Source: Peribacillus simplex
Lineage (GTDB): Bacteria; Bacillota; Bacilli; Bacillales; DSM-1321
DNA length: 64,000 nucleotides
Reading direction: 5' to 3'
Assembly: GCF_001542915.1 (NCBI RefSeq)
Contig: NZ_LNNH01000017.1
Span: 53,547 to 117,546, forward strand
Translations under genes and position numbers: made by a program
Shown here: in pieces, positions 1 through 64,000 of the stretch
How positions within the stretch are numbered: position 1 is the stretch's first letter
How the letters are laid out: every line of letters starts with the position of its first letter
The notes under the pieces: generated by a model
The model's input: the letters and a program-made list of their open reading frames with translations, nothing else
What the model was told of the DNA's origin: nothing
The model's database searches: none

Positions 1-367
1 ATTCAAACAGGTCTGTATCTTTAAAGCGTCGCTCATAATTTTTTCCGAACGTAGAGAAATGAGGCACTTTATCATGGAAACCATAGCCTAAGAACCAACG
101 GTAAGCCATATTGGTTTCAACTTCTTCAATCGTTTTACGCATGGAACGAATACCGAAGGTATATTGAATGAAAGTCAGTTTAACTAAAATAACTGGATCA
201 ATACTTGGGCGTCCTACCTCTGAGTACATATCTTTCACCAAGTCATAAATGAAAGTGAAGTCAATGGCAGCCTCCATTTTACGAACCAAATGGTTCGGTG
301 GCACCAGTTGATCTAAAGTAATCATTTCAAGTTGATCTCGCTGAATAGAATCATGTTTAGAAAGCAT
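1..367 (-). CDS. IS1182-type transposase, N-terminal part (cut by window edge)
   Basis: Reading the minus strand from an ATG at 365-367 with ribosome binding site GAGGTGAT just upstream gives an open frame to the window edge (about 122 codons). It begins MLSKHDSIQRDQLEMITL and contains the segments LDQLVPPNHLVRKME and GRPSIDPVILVKL. These match the N-terminal DUF772-type domain of IS1182/IS5-like DDE transposases, which cut and rejoin DNA ends. The catalytic DDE part lies outside the window, so intactness cannot be judged. The IS end should fall somewhere between about 370 and 450, but I could not pick out its terminal inverted repeat. The family call is fairly secure and the exact IS name is unknown. 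Confidence 0.8.
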   Translation of the reverse strand, partial: MLSKHDSIQRDQLEMITLDQLVPPNHLVRKMEAAIDFTFIYDLVKDMYSEVGRPSIDPVILVKLTFIQYTFGIRSMRKTIEEVETNMAYRWFLGYGFHDKVPHFSTFGKNYERRFKDTDLFE

Positions 368-451
368 CCTCATCACCTCAAGTTTTAATCCTTCAATTTT
401 AAAACAAAAATGACTCCAGTCAAAAGTGTTCTATCTAAAAGGTAAGACAAA

Positions 452-574
452 GTTGATTGGAGCGGGTGTTCGAGACTCCTGCGGGAAAAGCGCGTCTAGG
501 GGAGACCCCGCAGGCAAAGCCGAGGAGGCTCCCCGACCGCCCGCGGAAAGCGAGTGCCTGGAGTGGAAATCAAC
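452..574. repeat. GC-rich palindromic Bacillaceae interspersed repeat
   Basis: A 123-bp GC-rich segment is bounded by GTTGATT (452-458) and AATCAAC (568-574), which are reverse complements. Internally CCTGCGGG (about 478-485) can pair with CCCGCAGG (about 507-514). It sits in AT-rich sequence next to the IS fragment. From memory, near-identical elements are scattered between genes in many Bacillaceae, and I know of no settled function. A chance ORF (457-639) across it has no ribosome binding site and is not a gene. It could act as a structured RNA or a non-autonomous mobile element. Confidence 0.6.
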
Positions 575-591
575 GTCTAAATTGTACAGGC

Positions 592-631
592 CATAAAAAT
601 AGACAAACTCGATTTTCATCGAGTTTGTCTA
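592..631 (-). terminator. Rho-independent terminator of the peptide transporter gene
   Basis: Perfect 14-bp arms TAGACAAACTCGAT (600-613) and ATCGAGTTTGTCTA (618-631) enclose loop TTTC. On the minus strand they are followed by a T-rich stretch at about 592-599. The hairpin lies 70 bp past the transporter stop. A second small dyad (GATGACCC/GGGTCATC, about 640-661) lies between gene and terminator. Confidence 0.8.
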
Positions 632-700
632 CAGTCTGAGATGACCCGATTAAGGGTCATCCTTTTCATATTTCATTCCTATAAACCGACTGGCATCGGA

Positions 701-2194
701 TTAGCGAATGCCTTTCATGTATCCTTGAATTTTTGGTGATAAGGCCAGAAGGGCCAGTCCAAGGATGATGGAAGCAACACCGATCACGCCAAAGTATGCC
801 ATTTCGGTTTGCGGCGTGTAGAATCTGACGATTTGCGCGTTCAATGCTTGCGCTGCTGCACTTGCCAGGAACCACAGGCTCATCGTTTGTGCCGAGAAGG
901 CAGCCGGAGCCAATTTAGTCGTTGCTGAAAGTCCAACCGGCGATAAACAAAGCTCGCCCAGCACGACTAGGAAATAGCTAAGTACAAGCCATAATGGGTT
1001 GACCAATGACTCTGATCCGCTGAAATAAACTGGAAGCAGGATCACCAGGAAGGATAACCCGGCGAACAGCAAGCCTATTGAGAATTTTTGCGGAATGGTC
1101 GGCTGGCGCTTTCCTAGTTTAATCCATAACCAGGCGAATACTGGTGCAAGGGTAATGATGAACAAAGGATTCAATGATTGGAACCAGGCCGGGTTTATTT
1201 CAATTCCGGCAAAATTAAGCTGTGTGCGTTTGTCTGCATAGCTTGCCAAGATGGTTGCTCCTTGCTCTTGAATCGCCCAGAACATGACCGCTGCGATAAA
1301 CAAAGGAATATAGGCGATCAAGCGGGACCGTTCGACGGAAGTCGTTTTCGGGCTGCGATACATGAAAATGAAGTAAAGCGTCGGAATAACGATTCCTAGG
1401 ATACCAACAAGACTAATAAAGGTTTTAATCGTCAAGATCCCTGCATAGGCACTGATGCCAATGAGAACAGCTACGATCAAGGCACCTATTCCAATTTTAG
1501 TGAAGGTCGCTTTCTTTTCATCTTGTGATAAAGGATTGGCAGGAACCGTTCCAGCAAGTCCAAGGTTCTTTTTCTTTGTGGCAACAAAGACGATAAGCCC
1601 GATCAGCATACCAATTGCCGCCAGTCCAAAACCTAGGTGGAAACTGTAGTTCATTCCAACCGTACCGACAACGAACGGCGAAAGGAATGCACCCATGTTG
1701 ATACCCATATAGAAGATGCTGAAACCGGAATCCCGGCGTTCGTCATTTTCTGCGTAGATTTCACCGACAATGCTGGAGACGTTTGGTTTCAATAAACCAG
1801 TACCTAGTACGATAAGTACCATGGATACAAAGAACATGGAAAGACTGCCTGGTACAGCAAGGACGATATGCCCGAGCATGATCAGGATTCCCCCGTAGAA
1901 TACCGCTTTCGAGGTCCCGAAAATCCTATCGGCGAACCAGCCGCCAATGATGCCGGACATGTACACTAAAGACCCGTATATGGAAACAAGGGCAAGGGCC
2001 GTGGTTTCATCAAGGCCTAGTCCCCCTTTGGAAACTTCATAATACATATAGTAAACAAGAATGGCCTTCATGCCATAATAGGAGAATCGCTCCCAGAACT
2101 CAGTAAAGAAAAGTGTGAATAATCCTTTAGGATTTCCAAAAAAACCTTTTTGAGGTACACTATCCACAATTTTCTGTTTATTAATCGTTGCCAT
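701..2194 (-). CDS. dtpT: POT/PTR family proton-dependent di/tripeptide transporter
   Basis: This is a 497-residue multi-pass membrane protein of the proton-coupled oligopeptide transporter family, which imports di- and tripeptides with protons through the cytoplasmic membrane. The family signature ExxERFxYY is present at about residues 32-40 (TEFWERFSYYG). A second PTR signature, FYMGINMGAFLSP, lies near residue 157. Length is normal for bacterial POT proteins such as lactococcal DtpT and B. subtilis YclF. The ATG at 2194 follows a GGGGGG-rich binding site. It is a single-gene unit with its own promoter (2219-2247) and terminator (592-631). The substrate range within the family is not readable from sequence. 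Confidence 0.88.
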   Translation of the reverse strand: MATINKQKIVDSVPQKGFFGNPKGLFTLFFTEFWERFSYYGMKAILVYYMYYEVSKGGLGLDETTALALVSIYGSLVYMSGIIGGWFADRIFGTSKAVFYGGILIMLGHIVLAVPGSLSMFFVSMVLIVLGTGLLKPNVSSIVGEIYAENDERRDSGFSIFYMGINMGAFLSPFVVGTVGMNYSFHLGFGLAAIGMLIGLIVFVATKKKNLGLAGTVPANPLSQDEKKATFTKIGIGALIVAVLIGISAYAGILTIKTFISLVGILGIVIPTLYFIFMYRSPKTTSVERSRLIAYIPLFIAAVMFWAIQEQGATILASYADKRTQLNFAGIEINPAWFQSLNPLFIITLAPVFAWLWIKLGKRQPTIPQKFSIGLLFAGLSFLVILLPVYFSGSESLVNPLWLVLSYFLVVLGELCLSPVGLSATTKLAPAAFSAQTMSLWFLASAAAQALNAQIVRFYTPQTEMAYFGVIGVASIILGLALLALSPKIQGYMKGIR

Positions 2195-2218
2195 ACCTAG
2201 CCCCCCTTATATTATTGT

Positions 2219-2247
2219 ATAATAACTTTTATTTTCATCTTTGTAAA
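2219..2247 (-). promoter_or_regulatory. Sigma-A promoter of the peptide transporter; contents of gap 2195-2522
   Basis: On the minus strand TTTACA (2242-2247) and TATTAT (2219-2224) are separated by 17 bp, a good vegetative promoter just upstream of the transporter start. The rest of the 328-bp gap is AT-rich. On the plus strand it contains a TATAAT (2488-2493) with a poor -35, probably driving the small gene that starts at 2523. I saw nothing else there. Confidence 0.65.
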
Positions 2248-2522
2248 CAAATATTTAGTATATTTAAATAATTAATTTCAAAACAATTATGTAGTGCCAT
2301 TCCCTTATATACAAACTTCCTAAAAATTGTAAGCCTTTTCAACAAAGGCACTTCTCCCATCAATGATATATTGCCCTAACTTCCCCCCTCTATTACCATA
2401 TAAATCTGTTTATCATTAAACGTGCACTGAATGAAAAGTAATGGTCTGCTTTTTAAAAAATCTGAACCCAAATCGCTCGTTACCCCGTATAATGGTAGTA
2501 ATCAAAGCAAGGAGGCAAAAAA

Positions 2523-2747
2523 ATGCTCGGGACGATAACCGTAGTGCTGATTTTTTCCATTCCCATACTCGGCATAATCACAAGCCATTTCGAAAAACAA
2601 ACCAAACTGAAGCACAATATGCTCAAGGATCAATTGGAGCTCGAAAAACTGAAACATGAAAACTTCCTATTGGAGACGGAAAAGATGAGACTGGAACTGG
2701 ATCAGATGAACTTCGACCAAAAAAAAGACGAGCCAAGGTTACTGTAA
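2523..2747 (+). CDS. Small membrane-anchored coiled-coil protein, unknown function
   Basis: A 74-residue protein starts at an ATG behind AAGGAGG. Residues about 3-20 (GTITVVLIFSIPILGIIT) form one hydrophobic membrane segment. The rest is highly charged heptad-like sequence (QLELEKLKHENFLLETEKM) predicted to be a coiled coil in the cytoplasm. The layout recalls PspB-type phage-shock proteins, but I see no specific match and assign no function. A -10-like TATAAT lies 30 bp upstream and an imperfect terminator follows the stop, so it looks like a monocistronic gene. An overlapping ORF in another frame (2441-2659) lacks a binding site. Confidence 0.7.
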   Translation: MLGTITVVLIFSIPILGIITSHFEKQTKLKHNMLKDQLELEKLKHENFLLETEKMRLELDQMNFDQKKDEPRLL

Positions 2748-2771
2748 TCAGGTAACGTTGGTTCGTTTTTT
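2733..2771 (+). terminator. Terminator of the small coiled-coil protein gene
   Basis: An imperfect hairpin (arms around CCAAGGTTACTG and CAGGTAACGTTGG, loop TAAT) overlaps the stop codon and is followed by a run of seven T residues. Confidence 0.6.
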
Positions 2772-2799
2772 TATGGGTATATTAACACTCAGCTTAAGT

Positions 2800-3672
2800 T
2801 TAATGAATGTATTGGTCGCCGACAAGCAGCTCCGATATGACCTTGGTCGGGATGACGAACTCGACCGCCCCCATATATCCCGGGGCAACTTCGAAGCTAT
2901 CGAAGGCGATGACAAGTTTGCCGTCCTTGTTTATATAGAAGCTTTGCTTTTCATCAATACCTTTAAATTCCGGAAGATCCTCTTCTTCTTCGACCCAATA
3001 TACCTTATCCGGATCGGCTGCCATTTGCTGCCTCATCTGTTCCTTGAGGTTCTCGCTGATCACCTGCAGATAGCGATCGTCTTTGAATAGGCTGTTCAAT
3101 GTCAGCAGCACTTCGTTTTTCTTGTCGACTGTATCGAACTGACTTTCAGTGGAACTGGACGCAGCGGTCGTATCGGTATAACGCTGTACGGATAAGATCG
3201 TTTCATTGTCGGTCAATATTTCATACCCGCTTTCAACCGAAAGATTTCCCTTTTCGCCTTCCTTCAGTTTTGACATCGAATCGGTGAACTCCTTGTAGAG
3301 CTCCTTGCTCTCAGATAAGTATTTATCATTCAAGCTTTGTTCAAGCCTTTTATTCTCCAGACCGGAAATGGCTGGAGTCCTGATGACGGCCGAGGAATTA
3401 TTGACTTCTTCCTTCCATTCGACGAATGTAATCACTTTAATGATTTTTTCCATATAAGGAATATCACTCATCGCTTTCGCCGCTGCCGGACTTATATTCA
3501 CGGATGCCGTCATAATCAGAAGTGCTGCAGCCGCCGTAACCAAGATGTTCCTGCCAACCCTCGGCTTCCTCCTTGGCTTTTCATTCAGGGCAGCTTGGAC
3601 GACATCTTTCAATTCCTTGGGAATCGGTATATGAAGATACTCGTCACGCAGATCCTTTAATTCTTTTTCCAT
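2800..3672 (-). CDS. rsiV: RsiV-like anti-sigma factor (DUF3298), lysozyme-sensor type
   Basis: This 290-residue single-pass membrane protein has a cytoplasmic N-terminus of about 40 residues that should hold the sigma factor. One membrane segment (about 42-62, ILVTAAAALLIMTASVNI) precedes an extracellular region of about 220 residues with the DUF4163/DUF3298 fold. In B. subtilis and C. difficile, RsiV binds lysozyme with this domain and is then cleaved, releasing SigV. The start overlaps the end of the sigma gene by 16 bp, the usual sigma/anti-sigma coupling. The facing deacetylase carries a related-looking extracellular domain. Role by homology is strong; lysozyme sensing here is inferred. 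Confidence 0.82.
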   Translation of the reverse strand: MEKELKDLRDEYLHIPIPKELKDVVQAALNEKPRRKPRVGRNILVTAAAALLIMTASVNISPAAAKAMSDIPYMEKIIKVITFVEWKEEVNNSSAVIRTPAISGLENKRLEQSLNDKYLSESKELYKEFTDSMSKLKEGEKGNLSVESGYEILTDNETILSVQRYTDTTAASSSTESQFDTVDKKNEVLLTLNSLFKDDRYLQVISENLKEQMRQQMAADPDKVYWVEEEEDLPEFKGIDEKQSFYINKDGKLVIAFDSFEVAPGYMGAVEFVIPTKVISELLVGDQYIH

Positions 3673-4172
3673 CTTTTCGTTTCCCCCTGTTCAGTCATGT
3701 TGGCCCGCAATAGTTGCAGTGCTTTATACAGCCTCGTTTTGATTGTGCTCACATTCTCTTCCAGAACCTCCGCTATTTGCTCCAATTTCAGGTCTTCAAA
3801 AAAACGAAGGACGATTATCGTTCGGTATTTGAGCGAAAGACCTTCCAGCGCCTTTTGCAAATCAAGGTCAGGGTAGTGATCTTCCTCGCCGCTGCGCAAA
3901 TATTCGATCGTTTCATCATCGGCGACGGTCAGCTTCTTTTTCTTCCGCAGGAGATCATATGCCGTTCTGACGATGATTTTATATAGCCAGCTATCTATGG
4001 ATGCCGGGTCTTTGATTTTATTGCTGGAGGTAAGCGCCTTCCTGATCGATTCTTGAACGATATCCAGTGCATCCTCCTGATTCTTAACATAGTAAAAAGC
4101 AAGTCTGTACAAATTTTCTTGCCGTTCGGTAATCCTGGCCGCTAATAATTGATTCATATCTAGATTCTTCAT
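3657..4172 (-). CDS. sigV: ECF RNA polymerase sigma factor, SigV type
   Basis: A 171-residue extracytoplasmic-function sigma factor. Region 2 covers about residues 18-85 (LAFYYVKNQEDALDIVQES is its core). Region 4 covers about 105-160 (LRFFEDLKLEQIAEVL plus TIKTRLYKAL helix-turn-helix). It is co-transcribed with rsiV and divergent from a peptidoglycan deacetylase, matching the SigV lysozyme-resistance module. Its own promoter is ECF-like (4225-4249). The best ribosome binding site, AAGGAG, is 12 nt before the ATG at 4172. A closer out-of-frame ATG-CAA-TGA mini-ORF overlaps that ATG, so start efficiency may depend on re-initiation. Initiation a few codons inside is possible. Confidence 0.85.
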   Translation of the reverse strand: MKNLDMNQLLAARITERQENLYRLAFYYVKNQEDALDIVQESIRKALTSSNKIKDPASIDSWLYKIIVRTAYDLLRKKKKLTVADDETIEYLRSGEEDHYPDLDLQKALEGLSLKYRTIIVLRFFEDLKLEQIAEVLEENVSTIKTRLYKALQLLRANMTEQGETKRWKKN

Positions 4173-4224
4173 TGCATGAAAGAGCTCCTTACCTTTAAAT
4201 TACGTATCCTAGGTACAAAGAATA

Positions 4225-4249
4225 GACGCCTATGAAGTAGAAAAAGTTT
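4225..4249 (-). promoter_or_regulatory. ECF (SigV-type) promoter of sigV-rsiV
   Basis: On the minus strand a -35 core AAAC (4246-4249, context CAAACTTTT) and a -10 core CGTC (4225-4228, followed by TAT) are separated by exactly 17 bp. The divergent deacetylase promoter has the same elements and spacing. AAC-N(16-17)-CGTC is the recalled ECF/SigV pattern, so autoregulation is likely. Confidence 0.75.
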
Positions 4250-4297
4250 GAAATTTCACAAGGAAATATTTTCATACAAATTAATGCAATTTTTTAC

Positions 4298-4322
4298 AAA
4301 CTTTTAAGGCTTTTGGCGCGTC
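4298..4322 (+). promoter_or_regulatory. ECF (SigV-type) promoter of the peptidoglycan deacetylase
   Basis: AAAC (4298-4301, context CAAACTTTT) and CGTC (4319-4322, followed by TATA) are 17 bp apart, mirroring the sigV promoter on the other strand. It lies over a possible upstream TTG codon at 4313, so translation should begin downstream at 4358. Confidence 0.75.
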
Positions 4323-4357
4323 TATATAGTAGAATGATAAACGAGGTGGAGTGCGTC

Positions 4358-5764
4358 ATGAGGAGATTAAATTATAAAAAAGTCTTTATTTTTCTATTTT
4401 GTTTAATAGCGGTAGTCGGTACGATGGGGTTAGCCATCAAAAGCCTTGCTTTTGATAAAAAGAAAACCGTTTCGGCCTATACCAACGATAAAAATTACCC
4501 AGAAGCGGATATCCAAACGTATGTGAAGGACGATACGAAAGGCGGATATTCGGTGAGCAGGCCCGTTATACATGTAGAAAATATCGACAAGCAACTAGAA
4601 GCTTACATAAAGAACGAAATCAAGGACTATGAATTGAAATGGAAGTCCTCCGACGTAAAGGCGTCCGAGCTTAACCTCACTTATACGATCCTCCATTTCA
4701 GTAAGCAAACCTTTACCATTTCCTTCGATAAATATGAACAGGTGGAAGGTAAGAAGTATAGCGAATCGCGAATCTTCACTTATGATATCCCCTCCCAGAA
4801 GAAACTCTCCATAGAAGACATTTTTGCCAAGGATAGTGATTATTTATCCGTCTTATCCGAAATTGTTTTTGAAGAGTTGACTTCCAGGGAAAAAGAGGGA
4901 ATTTCAAAGGGTCTCATTAAAAAGGAAAACCAACTGACAGCAGCCAATTTTGATTCTTTTTCAATTTTGAAAGATACGCTCGTTTTCTATGTTAAGACTG
5001 ACGACTCAACCAAGGTTCATACGATTGCCATCAATAAGGATCTTTTCAAAGATAGTTTGCTAGATTCCTATCAAAGTAAAGATTTGAATGAGGATCGTGT
5101 AAAGGAATGGCAGCCTGAGCATATTGTCGCCAAGCTGCCTGTGCAAAACGAATGGATTGATCCAGCCAAGAAGGTCATTGCCTTAACGTTCGATGATGGT
5201 CCGCACCCAAGTCATACCATGTCCATCTTAAATGATTTGGACAGGTATGATGCACATGCAACCTTTTTCGTGCTCGGAAACCGTGTACAGCATTATCCAC
5301 AGGTTCTGCAAAAAATGCTGGAACAAGGTAACGAAATCGGCAACCATTCATGGGATCATCCACAGCTGACACGCTTAGACAAGGGGAAGATCAAGGATCA
5401 AATCAAAAGCACCCAGGAAGCTGTTGATAAAGCCACTGGCATGGAGCCAAGTCTGATCCGCCCCCCATATGGAGCGATCAACGACAACGTACGTGATTAC
5501 ATGGATGATTTGAAGGTCGTACTTTGGGATGTCGATCCCGAGGATTGGAAATACCGCGATGAAAAGAAAATCGTCAACAAAGTGATGGACAAAGTCAGTG
5601 ATGGCAAAATCGTATTGATGCATGATATTTACCAAACAAGCGCAGAAGCTGCCGGCAAAATCATTAAGCAGCTTCATGACAAAGACTATCAAATGGTCAC
5701 TATTTCGGAGTTGGAGAAGGTACAGAAGGACCGTGAACTTTCCGGAATCGTCGTAAATGAATAA
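4358..5764 (+). CDS. Membrane-anchored peptidoglycan N-deacetylase with RsiV-like domain
   Basis: This 468-residue protein has an N-terminal membrane anchor (about residues 8-28) and an extracellular DUF4163/DUF3298-like region resembling RsiV. A C-terminal NodB polysaccharide deacetylase domain follows. NodB motifs are TFDDGP (about 277), HSWDH (about 329), RPPYG (about 367), DPEDW and MHDIY (about 420), so the metal-binding Asp/His residues are intact. Enzymes of this type (PgdA/PdaV) remove acetyl groups from peptidoglycan GlcNAc and give lysozyme resistance. The ORF can be opened at a TTG at 4313, but that codon lies inside the promoter. The ATG at 4358 after GAGGTGG is the credible start. 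SigV control is inferred from the promoter. Confidence 0.85.
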   Translation: MRRLNYKKVFIFLFCLIAVVGTMGLAIKSLAFDKKKTVSAYTNDKNYPEADIQTYVKDDTKGGYSVSRPVIHVENIDKQLEAYIKNEIKDYELKWKSSDVKASELNLTYTILHFSKQTFTISFDKYEQVEGKKYSESRIFTYDIPSQKKLSIEDIFAKDSDYLSVLSEIVFEELTSREKEGISKGLIKKENQLTAANFDSFSILKDTLVFYVKTDDSTKVHTIAINKDLFKDSLLDSYQSKDLNEDRVKEWQPEHIVAKLPVQNEWIDPAKKVIALTFDDGPHPSHTMSILNDLDRYDAHATFFVLGNRVQHYPQVLQKMLEQGNEIGNHSWDHPQLTRLDKGKIKDQIKSTQEAVDKATGMEPSLIRPPYGAINDNVRDYMDDLKVVLWDVDPEDWKYRDEKKIVNKVMDKVSDGKIVLMHDIYQTSAEAAGKIIKQLHDKDYQMVTISELEKVQKDRELSGIVVNE

Positions 5765-5770
5765 ACGAAA

Positions 5771-5803
5771 AAAAGAGCCTGTCCTTTCGAGACAGGCTCT
5801 TTT
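5771..5803. terminator. Bidirectional terminator between deacetylase and yeeN
   Basis: A 13-bp stem (AAAAGAGCCTGTC at 5771-5783, GACAGGCTCTTTT at 5791-5803) with A-rich and T-rich flanks can serve the plus-strand deacetylase and the minus-strand yeeN. Confidence 0.85.
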
Positions 5804-5863
5804 GCATCCATATAAAATAAGCAGACCTTTGTTCATATGGCAAAGGTCCTCTCCGTTCTTTCA

Positions 5864-6580
5864 TTACCCAAGGTCTACGTTATGATAAACTTGTTGAACA
5901 TCTTCCAAATCTTCCAATGCATCGACCATTTTTTCGAATTGCGCTTGTGCATCTTCTGGAAGGGATAGGTCATTTTGAGCGAGCATCGTCAGCTCCGCCA
6001 CTGTAAATTCCGTGATGCCGGCTTCTTTGAATGCCTGTTGCACAGCATGGAATTGTTCAGGCTCGGCATAAACGATGACCGATTCTTCTTCTTCGATGAT
6101 GTCGCGTACATCAACATCCGCTTCCATCAATAATTCCAGTACATCATCGGCCGTTTTACCTTCGATCCCGATCACTGCCGTTGCATCGAACATATAAGCA
6201 ACAGATCCGCTGACACCCATATTCCCGCCGTTTTTCCCGAATGCGGCACGTACATCGGATGCCGTCCGGTTCACATTATTTGTCAATGCGTCCACGATGA
6301 CCATCGATCCATTCGGTCCGAACCCTTCATAACGAAGTTCATCATAGCTCTCTTCCGAACCGCCTTTTGCCTTTTCAATCGCACGGTCGATGATCGCTCT
6401 TGGGACATTGTATGTTTTGGCACGCTCAAGCACGACCCTCAATGCTTGATTCGATTCCGGATCAGGTTCGCCTTGTTTCGCCACTACATAAATTTCCCTG
6501 CCGAACTTAGCATAAATCCTGCTTGTATTAGCATCTTTTGACGCTTTTTTTTCTTTAATATTATTCCATTTACGACCCAT
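5864..6580 (-). CDS. yeeN: YebC/TACO1 family protein, YeeN subtype
   Basis: A 238-residue full-length YebC-family protein. The N-terminus [20 protein letters not shown] is characteristic of the YeeN (YebC2) subgroup rather than YrbC. The three-domain family sequence continues with [19 protein letters not shown] and [14 protein letters not shown]. Long annotated as a transcriptional regulator, the family is now linked to relief of ribosome stalling at proline-rich stretches, including YeeN in B. subtilis as I recall. The gene stands alone between the lysozyme module and a DUF4261 gene. The 264-bp gap upstream includes a dyad TTATACA-N5-TGTATAA at 6700-6718 of unknown role. Confidence 0.9.
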
Positions 6581-6843
6581 TATATTTCACTCTCTTTCAT
6601 CATTGAATAGATACGAATAGCTTATGAAGATATCTGGCCTGCTGGGACATCCGCCATGAGAATCCCGATCGAGGTCGACCATACATTTACTAGATTATAT
6701 TATACATCAATTGTATAAATTTGAAAAAGTCCTGATACCCCCATCAATGGGCGTAACTGGATTGGCTGATGCTTCCTTAATAAAATACTTTGGAAACTAT
6801 CAAGATTGGTATAGTATGAAGTGATTGGAAAGGAGAGATATTC

Positions 6844-7569
6844 ATGACGGAAAGCAATATCATCATCGGGATACCCGGTAAATGGAAGAACCGGGCGGAA
6901 TTGATTCAGACGGTCGCTTCAAAGAGCGAAGGGTACCTGTTAACCGGGAATATTTTTCACAATAACGATAAAAACATTACGTTTCAGGCGGAGATCCAGG
7001 ATTATGAGCCAGCTTTAAAAGAGACTTTTTCGTATGCCAGTAAAGGAAATTTCCCTGAAGGCTTACTAGCGGAAATCAATGAACACACCCTTACCGTTTA
7101 TATACTAGCCGATGCATCCGATACTGATTCTGTTGCAGATTTGATCGATGCCGGAGCTGCCATCCTGAGGGCAGGCGGAATGGCCGTGAAAATTGAAACG
7201 ACTGGCATTGCCCATTCGAAGGAAGATTGGCTAAAGCTTCAGCAAAGCCCTGATATTCTCTCGGTTTATGCCCATTTCGTCACGATCATAGGCGAGGAAG
7301 ATTATTACTGTTCGTTCGGAATGAAATCTTTTGGACTTCCAGATGCCGTGACACTTAACACGATGAGTCCGAAAGAAGCCGCTTCCCTGCTCAACACCTT
7401 CAATTACTACCATGTCGGTGAACGGCCTGTCTTTACGAACGGTGAAACCTTCAGCATCCAGCAGGACGCACCGGACTTCACCTTAACGAGCCTTCAGGAT
7501 TTCAGGTACGAGCAGGACCACCCCTTCTACAACCCATACGGATTATGGAATTTGGGCATCAGTAAATAG
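6844..7569 (+). CDS. DUF4261 domain protein, unknown function
   Basis: A 241-residue soluble protein with no signal peptide or membrane segment. It starts at an ATG behind AAGGAGAG. The C-terminal half (about residues 130-225) resembles DUF4261, including FGMKSFGLPDAV and the NTFNYYH stretch. DUF4261 proteins occur in Bacillaceae and other bacteria without a known biochemical role. The gene is monocistronic with a strong terminator directly after it. No catalytic motif is evident, and the family assignment is from memory. Confidence 0.75.
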   Translation: MTESNIIIGIPGKWKNRAELIQTVASKSEGYLLTGNIFHNNDKNITFQAEIQDYEPALKETFSYASKGNFPEGLLAEINEHTLTVYILADASDTDSVADLIDAGAAILRAGGMAVKIETTGIAHSKEDWLKLQQSPDILSVYAHFVTIIGEEDYYCSFGMKSFGLPDAVTLNTMSPKEAASLLNTFNYYHVGERPVFTNGETFSIQQDAPDFTLTSLQDFRYEQDHPFYNPYGLWNLGISK

Positions 7570-7578
7570 CTCCTATTC

Positions 7579-7626
7579 AACTGTGGATAAACTCGATGAC
7601 ACTCGAGCTTATCCACAGTTTTTTTG
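7579..7626 (+). terminator. Terminator of the DUF4261 gene
   Basis: Arms AACTGTGGATAA (7579-7590) and TTATCCACAGTT (7609-7620) with an inner ACTCGA/TCGAG pairing are followed by eight T residues. Confidence 0.88.
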
Positions 7627-7630
7627 TTTT

Positions 7631-7881
7631 ATACAAAGGAATGGTTGAATGAAGTTCATTTAAATTGAATCGCCTATAATCCTTTCAACAACTAGCATCA
7701 TTGTTCCCCATTATTCACATCATCTAATTCACCCTCTTAATTTTAGTGACTATGAACAATGACAATCCTATAACATTCATTTATTATGAAATAAAAAGTT
7801 ACATAAGACGTTACTTAATATAACATCGCATCGGAATCCAGTAATCCGCGAGCACTCACTAAAGATAATGGGGGAATAAGA
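7631..7881 (+). other. Intergenic region before the YfcC-type transporter
   Basis: About 250 bp of AT-rich sequence. It contains a perfect 13-bp dyad AATGAAGTTCATT (7648-7660) followed by an ATTGAAT half-site. I could not choose a convincing -35/-10 pair. The dyad may be an operator, but no regulator can be named. Confidence 0.3.
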
Positions 7882-9330
7882 ATGGCCTTAGAAAACACAA
7901 AAAAAATGGTCAGCATGGATGAAATCAATCATTCTAAAAAAAAGAAGTTTAATATGCCGCATATTTATGTCATTTTATTCGCATTTATCTCACTTGCCGC
8001 CATCGCCACTTATTTCATTCCAGCAGGGGTTTATGAGCGAATTCCAGGTCCGGAGGGCAGGCTTACGATCAACCCACATTCCTATCAAACCGTTGAACAA
8101 ACACCTATTACGCCTGTTGATTTCATGACAGCTATACCAAAGGGCTTGATAGCTGCCGGAGAGGTTGTTTTTTTTACATTCATCATCGGAGGAATTTTCT
8201 CTGTACTTCGTAAAACAGGTTTGATTGAAATGGGAGTCGATCGATTGGCCCGGCGATTTTCATCAAAAAGCATGATGCTGATCCCCATCCTCACTTTCGT
8301 ATTTTCGATTATTTGCAGTTTGATCGGCACACAGGAATTATGCTTAGTGTATGTTCCCGTCATCCTCCCTCTTATGATTGCCTTAGGATTTGATTCCATG
8401 GTTGCCGTCTCAGTAGCCTTAGTAGCAACGACCGCTGGATTCATGACAGGTTTCCTTAATCCCGTCAACACCGGTTTAAGCCAGAAAATAGCAGGACTCC
8501 CCGTATATTCTGGCATCGAACTCAGGATCATCGCTTTTATCCTTTTCCTTTGCGCGGGGACGGCTTACATCATGCGCTATGCTAAAAAGGTTAAAGGCAA
8601 TCCCGTGTACAGTTTTGTATGGGAAGAAGACAAGGACAAACGGAGGCAATTTCTGAATAAACCCGAATCTGAAAAATATAAGGCGAATAATAAACAGAAA
8701 ATTGCTTCAATTGCCTTGTTTGGCTTTTTGATTCTCCTCGTATATGGCGTTTTAGCAAAAGGTTGGTTCATGTTGGAAATGGCGGGGCTTTTCATCATAA
8801 TGGGAATCGTGGTTGGTCTGATTGCCGGGTTAAACATCAACGAAATTTGTGAAGGATTTAACGAAGGATTCCGGGAAGTCTTGGTCGGCGCCATGATTGT
8901 AGGTGTGGCAAGGGCTGTCGCAGTTGTTATGGAGGACGGCCAAGTAATGGACACGATCGTTCATGGCCTCGGTAATCTTGTAGGGGACTTCCCCGCTGTA
9001 TTCAGCGCCATCGGCATGTTCATTGTCCAGATGTTATTCAGCCTTTTAATCCCATCCGGAAGCGGTCAAGCTCTGGTTACCATGCCCATCATGGCACCAT
9101 TGGCCGACATCATCGGCGTTACAAGACAAACAGCCGTGTTAGCCTATCAGTTGGCAGATGGAATTGGCAACATATTATATCCCACATCAGGCTATTTCAT
9201 GGCGACCCTTGCCTTATCGGGAGTTGCCTGGCAAAAATGGGTTCGCTTCTACCTCCCGTTGTTTTTTATCTGGTTCCTCCTATCTGGCACTTTTTTGATC
9301 ATCGCCCAAACCATTCAATGGAATGGTTAA
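7882..9330 (+). CDS. YfcC/ArcD-like (COG1288) carboxylate or amino-acid carrier
   Basis: A 482-residue polytopic membrane protein with about 11-12 hydrophobic segments, beginning after a short charged N-terminus (about 30 residues). The sequence follows the YfcC/YcgA group of the ion-transporter clan that also holds DcuC and AbgT carriers, for example SGSGQALVTMPIMAPLAD near residue 395 and NILYPTSGYFM near 430. Family members are annotated as C4-dicarboxylate or basic amino acid carriers, mostly without direct proof. The ATG at 7882 follows a GGGGGAATAAGA binding site. It stands alone and is followed by an unusual repeat array. Confidence 0.75.
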   Translation: MALENTKKMVSMDEINHSKKKKFNMPHIYVILFAFISLAAIATYFIPAGVYERIPGPEGRLTINPHSYQTVEQTPITPVDFMTAIPKGLIAAGEVVFFTFIIGGIFSVLRKTGLIEMGVDRLARRFSSKSMMLIPILTFVFSIICSLIGTQELCLVYVPVILPLMIALGFDSMVAVSVALVATTAGFMTGFLNPVNTGLSQKIAGLPVYSGIELRIIAFILFLCAGTAYIMRYAKKVKGNPVYSFVWEEDKDKRRQFLNKPESEKYKANNKQKIASIALFGFLILLVYGVLAKGWFMLEMAGLFIIMGIVVGLIAGLNINEICEGFNEGFREVLVGAMIVGVARAVAVVMEDGQVMDTIVHGLGNLVGDFPAVFSAIGMFIVQMLFSLLIPSGSGQALVTMPIMAPLADIIGVTRQTAVLAYQLADGIGNILYPTSGYFMATLALSGVAWQKWVRFYLPLFFIWFLLSGTFLIIAQTIQWNG

Positions 9331-9333
9331 TCG

Positions 9334-9647
9334 TGGTCGGATGATCCACGGGGACGAATTCCGCTCGATGTTGGTCGGATTATCCACATGGACGGACGGA
9401 TTTCGCTCGATGTTGGACGGATTATCCACGGGGACGGACGGATTTCGCTCGATGGTGGTCGGATGATCAACGGGGACGGACGGATTTCGCTCGATGGTGG
9501 GCGGATTATCCACATGGACGGACGAATTTCGCTCGATGGTGGTCGGATTATCCACACGGACGGACGAATTTCGCTCGATGGTGGACGGATTATGCACGGG
9601 GACGGACGGATTTCGCTCGATGGTGGTCGGATGATCTCCGAAGACGG
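9334..9647. repeat. 42-bp intergenic tandem repeat array, seven units plus partial
   Basis: Unit starts are at 9334 (38 bp, shortened), 9372, 9414, 9456, 9498, 9540 and 9582, with a partial unit at 9624. Each carries TGGTCGGATTATCCAC, then GGACGGACGG and TTTCGCTCGATGG, with a few substitutions. The period is a multiple of three without stop codons. Long ORFs therefore open by chance on both strands (9280-9597, 9327-9686, 9388-9786), and none has a binding site or a plausible protein. Similar words (GGACGGATTACGCTC) recur at 52752-52835. Confidence 0.9.
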
Positions 9648-9652
9648 ACTAA

Positions 9653-9684
9653 ATCCCCTCCTGATAAGGAAGGGGATGATTTTC
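9653..9684 (+). terminator. Possible terminator after the repeat array
   Basis: ATCCCCTCCT and AGGAAGGGGAT form a bulged stem followed by ATTTT. It abuts the stop of the convergent TrkA-C gene, so it could serve either strand weakly. Confidence 0.4.
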
Positions 9685-10387
9685 ATTCCTCTGCACTTTT
9701 CTTCTTCATCACTTCGATTTCATTTGAAAATGTTTCTTCGATTTCTTTTTTATTTCCATATAAAAACAAATTATCGCCCATTTTAATTTTATATTCACAT
9801 AGCTCTTTCCGATGTTTCACTTCTCCGCTTTCAATAAATAAAATATTGATATCGGCTTCTTGCGATAGGATATCAGCCACCTTGACGTCGATGTACTCAG
9901 ACTTTTCATATATATCAATCTTCATGAGTACATCATCATCTTCCAAAAATAGGATGTCTTCTATCGGATGTTCCCATAATTCATAGTGATTGTACATTTC
10001 ACTTTTCATTTTAGCCGAAAGTCGGTTATTCATGAACCTTGATTTGATAAGAACGGTCAATACAATCAATATTCCAATGATGATGCTCAATTCAGTCAAG
10101 CGCAGGTCATCACTAAGTAATGTACTGATTGATGAAATAATGACTGCAAGGGAGAAAACACCAAATAAAATTAAAAACATGCTTATTTTTCTTCGCACAG
10201 GGTGATCAATGATGGATTTTGATTCGTCCGTTGTGAACCCAGTCCCTGTCAGCATGGAAATCACTTGGAATCTGGCTACCTTTGACTTCAATCCAGTCAT
10301 CTTCAACAGCGTAACCGATATTTCAATAACCAGAGCAATAATTATCATATAAAGCAGCATAAACAATACATTCGTCAAAACGATCAC
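9683..10387 (-). CDS. Membrane protein with C-terminal TrkA-C (RCK_C) domain
   Basis: This 234-residue protein has three hydrophobic N-terminal segments (about residues 4-28, 65-85 and 95-115). A cytoplasmic part of about 110 residues ends in a TrkA-C/RCK_C-like fold (VKVADILSQEADINILFIE and KMGDNLFLYG). TrkA-C domains bind small ligands such as nucleotides in potassium channels and other transporters. The segment MLTGTGFTTDESKSIIDHPV between the first two membrane segments recalls Ktr/Trk channel loops, but the protein is too short to be a channel subunit of that kind. The start is GTG after AGGAGAGGAA. A transport regulatory role is plausible but unproven. Confidence 0.7.
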   Translation of the reverse strand: MIVLTNVLFMLLYMIIIALVIEISVTLLKMTGLKSKVARFQVISMLTGTGFTTDESKSIIDHPVRRKISMFLILFGVFSLAVIISSISTLLSDDLRLTELSIIIGILIVLTVLIKSRFMNNRLSAKMKSEMYNHYELWEHPIEDILFLEDDDVLMKIDIYEKSEYIDVKVADILSQEADINILFIESGEVKHRKELCEYKIKMGDNLFLYGNKKEIEETFSNEIEVMKKKSAEE

Positions 10388-10493
10388 TTCCTCTCCTATG
10401 GTTTACCCAAACCAAGCTAAAAGCAATCCCCTTCGTTTTCGTATGTTTTCCCTCTATATATTCGCTTGTTGCCCACAACTTTCCTCGCATAAA

Positions 10494-10522
10494 AAAACAC
10501 AGTAAAAGGCATACTGTGTTTT
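10494..10522. terminator. Bidirectional-looking terminator upstream of the TrkA-C gene, downstream of yojO
   Basis: AAAACACAGTA and TACTGTGTTTT enclose a 7-nt loop with A and T flanks. On the minus strand it terminates the yojN-yojO unit. Confidence 0.8.
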
Positions 10523-10542
10523 GATATTCGTTCAGCTTTCCA

Positions 10543-12459
10543 TTAAATCGTCTTCAGTAATAGTTTTTTCAAAAGCGGTGTAAATTGTTCCGGCAACTCA
10601 GCTACACTCGGAACCATCAGGCGCTCCTTGCCATAGATGTTTTTCATCGTCATCTCTTCGCTTTCTTCAATCGTTCCGTCGGCTAAAAACAGGCCAATGA
10701 CCTCTATTCCTTTTTTTCTGGCTTCGGATACGGCAAGATGCGTATCGACAATTCCATTTTGGTCATAATCGCTAGCTGCCGGCTCACCGTCGGAAAACAC
10801 GAGCAAGAAACGGTTTTTTTCTCGTCTTTTTTCCAATTCCATTGCCGCAACCCTGATACTGTATCCGTCACGGTTGTCTTCCTCCGGTTCAAGCTGCATG
10901 ATTTTTGCTCCCGAGTTCAAATGGAACGAATCGGAATGGGACTGGATCACGTGGAAGTAATTCGGCTGATAGCCCTCCCTCACCTCATTTGCGTCTTCCC
11001 AAAAACCAACGATCGAGTGGGGGATCCTTAGCTTTTTCAGCACTTCATGGAACAGGGCGACTCCCCGTTTCGTTTCATCCATTTTGTTGTGCATCGAAGC
11101 CGAGCAATCGATTAGTAGTGTAAATACGGCATCCAATTCATTGGAATCTTGGTTCTTTTTATAGAAAACCCTTGGATTTTCATCGAGTACAAGCGGCAGC
11201 AGCTTCTGCGATAAACGACCAAAAAGCAAATCTTTTCTAGGTGCATTCTTTTTATTTTCAAGTGTCTTTTCAATCGTGCTCGAAAGTTTCCGCTTGAATG
11301 GCTCAATATCCGCGACAAACTCACGGTACCGTTTTTCTTCGGCAGGAGTGGGCACTTTTGCTTCTTTGATGACTTGGACGACGTCTTTATTGTCTTCACC
11401 AAATGGGTGTTCACCACTTTTTCCGACGTTCGTTTGCTTCTTCTCAAGCGTTTCCTGCTGATTGTATTCCTTTTGCTGACTTTCCCCTGATGAACCTTGA
11501 ATCGATGCCAATGCTTGATCGGCATCTTCCGCTTCACGTGCCCCCCCGCCCATCAGGCTTGTTTTCGTACCTTGCTCCAATTCAAATTGCAGGAAGGTCG
11601 AGTTACTCTCGCCATTCTTGTTTTCCCGATGCCATGTCGAGAATTTTTCATCAATGAACTCGCTCTTCTCTTCATCCACATCTTCCGTATCATCGTTGTT
11701 CAGTTCATCATTCCTCGTCAGCTCATCAAATAAGGAGTTCGCTTTGTACTTATCGACATGGGCGATCGGGAAGATGAAATATTCATTCATCGTATCCTGA
11801 TATTCATCGTTCACCCGAAAAATGATTTGCTCGCAAATTCTTGTGATATCATCCGTTTTCCTCGCTTCGAAAACGGAATGGATGTACGGTTTGATTTTCT
11901 CCAGCTCTTCCAGCTGCCGGATGTTGGCTCTCGGAAAAATCGGATCTGGCCGGTCTGATTGAAGCAGCAAATAGATGAGGCAGTATAATTCATCCAGGGC
12001 AAAGCTTCTTGTGACATTCGTCGCTAATTGACTTTCGAAATATTGTTTAAGGTATGTGCCCCTTACCGAAAACCAGCTTTTCGTGCCCGGCCTTTCTTTC
12101 TTCACCAGCTCTTCCAAGCGCATGTCTTCCAATAATGCGAACAATTGGGCAGCAAACTTCGGAATCGAGGTTTCTGCCATCATGTCCTGATAATCCTTCA
12201 TGCTTTTAATGGCTGAATAATGCAGCGTCCCTATCGTTCTTAGGAGGACGTCCGTTTTTAAGCCCGCTTCCTTCACTTCCTTATTGCCATTTTCCCAAAA
12301 ATGGCTTGCTGTGACCTTATTCTCGATCAAGTCGATGAAGGAGCCATAATTGTATTCGAATTCAAGATCCGGAATGCCGGATAAGACTGTCGAAAGATCC
12401 TGCAGCTGCAAAAATAGAGCCGTATCGATTATTGAATCATTGAACCGGATATACTTCAT
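10543..12459 (-). CDS. yojO: VWA-domain protein, YojO (NorD/CobT-like)
   Basis: A 638-residue cytoplasmic protein whose last 200 residues form a von Willebrand factor A domain. The metal-ion adhesion motif DxSxS appears as LIDCSASMHNK near residue 450. The middle (about 255-400) is acidic, low in complexity and probably disordered. The gene follows the MoxR-type ATPase by 15 bp, the standard pairing in which a MoxR AAA+ ATPase and a VWA partner remodel or activate a client enzyme. The pair corresponds to B. subtilis yojN-yojO and to norQ-norD. No client such as a nitric oxide reductase is adjacent, so the target is unknown. Confidence 0.8.
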   Translation of the reverse strand: MKYIRFNDSIIDTALFLQLQDLSTVLSGIPDLEFEYNYGSFIDLIENKVTASHFWENGNKEVKEAGLKTDVLLRTIGTLHYSAIKSMKDYQDMMAETSIPKFAAQLFALLEDMRLEELVKKERPGTKSWFSVRGTYLKQYFESQLATNVTRSFALDELYCLIYLLLQSDRPDPIFPRANIRQLEELEKIKPYIHSVFEARKTDDITRICEQIIFRVNDEYQDTMNEYFIFPIAHVDKYKANSLFDELTRNDELNNDDTEDVDEEKSEFIDEKFSTWHRENKNGESNSTFLQFELEQGTKTSLMGGGAREAEDADQALASIQGSSGESQQKEYNQQETLEKKQTNVGKSGEHPFGEDNKDVVQVIKEAKVPTPAEEKRYREFVADIEPFKRKLSSTIEKTLENKKNAPRKDLLFGRLSQKLLPLVLDENPRVFYKKNQDSNELDAVFTLLIDCSASMHNKMDETKRGVALFHEVLKKLRIPHSIVGFWEDANEVREGYQPNYFHVIQSHSDSFHLNSGAKIMQLEPEEDNRDGYSIRVAAMELEKRREKNRFLLVFSDGEPAASDYDQNGIVDTHLAVSEARKKGIEVIGLFLADGTIEESEEMTMKNIYGKERLMVPSVAELPEQFTPLLKKLLLKTI

Positions 12460-12474
12460 GAGGCATTCTCCTAG

Positions 12475-13341
12475 TTAGAATAATGTGTCCGCCAGATTCT
12501 TCACAAACTCACGCTCCCGCTCCTCGTCCAATTTATCGACGATCGAACGGAGGATCGCCCGTTTCGGCGGGATTAGAACACTCAGATCACAAGCATCAAG
12601 CAACGCCCGGATCGACGCGGCATCTTCGGCAACCTTTCCTTGATTGACAGCGTTTATCAAATCACTCGACAGCTTGACGAACAAGTCTATATTTCTTGGA
12701 TCCTGCAGCTTCGTATTGGTCTCGATCAATTGCTTTAGCTGTTCCCCTTCAATGTAGGGAACCTCTATGACGACAAACCTATTTTTCAGCGCTTCATTCA
12801 GCGGAACCGTCCCTACGTATCCTTCATTGATCGCCGCAATCACATTAAAGCCATCTTTCGCCGTGATGACCTCGTTCGTGAAGGGGTTCGTTATCGTCCG
12901 CCTGTAATCGAGCACTCCATTGATCAGCGGCAGTGTTTCCGGTTTCGCCATGTTGATTTCATCTATGTATAAAAAATGCCCGTAATTCATCGAATTGATC
13001 ACAGGTCCGGGAACGAATTCTATCACCTGTTTTTCCTCTTTATAAGATAATGTCTTGAAGCCCAATAAGCTTTCGGCATCCAAATCGACCGAGCAGTTGA
13101 CACTGAACATCGGCTGGTTGAATAGATGTGATAATGTCTCGGCAAACTTTGTTTTCCCCGCCCCTGTCGGCCCTTTCAAGAGGATGTTCTTCCCCATGCT
13201 CAAGGCGCTGATGGCATCCACCATCAAGTCCATCTCCGGAGGCAAATAGCCGCCCGGCCGAATCAATTCCTCAAATTGAGCAGGATTTTTCTTATTTACT
13301 TCTAATATATTAGCGATTTCTTTTGGCAATTCATTGATCAT
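12475..13341 (-). CDS. yojN: MoxR-family AAA+ ATPase, YojN (NorQ-like)
   Basis: A 288-residue AAA+ ATPase of the MoxR/NorQ group. Walker A is GPTGAGKT (about residues 55-62) and Walker B is YIDEIN (about 122). The arginine-rich C-terminus (RAILRSIVDKL) fits the lid region. These ATPases form rings that act with VWA proteins to mature enzyme complexes. The frame extends upstream to 13455, but that extension has no binding site. The ATG at 13339-13341 (MINELPKE) is preceded by AAGGGGTGTAGGAAC and agrees with family length. It is co-transcribed with yojO. Confidence 0.85.
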   Translation of the reverse strand: MINELPKEIANILEVNKKNPAQFEELIRPGGYLPPEMDLMVDAISALSMGKNILLKGPTGAGKTKFAETLSHLFNQPMFSVNCSVDLDAESLLGFKTLSYKEEKQVIEFVPGPVINSMNYGHFLYIDEINMAKPETLPLINGVLDYRRTITNPFTNEVITAKDGFNVIAAINEGYVGTVPLNEALKNRFVVIEVPYIEGEQLKQLIETNTKLQDPRNIDLFVKLSSDLINAVNQGKVAEDAASIRALLDACDLSVLIPPKRAILRSIVDKLDEEREREFVKNLADTLF

Positions 13342-13435
13342 TATGTTCCTACACCCCTTTTTGTACATTTTAAGGCTCTTTCCTATTAAAAACAAACACG
13401 AAGAAAAAGACCAGTCATACAAAGCGCGAGAAAGA

Positions 13436-13477
13436 AAAAAACCGATTTTCCACATGCTATGGAAATCGGTTTTTTTC
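13436..13477 (-). terminator. Terminator at the end of the polysaccharide operon
   Basis: Arms AAAAACCGATTTTCCA and TGGAAATCGGTTTTT flank a short loop. On the minus strand a run of seven T follows. It lies just past the last operon gene, and a symmetrical A-run suggests it may also act on the other strand. Confidence 0.85.
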
Positions 13478-13479
13478 TT

Positions 13480-13995
13480 TTACTTTTCTATATTTACACT
13501 GGGTACTCCGACTGCCGTGCAATGATCGGGAACGGATTTCAAAACGACTGCATTTGCCCCCACTTTCGAATTCGTGCCGATCCGGATGCCACCCAATATT
13601 TTAGCGCCCGCACCAATATAGGCGTGATCACAAATCTCAGGGGCTTTTTTATTTTCTTTATTTTGCCCGAATGTTACTTGGTGCAAGATTGTGACATGGT
13701 CGCCGATACGAGCATATGGGTTGATAAGAATGCCCTTAGCTCCATGAGGCAGACGTAAGTCCTTTCCAATTTGACATTGCGCAGGAAATTCACAGTTCAT
13801 GAACAGTCTTATGATCAACAAATCAATCATGCGGTACAAAATCCATAATAGTTGCTTTAAGACAGGAATCTTCACTTTATAGTAAATGATATTGCCTATT
13901 CGATAAACAAACATGACCATCACTCCGTGAATTCCGCCGAGCCTCCCCCAGTTATTAAACAACGCCAATTTATTTAACCATTTAAATAACCCCAT
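13480..13995 (-). CDS. Serine acetyltransferase-like hexapeptide O-acetyltransferase
   Basis: A 171-residue protein ending in left-handed beta-helix hexapeptide repeats (ILINPYARIGDHVTILHQ, IGAGAKILGGIRIGTNSKVG). It has the CysE-like His in TILHQVTFGQ. The N-terminal 60 residues include a hydrophobic amphipathic stretch, as in membrane-associated polysaccharide acetyltransferases. As the last gene of the surface polysaccharide operon it most likely O-acetylates a sugar of the repeat unit, rather than serine for cysteine synthesis. The start ATG follows AGGAGGTTTAGT, 10 bp after the upstream gene. Confidence 0.8.
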   Translation of the reverse strand: MGLFKWLNKLALFNNWGRLGGIHGVMVMFVYRIGNIIYYKVKIPVLKQLLWILYRMIDLLIIRLFMNCEFPAQCQIGKDLRLPHGAKGILINPYARIGDHVTILHQVTFGQNKENKKAPEICDHAYIGAGAKILGGIRIGTNSKVGANAVVLKSVPDHCTAVGVPSVNIEK

Positions 13996-14005
13996 ACTAA
14001 ACCTC

Positions 14006-15127
14006 CTAGGAGCGTGACTCTAATTTATCAAACAGAGTTCGTAATTTTCCTTCTTCTTTTTCCCAGTTGTATTCTTGTTTATAGGCAGTGTTGCCTCGTT
14101 CCCCCATCTGTGCTGCCATGCCAGGGGAATCCAGTAAATCAACCGCTTTTTGAACGACATCATCGATATCGGATACATCGACCGACATGCCACAGTTCCA
14201 TTTTTCCAGTTCATCTTGAATCAGAAAATCAGAAACCAGGAAGGGAATGCCTGCCGCCATATATTCAAAGCATTTTGTCGTTTTACCGCCGATGAAATTC
14301 GGATTGGGAACTAAAAATGCCATTCCTACATGTGCCCTCTGAATCGCTTCAAACGCTTTATCAAAGGCCATTCCACCCTCAAGACTGACATATTCGCCCA
14401 AGTCGTTATCAAGAATGAAGGTTTTCAATTGTCCAATATACTCTTCACTGCCCGTTCCGATGATCTTCATGTGAAATGTTTTCTTTACTTCCACTAACCT
14501 TTTAGCGAGATGGAGCATCGTTTCCCCGCCACGAATAGCTGAAATGCTCCCTAGATAAATGAAAGTGAACACATCTTCTTTCGTGACATTTTCTTTCATA
14601 AAAGGGACCTTCGGGTAATTATACACATCGACCGTTGGACATGTCAGGAATCGATAGTCATCTTTATACGTACTTTCTGCGAACACGACGCCGCTGCAGG
14701 ATTTTAGCAATTTCCTTTCCAACTGCCGATACATATTCAATGCAAAACCAGGGATCTTTTTCCTCATGAGAACCTTTGGTACATTTTCATGCATGTCATA
14801 TACGATGACGGGCCGATAGTGAGGAATCCATCTTATGATTTTCATTAAAATGAGCAGCTCTGGATCGTGAAACTGAATCACATCAGGTTTCTCTTTCTTA
14901 ATCTTCTTATATAATGGTATCCAGTTTAACGCCCTTTTTTTCTTTGGCCGTTTAGGTAACAATTCCACCTCTATATTGGGCGGGATGTTACCCGGGATTA
15001 GATTATTTTCAACCGCTATATGCTTGACCTTGTATTTTCCTGTTCCTCCATGAGTGAATGCTTGCCGAAAATATATTCTCGTATCACTCCATGGATGAAC
15101 CGAACTAATATTATAAAATAACTTCAT
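14006..15127 (-). CDS. Glycosyltransferase family 4-like (polysaccharide operon)
   Basis: A 373-residue GT-B fold transferase. The N-terminal part has the acceptor-domain pattern KEKPDVIQFHDPELL (about 95) and VYDMHENVP. The C-terminal donor domain has YLGSISAIRGGETMLHLAK (about 190) and the nucleotide-sugar motif KCFEYMAAGIPFLVSD (about 285-300). It should add one sugar to the lipid-linked repeat unit on the cytoplasmic face. The sugar cannot be told from sequence. The ATG overlaps the stop of the upstream polymerase gene (ATGA) and follows AAGGAGTTAAC, so the two are coupled. Confidence 0.85.
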   Translation of the reverse strand: MKLFYNISSVHPWSDTRIYFRQAFTHGGTGKYKVKHIAVENNLIPGNIPPNIEVELLPKRPKKKRALNWIPLYKKIKKEKPDVIQFHDPELLILMKIIRWIPHYRPVIVYDMHENVPKVLMRKKIPGFALNMYRQLERKLLKSCSGVVFAESTYKDDYRFLTCPTVDVYNYPKVPFMKENVTKEDVFTFIYLGSISAIRGGETMLHLAKRLVEVKKTFHMKIIGTGSEEYIGQLKTFILDNDLGEYVSLEGGMAFDKAFEAIQRAHVGMAFLVPNPNFIGGKTTKCFEYMAAGIPFLVSDFLIQDELEKWNCGMSVDVSDIDDVVQKAVDLLDSPGMAAQMGERGNTAYKQEYNWEKEEGKLRTLFDKLESRS

Positions 15128-16410
15128 TTGTTAACTCCTTTTTGTGTATCCGCCCCTGGCAATGCATACATGATAAGGAAGGTAAATACCATCCCGCCTG
15201 TAACAAACGTAGTGGTAAGCGAAGTATCCGCTAAACACCAGGCAGGTATGACAAACAGGATGATTCCAAACCGCCGCCACTTTACATCCTCGGTAAGACT
15301 GTCATAAATCCATAATAAAACCGACAAAATCCCTGTATACATGAACAAACCAATATAACCAAAATTAGCAAAAGCATCGGCGAACATATTCGCATTAGCG
15401 GCCATTTGCGGCCGGCCAAAGTACTCTGTACCGATAATATAGGGCGGACTCCTGTCATAGACAGGATCAATGAATCTTTCTAAAATGTTATACGATAGCA
15501 ACGCTTTTGGATGGGTTGAAAAAAAGTCGATATAATAGGTTGTCAGCAAACCCGGTGTGATGATCATCCTTCTGGCGAATAAATTGGATAAATAAGCCTG
15601 ATCAAGGATGAAATCCAGGAGAATGCTGATGCCCAGCAGCGAGCACAGGCTCAAGCAAAAATATATGGCGAAATTCCGCCCTTTATCATGGGACGCAATA
15701 AATACCATAATTAACAAAAACGTCGATAATAGCGTCGATTTCAACCCGTTTGTGGTGTACAAAAGGTATTGCAGGGCCAGGCCGAGAAACACATAGCTAA
15801 ATTTCTTCCGGCATAAACCGAAGGCCACGATAAGGGGGTTCCATACTTTTGCGAGCCACTGGATGATATATCCTCCAGCAGGCGTTAGCTTGACTCGTGA
15901 AATCATTCGTTTATCATAAATATCCTCGGCATCTATCGGAGGCTTCAGGCTGATTCCACCCGAAACCATGAAGGTATAAAGGAAAAAAATCAGCAGTGAA
16001 ACAATGAAAACGACTTTTAATAGGCCCATTTTCATATGCGCGGGTGTAAACTTCAACGCCGGCAGGCGATTTACGTTTCCAATGATCAGTAAACATAGAA
16101 ATAACATCGTATTCGTATAGATAAATTTAGGCTGTATATCACTAAATAAATAATTCGGAACCCAAGCTACCGGTATATACACAATGAAATATAAAATCCA
16201 AAAAACGAGTTCTGAAGGCTTTTGCAGATCATTTTTGGTGAATAGGACAGGCAATAGGATAAAAAACATTGAATAGGCTATCATCCCTGCGGTCGGAGGT
16301 CCCCGGAAAACGAAGCCCATATACCCATATTCAGGAGAAATGAAATGAACGTAGGAAATATCAAGTAACAAAACGTACAATCCCACTAAAATGATTTGGA
16401 TAAGCTTCAT
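15124..16410 (-). CDS. Wzy-like repeat-unit polymerase
   Basis: A 428-residue integral membrane protein with roughly ten to twelve hydrophobic segments and a large external loop at about residues 265-330 (PKALLSYNILERFIDPVYD), typical of Wzy/O-antigen polymerases. These enzymes join lipid-linked repeat units at the outer face of the membrane. Wzy proteins have little sequence conservation, so the call rests on topology and on its place between flippase and glycosyltransferase genes. It overlaps both neighbours by four bases, so translation is coupled through the operon. Confidence 0.72.
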   Translation of the reverse strand: MKLIQIILVGLYVLLLDISYVHFISPEYGYMGFVFRGPPTAGMIAYSMFFILLPVLFTKNDLQKPSELVFWILYFIVYIPVAWVPNYLFSDIQPKFIYTNTMLFLCLLIIGNVNRLPALKFTPAHMKMGLLKVVFIVSLLIFFLYTFMVSGGISLKPPIDAEDIYDKRMISRVKLTPAGGYIIQWLAKVWNPLIVAFGLCRKKFSYVFLGLALQYLLYTTNGLKSTLLSTFLLIMVFIASHDKGRNFAIYFCLSLCSLLGISILLDFILDQAYLSNLFARRMIITPGLLTTYYIDFFSTHPKALLSYNILERFIDPVYDRSPPYIIGTEYFGRPQMAANANMFADAFANFGYIGLFMYTGILSVLLWIYDSLTEDVKWRRFGIILFVIPAWCLADTSLTTTFVTGGMVFTFLIMYALPGADTQKGVNK

Positions 16411-17684
16411 TTTTTTGCGTTTTCCTCTCCTTCTATGGAATGTATCGCCCTATAGCCGAGGAGAGCAAGAAGGTAGTAGCTGGCCCCCATACAAATGCTA
16501 AAATAAAGTATCGCCGTTTCAGCCGATTTCCCTAAAGTGAAAAGGAACACGACTCCAATACATAATAACAACAGCCGTGAAATCTCCCATACAAGCTGAG
16601 TCTTTTGTTTATTGACTAAAAACAAGATTTGCGAAACTGGCATAATGTTCACTTGAGCTAACAACATAATTGACAACAACCTCACATATTGTCCAGAAAC
16701 ACGCCATTCTTCTCCAAAAACAAAACTAAAGAGACCGGGTGCCATCACTGCTAAAAGTGCCATTGAGGGCAAACCGACCATCGCCGTTTTAGTAATGATG
16801 CTCTTATACAAATGCAAAACCCTTCCTGGTTCATTTGGAATGCTTTTTGACACTTCGGCATAGAATACTGTCGAAATACTCGCTCCCAGTAAACTGATGG
16901 GTAAACCGACCGTTTTTATAGCCATGGAAAAATGGCCTGTCACGTCAGGTCCGTATAAACGCATCAATAACAAAATGATGATTTGCAGAGATAAAGAACT
17001 TAAGAGAGTTGACCATGTGGAGTATTTGGCGAATTTCTCATATTTTTTAAGCAAATAACGCATTCTTCTAAAATCCACTTTCGGCCAATGCATCTTTTCC
17101 AAGAATAATCTCCATATATACGCAAGGGAAATTCCGCGTCCAATCATATCTCCCGCGATTAAACCGATGCCTGGCGTCACATGATTAATGGAAATAAGTG
17201 AGAACTGACTGATCACATTACTAATCGATTGAAGCAGTTTAGAATGGGTTAACCCTTTAAACTTATCTTCCTTTAACAGCCAGTAAGTCATCACCTGATA
17301 GACCCCTGCAAAAAACAGCCCAAATGAAAGCAAAAGGTCATTCATGATCGAATTTTCTATACCATATAAGCGAAATAGCGATAGATCAAGGAAGCCTAAA
17401 CCTAGATTGAAGATACAAACGATGGCAATCGTAAACATGCTCATGTACATTAAATGAACCGTATTCTTATGGTTTTTTTCTAAAGGAATCGCCTTCTCCA
17501 AACAAAGAGAGGCAAATGACATGAGAATGGCCAAAAGGGATGAATAGGTTGCAAACACCCCAAAATCTGCTGGTTTATATATTCTTGTTAATATGGGCGA
17601 ACTTGCAACGATGATCAGCTGTGCAAGGGAATTCCCCGTTAATAATACAAGTAACTTATTCATGAATTCATTTTTAATTTTCAT
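16407..17684 (-). CDS. Wzx-like polysaccharide repeat-unit flippase (MATE/MOP superfamily)
   Basis: A 425-residue membrane protein with about 12 hydrophobic segments and the typical N-terminus of oligosaccharide flippases (LTGNSLAQLIIVASSPILTR, then YKPADFGVFATYSSLLAIL, about 17-55). It would move the undecaprenyl-linked repeat unit from the cytoplasmic to the outer leaflet for polymerisation by the next gene product. The ATG at 17684 has only a weak binding site, and a 53-bp gap separates it from the WbqC gene. Together with Wzy it shows that the operon uses the Wzx/Wzy pathway. Confidence 0.82.
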   Translation of the reverse strand: MKIKNEFMNKLLVLLTGNSLAQLIIVASSPILTRIYKPADFGVFATYSSLLAILMSFASLCLEKAIPLEKNHKNTVHLMYMSMFTIAIVCIFNLGLGFLDLSLFRLYGIENSIMNDLLLSFGLFFAGVYQVMTYWLLKEDKFKGLTHSKLLQSISNVISQFSLISINHVTPGIGLIAGDMIGRGISLAYIWRLFLEKMHWPKVDFRRMRYLLKKYEKFAKYSTWSTLLSSLSLQIIILLLMRLYGPDVTGHFSMAIKTVGLPISLLGASISTVFYAEVSKSIPNEPGRVLHLYKSIITKTAMVGLPSMALLAVMAPGLFSFVFGEEWRVSGQYVRLLSIMLLAQVNIMPVSQILFLVNKQKTQLVWEISRLLLLCIGVVFLFTLGKSAETAILYFSICMGASYYLLALLGYRAIHSIEGEENAKK

Positions 17685-17737
17685 ATTCTCATATCACGCC
17701 ACATCTCTAGTTTATAGACTTGGATACCTTGTTCAGA

Positions 17738-18451
17738 TCAGCTTGGTTTCCCTTTCGTTAACGTTTCTTTTATTTCATCGCCCGGATGGTACATCATCCA
17801 GTCAAGGATCGATAAATTTTGTATACACTCTTTCCCATTTCTGGTCTCATATACGGGATGACTGAAGTTTTGATAGATGACTTCGATACCTTTTGCTTGA
17901 AATAGCTCCTCGTCAAGATAAGCTCTACCGCTTTTTCCGCTCAAATAGCATGTACCTCCAGTTTGCTGAAGTAAGCTGACCAATCTCTCGGTTTTCCCGG
18001 CGGTTGTATCAAAATCAGTGGAAAGGTGCGTTTCACCTTCATAAGTTAAATACTGTAAAATCAACTCTAGTAACTGAACGTTTAAATCGACCAGCATAGC
18101 GTGTTCTTTTTGATAGGCTTCCTCCAACAGCGGGAAAAAATCGTGGAAGTACGGAGCCTTTTTATAAACGTCCGAAATTTGCTGCAAGTGATTCCTTTGC
18201 CATTTTTGGTTGGGCGGATGGTAGCTAATTAGCTTTTCATGTAACATGTCAGGCTTCTTTTGAATGGGCACCGTTAACCTGGACCCTTTACCATCGGCAC
18301 CTTGTATATACGTTTTATTTTGAAAATTACTTGCGGAGTATTTCACATCTATCAAATAGATGAAAACATCCGATTGGAATATCTTATGGATCAATCCGAT
18401 CCAGGGCAGGAAATTGGGCTGGTGAATGGTGACGATCTTCTTTTTTTCCAC
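17738..18451 (-). CDS. WbqC family protein
   Basis: A 237-residue soluble protein with the WbqC family opening IHQPNFLPWIGLIHKI (about residues 8-23) and the conserved KTYIQGADGKGSRLTVPI segment near 45-62. WbqC-like proteins occur in O-antigen and other polysaccharide clusters, often beside PIG-L deacetylases and aminotransferases as here. Their reaction is poorly established; modification of an amino group of a sugar is one suggestion. The start is GTG immediately after the PIG-L stop codon, with AGAGG 8 nt before it. Confidence 0.8.
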   Translation of the reverse strand: MEKKKIVTIHQPNFLPWIGLIHKIFQSDVFIYLIDVKYSASNFQNKTYIQGADGKGSRLTVPIQKKPDMLHEKLISYHPPNQKWQRNHLQQISDVYKKAPYFHDFFPLLEEAYQKEHAMLVDLNVQLLELILQYLTYEGETHLSTDFDTTAGKTERLVSLLQQTGGTCYLSGKSGRAYLDEELFQAKGIEVIYQNFSHPVYETRNGKECIQNLSILDWMMYHPGDEIKETLTKGKPS

Positions 18452-19081
18452 CTATAAAACCTCTTTTGAAAAGATTAATAGGAAGGTCTCCGCGTATTTA
18501 CTATTCACTTGGGACCCCCTCCAACTGCCGATATGCTCCGCATTCACTAAATAATGCCCCATATAACCGGTAAGCTGTGATTGGAATATGGTGATCATAC
18601 GTTTTTTATCTTCCATGAATTCCGTAATATCACTATAAATATTCGGGTGAAATTGATTGGCAGCGATGTTATTATTCTGGTTGATTTGTTCGAATTCATA
18701 TATGGTGAATTGTTTTTTCCTGAAACAGCTTCTTACCACCTTTGAAAGCTTTTGATGATCTTGATGACTGTCCTTCATCCAATGTGTGTATACTTCGTCT
18801 GGATCCACCTTTTCGATGATATCGTCGAGTTCTTTTATTAATTTATGAAGAGGGATATCTTCAACGTTATTACCCTCGCAATGCTCGGAAAACCGTACCT
18901 CATAACCGAATTCCCTTGCTGACAGTATTGCCTCTTGTTTCCTTACCTCGATATTCGAGGGGATGGAAAATATCATGTTGATAATGTGATGTCCTTGGTT
19001 CAACAGCTTACGAATGGTGCCTCCCATACTAATTTCCGCATCATCCGGGTGTGCTGTTACTAGCAATATTTTTTTCATCAT
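18452..19081 (-). CDS. PIG-L family N-deacetylase
   Basis: A 209-residue zinc-dependent deacetylase of the PIG-L/LmbE family. The metal motif AHPDDAE is at residues 10-16, and the second His cluster THWMKDSHQDHQ is near 110. Such enzymes remove N-acetyl groups from GlcNAc-type sugars or related substrates. In this operon it probably frees the amine of a nucleotide or lipid-linked amino sugar before another acyl group is added, perhaps with the WbqC protein. The tandem ATG at 19081 overlaps the upstream stop and follows GGAGGAAC. Confidence 0.85.
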   Translation of the reverse strand: MMKKILLVTAHPDDAEISMGGTIRKLLNQGHHIINMIFSIPSNIEVRKQEAILSAREFGYEVRFSEHCEGNNVEDIPLHKLIKELDDIIEKVDPDEVYTHWMKDSHQDHQKLSKVVRSCFRKKQFTIYEFEQINQNNNIAANQFHPNIYSDITEFMEDKKRMITIFQSQLTGYMGHYLVNAEHIGSWRGSQVNSKYAETFLLIFSKEVL

Positions 19082-20055
19082 GTTCCTCCATTTAAAGCTT
19101 GTTCAATAATGGATATCGCTTGAAGCGTCATCTTCTTTTTTTCCATGTAGGCGGCTACATTTTTCATTAAAATGAATTCCGAAAATTGATTCATTTCATA
19201 AAGCAAACTATTATCACTGATGGGCTCACTTATCGTTTCTTCCATGTCATTAGTGATACTGCGATAACTTATCGTGCGGATATCGTACAACGAGTGAAAA
19301 CGCAAGGTTCCGTTCTCTCCATAAATTTCCGATATTGTATCATTCGTTAAGTTAATTTTTGAAATCAACATCGTTATTTTAAAATCTTCATATTCAAAAA
19401 TGCACGTACCGCCTAAATCGATATTTTTTACGATCGGCTGTTTAAAATAATAACTTTTAACGGGAACACCAAATAATTGGATTGCCGCATAAATAGGGTA
19501 AATTCCAATTGTCCTCAATGTCCCGCCACCATGATTTTCATCAAAAAGTGGAGCTCTCTCTCCCTTTAATAAGGCCGAATACTGCTTGGAGTAGTTTTGG
19601 TATTTTAGGGTTGCTCCATGGATTTTCCCTAACTTTTCAATAGCATTCTTTACAATTTGAAAGTTGGGTTCATAAATCGTTCTTACTGCCTCAAACACAA
19701 AAACATTTTGTTTTTCTGCAGCATCGAAAACCCGATTGGCCTGATCGGTCGTCATGAATGCCGTCTTCTCCACGATGACGTTCTTTCCATGCCCAATGGC
19801 TGCCAGCGCATGATCATAATGGCAAGCATTTGGAGTGGCTATGTAAACCGTATCCAACTCATCATCTTCAAACACTTCATTCAGGGACCCATAAACTTTA
19901 GCAATTCCTTTTCCTTTTGCAAGCTCCTTGGCAAAATGAACTCTCCTCCCCCATATTCCCGTCAACTCTCCATTTGAACTTTCATTAATGGCATCGATCA
20001 TGGCACAGCTTATTGAACCTGACCCTACCACCCCAATCCTATTTTTAACCGCCAT
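19078..20055 (-). CDS. Gfo/Idh/MocA family sugar oxidoreductase
   Basis: A 325-residue NAD(P)-dependent dehydrogenase. The N-terminal Rossmann motif is GVVGSGSISCAM (about residues 8-19) and the family EKT motif is GKNVIVEKTAF (about 93-103). The C-terminal part has the Gfo/Idh/MocA substrate domain. In polysaccharide loci such enzymes oxidise a nucleotide sugar at C3 or a related carbon to make a keto sugar for a DegT aminotransferase, and the upstream gene is exactly such an aminotransferase (genes overlap by 11 bp). The exact substrate is not readable. Confidence 0.85.
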   Translation of the reverse strand: MAVKNRIGVVGSGSISCAMIDAINESSNGELTGIWGRRVHFAKELAKGKGIAKVYGSLNEVFEDDELDTVYIATPNACHYDHALAAIGHGKNVIVEKTAFMTTDQANRVFDAAEKQNVFVFEAVRTIYEPNFQIVKNAIEKLGKIHGATLKYQNYSKQYSALLKGERAPLFDENHGGGTLRTIGIYPIYAAIQLFGVPVKSYYFKQPIVKNIDLGGTCIFEYEDFKITMLISKINLTNDTISEIYGENGTLRFHSLYDIRTISYRSITNDMEETISEPISDNSLLYEMNQFSEFILMKNVAAYMEKKKMTLQAISIIEQALNGGT

Positions 20056-21169
20056 GTTCCACTGCCTGTTTACATTTCGCTACAATGTATTTCAGATCCC
20101 CATCTGACAAATCCAAGTGGCATGGCAACGTGAAATGAGATTCACGAAATCTATCGGCATTCGGGAGAGATGCCTGCGGATATTCTTCTAGCAAGGTGGG
20201 CTGTAAATGTAATGGGGTCCCATAACAATGCCCTGTGCTTATATGACACGCGTTTAAATGCTTTTTAAATGTTTCGCATTGCTCTTTGCTTTTGCACATG
20301 ACGATGATTTTATAAAATGAAGATGTAGCGTTGTCAGATGAAACTTGGAAGTAAAGACCGTGTTCACCGAAAACCTCTTTCAAATGTTCTTGATAGAAAC
20401 TAAAGATTTCCTGCCTGACCTGGATCATCCCAAAAGCTTCCTGAACTTGCAGATAACCAAGCAATGCATTGAATTCACTAAGAAGCAGGTCACCTGATAA
20501 CACTTGATTGACTGCACCATTTTCATTCCCATGATGCCTTGATAGCTCACAGTATTTAATTAAATCTATATCATCCGATGTAATGACACCGCCTGTCGCA
20601 CTGGTTACAATTTTAGTGGGATACATGGAAAACACCCCGGCATATCCAATCGCACCAGCCTTGTATCCATTCACGGTCGCCCCAAAAGCATGTGAAGCAT
20701 CTTCGATCAGATAAAGATCATTCTCATCACAAAATGCTTTAATCTCAAAGATGTTATCAGGGATTCGTCCGGCAATATACGTAATCAGGACAACTTTTGT
20801 GCTAGGAGTCACGGCGTTCTTCAGGCTAGTTAAATCCATATTGAAATCCTCTAAATTAATGTCACAAAGAACGACCCTTCCTTTCGCATTTTTCACCGCA
20901 TATACTGGAGAAATGAATGTATTGCTCGGCATGATCACTTCTTTGCCTTCAACATCCAGATGCTTTAAAATAATTTCAATGGCTGCCGTTGCACTGGAAA
21001 TTGCGACAGCATACTTAGAATCACTGTATTGTCTGACACTTTCTTCGAATTTCCGAGTATACTCACCTAAAATCAACCTGCCAGAATCCAAAATTCGCTC
21101 AACGTTCGTAAGATATTCCCGTTTTACCCAATCTGTTATCACTGGCTTTGTATTTACGATAGTCTCCAT
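20045..21169 (-). CDS. DegT/DnrJ/EryC1/StrS sugar aminotransferase (PLP)
   Basis: A 374-residue PLP-dependent aminotransferase. The Asp/His pair of the cofactor site is EDASHAFGAT (about 165) and the Schiff-base lysine lies in MYPTKIVTSATGG (about 190). These enzymes transfer an amino group from glutamate to a keto nucleotide sugar. The neighbour encodes a Gfo/Idh dehydrogenase that can supply the keto sugar. The frame opens 12 codons earlier, but the ATG at 21167-21169 (METIVNTKP) is directly preceded by AAGGAGGGTGTTCC and is the credible start. The product is probably an amino sugar of the surface polysaccharide. Confidence 0.85.
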   Translation of the reverse strand: METIVNTKPVITDWVKREYLTNVERILDSGRLILGEYTRKFEESVRQYSDSKYAVAISSATAAIEIILKHLDVEGKEVIMPSNTFISPVYAVKNAKGRVVLCDINLEDFNMDLTSLKNAVTPSTKVVLITYIAGRIPDNIFEIKAFCDENDLYLIEDASHAFGATVNGYKAGAIGYAGVFSMYPTKIVTSATGGVITSDDIDLIKYCELSRHHGNENGAVNQVLSGDLLLSEFNALLGYLQVQEAFGMIQVRQEIFSFYQEHLKEVFGEHGLYFQVSSDNATSSFYKIIVMCKSKEQCETFKKHLNACHISTGHCYGTPLHLQPTLLEEYPQASLPNADRFRESHFTLPCHLDLSDGDLKYIVAKCKQAVEHGG

Positions 21170-21234
21170 GGAACACCCTCCTTTTTCCAAAATTCGATCT
21201 TTCAATGGACGTTAGTGAAAGCAGACAAATATAT

Positions 21235-22407
21235 TCAATGATTAGGATCAACCAATTCCGACAGTGTTCTCTCCAGTTTCGCAATCAATCTGGTTTTCTC
21301 ATAATTCAGGGCTAGACGCTCTATATTCCCTTGTATTTTCAGATACATCCGTTTGTCACTTTTCATTGATTTTACATACTCTATCATCTTTGATTTTTCA
21401 CTATATTCAAAACCATGACCAGCTTCATATTTTGTCATGACCTCATGCTGCCAGCCTTTATAGTTTATTAATGTTGGTTTTCCGGCTGCCCAAAAATCAA
21501 AAAGTTTATTTTGACTGTTCCTATTCAATATTTCATGATCACGTACAAAACACAGACCTATATGAGATACGGCCATTAATAAGTACGCTTCTTGTTTAGA
21601 TACCTGATCCAAGAAAATGACGTTGTTTAATTTTTTGCTCTCCTTCACTTGAATCAAGCGTTCTTTTTCCTTTCCATCCCCTACAATTAGATAGACAATA
21701 TCGGGGTCATCGGTCTCTTCGGCAAGCTGTAAAATATAATCGATATGATTGATGAATCCTAATGTACCTGCATATAAGCAAATGAACTTCTCCTTCAAAC
21801 CTAACTTAGCCAATGCTCCTTCTTTATCTTCGGAACAAATTCGAGAAAAATAGTTTATATCCGCAAAGTTAGTGATTGTAGCAATTTTTTCCCATTTGAC
21901 CCCTTTACTCAATAAATCTTCTTTCATGCCCGGCGAAAGCACGATGATTTTATCGGCAGCAGAGTAAATCATGCTTTCCAACGCAAATAAAATCTTCTTC
22001 AGCCCTTTGTTTTTTATGATCCCCATCTCGATGGGTATATCTGGCCATAAATCCCTTACTTCAAAAACAAATTTGCAGCGTTTCACCTTTGCAAGCAGCA
22101 TCCCTATCAATCCGATTGTCAAAGGAGTGGACGATGCGAAAACGACATCCACTTCCTTTTCCTTCAGCCCAATAAAAAAACTCTTGTACATATAATGAAT
22201 AAAGGAAAGTATTCTTTTCCCATACCCATATTCTTGTTTATATTTGGTTTTGGTTGTTTTGATCTTTATTCCCGCACAAGAATCTGTGTCATTTCCGGTA
22301 ATAATGGTGACTTTATTATTTTTGGATACCATATATTTGGCAATTTCATATGATCGAGTACTGCCTTTATCAGTATTGAAATATTGATGCAAATAAAGAA
22401 TTTTCAC
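21235..22407 (-). CDS. WbuB-like glycosyltransferase family 4, first gene of the operon
   Basis: A 390-residue GT-B glycosyltransferase. The N-terminal signature MKILYLHQYFNTDKGSTRSY and VDVVFASSTPLTIGLIGML match WbuB/WcaI-type enzymes. The donor domain has KFICLYAGTLGFINHIDYI (about 205-225) and NKLFDFWAAGKPTLIN (about 300). WbuB homologues often add an N-acetyl-fucosamine-type sugar, but this is not determined here. The start is GTG at 22407 with AGGAGGTGG 5 nt upstream. A 200-bp leader precedes it, making it the probable first gene of the nine-gene unit. Confidence 0.85.
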   Translation of the reverse strand: MKILYLHQYFNTDKGSTRSYEIAKYMVSKNNKVTIITGNDTDSCAGIKIKTTKTKYKQEYGYGKRILSFIHYMYKSFFIGLKEKEVDVVFASSTPLTIGLIGMLLAKVKRCKFVFEVRDLWPDIPIEMGIIKNKGLKKILFALESMIYSAADKIIVLSPGMKEDLLSKGVKWEKIATITNFADINYFSRICSEDKEGALAKLGLKEKFICLYAGTLGFINHIDYILQLAEETDDPDIVYLIVGDGKEKERLIQVKESKKLNNVIFLDQVSKQEAYLLMAVSHIGLCFVRDHEILNRNSQNKLFDFWAAGKPTLINYKGWQHEVMTKYEAGHGFEYSEKSKMIEYVKSMKSDKRMYLKIQGNIERLALNYEKTRLIAKLERTLSELVDPNH

Positions 22408-22593
22408 TTATCCACCTCCTCTATAGCTATATTTCGTCATCATCCATTCTCAGATAATAAATTTACCATTTAAACCAGTGGGGGCACGTCCCTTTTTTAG
22501 CATGGAGCGTTTCAATTTTGAATCCCTCTAAAAGGAAGTAGTTCCATCGCTACTTCTTAAGCCACTATGATGACCGAATAAGAACCCTTCGAT
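22408..22593 (-). other. Leader region of the polysaccharide operon
   Basis: About 190 bp upstream of the first operon gene. On the minus strand it contains the hairpin GAAGTAG-N8-CTACTTC followed by CTTTT (about 22518-22545), a possible attenuator. I found no convincing -35/-10 pair and no known antiterminator element. The remaining sequence to yhfK (22594-22720) holds only the yhfK terminator. Confidence 0.35.
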
Positions 22594-22631
22594 AATAAAA
22601 AAACCTGCATGGACGAATTCCATGCAGGTTT
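22594..22631 (-). terminator. Terminator of yhfK
   Basis: AAACCTGCATGGA (22601-22613) and TCCATGCAGGTTT (22619-22631) form a 13-bp stem. On the minus strand a T-run follows (22594-22603). Confidence 0.85.
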
Positions 22632-22720
22632 AAGAAATATATTATATTGTCAACAGCCTGATATGTGGAAGCTGCTTTTCAGTGATATCATTCAACTGAG
22701 AGATGCTGCCACTTTTCCCC

Positions 22721-23365
22721 TTAAATTCCCCTCAATGCATCCGAGATCGCCGTATCCCCGGCGACCAAGTCAAAGGAACGCTTGTAGGTATTTTCTTCAG
22801 TCAATGCTGCCACAATTGTCCGGGCGACATCTTCCCGTGAAATCGACCCACGTTCCACCCCTTCAGCTGCGGTCACTTTGCCCGTTCCCGGTTCGTTCAC
22901 AAGTCCGCCCGGCCGAATGATCGTATACACTAAATCGCTTTGCAGCAGGGCTCGATCCGCATAATGCTTGGCGACATAATACGGTTTGATGGCATCATTC
23001 CAGTTATCCCGATTATTCGCTTGAAAAGCACTTACCATGATGAATCGCTTGATGCCCAAATTCTCTGCAGCCTCAATCGTTTTAACGGCACCATCCAGAT
23101 CGATCAGCAGCGTTTGATCTGCCCCCGTGCTTCCCCCGGATCCAGCTGTAAAGACGATAACATCACAGCCTTTAGCCGCATTTGCAATCTCTTCCACCGA
23201 CCCGGTCAAACTGACCACCACGGATTCGATTCCACTTTTCTCAAAGTACTTCCTCTGTTCTTCCTTCCGGATCATTGCCCGTACACGATGCTCCCTGCTT
23301 TCATTCAACAGGTCCACCAAGTGTTTACCGATCTGCCCATTTGCCCCAACTACGAATACTTTCAT
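22721..23365 (-). CDS. yhfK: NAD(P)-binding atypical SDR, YhfK-like
   Basis: A 214-residue single-domain atypical short-chain dehydrogenase/NmrA-type protein. The dinucleotide motif is GANGQIGKHL (about residues 7-16). Further matches to B. subtilis YhfK are FTAGSGGSTGADQTLL (about 72-87) and the active-site-like YYVAKHYAD (about 126). YhfK-type proteins are NAD(P)H-binding enzymes of unknown substrate. The ATG at 23365 has GGGGGCTGACTTTA upstream. It is monocistronic. Confidence 0.85.
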   Translation of the reverse strand: MKVFVVGANGQIGKHLVDLLNESREHRVRAMIRKEEQRKYFEKSGIESVVVSLTGSVEEIANAAKGCDVIVFTAGSGGSTGADQTLLIDLDGAVKTIEAAENLGIKRFIMVSAFQANNRDNWNDAIKPYYVAKHYADRALLQSDLVYTIIRPGGLVNEPGTGKVTAAEGVERGSISREDVARTIVAALTEENTYKRSFDLVAGDTAISDALRGI

Positions 23366-23465
23366 TAAAGTCAGCCCCCATAATGGTTAGTTTGGTTTCC
23401 GTACAAATTATTTCATGGACGAAGCTCATTATCAAACAATCAGCCCGTTACACAATGGAAAAAGT

Positions 23466-23494
23466 TTGGCAATCCACCTTATCTATCTTATAAT
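23466..23494 (+). promoter_or_regulatory. Strong sigma-A promoter before the leader ORF/CD3324 unit
   Basis: TTGGCA (23466-23471) and TATAAT (23489-23494) are separated by exactly 17 bp. Transcription would start near 23501, 26 bp before the small ORF at 23527. Confidence 0.75.
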
Positions 23495-23526
23495 AATGAC
23501 AATAAAACAACGGGGAGGTGTAAAGA

Positions 23527-23619
23527 TTGGCAATACGTACCTTAATGCCACCTTCTGCAACGTCTCATGCAAAGCCTAGTATTGGAGGCGATACTTTGCA
23601 TGGGGTTCAATCATTTTAA
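23527..23619 (+). CDS. Candidate 30-codon leader peptide
   Basis: A TTG codon at 23527, preceded by GGGGAGGTG at 6-nt spacing, opens a 30-residue frame (start MAIRTLMPPSATSHAK, end GVQSF) closed by TAA at 23617-23619. It lies directly downstream of a strong promoter and 80 bp before the next gene. It contains one arm of two mutually exclusive RNA hairpins that reach the next gene's binding site. This arrangement recalls leader peptides that control a downstream gene by ribosome stalling. There is no homology I recognise, and it could equally be an untranslated leader. Confidence 0.45.
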   Translation: MAIRTLMPPSATSHAKPSIGGDTLHGVQSF

Positions 23620-23690
23620 ACTAATCGCCCAACAATCATTTCCGATATTTGGCTTTGCACCTTATTTCATTCTTAAAAAAGAATAAGGGG
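23568..23690 (+). promoter_or_regulatory. Possible attenuator with sequestered ribosome binding site
   Basis: TGCAAAGCC (23568-23576) can pair with CTTTGCA (23594-23600) inside the small ORF. Alternatively it pairs over nine bases with GGCTTTGCA (23651-23659) after it. Immediately next, CCTTATT (23660-23666) pairs with AATAAGG (23682-23688), which covers the AAGGGG binding site (23685-23690) of the CD3324-type gene. Alternative pairings of this kind are typical of translation attenuation. No folding energies were computed. Confidence 0.4.
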
Positions 23691-23699
23691 CTGGCAGAA

Positions 23700-23963
23700 A
23701 TGAAATATGTAAAAGCAACGGCCGTTTTGCCTGAAAGGCTAATTGTTGAAATTCAAAAGTACGTACAAGGTGAAACCCTATATATTCCCAAACCCGAAAA
23801 GACCCATCGCAAATGGGGAACGTGCTCGGGATCAAGGGAACTGATCGATGACCGAAATGCTGCCATTAGATCTGCATATAAAACCGGCCGTACCATCCTT
23901 GAATTGGCCGAAGAACATTTTCTCTCCATGGAGACCATCAAGAAAATCGTGTATTCCAAATAA
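23700..23963 (+). CDS. CD3324 family small DNA-binding-like protein
   Basis: An 87-residue basic protein beginning MKYVKATAVLPERLIVEIQK. Conserved family features are YVQGETLYIPKPE, WGTCSGSRELIDDRNAAIRS and a C-terminal helix-turn-helix-like stretch (ILELAEEHFLSMETIKKIVY). I recall these as the CD3324 family found across Firmicutes, with no defined function. The HTH-like end suggests DNA binding. The frame extends to 23649, but the ATG at 23700 with AAGGGG nine bases upstream is the natural start. Confidence 0.78.
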   Translation: MKYVKATAVLPERLIVEIQKYVQGETLYIPKPEKTHRKWGTCSGSRELIDDRNAAIRSAYKTGRTILELAEEHFLSMETIKKIVYSK

Positions 23964-23975
23964 GGTCACAAGCTA

Positions 23976-24004
23976 GCACTGATGATGATATCAGTGCTTT
24001 TCAT
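23976..24004 (+). terminator. Terminator of the CD3324-type gene
   Basis: AGCACTGAT (23976-23984) and ATCAGTGCT (23991-23999) with a 6-nt loop are followed by TTTT. Confidence 0.75.
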
Positions 24005-24103
24005 ATGTCGAGAATATTTCTTAGCCATTCTCCCCCTTTTCATGCGGATGCGATTTCTGTAAAGTAATAGCAACGGAATCATCAGAAACAGGAGAGTGAG
24101 ACA

Positions 24104-24739
24104 ATGGAACCTTTTATCAGAAGCGAGCAATATAACTTCATTAAATTACAAACACAGATTCTCATCAATGGGCACGCGACTGCAAACGATAGAGATGTGA
24201 TCAATACTCTGAAAACTGTTTCAAAAGAACGTGTATTACAGTTGTTCAGCGACATAACTGAAGAGCAAAATCAGCTTTTGGCCCCCGTTGAGACCATTAA
24301 AGACCCCGCACAGGCGGAGGACTATCTCTTACAAATCAAGCCGTATGTCATTCCCTTTAAAGAAGTTACCGAAAAAACGGTGAAGAAACTATTTCCAAAA
24401 GCAAAGAAGCTAAAAGCCCCCTTGCTGGAGAATATCGACTTAAGGGAGCTGTCATACTTGGGCTGGGATGATGGCGGCTCCGGTAAGAAATTCATCATTG
24501 TCCCTCATCATGATACTTTCACCGGTCTGCACGGTACGATCAAACCGGCCAACAAGAAAGGGATTTGTGCCATCTGCAGCCGTTTTGAGGAAATAGGGAT
24601 GTTCATGTCCGAAACAAAAGGAACGATCCAGGGAACATTCATTAAAAAAGGCAACTACATTTGCCTCGATAGCATGAAGTGCAACCAAAACATAACCACC
24701 TTAGATAAAATGAACGATCTCATCGCCCGGCTGAAATAA
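24104..24739 (+). CDS. FusB/FusC-type EF-G-binding protein
   Basis: A 211-residue two-domain protein. The N-terminal helical domain (about 1-85) precedes a C-terminal treble-clef zinc finger with paired cysteines in KGICAICSRF (about 150-158) and NYICLDSMKCNQN (about 182-194). FusB/FusC bind elongation factor G on the ribosome and release it from fusidic-acid-stalled complexes. Chromosomal homologues occur in many Bacillaceae and Listeria. Whether this one confers fusidic acid resistance cannot be told. The ATG at 24104 follows AGGAGAGTGAGACA. It is monocistronic with a terminator. Confidence 0.85.
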   Translation: MEPFIRSEQYNFIKLQTQILINGHATANDRDVINTLKTVSKERVLQLFSDITEEQNQLLAPVETIKDPAQAEDYLLQIKPYVIPFKEVTEKTVKKLFPKAKKLKAPLLENIDLRELSYLGWDDGGSGKKFIIVPHHDTFTGLHGTIKPANKKGICAICSRFEEIGMFMSETKGTIQGTFIKKGNYICLDSMKCNQNITTLDKMNDLIARLK

Positions 24740-24746
24740 GACAAAA

Positions 24747-24780
24747 AAAGCAATCCTTCGGCAATGGAAGGATTGCTTTC
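24747..24780 (+). terminator. Terminator of the FusB-type gene
   Basis: AAAGCAATCCTTC and GAAGGATTGCTTT form a 13-bp stem with loop GGCAATG. The A-rich left flank means it could also act on the minus strand for the convergent pirin gene. Confidence 0.85.
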
Positions 24781-24816
24781 TGTGCTTAAAGTTGTGGCCC
24801 CAGGCGCCGTGAATCC

Positions 24817-25656
24817 TCAAAATTTACCGTTGCGGTAATCATCAAAGGCCTGAACGATTTCTTCCTCTGTATTCATAACAAAAGGCCCTCTCGCCACCAC
24901 AGGCTCCCCGATTGGTTCACCGGCATACAACATGACTCGCATCCTGCTGTGTGCTTCAATCTTTATCTCGCTCTCCTCAGCATCCTCTGCACGATTCATC
25001 CAGAGAACCTGCCCTTGTCTCCCAGCCGTTTGATTCGCGCCAAACACTCCTGCGCCCTCCAAAACATACAAAAAACCATTAAATGATCCCGGAAGTTGAG
25101 GAATGACCGTTGCTCCCTCCTCCAAATTCATCTCCAGCATCATGACCGGCGCTACATTTTCCGTTTCAGCGGTTTTGTCTTGGTAGGACCCTGAAAATAA
25201 CCGGATTTGAGAACCTTCGCCTTCAAAGGTCCACATATCGTTTTTCCGTAAATCTTGATATCTCGAAGGCATCATTTTTGATTTTGCCGGTAGATTCACC
25301 CATAATTGCAGCAGGCTTACAGCTTCCCCTTCTGCCGCATCCTCATTATGTTCGACACCTTGACCTGCCGTCATCCATTGAGCGTCGCCAGGATTAAGGA
25401 CCCCCTCCCCATGTTTGCTGTCATAATGATTAAGGTGGCCATCAATTAAGAAGGTGACCGTTTCGATTCCCCGATGCGGATGAATGCCGAAGACACCGCT
25501 GCGCATATAATCATGAGCCATAAGCAAAAAGGGATCATGCTCTTTCCAATCACCAGGCTCAACCACCCACGCCATCGTATGAATATCACTATTTTTTTGA
25601 AAGCTTGCGGTCCGAACATTTTTAATTCCGCGGCTAAAAACACCTTTTTTGTCCAT
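24817..25656 (-). CDS. Pirin family protein
   Basis: A 279-residue bicupin. The N-terminal cupin carries the pirin metal motif HPHRGIETVTF (about residues 56-66) with further ligands in HYDSKHGEG and EHNEDAAEGE (about 100-110). Pirins are iron-binding proteins, some with quercetin 2,3-dioxygenase activity, and often respond to quinone or oxidative stress. The frame opens 29 codons earlier, but the ATG at 25654-25656 after AAGGAGGAATGCAATA is the true-looking start. It is divergent from an HxlR regulator, and a TACT-N7-AGTA dyad lies just upstream. Confidence 0.87.
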   Translation of the reverse strand: MDKKGVFSRGIKNVRTASFQKNSDIHTMAWVVEPGDWKEHDPFLLMAHDYMRSGVFGIHPHRGIETVTFLIDGHLNHYDSKHGEGVLNPGDAQWMTAGQGVEHNEDAAEGEAVSLLQLWVNLPAKSKMMPSRYQDLRKNDMWTFEGEGSQIRLFSGSYQDKTAETENVAPVMMLEMNLEEGATVIPQLPGSFNGFLYVLEGAGVFGANQTAGRQGQVLWMNRAEDAEESEIKIEAHSRMRVMLYAGEPIGEPVVARGPFVMNTEEEIVQAFDDYRNGKF

Positions 25657-25677
25657 TATTGCATTCCTCCTTGACGT

Positions 25678-25692
25678 TACTCGCCATGAGTA
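25678..25692. promoter_or_regulatory. HxlR/YodB-type operator candidate before the pirin gene
   Basis: A perfect 15-bp dyad TACTCGCCATGAGTA, i.e. TACT-N7-AGTA, lies 22 bp upstream of the pirin start and next to the divergent HxlR gene. YodB-family operators in B. subtilis have the same TACT-N7-AGTA form as I recall. Confidence 0.55.
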
Positions 25693-25866
25693 CATTATGT
25701 AACTATTCACGACATAAATGAAGTAGGCACTATAAAGAGACATAGTTTCCTGGAAGAAACCTTCAATTCATCCACTATTGAAGCCTCCTGCATGAGTTTT
25801 GCAGTTTCAGGCCAACCGAGTTAAAATGAACTACAACATGCTGCATATGAAAGGGAGGCGCATAAA

Positions 25867-26196
25867 ATGCTCGGAAAACCGTATAATTGTAAAGTTGCCA
25901 CAACGATGGATATGATTGTAGGTAAGTGGAAAATCGCTATTTTGCTCAATTTGCTTCATAATGGAACAATGAGATTTAATGAACTTCAAAAAATGATGCC
26001 CGGTGTCACTCAAAAAATGCTCACTTCACATCTCCGTGAATTGGAGCAAGAAGGCGTCATTAAGCGGGTAACCTATCCGCAAGTCCCCCCAAAGGTTGAA
26101 TACTCAATGACCGAATACGGCAAGACGCTCCAAACCGTACTCGAAATGATGCATGAGTGGGGCGCCTCTCATTTGGCCAAAAAGCAGCAACAATAA
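25867..26196 (+). CDS. HxlR family transcriptional regulator
   Basis: A 109-residue winged-helix protein with the HxlR/DUF24 signature MIVGKWKIAILLNLL (about residues 19-33), the recognition region MRFNELQKMMPGVTQKMLT (about 40-58) and the wing EYSMTEYGKTL. A cysteine at residue 8 is in the position of the redox-sensing N-terminal Cys of YodB and related sensors of quinones and disulfide stress. It is divergent from pirin and probably represses it through the dyad at 25678-25692. The ATG follows AAGGGAGGCGC. It may be co-transcribed with the MEDS gene 31 bp downstream. Confidence 0.87.
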   Translation: MLGKPYNCKVATTMDMIVGKWKIAILLNLLHNGTMRFNELQKMMPGVTQKMLTSHLRELEQEGVIKRVTYPQVPPKVEYSMTEYGKTLQTVLEMMHEWGASHLAKKQQQ

Positions 26197-26227
26197 AAAA
26201 ACGAGTGTATGAAAGAAGGAATGAATA

Positions 26228-26776
26228 TTGAAAGATGAAAAGAGCCTTCATGTTCTATATCCTTATAACGATATGGAAAACTACATCGAACAAGTTATGA
26301 AATTCATCCAGGACGGTATCACGGCTGGTGAGTACACCATCCTTGTCGAAAATGACCGCCTATTCCCCCTTATCCACAAAGAGCTGAGCAAACGATTGAA
26401 GAACGATCAAATGAAGTTCATCCACTTTGTGAACAACTTCGATTTCTATTGTTCAAGCGGGAGTTACCATCCTCCTGCAATCGAAGAATACTTTAATAAA
26501 ATGGTCCAGCCCTATGTCGAAAACAAGATCTCTTTCCGTTCATGGGCACATGTCGAGTGGGCCACCATCGAAGAACCCCTGGACATCATTGAAGAATTCG
26601 AGAGAATAGTAGACGAAGCCGTAAACCAGCTCTCATTCCCATTGATTTGCGCCTACTCAGAACTTAAAATGCCAGCCCACCTCGAGAAAATTTTACTGGA
26701 AACACATCCCTATATTCTTATCGGCGATGAAATCATCGTCTCCGACCGCTACTTGCCGGCTCCCAGCATAAAATAG
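26228..26776 (+). CDS. MEDS (DcmR-like sensory) domain protein
   Basis: A 182-residue soluble protein consisting of a single MEDS-type domain (methanogen/methylotroph DcmR sensory domain). It is recognisable from HVLYPYNDMENYIEQVMKFI near the start, TILVENDRLFPLI (about 38-50) and the central SFRSWAHVEWATIEEP (about 98-113). MEDS domains are thought to bind hydrocarbon-derived or other small ligands in two-component or regulatory proteins, and a stand-alone domain has no known output. The start is TTG with AAGGA 7-8 nt upstream. It follows the HxlR gene closely, so shared control is possible. Confidence 0.75.
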   Translation: MKDEKSLHVLYPYNDMENYIEQVMKFIQDGITAGEYTILVENDRLFPLIHKELSKRLKNDQMKFIHFVNNFDFYCSSGSYHPPAIEEYFNKMVQPYVENKISFRSWAHVEWATIEEPLDIIEEFERIVDEAVNQLSFPLICAYSELKMPAHLEKILLETHPYILIGDEIIVSDRYLPAPSIK

Positions 26777-26814
26777 AAACCACGCCTGCGCGTGCTTTCT
26801 TCGCATAGATGCGC

Positions 26815-26935
26815 TTACTCGTGACATGGGATTGCATTACTCGCGAGTTGTGCGTTTTTTTCAGCTAATTTTTGCGATCCATCCTCCTATTCGGCGCTTT
26901 ACTCGCCAATTGCGATCCTATTCGCCCGCAGGAAA
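26815..26935. repeat. Degenerate intergenic repeat (TTACTCGC words)
   Basis: About 120 bp between the MEDS gene and the gltB terminator contain scattered copies of TTACTCGCGAGTT, TTACTCGCCAATTGCG and CTATTCGCCC. The same vocabulary builds the 21-bp tandem array at 34818-34922. No protein-coding potential is evident (60-codon ORF 26826-27008 is chance). Confidence 0.5.
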
Positions 26936-26941
26936 AAGCAA

Positions 26942-26974
26942 AAGAAGCACCATAACCATTATGGTGCTTCTTTA
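26942..26974 (-). terminator. Terminator of the gltAB operon
   Basis: A perfect 15-bp stem AAAGAAGCACCATAA / TTATGGTGCTTCTTT with loop CCA lies just after the gltB stop. Confidence 0.85.
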
Positions 26975-26977
26975 CAG

Positions 26978-28459
26978 TCAGGGCAGGACGGAGGCGCCCA
27001 TCAGGTAGCGGTCGACTTCACGTGCTGCTTCACGGCCTTCATTGATTGCCCAAACGATGAGGCTTTGGCCTCTTCTTGCATCTCCGGCAGCGAATACACC
27101 TTCGACATTCGTTTTGTAATGGCCGTAGACGGCGTCTATTTTTTGATTGACCGTTTCTACGCCGAATTGGGTCAATAGCGGTTGTTCCGTTCCTTCGAAT
27201 CCGATTGCGATGAATACGAATTGAGCCGGCCATACTTTTTCCGTTCCCGGGATTTCCTTGAAAATGTAGATTCCCTCTTCGTCTTTGATTTTTTCCATGG
27301 AGATGGTATGAAGTTCTTGAACGTTTCCATTTTCATCGGCTACGATTTTCGTTGTTTGGATTGAATATTGACGCGGGTCTGCTCCAAATTTCGCTTCCGC
27401 TTCTTCATAGGCATATTCAAGTGAAAAAACATTCGGATAAGCCGGCCACATATTATCGGAGGTACGGTTTGCCGGCAAGATCGGATGCTTCCCGAATTGG
27501 ACGACGCTTCTGCATTCTTGGCGAAGGGCAGTTGCGACACAGTCAGCTCCTGTATCTCCTCCGCCGATGACGATGACATCCTTACCCTTTGTATCTAAAA
27601 ATTGGCCGTCTTCAAAATTGGAGTCGAGCAGGCTTTTGGTCGACGTCGTCAAGTAATCCATTGCCAGGTGAATGCCCGCAGACCCGCGGCCTTCGATTTC
27701 CAGGTCCCGTTGTTTTTGGGCACCTGTGCAGAGGATGACCGCATCGTATTGCTCCTGCAGTTCCTCGGCTGAAATATCTTTTCCGACTTCTGTGTTCGTG
27801 ACGAAATCGATGCCTTCCTGCGTCAATAATTTGATCCGTCGGGCAACGACATCTTTTTCCAGCTTCATGTTCGGGATGCCGTATGTCAAAAGGCCGCCTG
27901 CACGGTCAGCTCGTTCGTAAACGGTGACGGAATGACCGGCTTGATTCAACTGATCGGCGCTCGCCAATCCTGCCGGGCCGGAACCGATGATGGCAATTTT
28001 CTTGCCGGTCCTGCTTTCGGGAATGCGAGGCGTGATCCAGCCATTTTCAAACCCTTTATCGATGATCGTCCGTTCAATGTTTTTAATGGAAACCGCAGGA
28101 TCACTGATCGCCACCGTACAAGACCCTTCACATGGAGCCGGGCAGACACGCCCGGTGAATTCAGGGAAATTGTTCGTTTTCGATAAACGGTCCAGCGCTT
28201 CTTTCCATCTGCCGCGGAATACCAAGTCATTCCATTCAGGAATCAGATTATTGATCGGGCAGCCTGTCGTGACACGGTTCAATTCCATGCCCATATGGCA
28301 GAATGGGGTAGCGCAGTCCATACACCGCGCTCCCTGTATGCTTAATTTTTCATCAGAGAAAGGAGTTGAATATTCTCTCCAATCGCTTAAACGAGTGAGA
28401 GGATTCCGGTCTTTTGGCTTTTCTCGCGGATAATCCATAAATCCTGTTGCTTTTCCCAT
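26978..28459 (-). CDS. gltB: Glutamate synthase (NADPH) small subunit
   Basis: A 493-residue NADPH:ferredoxin-type flavoprotein that feeds electrons to the large glutamate synthase subunit. N-terminal cysteine clusters for [4Fe-4S] centres are seen in [14 protein letters not shown] (about 44-57) and [12 protein letters not shown] (about 102-113). The FAD motif is [15 protein letters not shown] (about 153) and the NADPH motif is [13 protein letters not shown] (about 295). The C-terminal FAD contact is [14 protein letters not shown]. It lies 16 bp after the large subunit gene in one operon, the B. subtilis gltAB order. Full length, no anomalies. Confidence 0.95.
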
Positions 28460-28475
28460 CTTTCTCTCCCCTTTC

Positions 28476-31400
28476 TTACAGCATCACTGCTTGTTTCGTG
28501 ATTTTTTTATCTTGAACGGCATTAGCTTGAAAGGCGCTCATGACCGCTTCTTCATCCGTTAATCCCGCTTGCTTCTGCTCTTCGATGCTTCTCATCATCC
28601 GTTTGTAATCCTTAGGAATGACTTTCACGAATTTCTTTGCAAAATCGTCCCAGTTCTCCAGTACATAGGAAGCTTTGGCACTCTCCGTATAATGAAGGTG
28701 GCTATGAATCATCTCTTTAACCTCGCCTGCATCATCGCCAAGCGTCTCGAACTCGATCATTTCAGCATTGCATAATGCCTTGAATTCCTCTGCATCATCA
28801 GCAAGGACATAGGCGATGCCGCCTGACATGCCCGCCGCAAAGTTCTTGCCGACATTGCCCAGGATGACTACACGTCCTCCGGTCATATACTCACAGCCAT
28901 GGTCACCGATTCCTTCAACCACGACATTGACTCCGCTGTTCCGTACCGCAAAGCGTTCCCCGGCACGTCCATTGATGTACGCCTCACCGCTTGTTGCACC
29001 ATATAAGGCGATATTCCCGGCAATGACATTGTCCCCGGCCTCGATCTGATTGCCAGCAGGTGCCGAAACAATGATTTTACCGCCGGACAGCCCTTTCCCC
29101 ACATAATCATTGGCATCGCCTGTCAAATACAGCGACATCCCTTTTGGAATGAAGGCACCGAAGCTTTGGCCCGCAGAGCCGGTAAACCGCAATGTTATCG
29201 TATCTTCAGGCAGGCCGGCTTCGCCATAACGCTTGGATACTTCGCTTCCGACAATCGTCCCGACAACGCGGTTCACGTTTGTAATCGGGAAGCTGACATC
29301 CACCGGGGCTTGATCATTCAATGCTGGCTGAACCATCGGTAAAATTTTTCGGATATCCAATGCTTCTTCGATTTTATGGTTTTGAGGAAGCTGATACGTA
29401 CGTATCCCCTCCGGTTGGAATAGAAGTGTCGTCAAGTCCAGATGCTTCGCTTTCCAATGGTTTTGTGCCCGCTCGCTCACTTGCAAAACATCCGTGCGGC
29501 CGACCATCTCCTCCAGCGTTCTAAAACCAAGCTCTGCCATCGTTTCCCGCACTTCCTCAGCGATGAAGCGCATGAAATGGACGACATGATCCGGATCTCC
29601 AGTGAACTTGCTGCGAAGCTCAGGGTTTTGGGTAGCTACCCCGACAGGGCATGTGTCCAGATGGCACGCACGCATCATGACACAGCCAAGGACCACAAGC
29701 GGCGCCGTGGCAAAGCCGAATTCTTCCGCGCCAAGGATCGCCGCCATGACCACATCGCGTCCCGTCATCAGCTTTCCATCCGTTTCGAGGACCACCCGGC
29801 TGCGCAGTCCATTCAGCATCAAGGTTTGGTGCGCTTCGGCAAGGCCCAGCTCCCAAGGAAGCCCAGTATGCTTAATGCTCGTTTTTGGTGATGCACCCGT
29901 GCCGCCATCATAGCCACTAATGACGATGACATCCGCGGCACCTTTGGCAACACCGGCCGCAATCGTGCCGACACCTGCTTTTGACACAAGCTTGACACTG
30001 ATCCTGGCATCACGATTGGCATTTTTCAAATCGTGAATCAGCTGCGCCAGGTCTTCAATCGAATAAATATCATGATGCGGAGGCGGTGAAATCAAGCCCA
30101 CACCAGGGGTGGAACCACGTACCTCTGCGACCCAAGGGTATACTTTATTCCCTGGAAGCTGGCCGCCTTCACCAGGCTTTGCGCCTTGTGCCATCTTGAT
30201 TTGGAGCTCGTCGGCATTGATGAGGTAATGACTTTTCACACCGAAACGACCGGATGCGATCTGCTTGATCCCGCTGCGGCGGTCATCACCGTTTTCATCC
30301 AAATGGTAACGGCTTGGATGCTCCCCGCCTTCACCGCTATTGCTTTTTCCGCCGAGACGGTTCATCGCAATCGCCAATGTTTCATGCGCTTCCTGGCTCA
30401 AAGAACCGAATGACATCGCCCCCGTTTTAAAACGGGTGACAATCGATTCAACGGATTCCACTTCATCGATGGAAATGCTTTGGCGATTTTGGTCGAACGA
30501 GAATAAATTCCGTAAAAAACCGAGTCTTTCTTCATTCGCCAAGTTTGAATATTTCTTAAATAATTGATAATCGCCTTTGCGGCAAGCCCATTGCAGGGTA
30601 TGGATCGTTTTCGGATTGAAGGCGTGATGTTCGCCCGTTTTTCTCCATTGAAAATCGCTTCCGCTTTCAAGGGTTTGGTCATAGGAGCCAGCAGCAGCTT
30701 TTCTATGGCGTATCAACGCTTCATCCGCGATCGTATCCAAATCGATCCCGCTAAGCTGCGAGGCCGTCCCGCTGAAATAGCGTTCGATGACTTCCGCGCC
30801 GATTCCGACCGCTTCGAAAATTTGTGCTCCGCGATAGCTTTGGATCGTGGAAATCCCCATCTTCGACATTACTTTTACGATGCCTTCCGTCACCGAGCGT
30901 ACATATTTCCTTACCGTTTCCTCGTAGCTGACGGCCAGGCTGCCTTCCAATATCGCCTGCTTATACGTTTCATAGGCAAGATACGGGTGAATCGCATCCA
31001 CGCCATATCCGATCAGGGATGCAAAATGATGGACTTCCCTTGCTTCCCCCGATTCAACGATGATGCTCACTTTCGTACGGTTCCCATGGCGGATAAGCTC
31101 CTGATGAAGGGCACTCGCAGCCAATAAGGATGGGATTGCGGCATTTTCCTCGGTCAACCCGTGATCGGATAAGATCAAAAGGCTGATGCCTTCGGAGATC
31201 GCCTGCTCCGCTTCGCGGCAGATCCGGTCGAGCTCGCTCTCCAAATCTTCTGAAAATAGCGTGTATATGACCTTGCTTTGAAATTCCGGAAACGCATTCT
31301 CTTTTATCTGCTGCATCTGAGCTGGCGTCAATACGGGTGTATCCAATTGAATGCGGCGGCTGTTCATTTTATCCGGTTTCAGCAAATCCCCTTCCGCTCC

Positions 31401-33020
31401 AAGGAATGTCATCGTGGACGTGACGATTTGTTCACGAAGCGAATCGATTGGCGGGTTGGTCACCTGTGCGAAGGATTGCTTGAAATAGTTGAATAATGAT
31501 TGGGGGCGATCGGATAACACCGCTAACGGAATGTCATTCCCCATGCTTCCCAATGGATCTTTTCCCTCGTTGATGATAGGCAATAAATATTTTTGGACAT
31601 CTTCATAGGTGTATCCGAACGCTTTTTGCCTGAATAGCAAATCACCAATTGGCTGATCCCCTGACACCGATTCTTCGTCGCTAAGTTGTACAAGCTGTTC
31701 GTCCAGCCACTGCTGATAGGGATTTTCCTGGGCCATCTCGGATTTGATTTCATCATCGGATACAATCCGCCCTTCCTCCAAATCTATTAACAGCATTCTT
31801 CCTGGGCTTAAACGATCTTTATATAGTACATTTTCAGGCTCTACATCGATCACGCCGACCTCTGAGGAGAAAATGATGTAATCATCTTTTGTCACATAAT
31901 ACCGTGCCGGCCTAAGACCATTTCGATCCAGGATGGCCCCGATTTGCTTGCCGTTCGTAAAGGAAATGGCGGTTGGACCATCCCACGGCTCCATGAGCAT
32001 GCTATGATATTCGTAAAATGCCTTCTTTTCTTTCGTCATATGCGGATTCTCCGTCCACGGCTCAGGAATGAGCATCATGGCCGCATGGGCCGGCTTACGC
32101 CCTGCAAGCACGAAGAATTCAAGGGCATTATCAAGGATGGAGGAATCACTGCCGTCTATATCCAAAATTGGCAGCACCTTTTGCAGGTCCTCTCCGAATG
32201 CTTCCGAAACAAACTGCTGTTCACGCGCCTTCATCCAATTCACATTACCTCTAAGCGTATTGATTTCGCCATTATGGATCAGATAACGGTTTGGATGCGC
32301 CCTCTCCCAGCTTGGAAAGGTATTCGTACTGAAGCGGGAATGCACTAAAGCAAAAGCCGAAACAAAAGCTTCCTGTTGAAGGTCAAGATAAAAAGCATCC
32401 ACCTGCTCCGGTGTCAACAATCCTTTGTAAACGATCGTGGCACTTGAAAGGCTGGCAAAATAAAAACGGTTTCCACGTTCACGCGCCCAGTTTTCCGCTT
32501 GCTTTCTTATAATGAACAATTTACGCTCAAACGCTAAATCATCGGATATCGTTTCACCGGCCCCGATGAATACTTGGCGGATCGTCGGACATGTCTCCTT
32601 GCCGACTTCCCCGATTTTCCCTGCATCTACAGGAACCGTTCTCCAGCCTAACAGCGTTTGGCCCTCTTGCTCGATAAATTCATTCAAGCGAGCTTCGATT
32701 TCATTCCGTTCGGCATCATCGTTTGAGAAAAAGAGCATACCTACACCATAGCGCCCTTTTGCTGGCAAATTCATTTCCGGGCATGCCAGCCTAAAATAGC
32801 TATCAGGAATCTGCACCATCAGTCCTGCGCCATCTCCCGTCAGGGGATCACTGCCTTGTCCGCCGCGATGATCCAATTGGCACAGCATCTTCAGTCCTTG
32901 TTTGACGATGTCATGTGTAGCAAGCCCTTTTATATGAGCGTATAAACCGATCCCACATGCATCATGTTCAAATTCAGGATGGTAGAGCCCTTGTGCTTTT
33001 GGTATTTGATTGTATGTCAT
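28476..33020 (-). CDS. gltA: Glutamate synthase (NADPH) large subunit
   Basis: A 1514-residue glutamate synthase alpha subunit converting 2-oxoglutarate and glutamine to two glutamates. The class II amidotransferase nucleophile is the Cys of HDACGIG (residue 22), so a propeptide of about 21 residues should be removed. The [3Fe-4S] ligands are in CVMMRACHLDTCPVG (about 1115). The C-terminal glycine-rich beta-helix (GQSFGAFIPKGMSLYLTGDA onward) is complete. The frame opens 5 codons upstream, but GGGGGCG serves the ATG at 33018-33020. It is divergent from gltC, whose product should activate it. Confidence 0.95.
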   Translation of the reverse strand: MTYNQIPKAQGLYHPEFEHDACGIGLYAHIKGLATHDIVKQGLKMLCQLDHRGGQGSDPLTGDGAGLMVQIPDSYFRLACPEMNLPAKGRYGVGMLFFSNDDAERNEIEARLNEFIEQEGQTLLGWRTVPVDAGKIGEVGKETCPTIRQVFIGAGETISDDLAFERKLFIIRKQAENWARERGNRFYFASLSSATIVYKGLLTPEQVDAFYLDLQQEAFVSAFALVHSRFSTNTFPSWERAHPNRYLIHNGEINTLRGNVNWMKAREQQFVSEAFGEDLQKVLPILDIDGSDSSILDNALEFFVLAGRKPAHAAMMLIPEPWTENPHMTKEKKAFYEYHSMLMEPWDGPTAISFTNGKQIGAILDRNGLRPARYYVTKDDYIIFSSEVGVIDVEPENVLYKDRLSPGRMLLIDLEEGRIVSDDEIKSEMAQENPYQQWLDEQLVQLSDEESVSGDQPIGDLLFRQKAFGYTYEDVQKYLLPIINEGKDPLGSMGNDIPLAVLSDRPQSLFNYFKQSFAQVTNPPIDSLREQIVTSTMTFLGAEGDLLKPDKMNSRRIQLDTPVLTPAQMQQIKENAFPEFQSKVIYTLFSEDLESELDRICREAEQAISEGISLLILSDHGLTEENAAIPSLLAASALHQELIRHGNRTKVSIIVESGEAREVHHFASLIGYGVDAIHPYLAYETYKQAILEGSLAVSYEETVRKYVRSVTEGIVKVMSKMGISTIQSYRGAQIFEAVGIGAEVIERYFSGTASQLSGIDLDTIADEALIRHRKAAAGSYDQTLESGSDFQWRKTGEHHAFNPKTIHTLQWACRKGDYQLFKKYSNLANEERLGFLRNLFSFDQNRQSISIDEVESVESIVTRFKTGAMSFGSLSQEAHETLAIAMNRLGGKSNSGEGGEHPSRYHLDENGDDRRSGIKQIASGRFGVKSHYLINADELQIKMAQGAKPGEGGQLPGNKVYPWVAEVRGSTPGVGLISPPPHHDIYSIEDLAQLIHDLKNANRDARISVKLVSKAGVGTIAAGVAKGAADVIVISGYDGGTGASPKTSIKHTGLPWELGLAEAHQTLMLNGLRSRVVLETDGKLMTGRDVVMAAILGAEEFGFATAPLVVLGCVMMRACHLDTCPVGVATQNPELRSKFTGDPDHVVHFMRFIAEEVRETMAELGFRTLEEMVGRTDVLQVSERAQNHWKAKHLDLTTLLFQPEGIRTYQLPQNHKIEEALDIRKILPMVQPALNDQAPVDVSFPITNVNRVVGTIVGSEVSKRYGEAGLPEDTITLRFTGSAGQSFGAFIPKGMSLYLTGDANDYVGKGLSGGKIIVSAPAGNQIEAGDNVIAGNIALYGATSGEAYINGRAGERFAVRNSGVNVVVEGIGDHGCEYMTGGRVVILGNVGKNFAAGMSGGIAYVLADDAEEFKALCNAEMIEFETLGDDAGEVKEMIHSHLHYTESAKASYVLENWDDFAKKFVKVIPKDYKRMMRSIEEQKQAGLTDEEAVMSAFQANAVQDKKITKQAVML

Positions 33021-33118
33021 ATTAATCGCCCCCATCGTATTCTTACACCGTTATGTCACTTACATTTTATTCTAGGTTTTCAAATCGATATAAACAATAT
33101 ATAATTAATGTATAATCT

Positions 33119-33133
33119 ATCTCAAATTGAGAT
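33119..33133. promoter_or_regulatory. GltC-type LysR operator in the gltA-gltC intergenic region
   Basis: A perfect 15-bp dyad ATCTCAAATTGAGAT contains the LysR core T-N11-A. On the minus strand its TTGAGA overlaps a possible gltA -35, with TATATA/TATATT 16-18 bp on. On the plus strand a TATAAT at 33100-33105 with TTTTCA 17 bp upstream may drive gltC. Overlapping divergent promoters match the known B. subtilis layout. Confidence 0.65.
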
Positions 33134-33154
33134 GAATACTCAGGGGATGAATAA

Positions 33155-34057
33155 ATGGAACTACGTCAATTACGTTATTTTGTTGAAGTAGCCGAAAGAG
33201 AACATGTCTCTGAGGCCGCGGAACACCTGCATATCGCACAATCTGCCATCAGCCGGCAAATTTCCAGACTGGAAGATGAGCTGGGCGTACTTTTATTTGA
33301 AAAAGTCGGCCGAAATATTCAGTTAACCCCAATTGGCAAAATATTTATGATCCATGCAAAAACGGCGATAAAGGCGATCGAATATGCTAAAGACCAAATT
33401 GAAGAATTTTTGGATCCTGAACATGGAACCATTAAAATCGGTTTCCCATCAAGCCTCTCGACCCATTTGCTGCCTACCGTCATTTCCGCCTTTAAGGATG
33501 AACAGCCCAATATCGCGTTCCACTTAAGGCAAGGGTCATACTCCTCCCTGAAGGAAGCTGTCAAGAACCGTGAAATTGGATTAGCCTTTCTCGGCCCGAT
33601 TCCGACGAACGACCCTGATATCGAAGGTCATATCTTATTCACCGAAAATATTTCTGCATTACTGCCGATCACGCATCCACTCGCTGAACGGAAAAGCCTG
33701 CGTCTAAGTGATTTAAGAAATGATCCATTCGTCTTATACCCAAAAGGATACATCCTTCATAGCATCGCGATCGAAGCATGCAAGGCCGCGGGCTTTACAC
33801 CGAACATTGCCTCGGAAGGTGAAGACATGGATTCGATAAAGGGCCTTGTATCAGCCGGAATCGGCGTAAGCCTGCTGCCTGACAGCACCTTTTATGAAGT
33901 CATCCCCAGACTGACCGTCAAGATCCCGATCGATACACCGGAGGTCAAACGGACTGTTGGCATCATCACACCGAAAAACAGGGAATTGGCCCCTTCCGAG
34001 AAGGTTTTTTACCAATTCGCCAAAAAGTTCTTCTCTGTTCTCGAGCAATATCAATGA
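33155..34057 (+). CDS. gltC: LysR-type regulator of glutamate synthase
   Basis: A 300-residue LysR-type regulator. The N-terminal winged helix contains MELRQLRYFVEVAEREHVSE and AQSAISRQISRLEDELG (about 30-46), followed by the two-lobed effector domain (KIGFPSSLSTHLLPTVI at about 92). Divergent placement from gltAB with a LysR-type dyad between them matches GltC, which activates gltAB in response to 2-oxoglutarate and glutamate. The ATG at 33155 follows AGGGGATGAATAA. The small ORF after it is separate. Confidence 0.93.
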   Translation: MELRQLRYFVEVAEREHVSEAAEHLHIAQSAISRQISRLEDELGVLLFEKVGRNIQLTPIGKIFMIHAKTAIKAIEYAKDQIEEFLDPEHGTIKIGFPSSLSTHLLPTVISAFKDEQPNIAFHLRQGSYSSLKEAVKNREIGLAFLGPIPTNDPDIEGHILFTENISALLPITHPLAERKSLRLSDLRNDPFVLYPKGYILHSIAIEACKAAGFTPNIASEGEDMDSIKGLVSAGIGVSLLPDSTFYEVIPRLTVKIPIDTPEVKRTVGIITPKNRELAPSEKVFYQFAKKFFSVLEQYQ

Positions 34058-34059
34058 TC

Positions 34060-34161
34060 ATGTCTTTTAGTCAACAAGGCCCTCCTCAGCCTGGCGGCGC
34101 TCATTCCGGATGGCCAACGGTTTACCCGAGACAACTTCCCAATCGCCCACTGTTCGAATAA
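34060..34161 (+). CDS. Candidate 33-residue Pro/Gly-rich peptide gene before CotF
   Basis: An ATG at 34060 opens a 33-residue frame (start MSFSQQGPPQPGGAHS, end RQLPNRPLFE) closed by TAA at 34159-34161, in the gap between gltC and the CotF-like gene. The Gln/Gly/Pro-rich composition resembles small spore coat or germination proteins, and the next gene is a coat protein. Against it, no clear ribosome binding site precedes the ATG, which lies only 3 nt after the gltC stop. Treat as a candidate only. Confidence 0.35.
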   Translation: MSFSQQGPPQPGGAHSGWPTVYPRQLPNRPLFE

Positions 34162-34194
34162 CGTATCAAGATTATTTGTTCAGGAGGAATTAAC

Positions 34195-34689
34195 ATGACA
34201 CCCAATCATTCACATCTTGCATGGCATGAAACGCTTGAACTTCATGAACTCGTCGCTTCGCAGGCCAATGCCCTTACGAAATTGAAAAAAGCCTATCCGG
34301 AAATAACAGACCCCATACTAAAAACGATTTACAAGCAAATGATCGAGACACTTTCCCAGAACATCGTGGATTTGCTCCAATTTTACCCGCTGACCCCTAA
34401 GTTGAGCAGCACCGATGCGGCATTAAGAGACGATGCATCCGCCGCAGCCGCAGGGGATTTGCTTGGACTTGCGAAATCTTTGATCAAAAATTATGCAGGG
34501 GCCATCACGGAAACGGCAACCCCCTCTTTGCGAAAAGTTTTCACGAAGCACTTAAATGCAGCCATCGATAACCATGCGAAAATCTTCAACTACTTATATG
34601 AACGGAATCTTTACCCTGCTTATGACTTAAACCAATTGCTCCAAAATGACGTCGACTCAGCCAACAAGGCCCTTTCCCAGCCATACTAA
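34195..34689 (+). CDS. CotF-type spore coat protein
   Basis: A 164-residue all-helical protein with two CotF-like halves. The first is recognisable from HLAWHETLELHELVASQANA (about residues 7-26) and QNIVDLLQFYPLTP. The second begins near residue 85 (LLGLAKSLIKNYAGAITE) and ends in a Tyr-rich tail (FNYLYERNLYPAYD). CotF-family proteins are assembled in the spore coat, and the fold resembles ferritin-like four-helix bundles. The ATG follows CAGGAGGAATTAAC. A strong terminator follows. Its presence indicates an endospore former. Confidence 0.85.
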   Translation: MTPNHSHLAWHETLELHELVASQANALTKLKKAYPEITDPILKTIYKQMIETLSQNIVDLLQFYPLTPKLSSTDAALRDDASAAAAGDLLGLAKSLIKNYAGAITETATPSLRKVFTKHLNAAIDNHAKIFNYLYERNLYPAYDLNQLLQNDVDSANKALSQPY

Positions 34690-34693
34690 ATGC

Positions 34694-34733
34694 AAAAAGA
34701 AGGCACAGCATCAGGAATGCTTGCCTTCTTTTT
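34694..34733 (+). terminator. Terminator of the CotF-type gene
   Basis: AAAAAGAAGGCA (34694-34705) and TGCCTTCTTTTT (34722-34733) form a 12-bp stem. Confidence 0.85.
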
Positions 34734-34754
34734 GCTTAGGGATAAGTGGGGCGG

Positions 34755-34976
34755 TTTTCGTATAAATTGCGCTTACCACACGCAATTGGAGGGGGCGGTT
34801 CTCGGCTAATTCTTGCGTTATTCGCAAATTTAGCCACTTTACTCGCGAATTCGGCACTTTTACTCGCAAGTTTACCGACTTTACTCGTCAATTTCGTGCT
34901 TTTATTCGCGAGTTTGGGCTTTGCATCGGATTTGAGGCCGATTTTCGTATAAATTGTGCTTTCCACACGCAATTGG
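34755..34976. repeat. 21-bp tandem array flanked by 35-bp direct repeats
   Basis: Five 21-bp units run from 34818 to 34922, each of the form TTACTCGC-AATTT-G-CACTT with changes. They are flanked by two direct copies of a 35-bp word (34755-34789 and 34942-34976, 33/35 identical) that starts TTTTCGTATAAATTG and ends CACACGCAATTGG. The remaining sequence of this 462-bp gap, to the lipoprotein gene, holds only a TATAAT at 35105-35110. A minus-strand ORF across the array (34736-35062) is open because the period is a multiple of three. Confidence 0.8.
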
Positions 34977-35151
34977 GATTCTCTCCAGCTACAATGTAGG
35001 CTATCGGGATGTCGGGAATGGAAACGGAAGGCGCGAGAGTCTGAGTGGAAAGGAACGTTCATTGTACAAATCAGGACGTTTTCTTTTAATTCTGTTGCTA
35101 ATGTTATAATATATTAGAATTGGATTTAATTAACACCCGAGATTTCAGGAG

Positions 35152-35760
35152 GTGAACATCATAAAAAAAATCCTTTTATCGCTCCTCTTATCCTTGGTCT
35201 CCTTATCTCTCGTTGCATGTAAGGGGGATCAGCCAAAATCGACCAATACTCTTTCCGTCCCTAAGCTGACAGCAAGGGAGCAGGCCATTCTCACCAATAC
35301 GAGTGAAAACGCCATGCTTATCGATTTCAATGTTGATGATACATACAAGCAATTGTCTGTCTGGGTCGAAAAATATGAAGCTGGTAAACTTGTCGAAGCT
35401 GAAAAAGGCCGCCTGACAACAGAGGTTGAAAAGAATGGGACAATCATATTTACAACATCAAAAACGGATGACGAACAAAATCTTTCCATGTTCAATATCA
35501 CGATTCAAAACGGCGGCGGCACAAGTACAGCCACTTCCCCCGAAAAAATCGAAAAGAAGGGTGCCAGCGTATCGGGCAGTACAGATAAAATTGACCTGAA
35601 AAATACGAGCAAGCCTGTATTGGCAAGTATTGGTTATTCAAGCACACAAGGAGGGATAAGCTCGCTTTCCACGGATTTTTATCATGATATGGATAGCCAT
35701 ATCGACGAATTAAAAGCATATGATGTCGTCTATCTTCTGAGGAGTGAATTTACAAAATAG
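35152..35760 (+). CDS. Secreted lipoprotein of unknown function with unusual start
   Basis: An approximately 200-residue lipoprotein with a signal peptide ending in lipobox LVAC (Cys about residue 23) and a hydrophilic Ser/Thr/Lys-rich mature part. The mature region shows no recognised domain. The start is odd. A perfect AGGAGG binding site (35147-35152) is followed at the ideal 8-nt spacing by ATA (35161-35163), where ATG would be expected before the lysine run. The only canonical in-frame codon, GTG at 35152, overlaps the binding site itself. Either ATA is used, or this copy is poorly expressed, or a base is wrong. Confidence 0.7.
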
Positions 35761-35862
35761 CTGCCGATGAAATCCCGGCCCGAACAATCTTGGGCTATGT
35801 CGCGGAGTTCTTGAACAAATCTTGTAAACAATAAAAACTACAGGTTATTGGATGATACCCGA

Positions 35863-35893
35863 AAAAGCAGCCATCACTTGAATGGCTGCTTTT
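35863..35893 (+). terminator. Terminator after the lipoprotein gene
   Basis: AAAAGCAGCCAT and ATGGCTGCTTTT form a 12-bp stem with a short loop, about 100 bp beyond the lipoprotein stop. Confidence 0.8.
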
Positions 35894-35965
35894 CTTCCAT
35901 GATGGTCGCAACAGAAATGCTTGTGGCGAAGCAAGTTCTTGATCTTTATAGATAAAGAATGAAAT

Positions 35966-36362
35966 TTAAATATTATTATCCCAATCAACGTATTCAATTA
36001 ATTTGTCCGTTTGATCACTTGAACGTTCTCTATAATTTTCTCCATAAATGTTAATTAAATCTTTTACAGATGTACCTATTGATACATTTCGAAGTTTTGT
36101 AGCTAGAATTAAAAGCTTCAATTATCAACAGTTATTCGTTCATTAATATTTTTATCAATATTGTATATTTCATAGCCCGGAGTCTAATATCCTTAGAAAT
36201 TGTAAGGAAATGGTCCTTTCGATACTTTTCCAAACTATCCAATAAATATAATTGATTTATATTTTCTCTGGTTCAATCTGTCGTTTCTGTTTTATATGCA
36301 TGGACTGTACATCCTATGAAAGTAATGATTGCTGCCGCAAAAATGAATATCGTGAATTTCAT
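35966..36362 (-). pseudogene. Decayed small lipoprotein gene
   Basis: On the minus strand an ATG at 36360-36362 starts MKFTIFIFAAAIITFIGC, a lipoprotein signal with Cys at residue 18, but a TGA follows after 29 codons. Readable remnants continue: TRENINQLYLLDSLEKYRK in the same frame, TPGYEIYNIDKNINERITV in another, and a C-terminal block with SIGTSVKDLINIYGENYRE ending at a TAA (35966-35968). Stitched together it would encode about 130 residues. The C-terminal block resembles short sensor-like lipoprotein motifs (GTS-VKDL-YGE), but no family is assigned. No intact frame exists. Confidence 0.65.
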
Positions 36363-36394
36363 TTTCAAGTATTAAAAACCCTGAGTATTATTTT

Positions 36395-36432
36395 AAAGGG
36401 AAAATCATCCTAACAGCACCCTTTCCCTTTTT
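36395..36432 (+). terminator. Possible hairpin terminator
   Basis: AAAGGGAAA (36395-36403) and TTTCCCTTT (36422-36430) with a long loop are followed by TT. No plus-strand gene clearly uses it. The sequence from here to 36595 contains nothing else recognisable. Confidence 0.35.
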
Positions 36433-36595
36433 TCCATATACACTTCGTACCTGCTGGGACAGGCTTTTATTTCCGCACCTCCAGTATCCATTTTTATCAA
36501 GCTTCCCCTTACTCTTTATTCTTCTTTCAAGAATTGCTAAATCTGAATGATTCCCTTTTTGCCCTTATAACATTTTAAGATATCCATCCGCTTTA

Positions 36596-38284
36596 TCAAT
36601 TATCGCTTTTAAAAGCAGGCGGAATACCGATCCGATTATTCAATAAATTATTTGATGTTCCTGCTTGGAAATGAATTTCCCTTCCAACCTCGGCAAATGT
36701 GTGATCATTCTCAATCAACGTGTTGGTCAAGGTCAATGGCAGGGCTGTATAGTCATTATTAACGTTCCCGTTATTATGGGACCCGCGTATGCCGATGGCA
36801 GCGGGGATAAAGTTATGTTCGGATTTATCGATATGATGAATGCTGTTTCTATACAGTTTCGTGGACTTGTTGGAACTGAGAAACACAATCCCATTGTTGA
36901 AGCTGTTTTCAATCGTATTGTCTTCAATGATCGCATTCTTGGTCACGTGGATGCTGATACCTCCATGTGACTCTGCGGCTGCTTTGACATTGCTTACATA
37001 ATTACCCTTAATCACCACCGATTCCAAGAATCCCATCTCCCTTTTGGTCAGGTCCGTAAATTGTGATCCGTTAACGGCGATGCCTCGTTCAGTAATCGTG
37101 TCATTTTTTTCTATATCATAAACCTCATAATCATCCTGGATGCCCACTCTTTGACTGTTAATCCGATTTCCTGAAATCATAATGTCTCGAGGCGGGTAAG
37201 CGGACATCTCGCCGGCATCATACTCCATTCCCCCAACGACAATCGGGAAACGTGTATTTAAAATGACATTGTTTGTGAGGGATACGTTTTGTCCAGAGTG
37301 TGTGTCGATTCCCTCCCATGTCGGGTTATTGGCGACCACGTTCTGATCGACCACAATGGTATGACTTGGCGGAAATATCGCTTGGGTTTTGGCATCATTT
37401 CTTGTATTGATCTTCCTATGACTAAAGGCCATGCCATAGCTTTGCTGTACGCTTCCTACGGTTGCTCCTGGCAAAAGGTCACTCACGGTCGTATGCTTTA
37501 CGGACACATTATTCGCTGAGACGCCGCCAATGCCGGCATAGCCTATATCCGTGATGTTCATGCTTTTTTTATACATGGTGTCAGACCCTTTGATGGTCAC
37601 TCCATCCACATGCTCTAAATAGATGCCATACCCTTCATAGCCGCTAATTTGAACATCCTCAATCGTGATATTTTTCAGTCTTTTCGCGTCAGCATCTTTA
37701 TTAGTTGTTGGGTATGTACTGGCTAATTCATCCGTTGATTTCGTTTGATCGATGGCGGTAACCTGGATGCCTCTATGCCTTGATGCATAATACTTCCTTG
37801 GCTCCCCTGTTACGGTATCTTCTGTTTTTCTTTTCCCATCCAGATTAAGGTTTTTAATCCTAGCCTGACTTTCCAGTATTTTGATGGTAACCGGGTCACT
37901 TCTCGATTCGGTACAGATTGTCGTGACCGACTTGCCGTTCTCCATGGTTCCTTCCAATGTAACTCCAGATCGCATCACAATAAAGGCACTCGCCGTGAAA
38001 TTCCCTTTCGATAGGAGAACGGTCCCTCGGTTTCCGTTTGTTCCATTCCTTTGATATTTTGAAACGCTTAGAATCGCACTATTAACAGCAGCTCTTACTG
38101 ATGACGATGTAGAGTTCGGTGCTAACGTTGACGTTTCCATAAGCGTATTGCTGCTGTCGAATAATTGAAGTGTCGCTCCTGTTGTTGGTTCGCAAACCGG
38201 ATTGGCTGCCGATATCATGGATGGGAGAGAAAAGAAAACGGCTATAAACAGAAGGAACAATGCCGCACTTCTAAACATTTTCAT
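36596..38284 (-). CDS. Secreted right-handed beta-helix protein
   Basis: A 562-residue exported protein with an N-terminal signal peptide (about residues 3-27, cleavage probably after SMISAA). The rest, from about residue 85, is made of parallel beta-helix (PbH1/NosD-like) coils rich in Asn and Ile, for example RLKNITIEDVQISGYEGYGI and GNYVSNVKAAAESHGGISIH. Such folds occur in pectate/alginate lyases, epimerases and surface polysaccharide-binding proteins. No catalytic set could be assigned. The frame opens five codons upstream, but GAGGGG serves the ATG at 38282-38284. Transcription probably starts near 38468 from the conserved-box promoter, with a small ORF between. Confidence 0.78.
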   Translation of the reverse strand: MKMFRSAALFLLFIAVFFSLPSMISAANPVCEPTTGATLQLFDSSNTLMETSTLAPNSTSSSVRAAVNSAILSVSKYQRNGTNGNRGTVLLSKGNFTASAFIVMRSGVTLEGTMENGKSVTTICTESRSDPVTIKILESQARIKNLNLDGKRKTEDTVTGEPRKYYASRHRGIQVTAIDQTKSTDELASTYPTTNKDADAKRLKNITIEDVQISGYEGYGIYLEHVDGVTIKGSDTMYKKSMNITDIGYAGIGGVSANNVSVKHTTVSDLLPGATVGSVQQSYGMAFSHRKINTRNDAKTQAIFPPSHTIVVDQNVVANNPTWEGIDTHSGQNVSLTNNVILNTRFPIVVGGMEYDAGEMSAYPPRDIMISGNRINSQRVGIQDDYEVYDIEKNDTITERGIAVNGSQFTDLTKREMGFLESVVIKGNYVSNVKAAAESHGGISIHVTKNAIIEDNTIENSFNNGIVFLSSNKSTKLYRNSIHHIDKSEHNFIPAAIGIRGSHNNGNVNNDYTALPLTLTNTLIENDHTFAEVGREIHFQAGTSNNLLNNRIGIPPAFKSDN

Positions 38285-38326
38285 CTGAAAACCCCTCATG
38301 CTAGTTATTTATTATCCACCCTTCCT

Positions 38327-38437
38327 TCACCCAAAGATGGCTTGGGAAGATAATTTTGTGAACTCTAAAGCTTCTATAGAATGGAAACCTACCAAAGTAA
38401 TCATTGTAAGGAACGTTGCCATGGCTTTTTCTTGCAT
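38327..38437 (-). CDS. Candidate 36-residue secreted peptide gene
   Basis: An ATG at 38435-38437 with an excellent AGGAGAGAAGGA site opens a 36-residue frame (start MQEKAMATFLTMITLVGF, end TKLSSQAIFG) closed by TGA at 38327-38329. A short charged start, a hydrophobic core and a polar tail resemble a tiny secreted or signalling pre-peptide. It lies just downstream of the conserved-box promoter and 42 bp before the beta-helix gene, so both would be on one transcript. No homologue is recognised. It could also be a leader that couples translation. Confidence 0.5.
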   Translation of the reverse strand: MQEKAMATFLTMITLVGFHSIEALEFTKLSSQAIFG

Positions 38438-38474
38438 AGTCCTTCTCTCCTCTTATTTTTTTCCGTTACCAGCT

Positions 38475-38531
38475 ATATTACAAGAAAAGCGGGGACGGGA
38501 AGTTTCATAATTAAAACGCGAAATACCAAAT
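38475..38531 (-). promoter_or_regulatory. Conserved 33-bp box plus -10 element, copy 1
   Basis: The box at 38499-38531 (plus strand: GAAGTT at one end, then ATTAAAACG and GAAATACCA) matches the box at 43728-43760 in 28 of 33 positions without gaps. On the minus strand a -10-like TAATAT (38475-38480) follows after 18 bp. A GAAAAG word in the spacer is at the same place in both copies. No good -35 exists, so an activator binding the box is likely. Confidence 0.6.
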
Positions 38532-38589
38532 CTGACACTATGAAAATGAACATGCATGCTTTAAGATCGAAGAGGAGAGATTGCTGGGG

Positions 38590-38619
38590 TAGCTGTTCCT
38601 GTTAATGAAGGAACAGCTA
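38590..38619 (+). terminator. Orphan hairpin terminator
   Basis: TAGCTGTTCCT (38590-38600) and AGGAACAGCTA (38609-38619) are followed by ACACTTTT. It points along the plus strand, where no gene is evident upstream. Confidence 0.45.
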
Positions 38620-38695
38620 ACACTTTTAAAGGAAAAAGGAATCGTCTGTTCCATGTTGGTTGGTTACACTGATTTAATTTGGCTCTTGAAAACAC

Positions 38696-38731
38696 AAAGG
38701 AGATACTACTATTTGTCGTAGTATCTCCTTT
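38696..38731 (-). terminator. Terminator of the GNAT acetyltransferase gene
   Basis: AAAGGAGATACTAC and GTAGTATCTCCTTT form a 14-bp stem. It lies 37 bp past the acetyltransferase stop and is symmetrical enough to act on both strands. Confidence 0.75.
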
Positions 38732-38768
38732 TAAAGTTCTCGGATCATGCAGCTGTAATCCCGATCCT

Positions 38769-39308
38769 CTATCTTTTATTCATTTCACGCCATTCGTTTT
38801 CTAGAACACCCATTTCAATCAAATTCCAGTATTCATCACCATTTTTACGAGCATCCCTTAAAAATCCTTCTCTAACAAATCCAGCGTTTTCATAACAACG
38901 AATCGCAGATGTATTAAAATCAAAAACACCTAAGGTTACCTTATGTAGTTTTAGTTCTTCAAACGCAATTGTCAAAATGGCTTTCATCATTTCAAAACCA
39001 ATCCCTTTTCCTCTTACTTCTGGTGAACCGACCAATACCTTCCCTACTCTCGCTGATCTATGAACTCGGTCGACTTTCCCTAAAGAAATGTGTCCAATCA
39101 CTTTTTGTAAGTCTTGGTCGATTACTTTGTAAATATATGTATCAGAATCTTCTTTGTTCGCTTGTTCAAGGTATTTTTCTAGTTGCTCTTCCGTTAACGG
39201 ATATTGGAATGCAGGACCACCCCATTGCAATGCAAATTCAGCTGAAGGTATCCAATTTATTAATTGTTCTATATCTGAGCGCTCGAAATATTGTAGTTCA
39301 ATCATCAT
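38769..39308 (-). CDS. GNAT family N-acetyltransferase (RimJ/RimL type)
   Basis: A 179-residue single-domain GNAT enzyme transferring acetyl from acetyl-CoA to an amine. The acetyl-CoA binding motif A is VGKVLVGSPEVRGKGIGFEM (about residues 87-106) with the R/Q-x-x-G-x-G/A core RGKGIG. Motif B is IRCYENAGFVREGFLRD (about 135-151). The substrate is unknown; homologues in Bacillaceae are usually uncharacterised. A double ATG at 39306-39308/39303-39305 follows AAGGAGG, and either could start. It stands alone between the beta-helix and ABC operons. Confidence 0.85.
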   Translation of the reverse strand: MMIELQYFERSDIEQLINWIPSAEFALQWGGPAFQYPLTEEQLEKYLEQANKEDSDTYIYKVIDQDLQKVIGHISLGKVDRVHRSARVGKVLVGSPEVRGKGIGFEMMKAILTIAFEELKLHKVTLGVFDFNTSAIRCYENAGFVREGFLRDARKNGDEYWNLIEMGVLENEWREMNKR

Positions 39309-39463
39309 CCATCCTCCTTTTATTTTTAAATTCCGCCTTTTAGTTGAACGAAAATCCTTACCTTATTGTACATGTATGGGAATTAGCAAGCACCCTATTT
39401 TATTTAAAAGGATCGGCCTTCGCTTTTTAACAACTCATTACTCGTGAACAACTAAAATGCATT

Positions 39464-39486
39464 AAGGGACCCAATTAGGGTCCCTT
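39464..39486 (-). terminator. Terminator of the DUF2712/ABC operon
   Basis: AAGGGACCC and GGGTCCCTT with loop AATTA lie about 45 bp past the last operon gene. The T-tract on the minus strand is modest. Confidence 0.65.
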
Positions 39487-39532
39487 ACCTTATAGATTAA
39501 CTTACATCTTTAATTTTACATTGACCAGTGCA

Positions 39533-40180
39533 CTATTCGTTTTCCTGCGCGTTTACCTCCAATATCAAATTACCTGCATTTGAGATATAGCCCTCTTTTC
39601 CCGTTTTATCAATATAGACGTTATAGCCCTTTTTCAGTTCGAGCACGATTGGCTTTTTCACTTTTTCACCGATTTCCCATTGAATCGTCAGCAAGCTTTC
39701 GGTTTGCGTTTCATCTTTTATATCGACAAACACTCGGATTTTATCGCTTGTTCTTGATAGTAGATAATTCCCCGATGGTATCTCTGTACCGACCACATAA
39801 TGACCAGGATCTTTCATGATGATTTGTTGATTTTTTTTCACGACTTTTTTAAATTCAGAAGGCTTGAATTCAATCTTCCCTTTAATCGACATTTTCGAAT
39901 TTAGATAAAAAGGCCTTGCATGTAAAACAGCATTTTTGTGCATTTTATCGCCAAAAAACTCCGCTTCACTATCGAGGGCTTTAATGTCATAATGGCCCTG
40001 ATCGATATCCTTTCCGACGATGATGTTTTGTGACTCCAACACCTTATAGGAAGCTGTATTATTTTCCGTATTTCTATGATCGGCATTCATCTCTGAAGGA
40101 ACAATGTACACTTTATAAATAAGAAATCCGCTTATTAATACGAGTAAGGTTAACGCGGCTATGGTTTTATTTAGAGTCAA
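39533..40180 (-). CDS. Membrane-anchored extracytoplasmic protein, last gene of ABC operon
   Basis: A protein of about 215 residues with one N-terminal membrane segment (about 7-26, IAALTLLVLISGFLIYKVYI). The extracytoplasmic beta-rich region includes two similar stretches, VGKDIDQGHYDIKALDSEAE (about 55) and VGTEIPSGNYLLSRTSD (about 130). These look like a repeated YjgB-like or pilus-accessory-like module. No family is recognised. A TTG start at 40178-40180 with GGAGG at 8-nt spacing inside the ATPase gene fits better than the ATG five codons upstream. Overlap with the ATPase gene indicates coupling, so it may be a substrate-binding or immunity-type partner of the transporter. Confidence 0.65.
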   Translation of the reverse strand: MTLNKTIAALTLLVLISGFLIYKVYIVPSEMNADHRNTENNTASYKVLESQNIIVGKDIDQGHYDIKALDSEAEFFGDKMHKNAVLHARPFYLNSKMSIKGKIEFKPSEFKKVVKKNQQIIMKDPGHYVVGTEIPSGNYLLSRTSDKIRVFVDIKDETQTESLLTIQWEIGEKVKKPIVLELKKGYNVYIDKTGKEGYISNAGNLILEVNAQENE

Positions 40181-40808
40181 GGACGATGCCTCCATTATCC
40201 ATCTTTATATATTCATCGGCTAATGCTTCCAGGTCTTGTTTATGATGGCTTGTCAGCAGAATGAGTGCGCCGCGCTCTTTTTCTTCCTTCAAAATGCGAT
40301 AAACTAGCGTAACTCCTTCTTCGTCAATCGCATTGGTCGGTTCATCCAATAACAAGATGTCCGGTTTTTCAAATATCGCTTGAGCGACACTTAGACGCTG
40401 CTTCATTCCTAACGAAAATTTCCCTACCTTCATTTTCGATTCCGGATCAAGGCCGACTCTTCTTATATTAACTTTAATATCTTCATCCGTGGCGATGTTC
40501 CTGATTTTCGCTAATATTTTCAGATTCGTATAAGCATCATACTGGTGCAGCAGCGAAGTGTTTTCAATAATGACACTACTATTAGCCGGAAAGGAAATAT
40601 CTTTATGAAGGATTTTTTCGTCTATGGCAATTTCTCCTGAGCTTGGCATGAGCAAGCCTGCCATCGCTCTAAGCAGCATCGTTTTACCGGAGCCATTCCT
40701 TCCATACAAACCATATATTTTCCCGCTGTTAAACTCATAATTGATATCATGCAAAAGAGTTTTCTTCCTTATCTTTTTATGTAAAGAGCGAATTCGTATT
40801 GTCGTCAT
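40167..40808 (-). CDS. ABC transporter ATPase of the DUF2712-linked operon
   Basis: A 213-residue ABC ATPase with Walker A GLYGRNGSGKTML (about residues 33-45), signature FSLGMKQRLSVAQ (about 127) and Walker B DILLLDEPTNAID (about 147). It ends with the H-loop LLTSHHKQDLEAL. The short single-domain form is typical of exporter or self-protection systems (CcmA/BcrA type). It would power the three adjacent permease proteins. The ATG follows GAGGTGCACA, 11 bp after the upstream permease gene. Confidence 0.88.
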   Translation of the reverse strand: MTTIRIRSLHKKIRKKTLLHDINYEFNSGKIYGLYGRNGSGKTMLLRAMAGLLMPSSGEIAIDEKILHKDISFPANSSVIIENTSLLHQYDAYTNLKILAKIRNIATDEDIKVNIRRVGLDPESKMKVGKFSLGMKQRLSVAQAIFEKPDILLLDEPTNAIDEEGVTLVYRILKEEKERGALILLTSHHKQDLEALADEYIKMDNGGIVLDSK

Positions 40809-40819
40809 TGTGCACCTCG

Positions 40820-41542
40820 TTAAATTAAATCGATTTTCTTTAATCGTCCATATGTTAAAACAGTTAAAATGAGCGTCATTACGGTTAGTACAATATAAGC
40901 ATGTACTGCTGATATTCCGCCCATTTCAAGGACATCACTTCTTACATACATCCCGAAATTGGGAACCAAAAAATAGAGTAACCACGTCAGCTTTTGCGCA
41001 GATAAAAGAACTCCGCCCAAAGTGACCGAAACAAGCACATAAACATTTGTCAGCAATAAAGCTACTTCCTCCGTAACATGCAGCTGAAGTGCCATTTGGA
41101 TGAAAATCAAGACAAAATTGGACAACATATAAAGACTCGCTATCCAGATGAATGATTGAAAATCATCATAAAAAAAAGCCTGCTCCTCATTAGTTATAAA
41201 AGCGAATACGATCGAGAAAAGAAACTGGATGGAAGATAATCCAAATATAAGAATCATTAGATTACCGATTCTTCTAAATCCAAGCTTCACCCTGCTTTTT
41301 TCCCTGATCATCAGGTACACGCCATAACCGGAAATATACTTCCGCATATAACCGAGCGATAAAAAGCTCAAGCCAGCAAAGAACATATACCATGTTCCCA
41401 ATACAACAAACTTATTACTGACCGGAACTCCGCTAACGATCATATAGCCCGTAAGATCGGCAATAGAGCCATCAAAATAATCAAATAATAAAATTTGCAA
41501 CAAGATGATGATCAACATCAGTAAGAAGATACGTTTAGTCAT
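40820..41542 (-). CDS. ABC permease-like membrane protein 3
   Basis: A 240-residue protein with about six hydrophobic segments, the last ending in LTYGRLKKIDLI. It has no significant motif apart from being the third in a run of similar-sized six-helix proteins next to an ABC ATPase, the layout of bacteriocin-associated ABC exporters with DUF2705-type permeases. The frame opens at a TTG at 41554, but the ATG at 41540-41542 (MTKRIFLLM), overlapping the previous gene end, is the likelier start. Confidence 0.68.
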   Translation of the reverse strand: MTKRIFLLMLIIILLQILLFDYFDGSIADLTGYMIVSGVPVSNKFVVLGTWYMFFAGLSFLSLGYMRKYISGYGVYLMIREKSRVKLGFRRIGNLMILIFGLSSIQFLFSIVFAFITNEEQAFFYDDFQSFIWIASLYMLSNFVLIFIQMALQLHVTEEVALLLTNVYVLVSVTLGGVLLSAQKLTWLLYFLVPNFGMYVRSDVLEMGGISAVHAYIVLTVMTLILTVLTYGRLKKIDLI

Positions 41543-42266
41543 CGGAAACACCAACCAGGAAATCTTTTTCCTCTATTGCAAACAGCCCAAGTAAAGCCAT
41601 CACGAGAGATAGCGATACCTCTTTTCCTAACAAAATCAACGATTGATATCCGGTCATTCCGCTGCTTAAAAAAGGATCGATTACATTTGCATCACTGGCA
41701 GGGCCCCATGCCAGATTCAGCTGACTCTTCATTACATATAAGAAAAAACAAATACAAAAGGTCGCTGCCATCGCCATGATTGAATTGGAATAATCAAAAA
41801 TGAAATAATAAAGCAGGCCAATCGAGAAATAGATACACGTCAATAATGCTAGATTAAGAAGTGTTAGTTTCCAAAAATCCGAAGATACAAAATGAAATCG
41901 ATCAAATAGGAACACAGCTGCGAAATGAATCAATAAGATGCTGAACGCAAAGATAAACGAACTGATAAAAACTTGGATCGTCCGTCTACGATACAAATCA
42001 ATTCTGGATGTGAAGCGAACGATCCTGTGCGGATGCTCATCTTCAATAAAAAAACGATAAAACAGTAACAAAGGAATCATATATGTGATCAATAAATTTT
42101 TAACCGAGAGATAGCCTTCTACACTTCCACTTACATCAATGATCAATGGATACGCTGGATCTAGCTGCTTGATTTTTAAATAATGAATATTATAGGTCAT
42201 CCATAAACATCCAAATAAAAAACATAGCAGCAGGGATACATACACTTTTTTTTGATTAGATTTCAT
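41535..42266 (-). CDS. ABC permease-like membrane protein 2
   Basis: A 243-residue six-helix membrane protein. Between helices two and three is a cytoplasmic stretch with HRIVRFTSRIDLYRRRTIQV (about 82-100). It overlaps both neighbouring permease genes by 8-11 bp, so the three are translated together. Similarity to DUF2705-type bacteriocin-associated permeases is from recalled pattern only. The start may be GTG at 42269 or ATG at 42266, with AAGGTGAAAA upstream. No conserved catalytic residues are expected. Confidence 0.68.
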   Translation of the reverse strand: MKSNQKKVYVSLLLCFLFGCLWMTYNIHYLKIKQLDPAYPLIIDVSGSVEGYLSVKNLLITYMIPLLLFYRFFIEDEHPHRIVRFTSRIDLYRRRTIQVFISSFIFAFSILLIHFAAVFLFDRFHFVSSDFWKLTLLNLALLTCIYFSIGLLYYFIFDYSNSIMAMAATFCICFFLYVMKSQLNLAWGPASDANVIDPFLSSGMTGYQSLILLGKEVSLSLVMALLGLFAIEEKDFLVGVSDD

Positions 42267-43020
42267 CACTTTTCACCTTATACAGAAACCCGGCCGTGAT
42301 GATCGCTAAAAACAGGATGGTCGATCTAAAGAAAATCAACCCGAAAGCTTCCAAGGTCACTTCGTTAAAAGGCTGGATGATCATGGCCAATGAATAATTC
42401 AGTCCTAAAATTTGTGAAAACCAAATAACAAAGCTTAACGGATATGTATACTTCATATCCGGGAAACACCAGCTAAGGACAGTCGCCATCCCTGCGCATA
42501 AGCTCGTGTAAAACCCAAAAATGATGATATAAACCACATTGGCGACAGCAGGCATTTGGTTGGCGAGTGTATATATAGGATTTTCCGGAAATAAATCCGG
42601 GGTCAACCCAGTGTCAAATTCACCATTCCTGAATACCAAATAGACAATGAACATATTTAACAGCAAGCAACCAACCATCACTAAAAAGGAAAATGACATA
42701 TTTCCCAATAACATCGTTTTATAATAAGCATATCGCCCTTTTTTGGTCGCTACGATATAATGGTAGCCTGTTTTATAGTCTTGAATATAGCTGTCGGCGC
42801 ACATGATTAATAGAAAAATGGGCAAAAACCAGATTAGTAGTATTTGCATCATATGACCTAATGAACTTGCCGCTAAAAAAGTGGCTAGATGGGGCATGAT
42901 CCATGATTCTGAAACATTGCCGATCAAGATAAAGATATCAATCATGACAATCGCCATTATACATAACACGATGAACTTTGTTTTTTTATTATGTGTTAAT
43001 CGATAATAATAACTATTCAT
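42256..43020 (-). CDS. ABC permease-like membrane protein 1
   Basis: A 254-residue protein with about six membrane segments. The cytoplasmic loop has SYIQDYKTGYHYIVATKKGR (about 92-111), a motif shared with ABC-2 type permeases of lantibiotic immunity and export systems (a stretch between helices two and three linking to the ATPase). The ATG follows AAAGGGAGACTAA. It is the first of three permeases and lies 70 bp after the small secreted DUF2712-like gene. Confidence 0.7.
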   Translation of the reverse strand: MNSYYYRLTHNKKTKFIVLCIMAIVMIDIFILIGNVSESWIMPHLATFLAASSLGHMMQILLIWFLPIFLLIMCADSYIQDYKTGYHYIVATKKGRYAYYKTMLLGNMSFSFLVMVGCLLLNMFIVYLVFRNGEFDTGLTPDLFPENPIYTLANQMPAVANVVYIIIFGFYTSLCAGMATVLSWCFPDMKYTYPLSFVIWFSQILGLNYSLAMIIQPFNEVTLEAFGLIFFRSTILFLAIITAGFLYKVKSDEI

Positions 43021-43090
43021 TTAGTCTCCCTTTATAAGGCCACCTTGAATCAACGATCATCCAAGGTAGCATCACCATATTCATCATTTT

Positions 43091-43576
43091 TTATTTATTA
43101 TATTCTGTGGTGTATGTTTCTTTATACTGTCCAGGTAATATCCTCCCTGTCTCTTCATCCCAATATCCGTTTACGGAATAGGTGCTAGAACTCACATTAT
43201 TATTCTCAGCCGTTAACCTAACATTAGCCGCATTCGCACCTGCATTGCCTTTAACATAATGATTTCGCCCACTATTTAAACCGCCGCTACCAGCTGTAAC
43301 TTTAACTGAAGGAGATACGTTCGTGCCGTTGCTTTTTTCGAGCCAATACGTCGTTACCGTATTAGTTCCTTCTGTTGATTTATACATTCTCACTTTCCAT
43401 GTATTCCGTTCTGTAGTCGTTTGACGATACTCTGTGCCTGTGTACGAATTTTTTTGATCCTTCTGAATTGTAAATGAATACTTGTTATTCTCATTTCCAG
43501 CCTCAACTGATAGTGTTCCTAACCCAATCGAGCAAGCTAAAATGGTCCCTAATGCTATTACTCTTATTTTTTTCAT
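43091..43576 (-). CDS. Small secreted DUF2712-like protein heading the ABC operon
   Basis: A 161-residue exported protein. The signal peptide covers about residues 1-26 (MKKIRVIALGTILACSIG, cleavage after VEA). The mature part of about 135 residues is polar, Asn/Thr-rich and without cysteine. It has YRQTTTERNTWKV, TYWLEKSNGTNVS, LTAENNNVSSSTYSVNGY and ending WDEETG near 145. I recall this pattern as DUF2712, a Bacillaceae family with no known role, often beside DUF2705-type ABC genes. The ATG has CAGGAGGATATAAC upstream. A conserved-box promoter 130 bp upstream is shared with the beta-helix unit. A bacteriocin-like or signalling role is only a hypothesis. Confidence 0.72.
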   Translation of the reverse strand: MKKIRVIALGTILACSIGLGTLSVEAGNENNKYSFTIQKDQKNSYTGTEYRQTTTERNTWKVRMYKSTEGTNTVTTYWLEKSNGTNVSPSVKVTAGSGGLNSGRNHYVKGNAGANAANVRLTAENNNVSSSTYSVNGYWDEETGRILPGQYKETYTTEYNK

Positions 43577-43703
43577 GTTATATCCTCCTGATATGAAATA
43601 AGTGCATTTTCTTGGCGCTGGCCATTGTAGTCACTTCAAAAATTTTTTGATGTTTTTTTCATCCCTGTTCTTTCGCTCATCTCCTTTGATCCAGTAAAGA
43701 TTC

Positions 43704-43760
43704 ATAATACTGGAAAAGAGAGTATATGAAGTTCCAATATTAAAACGGGAAATACCATAT
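43704..43760 (-). promoter_or_regulatory. Conserved 33-bp box plus -10 element, copy 2
   Basis: Box at 43728-43760; -10-like TATTAT on the minus strand at 43704-43709, 18 bp away as in copy 1. The -35 position reads ACTTCA, a weak match. Transcription would start near 43697 and cross a tiny ORF (MSERTG start, 14 codons) before the DUF2712-like gene. Confidence 0.6.
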
Positions 43761-43827
43761 TTGAAATTTCACTCCAAGCTCATAGCATCGCTGATGGAGC
43801 GGAGCCTCCCTTTTTTCCCACAACAAA

Positions 43828-43859
43828 AAGGCCGTTTAACATATTCGTTAAACGGCCTT
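43828..43859 (-). terminator. Terminator of the subtilisin-like protease gene
   Basis: AAGGCCGTTTAA and TTAAACGGCCTT form a 12-bp stem. On the minus strand five T residues follow. Confidence 0.85.
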
Positions 43860-43868
43860 CGCGCATTG

Positions 43869-46800
43869 CTATTTGGATTTTTTCACGGTTACTTTTGTTG
43901 CTTTTCCTGTATTGCCTGCTTTATCTTTTGCTGAGACATATAACACGGACCCTGCTTTTTGCTTGCTGATTTTGACGGAGTAGTTCCCCTTCTTATCAGC
44001 GGTTGCCGTTCCGATGTTTTTATTGTTTTGCTTTACGGTAACTTTTGAACCCGCTTCCGCTTTACCTGTTACTTTTGTTGCTTTGTCATTCACTTCATTC
44101 ACTTTCGGTGCGGATGGTGCGGTTTTATCTTTCACTGTTACCTTTGTTGCTTTTCCTGTATTGCCCGCTTTGTCTTTTGCTGAGACATATAACACGGATC
44201 CTGCTTTTTTCTTGCTGATTTTGACGGAGTAGTTCCCCTTCTTATCAACGGTTGCCGTTCCGATGCTTTTATTGTTGTACTTCACGGTAACGGTTGAGCT
44301 CACTTCCGCTTTACCTGTTACTTTGGTGGCGCTGTCGCTTACTTCATTCACTTTCGGTGCATCCGGGGCGGTTTTATCGAGAACCGTCACGGCTGCTGCC
44401 TTGCTTTCGCGTTTTGCTAGATCAGTTGCTGTGACCGACAGTTTGGAGCCGGCCTTTTGTTTGCTGATTTTGACTTTGAAATTTCCTTTGCTGTCCGTGT
44501 TTGCTGAGCCGATCACTTTTTTCGCACTGTTTTTGACCGTGACTTTCACCTCGGCTTGCGATTGACCCGTTACATACACGTCTTTGTCGCTGACAGGCTT
44601 AACGGTTGGCTTAGCAGGGGTTGCACCCTTGTTCACGAATACTTTGATTGAAGAAGTTGCCAGTTTGGCAGAATCAGAGATATGCACAGTCAGCATCTGC
44701 TCCGCTTTTTGGACCGGAATCTTGATAGTGAACGTTCCGTTAGCAGCCGCCGTTGCTTTACCTAGTGATTTACTTCCGCTTTTCACTTCGATCGCCGAAC
44801 CTTTTTTAGCCGTTCCAGTCAGGGTTGTTTTATTATCGAATACAGAGTTGACCTTTGCTTGTAAATCCACAGCACTTAGTGCACTGAAAGCATTCAATCT
44901 TCCGTATCCTGATACTAAATCTTTACCGACAGGCAGTTCCTCTTGAGGAATGATGATTTCTCCATCTTCATCTTCATATTCCTCAGTAGGGTAAGCATTA
45001 TCTTCTTCTTCGAATTTCACATATTCGGAGGTATCATGAAGGATTTGCCTTACTTCATTCACCTTCAATCCAGGGTTTGCGGATAATAACAGCGCTGTAG
45101 CTGCCGCAACATGCGGAGCTGCCATCGACGTACCATCCATATACGTAACGTTTCCATTAGGGACAAGGCTTGGGATGGCTGTCCCAGGGGCGACCATGTC
45201 CAATTGGAATCCATAATTGGAATAATCGGATACTAAGTCAAGAGCATTGGTTGCACCGACGGAAATCGCATATTTGGATGATGCCGGATAAGATAGAGCT
45301 TCCACCCCATCATTACCGCTTGCCACGATAACCATTACATTCTTCGCAGCTGCTTCCTTCAAGGCATATTCGATCGTCCTGCTGTATTCTCCGCCCAAAC
45401 TTAAGTTTATTACCTTGGCACCGTGATCGACGGCATATTTAATGCCCAGTGCAATTTTCTCGTTATCTCCATAGCCTGAAGAATCAAGCACCTTTACAGG
45501 CATGATTTTCGCTAATGGATTGATTCCTTGCATCGAATATCCGTTATCCGCTTTGGCAGCGATGATGCCGGATACATGTGTTCCATGGCCATTGTCATCG
45601 ATGGCATTGCCTTTTTTATCGATGAAATTCTTGCCTAAGTCCATGCGGACACGATCTTGCAAATCAGCCAGTGAATCATCGACACCCGTGTCGACGACCG
45701 CCACCAATGTTTCCTTTAAATTACGTTTTTTAATCAAGGCTTGCAGTTTTTCGTTATCGATGTCCGCGCCCTTGATGCCTTCTTCTCCACCAGGATTATT
45801 CAACGACCATTGATACGGTGACTGAATATCGGCTGAAAGAGCTTTATACGTTTTGACCGGCTCAATATATTCCACTTCTGAAAGGTTTTCGATCGATGAT
45901 AGAGCTGATGCGCTCATCTTGGCTTGGCTCTTTAACTCCACGACGTACATATCATCATACATTGGCTCTTGCTTCTCGGGAGTCGACAGTTTTCCATATC
46001 CTTTTCCGCTTACCTTGGATTGGAAGGAGCTTAATGACTTCCCAGGTTTAAGTTTGACGATGTATTTGTTTTTTGTATTTTTTGAAGCTGGCAGCTCGAT
46101 TCCCGCTTTACTTGCGATATCGACTACCTTTACCCCTGCAAGATCCTCAAGATCGATTTTCTTTGCCAGGCTTTCCATATCCTTTTTCAATCCAGCCGGT
46201 GCGGCATCCGCAGCCATAGTGTACAATTCTTTAATTGCTTCTTGCTGTTTGCCTTTTTCAATGACTGCGGTGCTGCTTGCTCCGTTTTCATTTAGATCAT
46301 CAATCAGCGGCTTAATCTCGACTAAATATTTATACGCGGCATCCCTCGCTTTTTTATTGCTAGCCAGATGATAGGCAAGGAATGGCGAAGCCTTATAGTA
46401 TAAAGAAGAAAGGCTGCGTCCCTCAGACGACGTCGTGAGAACTTCATCTCTAAACACACGGAGTGATTTCAACAATGATTCACCCGTTTTCTTGTCGTAC
46501 GCACTCACTTCGACCGGACATTCTTCAAGTCCCATCTCCTCTTCCCCAGCGGATGGCGGCAAGGTTACCGAATGGGCATTGATGGAATATCCCGCTTCAT
46601 TTTTGGCATCCGGGATTGGATTTCCTTCATCATCCGTTTCGCCTAAATATTCAACTTTCACATAATACGTTCCTTCCCAGGCATATGGGAAATCAATGAC
46701 GGCTTTTTCATCCGGATAAGAAGAAAACCAATAGTTGCTCTCATCCTTTTCGGCTTTTTCCTTACTTGAATAGACGGATATATTCAAAATTTTATCCGAA

Positions 46801-47036
46801 TCGACCTCAAACTCAATATGGGAAAACTTTTGTATTTCTTCTGCTGTCGGGTTGATTTGGTACCAGTGAACATCCGGTTCATTGAACTTCCCGTCCAATG
46901 TATCCCCATTTTTAATCGTTTTGACATTTTCAATTGATGTAGTTACAGCTTGTGAATTTTGCGGAATCATCAAACTGAAAATCAAGGCAAAAATAAGTAC
47001 AAACGCTGTCAATCTACTAACATGGTTAAGTTTCAC
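43869..47036 (-). CDS. Secreted S8 (subtilisin-like) protease with PPC and four Ig-like repeats
   Basis: A 1055-residue exported serine protease. The signal peptide spans about 1-30, a PPC-like beta domain about 35-155 and an I9-type propeptide about 325-400. The catalytic domain is about 410-720 with Asp in VVDTGVDDS, His in GHGTHVSG and Ser in GTSMAAPHV, all intact. Four Big-type immunoglobulin repeats follow, each about 80-83 residues, the last two nearly identical (KVTGKAEAGSKVTV, SVKISKQKAGSVLYVSAKD). An acidic insert EEEDNAYPTEEYEDED lies inside the domain. The start is GTG after TGGAGGTAAAAGC. There is no sortase motif, so it is probably released or loosely wall-bound. Confidence 0.9.
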   Translation of the reverse strand: MKLNHVSRLTAFVLIFALIFSLMIPQNSQAVTTSIENVKTIKNGDTLDGKFNEPDVHWYQINPTAEEIQKFSHIEFEVDSDKILNISVYSSKEKAEKDESNYWFSSYPDEKAVIDFPYAWEGTYYVKVEYLGETDDEGNPIPDAKNEAGYSINAHSVTLPPSAGEEEMGLEECPVEVSAYDKKTGESLLKSLRVFRDEVLTTSSEGRSLSSLYYKASPFLAYHLASNKKARDAAYKYLVEIKPLIDDLNENGASSTAVIEKGKQQEAIKELYTMAADAAPAGLKKDMESLAKKIDLEDLAGVKVVDIASKAGIELPASKNTKNKYIVKLKPGKSLSSFQSKVSGKGYGKLSTPEKQEPMYDDMYVVELKSQAKMSASALSSIENLSEVEYIEPVKTYKALSADIQSPYQWSLNNPGGEEGIKGADIDNEKLQALIKKRNLKETLVAVVDTGVDDSLADLQDRVRMDLGKNFIDKKGNAIDDNGHGTHVSGIIAAKADNGYSMQGINPLAKIMPVKVLDSSGYGDNEKIALGIKYAVDHGAKVINLSLGGEYSRTIEYALKEAAAKNVMVIVASGNDGVEALSYPASSKYAISVGATNALDLVSDYSNYGFQLDMVAPGTAIPSLVPNGNVTYMDGTSMAAPHVAAATALLLSANPGLKVNEVRQILHDTSEYVKFEEEDNAYPTEEYEDEDGEIIIPQEELPVGKDLVSGYGRLNAFSALSAVDLQAKVNSVFDNKTTLTGTAKKGSAIEVKSGSKSLGKATAAANGTFTIKIPVQKAEQMLTVHISDSAKLATSSIKVFVNKGATPAKPTVKPVSDKDVYVTGQSQAEVKVTVKNSAKKVIGSANTDSKGNFKVKISKQKAGSKLSVTATDLAKRESKAAAVTVLDKTAPDAPKVNEVSDSATKVTGKAEVSSTVTVKYNNKSIGTATVDKKGNYSVKISKKKAGSVLYVSAKDKAGNTGKATKVTVKDKTAPSAPKVNEVNDKATKVTGKAEAGSKVTVKQNNKNIGTATADKKGNYSVKISKQKAGSVLYVSAKDKAGNTGKATKVTVKKSK

Positions 47037-47276
47037 GCTTTTACCTCCAATATTTGGTTAAAAAAATATAGTACTATACCAAATTATCACACTATAAGAT
47101 TTTATCAACCAATTTTTTCCCTTTTCCATGTGAAATGTTGATATATGTGAACGGCGAACCGAAAAATGATTCCCATGTACCAAGTTAGCGACATAATTGG
47201 AAAATTACGGACAACCACTGATGATTTCATCTAAAACCGGGCTGTTCCAAACAAGACTTAAGTCCTGTTTGGGCCA
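47037..47276. other. Intergenic region between the protease gene and leuS
   Basis: About 240 bp, AT-rich near the protease start. It includes a near-perfect 26-bp dyad at 47247-47272 (left arm CCAAACAAGACTT, right arm AAGTCCTGTTTGG, one mismatch) with no obvious partner gene. I found no confident promoter for the protease. Confidence 0.4.
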
Positions 47277-47318
47277 CAAAAAAACTGCCCCGGCACGAAA
47301 CTCGCGCGGAGCAGTTTT
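47277..47318 (-). terminator. Terminator of leuS
   Basis: AAAACTGC (47281-47288) and GCAGTTTT (47311-47318) bracket a GC-rich interior. On the minus strand seven T residues follow. Confidence 0.75.
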
Positions 47319-47331
47319 CCTTCGATTGCTT

Positions 47332-49746
47332 TTAATTAGCGACGATATTCACTAATTTGCCAGGCACGGCAATGACTTTGCGAATCGTTTTCCCGTCGAT
47401 TTGTTCTTTGATGGAGTCATCGCCCATCGCGATTTCTTCCAGTTTTTCTTTCGTGGTGTCAGTTGGCACCATCAGTTTCGTTTTGACTTTTCCGTTGATT
47501 TGGATGACGATTTCGACTTCGTTATCCACTAGCTTCGCTTCATCGAAGGCCGGCCATGTTCCGTATGTGATGCTTTCGGAGTGACCCAGTTTGGACCAAA
47601 GCTCTTCGGCAATATGCGGTGCAACCGGTGCAAGCAGTTTGACGAAGCCCTCGACATATACTTTAGGAAGCGAATCCGCTTTATACGCGTCATTGATGAA
47701 TACCATCAATTGTGAAATTGCCGTATTGAATTTCAATTCTTCATAGTTCTCGGTCACTTTTTTAACCGTTTGATGATAGACCTTCTCAAGCTTGCCCGTG
47801 TCATCCGTTTCGGTCAGCTTATCCGTTAATGTTCCATCCTCGTTGACCAATAAACGCCAGATACGGTCGAGGAACCTGCGCGAACCATCCAGCCCGTTTG
47901 TCGACCAGGCAATCGATGCATCCAATGGTCCCATGAACATTTCATACATGCGAAGTGTATCGGCACCATGGCTTTCAACGATATCATCCGGGTTCACGAC
48001 ATTTCCTTTTGATTTACTCATTTTTTCATTATTCTCGCCAAGGATCATTCCTTGGTTAAATAGGTTTTGGAATGGCTCCTTCGTTGGCACGACGCCGATA
48101 TCATACAAGAATTTATGCCAGAAACGCGCGTACAGCAAGTGAAGCACCGCATGCTCGGCACCGCCAATATAAATGTCGACCGGCATCCACTCTTTCAATT
48201 TTTCGGGATCTGCCAACGCTTCCGTGTTATCCGGGTCGATATAACGAAGGAAGTACCAGCTGCTGCCTGCCCATTGCGGCATCGTGTTCGTCTCGCGGCG
48301 CCCTTTCCGTCCGTTTTCATCGGTTACGTTCACCCATTCCGCAATGTTCGCAAGTGGAGATTCCCCTGTCCCTGAAGGCTTGATGTCTGTCGTTTTCGGT
48401 AAAATCAACGGAAGTTCCTCTTCCTTCAGTGCAGACATCGTCCCATCTTCCCAATGGATGATCGGGATCGGTTCACCCCAGTAACGCTGACGGCTGAATA
48501 ACCAGTCGCGAAGACGGTAGGTAATTTTCTTCGTACCGATTTCTTTTTCTTCCAGCCATTTGATCATGGCTGAAATGCCTTCTTCTTTATCCAACCCATC
48601 AAGGAATTCCGAATTCACATGAAGGCCATCGCCTGTATACGCTTCACTCGTGACATCCCCGCCAGCGACGACTTCCTTGATCGGCAAGTCGAACTTGACA
48701 GCAAATTCATAATCACGTTCATCATGCGCAGGAACGGCCATGATCGCACCCGTTCCGTAGCTGATCAGCACATAATCGGCAATCCAGATCGGCATTTTTT
48801 CGCCGTTTACCGGGTTCATCGCATAAGCCCCCGTGAAAACGCCTGATTTATCTTTTGCCAAGTCGGTTCTTTCCAAATCGCTTTTATGCTTCACTTCATC
48901 CAAATAAGCCTCAACTGCATCTCTTTGTTCAGCTGTCGTAATTTTATCGACAAAGTGATGTTCCGGGGCCAATACGGCATAAGTTGCCCCGAATAACGTA
49001 TCAGGACGGGTCGTGAACACCGTGAAGGTATCATCAAAGCCGTCGATATGGAAAGTAACTTCCGCTCCCTCGGAACGCCCAATCCAGTTACGCTGCATAT
49101 CCTTGATGTTTTCCGGCCAATCCACATCATTCAAATCGTCGATCAAGCGGTCTGCATAAGCCGTGATGCGAAGCATCCATTGCTTCATCGGACGGCGCTC
49201 GACCGGATGGCCTCCCCGCTCACTTTTCCCATCGATGACTTCTTCGTTCGCCAAGACCGTGCCAAGTGCTGGACACCAGTTAACGGCCACTTCATCAATA
49301 TAAGCCAAGCCTTTTTCATATAACTTCAAGAAAATCCATTGCGTCCATTTGTAATAGTCAGGATCCGTCGTATTGATTTCACGATCCCAGTCATAAGAAA
49401 AACCAAGTGCCTTGATTTGGCGACGGAACGTGTTGATGTTGTGCTCCGTGAATTCAGCTGGGTCATTTCCCGTATCGATTGCATATTGCTCTGCCGGAAG
49501 TCCAAAGGCATCCCAGCCGATCGGATGCAGGACATTATATCCTTGGGCCCGCTTCATCCTGGCTAAAATATCGCTTGCCGTGTAACCTTCCGGGTGTCCT
49601 ACATGAAGACCTGCCCCTGAAGGATATGGGAACATATCAAGGGCGTAGAATTTGCGTTTACCGCTTTCTTCGCCCGTCTTGAATGTCTTGTTGCCCTCCC
49701 AGTAATGCTGCCATTTCGTTTCTATGCTTCTATGGTCAAAACTCAT
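47332..49746 (-). CDS. leuS: Leucyl-tRNA synthetase
   Basis: An 804-residue class I aminoacyl-tRNA synthetase charging tRNA-Leu. The HIGH motif is LHVGHPEGY (about residues 47-55) and the KMSKS motif is KMSKSKGNV (about 577). The connective-peptide editing domain lies at about 220-415 ([13 protein letters not shown] is its hallmark threonine-rich motif). Length and order are normal for Bacillus LeuS. The ATG follows AAGGAGGAAATCAA. It is controlled by the upstream T-box leader and ends with its own terminator. Confidence 0.96.
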
Positions 49747-49784
49747 TTGATTTCCTCCTTATTCCGTATAAAAAACAATAAAAA

Positions 49785-50044
49785 ACCCCTCATCCCAAAA
49801 TAGGGACGAGAGGATTATGTATATCTTCCCGCGGTACCACCCACATTGGCGATAGCTAAAATCCGCCCAGCTTAAACATCCGTAACGTGGATTGGTTCGT
49901 CAGGCATTACTTTTCACCTTCACACCTGAAACTCCAAGGCGAGTTCACAATCATCCCAGGTTGACTTGCACCACCCGTCAACTCTCTTTGCTGGAATAAA
50001 ATCGCTACTGTTCCTCATCATAGTCTTTATGAGAATATTGGATT
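49785..50044 (-). promoter_or_regulatory. T-box leader of leuS (Leu specifier CTC)
   Basis: The T-box consensus TGGTACCGCGG is on the minus strand at 49829-49839 within GGGTGGTACCGCGGGAAG. A likely specifier codon CTC (Leu) sits at 49941-49943 in GAACTCGCC. The terminator is CCTCTCGTCCC / GGGATGAGGGG followed by TTTTTT (49785-49813). Uncharged tRNA-Leu should pair at both sites and switch on leuS. Confidence 0.92.
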
Positions 50045-50051
50045 TTATTTC

Positions 50052-50080
50052 ATTCTAGTCAATTTCACCGATAATTGCAA
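50052..50080 (-). promoter_or_regulatory. Sigma-A promoter of the leuS T-box transcript
   Basis: TTGCAA (50075-50080) and TAGAAT (50052-50057) on the minus strand are 17 bp apart, immediately upstream of the leader. Confidence 0.75.
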
Positions 50081-50149
50081 TAGCCGTACCTAAACATTAT
50101 CGACAGGTTTTTCATTATATATGCGAATTCCGAAAAAATCGTGCAAAAA

Positions 50150-50173
50150 GGGAGCCATGAAATCATGGCCCCC
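50150..50173 (-). terminator. Terminator of ytzC
   Basis: GGGAGCCATGA / TCATGGCCCCC-type stem (one bulge) right after ytzC. TTTTT follows on the minus strand. Confidence 0.75.
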
Positions 50174-50178
50174 TGTTC

Positions 50179-50442
50179 TTAATGTCGAAGTACGATCATT
50201 TCATTTTTCAATTCGTTCAACTGCTGCTTCATCCGCGAAAGCATTTCCCGTTGCTGGTCATTCGAACTGGCATACAAGCGTTCCATATCCGTCAAAGCCT
50301 CTTCGATATACCTTTGCGAATTTTGAAATTGTTCATCATCATAATGCTCTTGCCGTGAAGCCTCGTTAAACTCATACTCTGCAAAATGGAGAGCTCCTTC
50401 ACATTGCTCTAAAAAATGATCGACGGATTGTCTGGTTGCCAT
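50179..50442 (-). CDS. ytzC: YtzC family small protein (DUF2524)
   Basis: An 87-residue all-helical, probably coiled-coil cytoplasmic protein beginning MATRQSVDHFLEQCE. NSQRYIEEALTDMERLY and SRMKQQLNELKNEMIV follow. It matches the recalled B. subtilis YtzC sequence and neighbourhood beside the leuS-ytqA block. Function unknown. The frame extends upstream to 50505, but the ATG at 50440-50442 after AAGGAGAGGGTTTGAA is the start. It has its own terminator. Confidence 0.82.
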   Translation of the reverse strand: MATRQSVDHFLEQCEGALHFAEYEFNEASRQEHYDDEQFQNSQRYIEEALTDMERLYASSNDQQREMLSRMKQQLNELKNEMIVLRH

Positions 50443-50538
50443 TTCAAACCCTCTCCTTCGCGTATCATTTGGATGATTTGTAATCATCTTGCTTAGTTTG
50501 AACAAAACACGAGAGGATTATCAGCGTTATTTATCAAA

Positions 50539-51045
50539 TCATCCTTTATCCCAAAACTTCTCACCTTGATCCGATATGAAGCGCTCGATCCATTCGGCAA
50601 AGCCCATTTGAAGTTTCTCGCCTTCTTCAAAATCATCGAGATGGCCCTTCACCATTATATAATCCGTATTCCCCTCGGCTACGGCTCTCCCGTCAATGAC
50701 GATATTATCTTGATAGATGCAGGCTACCTTAAAGCAGCCTTCAAAGGGGAGTTCATATGTGTAATTCATGATATCATCAAGGCTGTATATATCATTTTCC
50801 CCGCCTGATTCCCGTGTTTCGAATAATTTGCAGCCATTCGTTATTTTCAAAAACTCTTTATAATCTTCGGGCAGATGCAATCCGGTTTTCTTTTCAAAGG
50901 AATGAATTTCCTCATCCGAAGCAGGTGAATTGAAGGTACAAGAGGCTTGGTATATAAACCCATCTTCCTTTGCTTCGAATACCTGATTATTTTCGGCTAA
51001 TCGCTTTTTCATATGATTAATCGCTTCTTCAACTTGACCGGTCAT
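50539..51045 (-). CDS. SMI1/KNR4 (SUKH) family protein
   Basis: A 168-residue SUKH-domain protein. Its core opens with SPASDEEIHSFEKKTGLHLP (about 42-61) and EDYKEFLKITNG. It continues with YSLDDIMNY, IDGRAVAEGNTDYIMVK and ends in EGEKLQMGFAEWIERFIS. SUKH proteins often are immunity partners of polymorphic toxins, though many stand-alone copies in Bacillus have unknown roles. No toxin gene lies next to it. The ATG at 51043-51045, nine bases after GGGAG, is preferred over the ATG two codons earlier. It is inserted between ytzC and ytqA relative to the recalled B. subtilis order. Confidence 0.8.
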   Translation of the reverse strand: MTGQVEEAINHMKKRLAENNQVFEAKEDGFIYQASCTFNSPASDEEIHSFEKKTGLHLPEDYKEFLKITNGCKLFETRESGGENDIYSLDDIMNYTYELPFEGCFKVACIYQDNIVIDGRAVAEGNTDYIMVKGHLDDFEEGEKLQMGFAEWIERFISDQGEKFWDKG

Positions 51046-51215
51046 GTCCATCAGCTCCCGATTGGATATAGTCTTTCACTTGATTATGTCGAATTAGCAG
51101 CCATAAATTCAGCCCTCAAGTATACATTATACGCTTATTTTTCAAAAAAAGACCTAGCTGCCGGAATGTTGTATAATATATGGTGCGCTTCATTTATACC
51201 AAGGAGGTTGCTGAT

Positions 51216-52184
51216 TTGAATCAAGCAAACCCGTTTAAATATGCAACGGATAACAAACGATATCATACATGGAATTACCACTTGAGAAATCATTTTGGAC
51301 ATAAGGTTTTTAAAGTTGCCCTGGACGGCGGCTTTGACTGCCCGAACCGTGACGGCACGGTCGCACATGGAGGCTGTACCTTCTGCAGTGCTTCAGGCTC
51401 GGGCGACTTTGCCGGCAGCCGCGTCGAGCCGCTCGACGTCCAGTTCAAAAAAATCAGCGAACGGATGCACCATAAATGGAAAGATGGAAAGTATATGGCC
51501 TATTTCCAGGCGTTCACGAATACGCATGCACCAGTCGATGTCCTTCGCGAAAAATATGAACAGGTATTGACCCAGGAAGGTGTGGTCGGGCTCTCGATAG
51601 CGACACGCCCCGACTGCCTGCCGGATGATGTAGTCGAGTATTTGGCAGAATTGAACGAGCGCACTTACCTATGGGTGGAGCTTGGTCTTCAGACGGTTCA
51701 TGAAAAGACCGCGACGATGATCAACCGCGCCCATGACTTCGACTGCTATAAAGAAGGGGTCGATAAGCTGCGTAAACATGGCATCCGCGTCTGCTCCCAT
51801 ATCATCAACGGCCTTCCTCAGGAGGATTACACGATGATGATGGAAACGGCCCGGGAAGTCGCCAAACTCGATGTGCAGGGGATAAAGATCCATTTACTTC
51901 ACCTTTTGAAAGGGACACCGATGGTCAAGCAATATGAAAAAGGCTTGCTTGAATTCCTTGATCGCGATGAATATGTCAGCCTTGTATGCGATCAGCTGGA
52001 AATCATCCCTCCTGAAATGATCGTTCATCGCATAACTGGTGACGGTCCGATCGATTTGATGATCGGTCCGATGTGGAGCGTCAATAAATGGGATGTCCTG
52101 AATGCCATCGACGCCGAATTGAAACGCCGCAACAGCTGGCAAGGAAAAAATCATCAATTGGGGGAACAAACAGATGAAGCTTGA
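51216..52184 (+). CDS. ytqA: Radical SAM protein YtqA (TIGR01212; proposed MnmL)
   Basis: A 322-residue radical SAM enzyme of the TIGR01212 family. The unusual iron-sulfur cysteine set is spread over FDCPNRDGTVAHGGCTFC (C-x11-C-x2-C, about residues 38-55). The radical SAM beta-strands follow (VGLSIATRPDCLPDDVVEYL, VQGIKIHLLHLLKGTPM). In B. subtilis YtqA is reported to act in 5-methylaminomethyl-uridine tRNA modification with YtqB. The frame opens at an ATG at 51180, but TTG at 51216 with AAGGAGG at 8-nt spacing gives the known family length. It overlaps ytqB. Confidence 0.85.
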   Translation: MNQANPFKYATDNKRYHTWNYHLRNHFGHKVFKVALDGGFDCPNRDGTVAHGGCTFCSASGSGDFAGSRVEPLDVQFKKISERMHHKWKDGKYMAYFQAFTNTHAPVDVLREKYEQVLTQEGVVGLSIATRPDCLPDDVVEYLAELNERTYLWVELGLQTVHEKTATMINRAHDFDCYKEGVDKLRKHGIRVCSHIINGLPQEDYTMMMETAREVAKLDVQGIKIHLLHLLKGTPMVKQYEKGLLEFLDRDEYVSLVCDQLEIIPPEMIVHRITGDGPIDLMIGPMWSVNKWDVLNAIDAELKRRNSWQGKNHQLGEQTDEA

Positions 52185-52746
52185 CCGCATCTTGCCTTAC
52201 GCAAGAATTTTGCTTGAAAAAACGGTGCAGCCCGGAGATATCGCCGTGGACGGCACGATGGGCAACGGCTTTGATACGGCCTTTCTTGCCGGACTTACAG
52301 GTGGAACGGGACATGTCTATAGTTTCGATATCCAAAAAGAAGCCCTCCAGAACACAAGCGTCAAACTGGAGAACGAAGGTCTAAGCAATCAATGCACGCT
52401 CATCCATGATGGGCATCAACACCTCAGTAACTATATCAGGAAAGAACATGCCGGAAAGATTACCGGTGCCATATTCAACCTGGGCTACCTACCGGGCGGG
52501 GATAAATCGATCATCACCGAAGCCGATACAACGACAGCCGCCATTGAACAGCTGTTCGAATTGCTTGCTCCCGAAGGCATCATCGTTCTCGTCATCTACC
52601 ATGGGCATCCAGGCGGATCGCAGGAACGCGATGCACTGATGGACTATGTGAAAAACTTCTCGCAACAAAAAGCCCATATCCTGAAATACGGCTTCATCAA
52701 CCAAGCCAACCATCCTCCCTTCATCATCGCGATTGAAAAGAGGTAA
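52174..52746 (+). CDS. ytqB: SAM-dependent tRNA methyltransferase YtqB (MnmM type)
   Basis: A 190-residue class I methyltransferase. The SAM motif VDGTMGNGFDTAFLAGL is at about residues 25-41, with VYSFDIQKEAL (acidic loop) at about 48. The conserved NLGYLPGGDKSI is near 98-110. YtqB of B. subtilis methylates nm5-uridine in tRNA (MnmM) as I recall. The start overlaps the ytqA stop, so the two are translationally coupled and probably act in one modification route. A terminator follows a stretch of repeats. Confidence 0.87.
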   Translation: MKLDRILPYARILLEKTVQPGDIAVDGTMGNGFDTAFLAGLTGGTGHVYSFDIQKEALQNTSVKLENEGLSNQCTLIHDGHQHLSNYIRKEHAGKITGAIFNLGYLPGGDKSIITEADTTTAAIEQLFELLAPEGIIVLVIYHGHPGGSQERDALMDYVKNFSQQKAHILKYGFINQANHPPFIIAIEKR

Positions 52747-52751
52747 TCCTG

Positions 52752-52835
52752 ACGGACGGATTACGCTCAATCAAGGACGAATTATGCGATGTTGGACGGA
52801 TTACGCTCGCCGTCGGACGAATTACGTCCGATGTT
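52752..52835. repeat. Degenerate GGACGGATTACGCTC repeats after ytqB
   Basis: Four imperfect words (GACGGACGGATTACGCTC, GGACGAATTATGCGATGTT, GGACGGATTACGCTCGCC, GGACGAATTACGTCCGATG) lie between ytqB and its terminator. They share vocabulary with the 42-bp array at 9334-9647, so the two sites belong to one dispersed repeat family. Confidence 0.65.
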
Positions 52836-52845
52836 AAACAAAATA

Positions 52846-52880
52846 AAAAGCTGCCGATCACTCATTTCGGCAGCTTTTTT
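52846..52880. terminator. Bidirectional terminator between ytqB and ytpA
   Basis: AAAAGCTGCCGA (52846-52857) and TCGGCAGCTTTT (52867-52878) with a T-run on the plus strand; it also lies just past the convergent ytpA stop. Confidence 0.85.
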
Positions 52881-52908
52881 ACATATCCGGCACAGCGGTA
52901 TATTCGGG

Positions 52909-53712
52909 TCAAACGACATAGCCTAATATTTTCAAACGATTCTCAACAAAGCTCAGGGCATATTGGAATACGTCATCTCGTTCCGGCTCGTTGAAGATTT
53001 CATGATAAAGCTTTGGCCATTCTTTATATTGCTTCTCACTGGCCAAGTTATAATTAAACCACTCACGAACCGCCTTCTTATTCACGATTCGGTCATCTCC
53101 GCCCTGCATGACCAAAAGCGGCACATCCTGAAAATCAGGGATTTCCTCAAAGGCATCCTTCATGGCCTGGGAAAGCTCCCGATACCAGCGAACCGAAACC
53201 TTTGTGATGTATAAAGTATCATTCCTATCGCATTCACGGACCTCCGAGCTTCTCGTTGCCATTTCAGGAGTTAGTCCCGAATCGACCCTGAACTGGGGCA
53301 TCACGAAATTCAAGCCATGTGAGATGCTTGCGAGGAATTTCGGAGGCTTGGTTACGAGCCCTAAACAAGGTGAAGATAAAATCACGCCTGCAATATCCCA
53401 TTCCTCTTCCTGAAGAAGCCGAATTGAAATCAGGCCTCCCATGCTATGTCCAAGCAAAAAGACCGGGAGCGAGTATTCATAAGCTTCCTCTATCCAGCTT
53501 TTCACTTCATCTAAATATTCATCAAAGGAATCGATATGTCCCCGGTAGGCACGAGTGGTCATGCCCTGCCCAGGAAGGTCGCCCATGACGACATGGTATC
53601 CGGCTGAAAGCCACATTTGGGTAACCCATTTATAGCGTCCGTGATGCTCCATTGCCCCATGAATGATGACAATGACGCCTTTTGCGTCCCCTTCTGTCTC
53701 CCATTTCCACAT
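52909..53712 (-). CDS. ytpA: Alpha/beta hydrolase, YtpA-like lysophospholipase
   Basis: A 267-residue serine hydrolase of the monoacylglycerol lipase/lysophospholipase group. The oxyanion motif is VIIHGAMEHHGRY (about residues 17-29) and the nucleophile elbow is GHSMGG (about 88). A catalytic Asp is in QGGDDRIVN (about 205) and the His is in LYHEIFNE (about 238). B. subtilis YtpA is linked to bacilysocin (a lysophospholipid antibiotic) formation. The ATG at 53710-53712 after AAAGGGGGATTTCGA is preferred over one six codons earlier. It occupies the conserved position next to ytqB. Confidence 0.85.
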   Translation of the reverse strand: MWKWETEGDAKGVIVIIHGAMEHHGRYKWVTQMWLSAGYHVVMGDLPGQGMTTRAYRGHIDSFDEYLDEVKSWIEEAYEYSLPVFLLGHSMGGLISIRLLQEEEWDIAGVILSSPCLGLVTKPPKFLASISHGLNFVMPQFRVDSGLTPEMATRSSEVRECDRNDTLYITKVSVRWYRELSQAMKDAFEEIPDFQDVPLLVMQGGDDRIVNKKAVREWFNYNLASEKQYKEWPKLYHEIFNEPERDDVFQYALSFVENRLKILGYVV

Positions 53713-53919
53713 TCGAAATCCCCCTTTCACTTTTCACTTGTTGTATACGATCCATGATAGTTAAAATATATATATAAATTATAACCATATTCGCGATTTT
53801 CGACAAAAAAGAAAACTAACAAGGTTGTACATTCGTATTATAAATAGCCAAGTGTATTTGCATACGGTATATTAAAATAATACATAAAAACATTCACTTC
53901 GGAAAGGAAATGATTGAAA

Positions 53920-54441
53920 ATGATTATTTATCCGTTCAAAGGCAAGGAACCACAGATTTCCGAAAGCGCTTATATTGCGGAGAATGCAGTCGTGACAGGC
54001 GATGTGAAAATTGGCGACGAATCGTCAATCTGGTTCAATTCCGTCATCCGCGGTGATGTGGCCCCAACCATCATCGGTAAAAAGGTCAGTATCCAAGATA
54101 ATAGTGTCCTCCACCAAAGCCCCAATAATCCATTGATCATTGAAGATGAAGTAACCATTGGCCATCAGGTCATTTTACATAGCTGTAAAATCCGTAAAGG
54201 AGCCTTGATAGGCATGGGCTCGATCGTACTTGACGGAGCCGAAATCGGTGAAGGAGCTTTTATCGGTGCCGGCAGTCTCGTTCCCCAAGGCAAAGTGATC
54301 CCGCCGAATATGTTGGCATTCGGACGCCCGGCCAAAGTGATCCGCGAAATCAATGCGGAAGATCGTCAGGACATGGAACGGATCGTGCGCGAATATGCCG
54401 AAAAAGGACAATACTACAAAACAGCAGACCGAATAAAATAA
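53920..54441 (+). CDS. ytoA: Gamma-carbonic-anhydrase-like protein YtoA
   Basis: A 173-residue left-handed beta-helix protein of the gamma-carbonic anhydrase/PaaY group. Hexapeptide repeats include IADYV-like turns (IAENAVVTGDVKIGDESSIW, about 18-37). Three His ligands are in VLHQSP (about 68) and GHQVILHS (about 87-94), the classic zinc site. Hydration of carbon dioxide is possible but not proven for YtoA. The ATG at 53920 agrees with the B. subtilis N-terminus; a TTG two codons upstream (53914) with AAAGGAAA spacing of about 6 is an alternative. It is separated from ytpA by 207 bp, where B. subtilis has ytpB, which is absent here. Confidence 0.87.
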   Translation: MIIYPFKGKEPQISESAYIAENAVVTGDVKIGDESSIWFNSVIRGDVAPTIIGKKVSIQDNSVLHQSPNNPLIIEDEVTIGHQVILHSCKIRKGALIGMGSIVLDGAEIGEGAFIGAGSLVPQGKVIPPNMLAFGRPAKVIREINAEDRQDMERIVREYAEKGQYYKTADRIK

Positions 54442-54547
54442 ACTAGGGGCTTGTCCATGCCTCTAATACACGCCAAATATCCTCTGGTAAATCACTCAGT
54501 GGGTTTATTGAATTATTCCCTCTGCAAACCAAATTAATCCTACCAAA

Positions 54548-54580
54548 AAAAGGTGCACCGCAATTAGCGGCGCACCTTTT
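54548..54580 (-). terminator. Terminator of metK
   Basis: AAAAGGTGCACCGC (54548-54561) and GCGGCGCACCTTTT (54567-54580), one mismatch, loop AATTA. The A-run upstream gives the minus-strand T-tract. Confidence 0.8.
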
Positions 54581-54589
54581 CCATCTGGA

Positions 54590-55780
54590 TCATGCTTGTG
54601 CTTTTAAAGTTTCTGCTTTATCCGTGCGTTCCCACGGAAGATCGACATCGGTACGGCCAAAGTGTCCGTATGCAGCTGTCTGCTTATAGATTGGGCGACG
54701 AAGGTCAAGCATTTTGATGATGCCTGCTGGGCGAAGGTCGAAGTTAGCGCGAACTAGGTCAACCAGGACGTCTTCGCTAACAGTGCCCGTTCCGAATGTA
54801 TCAATCGAGATCGATACAGGCTCTGCCACACCTATAGCGTAAGCCAATTGTACTTCGGCTTTATCGGCCAGGCCAGCTGCCACGATGTTTTTGGCAACAT
54901 AGCGTGCAGCGTATGCCGCAGAACGGTCAACTTTCGTAGCATCCTTACCAGAGAATGCACCGCCGCCGTGACGAGCGTATCCGCCGTACGTATCAACGAT
55001 GATTTTACGGCCAGTAAGACCTGCATCCCCTTGAGGTCCGCCAATTACGAAACGGCCAGTCGGGTTGATGAAGTATTTCGTTTCAGCATCGATCAATTCA
55101 GCAGGAACCACCGCTTTGATGACATGCTCTTTTAAATCGGCTTGAATTTGCTCAAGCGTGATTTCTGCATCATGCTGTGTTGAGATGACGATCGTATCTA
55201 CACGTACAGGACGGTTATTTTCATCATATTCCACAGTTACTTGTGTTTTTCCATCCGGGCGTAAGTAAGCAAGCGTTTCATCTTTACGTACTTGAGCCAA
55301 GCGGAATGAAAGCTTATGGGCCAATGAGATCGGAAGCGGCATAAGCTCTTCTGTTTCATTGCAAGCGAATCCGAACATAAGACCTTGGTCCCCTGCACCG
55401 ATTGCATCGATTTCTTCCTCTGACATGTTGCCTTCACGTGCTTCCAAAGCTTTATCGACGCCAGCTGCGATATCGGCAGACTGCTCATCGATCGAGCTCA
55501 ATACAGCACACGTTTCAGCATCGAAGCCGTATTTCGCGCGAGTGTAGCCAATTCCCGCAATCGTATCACGGACGATACGCGGAATATCCACGTAAGCGGA
55601 TGTTGTAATTTCACCAGCAACAAGCACAAGACCTGTCGTTACACTTGTTTCACACGCAACACGTGCATTTGCATCCTTAGCAAGGATAGCATCTAAAATG
55701 GAATCTGAAATCTGATCACAAATCTTGTCCGGATGGCCCTCTGTAACAGATTCAGAAGTAAATAGACGTTTCTTTGACAT
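54590..55780 (-). CDS. metK: S-adenosylmethionine synthetase
   Basis: A 396-residue MAT enzyme making S-adenosylmethionine from methionine and ATP. Motifs are [14 protein letters not shown] (about 12-25), [10 protein letters not shown] (about 117), the ATP-binding loop [16 protein letters not shown] (about 256-271) and the C-terminal ERTDKAETL. The frame opens 27 codons early, but the SD AAGGAGG is just before a double ATG at 55781-55783/55778-55780, and [11 protein letters not shown] is the family N-terminus. It is controlled by the upstream SAM-I riboswitch, and divergent from pckA as in B. subtilis. Confidence 0.95.
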
Positions 55781-55892
55781 CATATTTCCTCCTTGGAAGT
55801 TAGTATGTGGTAGGCATAAGCCTGATTTTTTTACGGAACTCGTTTCCCTTATTAGCTTCAACTATAGACACAGAATTAATTAAAAAACACAA

Positions 55893-56112
55893 AAACCTTC
55901 CCTGGAAAATGAGGAAAGGTTTAACATTCTGTCTTCTATCCTTTCACTCTTATCGTTCAAGGGTTTTTTACCTTGCTCAGGTTAGCACCATCACCACTTT
56001 TCCTTGAAGAACACCGCTTTATTTTCGGCGATTGCTCTTTTGGTCAAGTTCAATATGGCAGGTTGCTGGGTTTCAAAGGGCCTGTCCCTCCACCAACTCG
56101 GGATAAGAGAAT
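55893..56112 (-). promoter_or_regulatory. SAM-I (S-box) riboswitch of metK
   Basis: The minus strand shows the S-box pattern: P1 arm CTCTTATCCCGAG (56097-56109), GGAGGGACAGGCCCTTTGAA, ACCCAGCAACC, GGTGCTAACCTGAGCAAGG and the closing GATAAGAG (55947-55954). A terminator follows: AACCTTTCC / GGAAGGTTTT with T-run near 55893-55922. SAM binding should stop metK transcription. The consensus core is intact. Confidence 0.96.
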
Positions 56113-56126
56113 CCGTACAATTTAAG

Positions 56127-56156
56127 ATAATATCGTATTGGGTCGGAATTTGTCAA
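56127..56156 (-). promoter_or_regulatory. Sigma-A promoter of the metK riboswitch transcript
   Basis: TTGACA (56151-56156) and TATTAT (56127-56132) on the minus strand are 18 bp apart, about 15 bp upstream of the aptamer. Confidence 0.78.
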
Positions 56157-56401
56157 TGATTTTCTATCAAGAACATTTCCGGTCAACGGCCAAATCGGGC
56201 ACAACAAAGTTCGCTCCCCCGCCATCAAAGGACTTTCAGGCGCATGAGATTGATTAGTACTTCCTATAATAAAGGGGAAATCGACTTTCATTAAAGCATA
56301 TGCAGGAATCCCGGCATGGTTCCTGCCCATTTAAAATGATGAATCTAACCAGATGAAAATTATCACAATTCAGATGATATAGTATAGACTATTTAAATAA
56401 A

Positions 56402-56412
56402 TGTGTTATACT
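56402..56412 (+). promoter_or_regulatory. CcpN-type operator over the pckA -10 element
   Basis: TGTGTTATACT fits the recalled CcpN operator TRTGHYATAYW at all 11 positions and contains the -10 hexamer TATACT (56407-56412); a weak -35 TAGACT is 16 bp upstream. A second near-match (9/11) is at 56373-56383. CcpN represses pckA under glycolytic growth in B. subtilis. The gap 55781-56453 thus holds this operator, the metK promoter and the riboswitch. Confidence 0.6.
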
Positions 56413-56453
56413 AATTGTAATATAAAACTTAAACAAAGGAAGGTACCTCATAT

Positions 56454-58040
56454 ATGAATTCTGTAGACGTTTCTAATGAGTTACACCAGTTATTAACAGG
56501 AAACAACGTGCAAACTCAGCTTTCAGTTCCTAAATTGGTCGAAAAGGTATTAAGCAGGAATGAAGGGGTTTTAACTTCAACTGGAGCAGTAAAAGCAGAA
56601 ACAGGCAAATATACTGGCCGTTCACCTAAAGATAAATATATCGTCGAGGAAGCATCCGTAAAAGATAAAGTCGATTGGGGTCCAGTGAACCAGCCAATTT
56701 CGGAAGATGTGTTTAATAAACTATATAATAAAGTAATTGACTACTTAAAAGCAAAAGAAGAGATTTTCGTTTTCAAGGGCTTCGCTGGCGCAGAAGAATC
56801 ATCCCGCCTTCCAATTCGTGTCGTTAATGAATATGCTTGGCATAATCTTTTCGCGCATACTTTATTCATCCGTCCAAACGAAGAGGAGCTAAGAGGCCAT
56901 GAAGCAGAATTCACGATCCTTTCGGCACCTAACTTCAAAGCAGATCCAGCGGTGGACGGAACGCAATCCGAAACGTTCATCATCGTTTCTTTTGAACGCC
57001 GCACCATCTTGATCGGCGGAACGGAATATGCAGGTGAAATGAAAAAATCGATCTTCTCGATCATGAACTACCTTCTTCCAGAGGCTGGAATCCTTCCAAT
57101 GCACTGCTCTGCGAATGTAGGACGTGAAGGGGACGTCGCTTTATTCTTCGGACTGTCCGGAACCGGCAAGACGACTTTATCTGCAGACACGAATCGCAAG
57201 CTGATCGGTGATGATGAACACGGCTGGGCTTCTAACGGTGTTTTCAACATCGAAGGTGGCTGCTATGCGAAAACGATCAACCTTTCACGTGAAAAAGAAC
57301 CACAAATCTTCGATGCCATCCGTTTTGGAGCCGTCTTGGAAAATGTTGTTGTTGATCCGGATACACGTGAAGCGGATTATGATGACAGTTCATTGACGGA
57401 AAACACCCGTGCCGCATACCAAATGCAAGCAATCGATAATATCGTGAGCCCAAGTATCGCCGGACACCCGAATACGATCATTTTCCTGACGGCTGATGCT
57501 TCAGGCGTATTGCCTCCAATCAGCAAGCTGTCCAAGGAACAAGCGATGTTCCATTTCCTAAGCGGATACACAAGCAAGTTAGCTGGAACGGAAAGAGGGG
57601 TAACTTCACCGGAGGCGACATTCTCCACTTGCTTCGGTTCACCATTCTTGCCGCTACCTGCTACACGCTATGCTGAAATGCTTGGTGATAAAATTGACGA
57701 GCACAATGCAAAAGTATACCTTGTCAATACAGGATGGACAGGCGGAGCATACGGAACTGGAAGCCGCATGAAACTTGCTTACACGCGTGCCATGGTTCAG
57801 GCGGCACTTGAAGGGGAACTGGCTAACATTGAAACGGTCAAGGATGAAATCTTTGGTTTGAATATCCCGCTTCATGTTCCTGGCGTTCCGGACGAAGTGC
57901 TTCAGCCAATCAAGACTTGGGCAGATCCTGAAGCTTACAAGCAATCCGCAACGGACCTTGCCGCTCAATTCCGTGCAAACTTCAAGAAGTTCGGCAGCGT
58001 TCCAAATGAAATTGAAGATCTTGGCGGGCCGATCGCTTAA
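56454..58040 (+). CDS. pckA: Phosphoenolpyruvate carboxykinase (ATP)
   Basis: A 528-residue ATP-dependent PEP carboxykinase converting oxaloacetate to phosphoenolpyruvate, the entry step of gluconeogenesis. Conserved segments are [10 protein letters not shown] (about 52), the P-loop [13 protein letters not shown] (about 236-248) with the metal-binding LIGDDEHGW just after, and ENTRAAYQM (about 318). [16 protein letters not shown] (about 422-437) is also present. Length is as in B. subtilis PckA. The ATG follows AAGGAAGGTACCTCATAT. Regulation by CcpN is inferred from the operator, and divergence from metK is conserved. Confidence 0.96.
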
Positions 58041-58055
58041 AATAAATCATTCACA

Positions 58056-58083
58056 AAAGGACCAAGCACTAGCTTGGTCCTTT
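58056..58083 (+). terminator. Terminator of pckA
   Basis: AAAGGACCAAGC and GCTTGGTCCTTT form a 12-bp stem with loop ACTA. Confidence 0.85.
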
Positions 58084-58126
58084 GTTCTGTCCATATAGGT
58101 TAGAACGAACCTCCTTTCTTCCCCTA

Positions 58127-58163
58127 AAAAAGGGCACGGACACAGTGGTCGGCACCCTTTTCC
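58127..58163 (-). terminator. Terminator of the ManNAcA polysaccharide operon
   Basis: AAAAGGG / CCCTTTT outer stem with GAC/GTC inside is imperfect but followed on the minus strand by six T residues, just past the dehydrogenase stop. Confidence 0.55.
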
Positions 58164-58178
58164 ATTCATTAGGTTGAT

Positions 58179-59480
58179 TTAGCTGATCGCTTTATTTCTG
58201 GCTTTTTCCTTCGACACCTTTTTATATTGATAAATATTGCCCAAGTTGGCGACCGGGACTTCGGTCTTCGTTACATCAATGCAATTGCGTGTATCGAGGA
58301 TCATTTTATTGGCCATCAGATTTGATAGATTGTCATAATCCATCAGCTTGAATTCATCGTGGTCGGTCAAGACGAGAATCAGGTCGGCATCGTTTACGGC
58401 ATCCTCCACTGAAACGATGGGCATCATGCCTGACTGAACATGCGGGTCATGCAGGGCTACGTCCATGTGGTCCATCCCCATCAAAATATTGACGACATCG
58501 ATGGCAGGACTTTCCCGGATATCATCGACATTCCCTTTGTAGGAAAGCCCGAAGATCGCCACCTTTGGCCGCTCGATTCCTTCAAGCATCATCCTGACGC
58601 AATTGACAATGTAATAGGGCATCGATACGTTGGTATCACGGGCCAGCTTAATGATTCTCGCAAACTCTGGGGCTTTTGCGACAACGAAATAGGGATCGAC
58701 CGCTAAGCAATGACCGCCGACTCCTGGCCCTGGTTGGTGAATGTTGACACGCGGGTGCTTATTGGCCATCGATATGACGTCCAATACATTGATGTCCAGC
58801 TCGAAGCACACTTTCGTCAGTTCATTTGCAAGGGCGATATTCACATCCCGGAAGGTATTTTCCATCAGCTTGGACATTTCCGCCGTCTTGGCATCCGTCT
58901 GAATGATCTCCCCTTTAACGAAGGTTCGATAGACCAGGCTCCCTTCATATGAGCATGTTTCCGTAATTCCGCCGACGATACGGTTATTATGAACCAGCTC
59001 TTCCAATATCCTTCCAGGCAAAACACGTTCAGGACAATGAACAAGGAAGATCTCTTCTCCGATGGTAAGGCCCGTCATTTCAATCATCGGTCTGATATGA
59101 TCATCCATGCTTCGAGGAGCGATCGTCGATTCGATGATGATGACATTTCCCTTCCTGATGAATGGAAGGATGCTTGCGACAGCTTCGGTGACATGGGTCA
59201 AATCACAGGATTTGTGCATGTCGGTTTTATTTGGCGTAGGCACAGCAATAATGAAAACATCTGCATATTCCGGTCTTAATGACGCTTGGAACTTTTGGGC
59301 ATCCAGCACTTCATGCAAAACCTGCTCCAAACCAGGTTCCTCGATATGGAGCTTGCCCTGATTCAAATTGGAGATGATATCAGGATGGATATCCACTCCG
59401 ACGACGTCGACACCATGTTTCGCAAACATTAAAGAAGTTGGCAGTCCTATATAACCCAGTCCCAATGTACATATTTTCAT
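58179..59480 (-). CDS. wecC: UDP-N-acetyl-D-mannosamine dehydrogenase (WecC-like)
   Basis: A 433-residue UDP-sugar 6-dehydrogenase oxidising UDP-ManNAc to UDP-ManNAcA. Rossmann motif is LGLGYIGLPTSL (about residues 5-16). The catalytic Cys is in VGGHCLAVDPYF (about 257), and the C-terminal NAD domain has AIFGLSYKGNVDDIRESPA (about 308). The adjacent divergent UDP-GlcNAc 2-epimerase makes UDP-ManNAc, so the pair makes UDP-ManNAcA. Start ATG at 59478-59480 after AGGAGTGGTTTAT, preferred over an ATG-like extension of three codons. Last gene of a three-gene minus-strand unit with two glycosyltransferases. Confidence 0.88.
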   Translation of the reverse strand: MKICTLGLGYIGLPTSLMFAKHGVDVVGVDIHPDIISNLNQGKLHIEEPGLEQVLHEVLDAQKFQASLRPEYADVFIIAVPTPNKTDMHKSCDLTHVTEAVASILPFIRKGNVIIIESTIAPRSMDDHIRPMIEMTGLTIGEEIFLVHCPERVLPGRILEELVHNNRIVGGITETCSYEGSLVYRTFVKGEIIQTDAKTAEMSKLMENTFRDVNIALANELTKVCFELDINVLDVISMANKHPRVNIHQPGPGVGGHCLAVDPYFVVAKAPEFARIIKLARDTNVSMPYYIVNCVRMMLEGIERPKVAIFGLSYKGNVDDIRESPAIDVVNILMGMDHMDVALHDPHVQSGMMPIVSVEDAVNDADLILVLTDHDEFKLMDYDNLSNLMANKMILDTRNCIDVTKTEVPVANLGNIYQYKKVSKEKARNKAIS

Positions 59481-59522
59481 ATAAACCACTCCTATTCATT
59501 ATGATCTGCTACACTCGCTAGC

Positions 59523-60839
59523 TCAGGCAGTTTGATAAATCTCGATGAAGATTTCCTTCTCTTGCTTCCAATTGTATTTTTGGCGGGCCATCAAGCAATT
59601 CCGGCTCATTTCCGCCCTTTTTTCAGGATGCTTCAGTAAGTAATTGACTCCTTCCGCAATGGCTTTAGGATCATGTGAATCGACACATACACCGATCCGT
59701 TCCGCATCGACCACCTTTTGAATTTCGGGGAAGCTACAGGCAACGACCGGCACACCGCTCATCATGTATTCAAATAATTTATTCGAAGAAGCGGAATAGT
59801 GATTAAAGCAAACATTATTCAATACTTGAAAACCTAAATAAGCATTTTTCGTATAATGGAGCAATTCGTCGACCGGTACCTTTGGCAAGAATTTCACCCG
59901 ATGCTCCAAATCCATTTCCTTTACCTTCTTCATTAATGCAGCCTTGATTTTTCCATCTCCTATAAAAACCACCGTCCCTGCCTTGATCAGCGGCACAGCA
60001 TCGACCAATTGCTCCAGCCCCCTGCCCATCTGGACACCGCCTTGATACAACAATATCGGTTCATCGGGCGGCAAACTCAGCAGCTCATGCAAATCCACGG
60101 ACGTGCTTTCCTCCGGATTGGTCGGAATCGGATAGTTATGGACAACTTTTGGATAGAGACCATATAAGTCTTCATTATATTTAGCTCTCGTATGGTTCTC
60201 GGCAATCATTTCGTCGACGAATAGTAAGAGGAATTTCTCCATCGTCCCGTAGATCCGGCTATTATATCCCGTTCTGCTCGTTTGGACTTCATGCGAATCA
60301 TAAATCAGCTTTTTCCTTCTCAGCCATTTACTGCTGATCGCTCCCTGCATGAGCGTATTCAAGTCATTGGAATGGTAAAAATCATATTTCTTTTTCCGCC
60401 CATGATAAACCATTTGACCAAAAATATAGCTTCTTGTTAATAAAGTCGGCAGCTTCGTACGGGTCATGATCATGGACCCCAAGGCAAGGATTGCTAGGGA
60501 GCCAATCAAAATCGCCGATCCCGCCCAGCTAGTGATCAAGTTCAGGTTCAACATCGTGTTCCAAACCAATAAGGTCAATAAGGTGATTTCAAACTTCTTT
60601 TTCTTCAATTTGCCGACGATCCTAAGAATTTTATGAAGTGCCTCCCAGCGGTTATTGACCCTTGTGACCGTGAAGCCACTTTGATGTTTTTCCTTTTTGG
60701 GCAAATCTTTGATTTTCCAATTATGGATGGCGATCAAATCCACTTCATACCCCACTTCCGTAAGTGCTGTACATTCTCTTAGAACCCTTGCATCGTTCGT
60801 AAAGTGATTCCACACAAACATACATACCTTCTTCGTCAT
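59523..60839 (-). CDS. Glycosyltransferase family 4 with internal membrane segments
   Basis: A 438-residue GT-B transferase. The N-terminal Rossmann half has MFVWNHFTNDARVLRECTAL (about 7-26). After about residue 80 it is interrupted by two hydrophobic segments (LLTLLVWNTMLNLNLI and AILIGSLAILALGSMIM, about 85-125), likely membrane-embedded. The donor domain follows with LLYQGGVQMGRGLEQLVDAV (about 268-287) and NKLFEYMMSGVPVVACSFPE (about 363). It probably adds one sugar to the ManNAcA-containing repeat unit at the membrane. The start ATG at 60837-60839 is 5 nt after GGAGG. The substrate is not determinable. Confidence 0.8.
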   Translation of the reverse strand: MTKKVCMFVWNHFTNDARVLRECTALTEVGYEVDLIAIHNWKIKDLPKKEKHQSGFTVTRVNNRWEALHKILRIVGKLKKKKFEITLLTLLVWNTMLNLNLITSWAGSAILIGSLAILALGSMIMTRTKLPTLLTRSYIFGQMVYHGRKKKYDFYHSNDLNTLMQGAISSKWLRRKKLIYDSHEVQTSRTGYNSRIYGTMEKFLLLFVDEMIAENHTRAKYNEDLYGLYPKVVHNYPIPTNPEESTSVDLHELLSLPPDEPILLYQGGVQMGRGLEQLVDAVPLIKAGTVVFIGDGKIKAALMKKVKEMDLEHRVKFLPKVPVDELLHYTKNAYLGFQVLNNVCFNHYSASSNKLFEYMMSGVPVVACSFPEIQKVVDAERIGVCVDSHDPKAIAEGVNYLLKHPEKRAEMSRNCLMARQKYNWKQEKEIFIEIYQTA

Positions 60840-60868
60840 GTTGTCCTCCACTTCCGGTTTATTCTTCC

Positions 60869-62068
60869 CTACGCCTCCAAGACGTTGATGAGGCCTTTAA
60901 TATTTTGGGACCATTGAAAATGCTGTTTCGCATATACATAACCGTTTTCCCCTAGCTCTTCACGCAGCGCTCGATCTCTGGCCATGGTCAAAATGTGGCG
61001 ACTGATTTCATCCACATCCCGGCTATCTGCCACCAGCCCGCACTTCGCCTCTGAGATCACCTGCTTGGCCCTTCCCGCCACATCACCGACAATCGGCTTT
61101 CCGACACACATATAATCAATGATCTTTCCAGGCAGCACCGTATTGAACACCTCTTTTTCCACCAAGCTTACATAAGCAATATGGGAGGAGGAAACTTCAT
61201 GAAGGGTCACCCTCCGATTCATCGCATTCATGACTTTTATATTCGCCAATCCCTTCGCGCTGATTTCCCTCTCGACTTCAGCTGCCCGGTAGCCGTATCC
61301 GATTATCGTGAACTCGATTTGCTTATGTTTCCTTAACGTTTCAGCAATGGCTATCAGTTTTTTCAGGTCTTGGGCCAGTCCGATATTCCCGGTATAGACG
61401 ACCTTGATTTTCGTTTCAGAAATGGGGGTAAATACATTCCGCAACGCCAGCTCATCACCAGTGAGCGAATTGGGGATGAAATGAATCGTTTCTTCCTCGA
61501 CCCCCTTGGCCCTGATATAATCCCTGAACCCAGGACTATTGATGATAATATGATCTGAATGCCTATACAGCTTCCGCTCCAGGACGTATGCGAACTTCAA
61601 AATCCATTTATTTGCGAAAACCCCCACTCCCATCAACGATTCTGGCCATAAGTCCCTGACATCGGTAATGAGTTTCGCCTTCATTTTTCTCTTGGCAATC
61701 AATGCTGCCATCGTCGGGAAAATTGGCGGTGTCGAGACAAACACATAATCATAAGTTTTTTCGAGACGGATGATTGTATAAATGAAAAGCCACATCGCTT
61801 CCAGATAATGCAGCAAGCGCCTTCCCATATTGCTTGTATACCGCTTCACCTTATTCGGTTTTATCCTGATGACATCTTCCTCAATATGTTCCTCATCCCA
61901 AAATTCATGGTCTTGATACAAACCTTGATCGGGATAACTCGGTTTCAACGTGATGACCGTTACTTCATATCCGTTTCTTTTCAAATGGAGATACACATTT
62001 TTCATTCGATTTCCCGCACTTCCGATTTCCGGATAAAAGTTTTGCACGATCATCAGGACGCTTTTCAT
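60869..62068 (-). CDS. WbuB-like glycosyltransferase family 4
   Basis: A 399-residue GT-B glycosyltransferase with the WbuB opening VLMIVQNFYPEIGSAGNR (about residues 4-21) and VFVSTPPIFPTMAALIAKR (about 107). The donor motifs are KVVYTGNIGLAQDLKKLIA (about 222-240) and PGKIIDYMCVGKPIVGDVAG (about 312). It is related to the first glycosyltransferase of the 13-22 kb operon but not a close copy. As first gene after the divergent promoter region it opens the ManNAcA unit. GTG at 62074 and ATG at 62068 are both possible; GAGGTGAT at 8-nt spacing favours the ATG. Confidence 0.82.
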   Translation of the reverse strand: MKSVLMIVQNFYPEIGSAGNRMKNVYLHLKRNGYEVTVITLKPSYPDQGLYQDHEFWDEEHIEEDVIRIKPNKVKRYTSNMGRRLLHYLEAMWLFIYTIIRLEKTYDYVFVSTPPIFPTMAALIAKRKMKAKLITDVRDLWPESLMGVGVFANKWILKFAYVLERKLYRHSDHIIINSPGFRDYIRAKGVEEETIHFIPNSLTGDELALRNVFTPISETKIKVVYTGNIGLAQDLKKLIAIAETLRKHKQIEFTIIGYGYRAAEVEREISAKGLANIKVMNAMNRRVTLHEVSSSHIAYVSLVEKEVFNTVLPGKIIDYMCVGKPIVGDVAGRAKQVISEAKCGLVADSRDVDEISRHILTMARDRALREELGENGYVYAKQHFQWSQNIKGLINVLEA

Positions 62069-62267
62069 ATTCACCTATCACCTCTATTCTTGGATCAGTC
62101 ATGCTTCCTGCTTTATATTGTAAAGTGCCGTTATTAATGGAAGGTTAAGGAAATATAAAGTCCTCATTAATATTGTAAATATTCCGTAAATTATTGTTTC
62201 GTTTTCATTTTTCCTCTGAATCTCTCGTTATAATGGGGAGGACAGTTAGCAGGAGGAGGAATGGAGC

Positions 62268-63404
62268 ATGCCTAAACAACGTTTGAAGGTCATGACGGTC
62301 TTTGGCACGAGGCCTGAAGCAATTAAAATGGCACCAGTCGTTTTGGAACTGAAAAAACATCAGGACGAAATAGAAACCATCGTGGTGGTCACCGCCCAGC
62401 ATCGGGAAATGCTTGATCAAGTACTGCAATGTTTTCAAATAAAGCCAGATCACGATTTGGATATGATGAGAGACAGACAGACATTAGAGGATATTACAAC
62501 AAGGGGCATCGAGGGACTCAGTTCGCTCATGAAGCATATAAAACCGGATATCGTCCTCGTCCATGGAGATACGACGACCACTTTCATCGCTAGCTTGGCT
62601 GCTTACTATAATAAGGTCCAGATTGGCCATGTTGAAGCCGGACTCCGCACTTGGAATAAGCATTCACCGTTTCCTGAGGAGATGAATCGGCAATTGACCG
62701 GTGTCCTGGCCGACATCCACTTCGCCCCGACCAAGCAGGCTGCCGAAAACCTGCTATTGGAGAATAAACGGACCGACAGCATCCACATCACTGGAAATAC
62801 GGTGATCGATGCCTTGAAAACAACGATCCAGAAGGACTATTCGCATCCGATCCTCTCTGATTTGAATGGAGATAGGATGCTATTGATGACGGTACATCGG
62901 CGTGAAAATATCGGAAAACCGATGCAGGGGATATTCCGTTCCGTGAAGCGGCTTCTTGATGAACATGGGGATATCCAGGTTGTTTTCCCGATTCATAAAA
63001 ATCCAGTCGTCCGGGAAATCGCCCATGAGGTCTTCGAAGAAACAAAGAGGCTACATATCATCGAGCCCCTGGAGGTGATTGATTTCCATAACTTCGCGGC
63101 ACGATCTCATCTCATCCTGACAGATTCCGGGGGGGTGCAGGAGGAAGCACCATCACTTGGCGTCCCGGTTGTCGTGTTGCGCGATACGACGGAACGGCCG
63201 GAGGGAATCAAGGCCGGCACACTTTTATTGGCCGGAATCGAAGAAGACCGCATTTACGAGGCAACCCATAATCTGCTTACGAACGAAGGCGACTATGAAA
63301 AAATGGCAACAGCCTCGAATCCATATGGGGATGGCTTTGCATCGAAACGGATTGTCGAAATTCTCCTCAAGCATTGTCAAGTGAGGTTCGCCCTTCCATC
63401 ATGA
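62268..63404 (+). CDS. mnaA: UDP-N-acetylglucosamine 2-epimerase
   Basis: A 378-residue non-hydrolysing UDP-GlcNAc 2-epimerase making UDP-ManNAc for teichoic/teichuronic linkage units and ManNAcA polymers. Motifs are VFGTRPEAIKMAPV (about 11-24), VHGDTTTTFIASL (about 97), GHVEAGLRTWN (about 117) and the catalytic-site LTDSGGVQEEAPSLG (about 284-298). The ATG at 62268 follows GGAGGAGGA. An upstream ATG (62261) in another frame ends after four codons and overlaps it. A TATAAT at 62229-62234 is the probable -10. It is divergent from the glycosyltransferase/wecC unit. Confidence 0.93.
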   Translation: MPKQRLKVMTVFGTRPEAIKMAPVVLELKKHQDEIETIVVVTAQHREMLDQVLQCFQIKPDHDLDMMRDRQTLEDITTRGIEGLSSLMKHIKPDIVLVHGDTTTTFIASLAAYYNKVQIGHVEAGLRTWNKHSPFPEEMNRQLTGVLADIHFAPTKQAAENLLLENKRTDSIHITGNTVIDALKTTIQKDYSHPILSDLNGDRMLLMTVHRRENIGKPMQGIFRSVKRLLDEHGDIQVVFPIHKNPVVREIAHEVFEETKRLHIIEPLEVIDFHNFAARSHLILTDSGGVQEEAPSLGVPVVVLRDTTERPEGIKAGTLLLAGIEEDRIYEATHNLLTNEGDYEKMATASNPYGDGFASKRIVEILLKHCQVRFALPS

Positions 63405-63418
63405 AAAAATGAAAAGAG

Positions 63419-63456
63419 AAAAAGCCTGCCGCCTCGCATAGGCGGTCAGGCTTTTT
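63419..63456. terminator. Terminator between mnaA and the chemotaxis gene (both strands)
   Basis: AAAAAGCCTGCCGCC and GGCGGTCAGGCTTTTT form a long stem with one mismatch. It is symmetrical, serving convergent mnaA and the MCP gene. Confidence 0.85.
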
Positions 63457-63468
63457 GATTTTCACGTG

Positions 63469-64000
63469 TTAAAACTTAAACCGGCTCACTTCCATTTTCA
63501 AGCTTTCAGCCAAGGTTGCCAACGCTTGGGCACCTTCGGAAATCTGTTCGGTGGCGGTGTGCTGTTCTTCGGTCGCAGCACTTGCATCATTTGCCCTTTC
63601 TGCGGAGATGACCGCTATTTCCTTGATAGAATGAGCGCCTTCCGTAACATCTTCAGTCATCACCTGCAGGTCGTCAACGGCAGAGGACACCGAGGCAATT
63701 TGCTCACTCACCTGTCCGACGGCCGATTTAATGTTAGTGAATACTTGTAGCGAGCTTGCCGAAGCAGCAAGTCCTTCTTCCGCTTTCTTACTTCCTACAT
63801 TGATAGACTCGACTCCCCTTCCAGTAGCCTCCTGGATGAACCGGACCATTTTCTCAATTTCCGCTGCCGATATCTTCGATTGCTCGGCAAGCTTCCGGAC
63901 CTCATCAGCCACCACTGCGAACCCTTTCCCATGTTCTCCAGCTCGTGCCGCTTCAATCGCTGCATTCAATGCCAATAAATTCGTTTGTTCGGAAATATCG
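63469..64000 (-). CDS. Methyl-accepting chemotaxis protein, C-terminal part
   Basis: The last 177 codons of a chemoreceptor enter from the right edge on the minus strand. The sequence contains the invariant CheA/CheW-binding hairpin tip ([20 protein letters not shown], then [20 protein letters not shown]). Coiled-coil heptads follow, ending near methylation-type Gln/Glu sites ([19 protein letters not shown]). The sensor and HAMP regions lie outside the window, so the ligand is unknown. The stop is followed by a terminator. The final residues EVSRFKF lack a CheR pentapeptide. Confidence 0.9.

Follow-up and report, generated by a model that had tools for sequence, protein, structure and literature searches.

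A probable tandem-palindrome operator-promoter element in Peribacillus, upstream of a DUF2712-ABC operon and of a peptide and beta-helix unit

Background

Two gene units of Peribacillus simplex, one carrying a 36-codon ORF and a gene for a beta-helix protein, the other a DUF2712 gene followed by ABC genes, are each preceded by a similar box, and the question raised by this locus is what one box does in front of such unlike genes. Both units lie within a stretch of 64,000 nucleotides, which was analysed as a whole and is referred to here as the window. A sequence-only reading had left open whether the box is an activator site or the promoter of an unusual sigma factor. In this study, we describe the element to which the box belongs, its recurrence in the genus Peribacillus, and the mode of action that its architecture suggests.

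Methods

Genus searches covered 36 Peribacillus genomes and used a 27-letter pattern and the profiles R1, R2 and R3. Export signals of the window proteins were judged by eye. Names given without a family accession (leuS, subtilase, LysR, the glutamate synthase genes of the window locus, ipdC, deacetylase, LysM) come from inspection of the translations by eye.

The architecture of the element was determined from 34 distinct 35-mers. Left out of this set were the damaged window-locus elements of genomes G001, G006, G019 and G020 and the orphan copy of G030; the window copies of G018, whose 35-mers equal those of the two copies in the window (W1 and W2); the c32 35-mer of G019, which equals that of G020; the site G024:C1:4742433, despite TAAAAT at +22 and a loose score of 11/14; and five sites at the second DUF2712 operon (the second paralogue). 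The metalloprotease site of G013 (11/14) was kept because its spacer and downstream lipoprotein resemble a G030 site.

Results

The two boxes of the window (38499-38531 and 43728-43760, minus strand) have the same base at 28 of 33 positions without a gap, as originally described, and the runner-up match to either box within the 64-kb window was 21/33. A -10-like hexamer, TAATAT (38480-38475) or TATTAT (43709-43704), lies exactly 18 bp past each box. A good -35 is absent, the best match to TTGACA at 16-18 bp spacing being 2/6 at both boxes. The 33-bp limits were only partly right: the core is present, but the true element is 35 bp long and begins 6 bp further upstream, and at the 3' end the final CTTC is dispensable, since it is missing in G016 and G031 with the distance kept. 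The spacer word GAAAAG, described as conserved, is found in both window copies but otherwise only in G030b, that is, in 3 of 13 intact window-locus boxes (by eye), so it is not a general feature of the element. The features of the locus are as follows.

38696 to 38731, minus strand: terminator-like hairpin, upstream of copy 1
38524 to 38537, minus strand: distal palindrome of copy 1, TGTCAGATTTGGTA, centre about -62.5
38503 to 38516, minus strand: proximal palindrome of copy 1, TTTTAATTATGAAA, centre about -41.5
38475 to 38480, minus strand: -10-like hexamer TAATAT of copy 1, 22 bp past the proximal palindrome
38327 to 38437, minus strand: 36-codon ORF, MQEKAMATFLTMITLVGFHSIEALEFTKLSSQAIFG, behind copy 1; length and IFG ending kept in two further species
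36596 to 38299, minus strand: beta-helix protein (PF13229), second gene of the copy 1 unit; signal-like N-terminus by eye
43827 to 43860, minus strand: terminator-like hairpin, upstream of copy 2
43753 to 43766, minus strand: distal palindrome of copy 2, TTTCAAATATGGTA
43732 to 43745, minus strand: proximal palindrome of copy 2, TTTTAATATTGGAA
43704 to 43709, minus strand: -10-like hexamer TATTAT of copy 2
43091 to 43576, minus strand: DUF2712 protein (PF10916), behind copy 2; signal-like N-terminus by eye
39533 to 43020, minus strand: ABC genes behind DUF2712, comprising the next five
42256 to 43020, minus strand: membrane protein, DUF2705 just under cut-off
41535 to 42269, minus strand: membrane protein, WxPxxD
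40820 to 41554, minus strand: membrane protein, DUF2705
40167 to 40808, minus strand: ABC ATPase
39533 to 40195, minus strand: 220-aa protein

The gene content earlier ascribed to the two units (36-codon ORF, beta-helix protein, DUF2712 protein and ABC genes) was thus found in place, and the ABC genes presumably resemble yybNMLKJ of B. subtilis. With a terminator-like hairpin 5' of each box, each box can begin its own unit. No Rfam family was matched at window positions 36000-44500.

The element is built from a pair of 14-bp palindromes (TTYCA-N4-TGRAA) set 21 bp apart. Nearly all invariant letters of the 34 distinct 35-mers fall within both palindromes, together with one C located 2 bases before the second, and the inner half-sites TGGTA and TTTYA are conserved as well, fitting two palindromes. 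The class-weighted complementary fraction of these 35-mers was 0.69 for the distal palindrome, 0.76 for the proximal one and 0.82 for the outer arms, the average over all placements being 0.30. Direct-repeat identity was 0.60 at offset 21 and at most 0.46 at every other offset from 5 to 30. Both dyads exceed background, and their spacing of 21 bp places them on one helix face.

A TANNAT hexamer starts 22 bp past the second palindrome in 31 of the 34 elements and at any other offset tested in at most 4, the fixed spacing and this count being partly by construction, because the N25 arm geometry was used for collecting, mostly with hexamer-containing models. Three elements deviate: G030a, where the distance is 23 bp, one glutamate-synthase site, which has TAATAG, and the small-ORF site of G013. 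Of the 12 matches to the hexamer-free 27-letter pattern, 11 were followed by TANNAT at a distance of 18 bp and one at 19 bp. The best match to a -35 was at most 3/6 in 33 of the 34 elements. With the hexamer taken as -12 to -7, the palindromes would be centred on -41.5 and -62.5, which fits an activator that takes the place of the -35.

Seven classes of sites were compared, of which c38a, c38b and c100 are not independent loci. The two palindromes had identities of 0.67 and 0.78, the hexamer 0.67, the 7-bp linker 0.52, and the flanks and spacer 0.28-0.37; clear likeness between locus classes is limited to the palindromes and the hexamer. A loose 14-letter score of at least 11 with the hexamer was reached 26 times in 625,270 positions. 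Seventeen of these positions belong to elements described in this study, and the remaining 9 are chance-like, with copies of one coding stretch accounting for several. Since a loose score of 11-12/14 with the hexamer also occurs by chance at several places in 0.3 Mb, there is little to support the weakest members, c100 and c38b.

When the relatives were scanned, the 27-letter motif with at most 3 mismatches gave 12 matches in 9 of the 36 genomes, and the reversed control gave 0. All 12 are at one syntenic locus, flanked by leuS and a subtilase-like gene on one side and by LysR and glutamate synthase genes on the other. An 18-letter pattern alone was too weak to be of use (27 matches with at most 3 mismatches in the own genome versus 16 for the reversed control).

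Using profile R1, the window-locus element was seen in 15/36 genomes, where it precedes the DUF2712-ABC operon, the 36-aa peptide with the beta-helix gene, or remains of these. In G014, weak R1 matches also flank a glutamate-synthase-like gene (PF01645) on both sides, and in G030 one precedes the gene; they end short of the hexamer, and TAATAT or TAATAG is still present at the same distance. A terminator-like stretch lies close behind the second G014 glutamate-synthase site. A site behind an ipdC-like gene was detected by R2 in the own genome, G018 and G014, and by R3 in 15/36 genomes as judged by flanking genes (downstream side only in G006 and G030). Its palindromes are the most regular ones. 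In several genomes this site is followed by a short ORF, Fbp-like (PF13040, E 8e-5) or Spo0E-like (PF09388, E 0.0074), both below cut-off.

Profile R3 gave 35 matches at E<=1e-5 in 15/36 genomes, 11 of the 35 being model-building sequences. Its sites include those ahead of a lipoprotein and a secreted protein in G030, and two in G013, of which one precedes an M10-like metalloprotease (PF00413, E 2.8e-8) accompanied by a related lipoprotein and the other a small ORF. Among the 34, support is weakest for the metalloprotease site (R3 E 0.009) and the second G030 site (8.8e-5). Because the lipoprotein sites appear to be orthologous between G030 and G013, the separate loci in the genus number five: the window locus, the intergenic site behind the ipdC-like gene, and the glutamate-synthase-like, lipoprotein/secreted-protein and small-ORF loci. 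The own genome has three confident sites only. DUF2712, the beta-helix protein, the M10-like metalloprotease and the lipoprotein are exported-looking targets; the glutamate-synthase-like gene and the small Fbp-like or Spo0E-like ORFs are not.

When named genomes were scanned with a pattern, 19 stretches matched. Apart from those in Peribacillus sp. SI8-4 and P. muralis, 17 lay in scattered taxa and, like four viral contigs, were taken as chance. The full element was not found at the DUF2712 genes of G007 and G012, nor at 12 DUF2712 loci of other genera (B. subtilis not among the 12). In the plasmids and phages searched, the element matched no more than short pieces. DUF2712 itself is present on two Priestia plasmids and in one Listeria record.

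Four genomes without a DUF2712 match (G001, G006, G019 and G020) have a damaged element at the window locus: a 1-bp deletion in G019 and G020, a 1-bp insertion in G001, and CGTCAT in place of the hexamer in G006. In the orphan copy of G030, an arm is shifted and the hexamer is absent. Counter-cases are also found, in which an intact element precedes a truncated DUF2712 gene (G029), a broken one (G021) or a degenerate peptide ORF (G014).

A variant of the element is located 370-450 bp before a second DUF2712 gene in all five genomes concerned (G000, G014, G013, G024 and G030). Its outer arm reads TNYCA or TTTCT and is followed 21 bp on by a proximal palindrome, perfect in G024 (TTTCAAATTTGAAA), and then by TAAAAT at exactly +22. 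The inner half-site on the distal side has been lost. Scores were low, with E 0.01-0.19 by R1 and R2 only and no R3 match up to 0.02. The variant sits in a long hairpin, which alone could account for the symmetry. It is counted as a probable member rather than a confident one.

The 36-aa peptide had clear matches only in G000, G018, G013 and G024 among the 36 genomes; further matches (E 0.017 and worse), seven of which were inspected, look like chance. The ORF is full length in three species, with 19/36 residues invariant and IFG at the end. Nonsynonymous versus synonymous codon changes were 14 to 9, 10 to 8 and 11 to 3, and second-position changes were few (4, 3 and 1). It is plausible that the ORF is coding, with codon counts that fall short of strong purifying selection, and the peptide could be a Phr/NprX-like pheromone precursor.

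Discussion

The element stands at a constant distance from the -10 at separate loci in relatives, with identity limited to palindromes and hexamer, which supports the earlier suggestion of an activator site. The damage to the element in four genomes that lack an intact DUF2712 gene also speaks for a function, and the intact elements in front of defective genes speak against it. Each box probably acts as the operator in a sigma-A-type promoter that depends on an activator, through which one activator would control a small regulon in part of Peribacillus. In the mechanism proposed, a dimeric activator would bind the two tandem 14-bp palindromes on one helix face, at about -62.5 and -41.5, and touch RNA polymerase in lieu of the missing -35, so that the promoter would open at TANNAT. 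The same activator would serve the DUF2712-ABC operon, the peptide and beta-helix unit, the transcript behind the ipdC-like gene, the glutamate-synthase-like gene and a few exported proteins. The element itself, its spacing, the hexamer and the recurrence at separate loci are observed; protein binding, activation, the start sites and one common regulator are inferred.

Promoters of the class II CRP/FNR type, such as those with FNR or PrfA boxes, have a 14-bp palindrome near -41.5 and lack a good -35. The present element is alike in both respects, but differs in having two palindromes 21 bp apart, and to our knowledge its half-site TTYCA is no CRP, FNR or PrfA half-site. CRP/FNR genes exist in these genomes; among the PF13545 matches listed, G013 has only weak ones (2e-5) and no clear copy of the two best groups. 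A fitting regulator was not found among the matches listed for AimR, RNPP_C and CRP/FNR.

Alternatively, a single AimR-like (RRNPP) dimer could span the element and recognise the outer arms alone (TTTCA-N25-TGAAA), the 36-aa peptide being its pheromone precursor. The complementarity of the outer arms exceeds that of either single palindrome, the peptide gene lies directly behind copy 1, and in the variant at the second DUF2712 operon the inner distal half-site is less well preserved than the outer arms and the proximal palindrome. The geometry is also similar to that of the AimR operator of the SPbeta arbitrium system, in which 25 bp separate two inverted boxes of 6 bp and a G/C pair occupies the middle (PMC6458997). 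The inner half-sites of the present element are conserved too, however, which fits two palindromes, and canonical AimR (NF038310) exceeded the cut-off in only 3/36 genomes (G003, G010 and G022), all without a confident element and none with an R3 match at E<=1e-5. We regard this alternative as unlikely.

The activator could also be the PlcR-like RNPP receptor of the clade (297 aa, G000:C12:148093), a proposal that seems quite unlikely. The PlcR regulon of the Bacillus cereus group has a palindromic box before exported-protein genes, a peptide gene included; our element is alike in this, but its sequence is different. The receptor is listed for all 16 genomes that carry an element at the window locus or the ipdC site (G018 was not inspected as sequence) and for 5 others, and the 15 genomes without it have no R3 match at E<=1e-5. 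Against this, the co-occurrence is confounded by shared descent, the receptor's own locus carries another palindrome, ATAGAA-N5-TTCTAT (19/19 loci), and R3 gave no match up to E 3 in 20 receptor loci. In 17/19 loci the receptor adjoins a Phr-like gene with a doubled ELPGLY motif.

The sequence-only reading had considered recent duplication of the boxes unlikely. This agrees with the upstream side of W1 and W2, where only 6/60 positions are identical, but the leader is alike at 34/60 over the 60 bp past the hexamer, so an old duplication of promoter and leader is possible. That the boxes are mere repeats left by such an event at one locus, with no regulatory meaning, would suit this leader and the confinement of all 27-letter matches to one syntenic locus; it is nevertheless very improbable, given the dissimilar upstream sides and the presence of the same element amid unlike flanks at other loci. 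An unusual sigma factor, which the absent sigma-A -35 might suggest, is highly improbable and is not needed, as an activator accounts better than a -35 element for the TANNAT hexamer, the 35-bp length and the pair of symmetric palindromes spaced by two helical turns.

If the activator reading is carried further, the peptide may be the secreted pheromone of an undescribed quorum-sensing circuit, in which an activator with a 35-bp tandem operator would turn on secreted proteins, an ABC transporter and further genes along with its own signal peptide. Parts of the genus would then have lost the circuit or retained it in reduced form. We consider this extension rather doubtful.

The operon behind copy 2 has DUF2712 in common with the yybN operon of B. 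subtilis (PF10916 matches in B. subtilis), where DUF2712 presumably also occurs together with ABC genes. The yybN region is Rok-bound in B. subtilis (PMC2978689). In the literature searched, we found neither DUF2712 by name, nor the palindrome sequences, nor a paper joining Peribacillus, regulon, quorum sensing and secreted, which does not prove absence from print.

Conclusions

The element is real, probably works as an operator-promoter and was not found in the literature searched, and its general kind, an activator with tandem sites, is known. It provides a precise, testable operator for a small putative Peribacillus regulon, and a starting point for learning how DUF2712-ABC operons are regulated.

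Further loci of the element

A variant of the element, lying within a long hairpin, was located upstream of the second DUF2712-ABC operon, a paralogue of the operon in the window, in all five genomes examined. Each of the tandem DUF2712 genes of the Peribacillus genome G030 was preceded by a separate element of its own, and a damaged orphan element followed the DUF2712 operon of this genome.

G000:C12:291195-295208 (L132:3196-7209), second DUF2712-ABC operon, own genome
L047 9206-10867, tandem DUF2712 genes, G030
L129:1517, damaged orphan element, G030

At the ipdC site, the gap of ~600 nt between the promoter and the next large gene (L283:4562-5188 and orthologues) contained, in several genomes, small ORFs that were Fbp-like or Spo0E-like by family matches below the cut-off.

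In the window, copy 1 and the ABC operon flank a gene for a GNAT acetyltransferase (38769-39308), which was not seen in the corresponding stretch examined from several relatives.

Candidate receptor genes

AimR-family genes above the cut-off were carried by three Peribacillus genomes (G010:C8:139319, G003:C1:2850845 and G022:C1:2071377), all without a confident element; that of G022 appeared truncated.

G000:C12:147537-148740 (L209:2538-3741), PlcR-like RNPP receptor and divergent Phr-like gene

The Phr-like gene encodes 37 aa (MKKSTKALVVSFLLIAAIVIVPTELPGLYAELPGLYK) with ELPGLY doubled. The receptor is diverged in G013 and G014, and no Phr-like peptide with doubled ELPGLY was found beside it there. 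A conserved palindrome, ATAGAA-N5-TTCTAT, separates the receptor and Phr-like genes.
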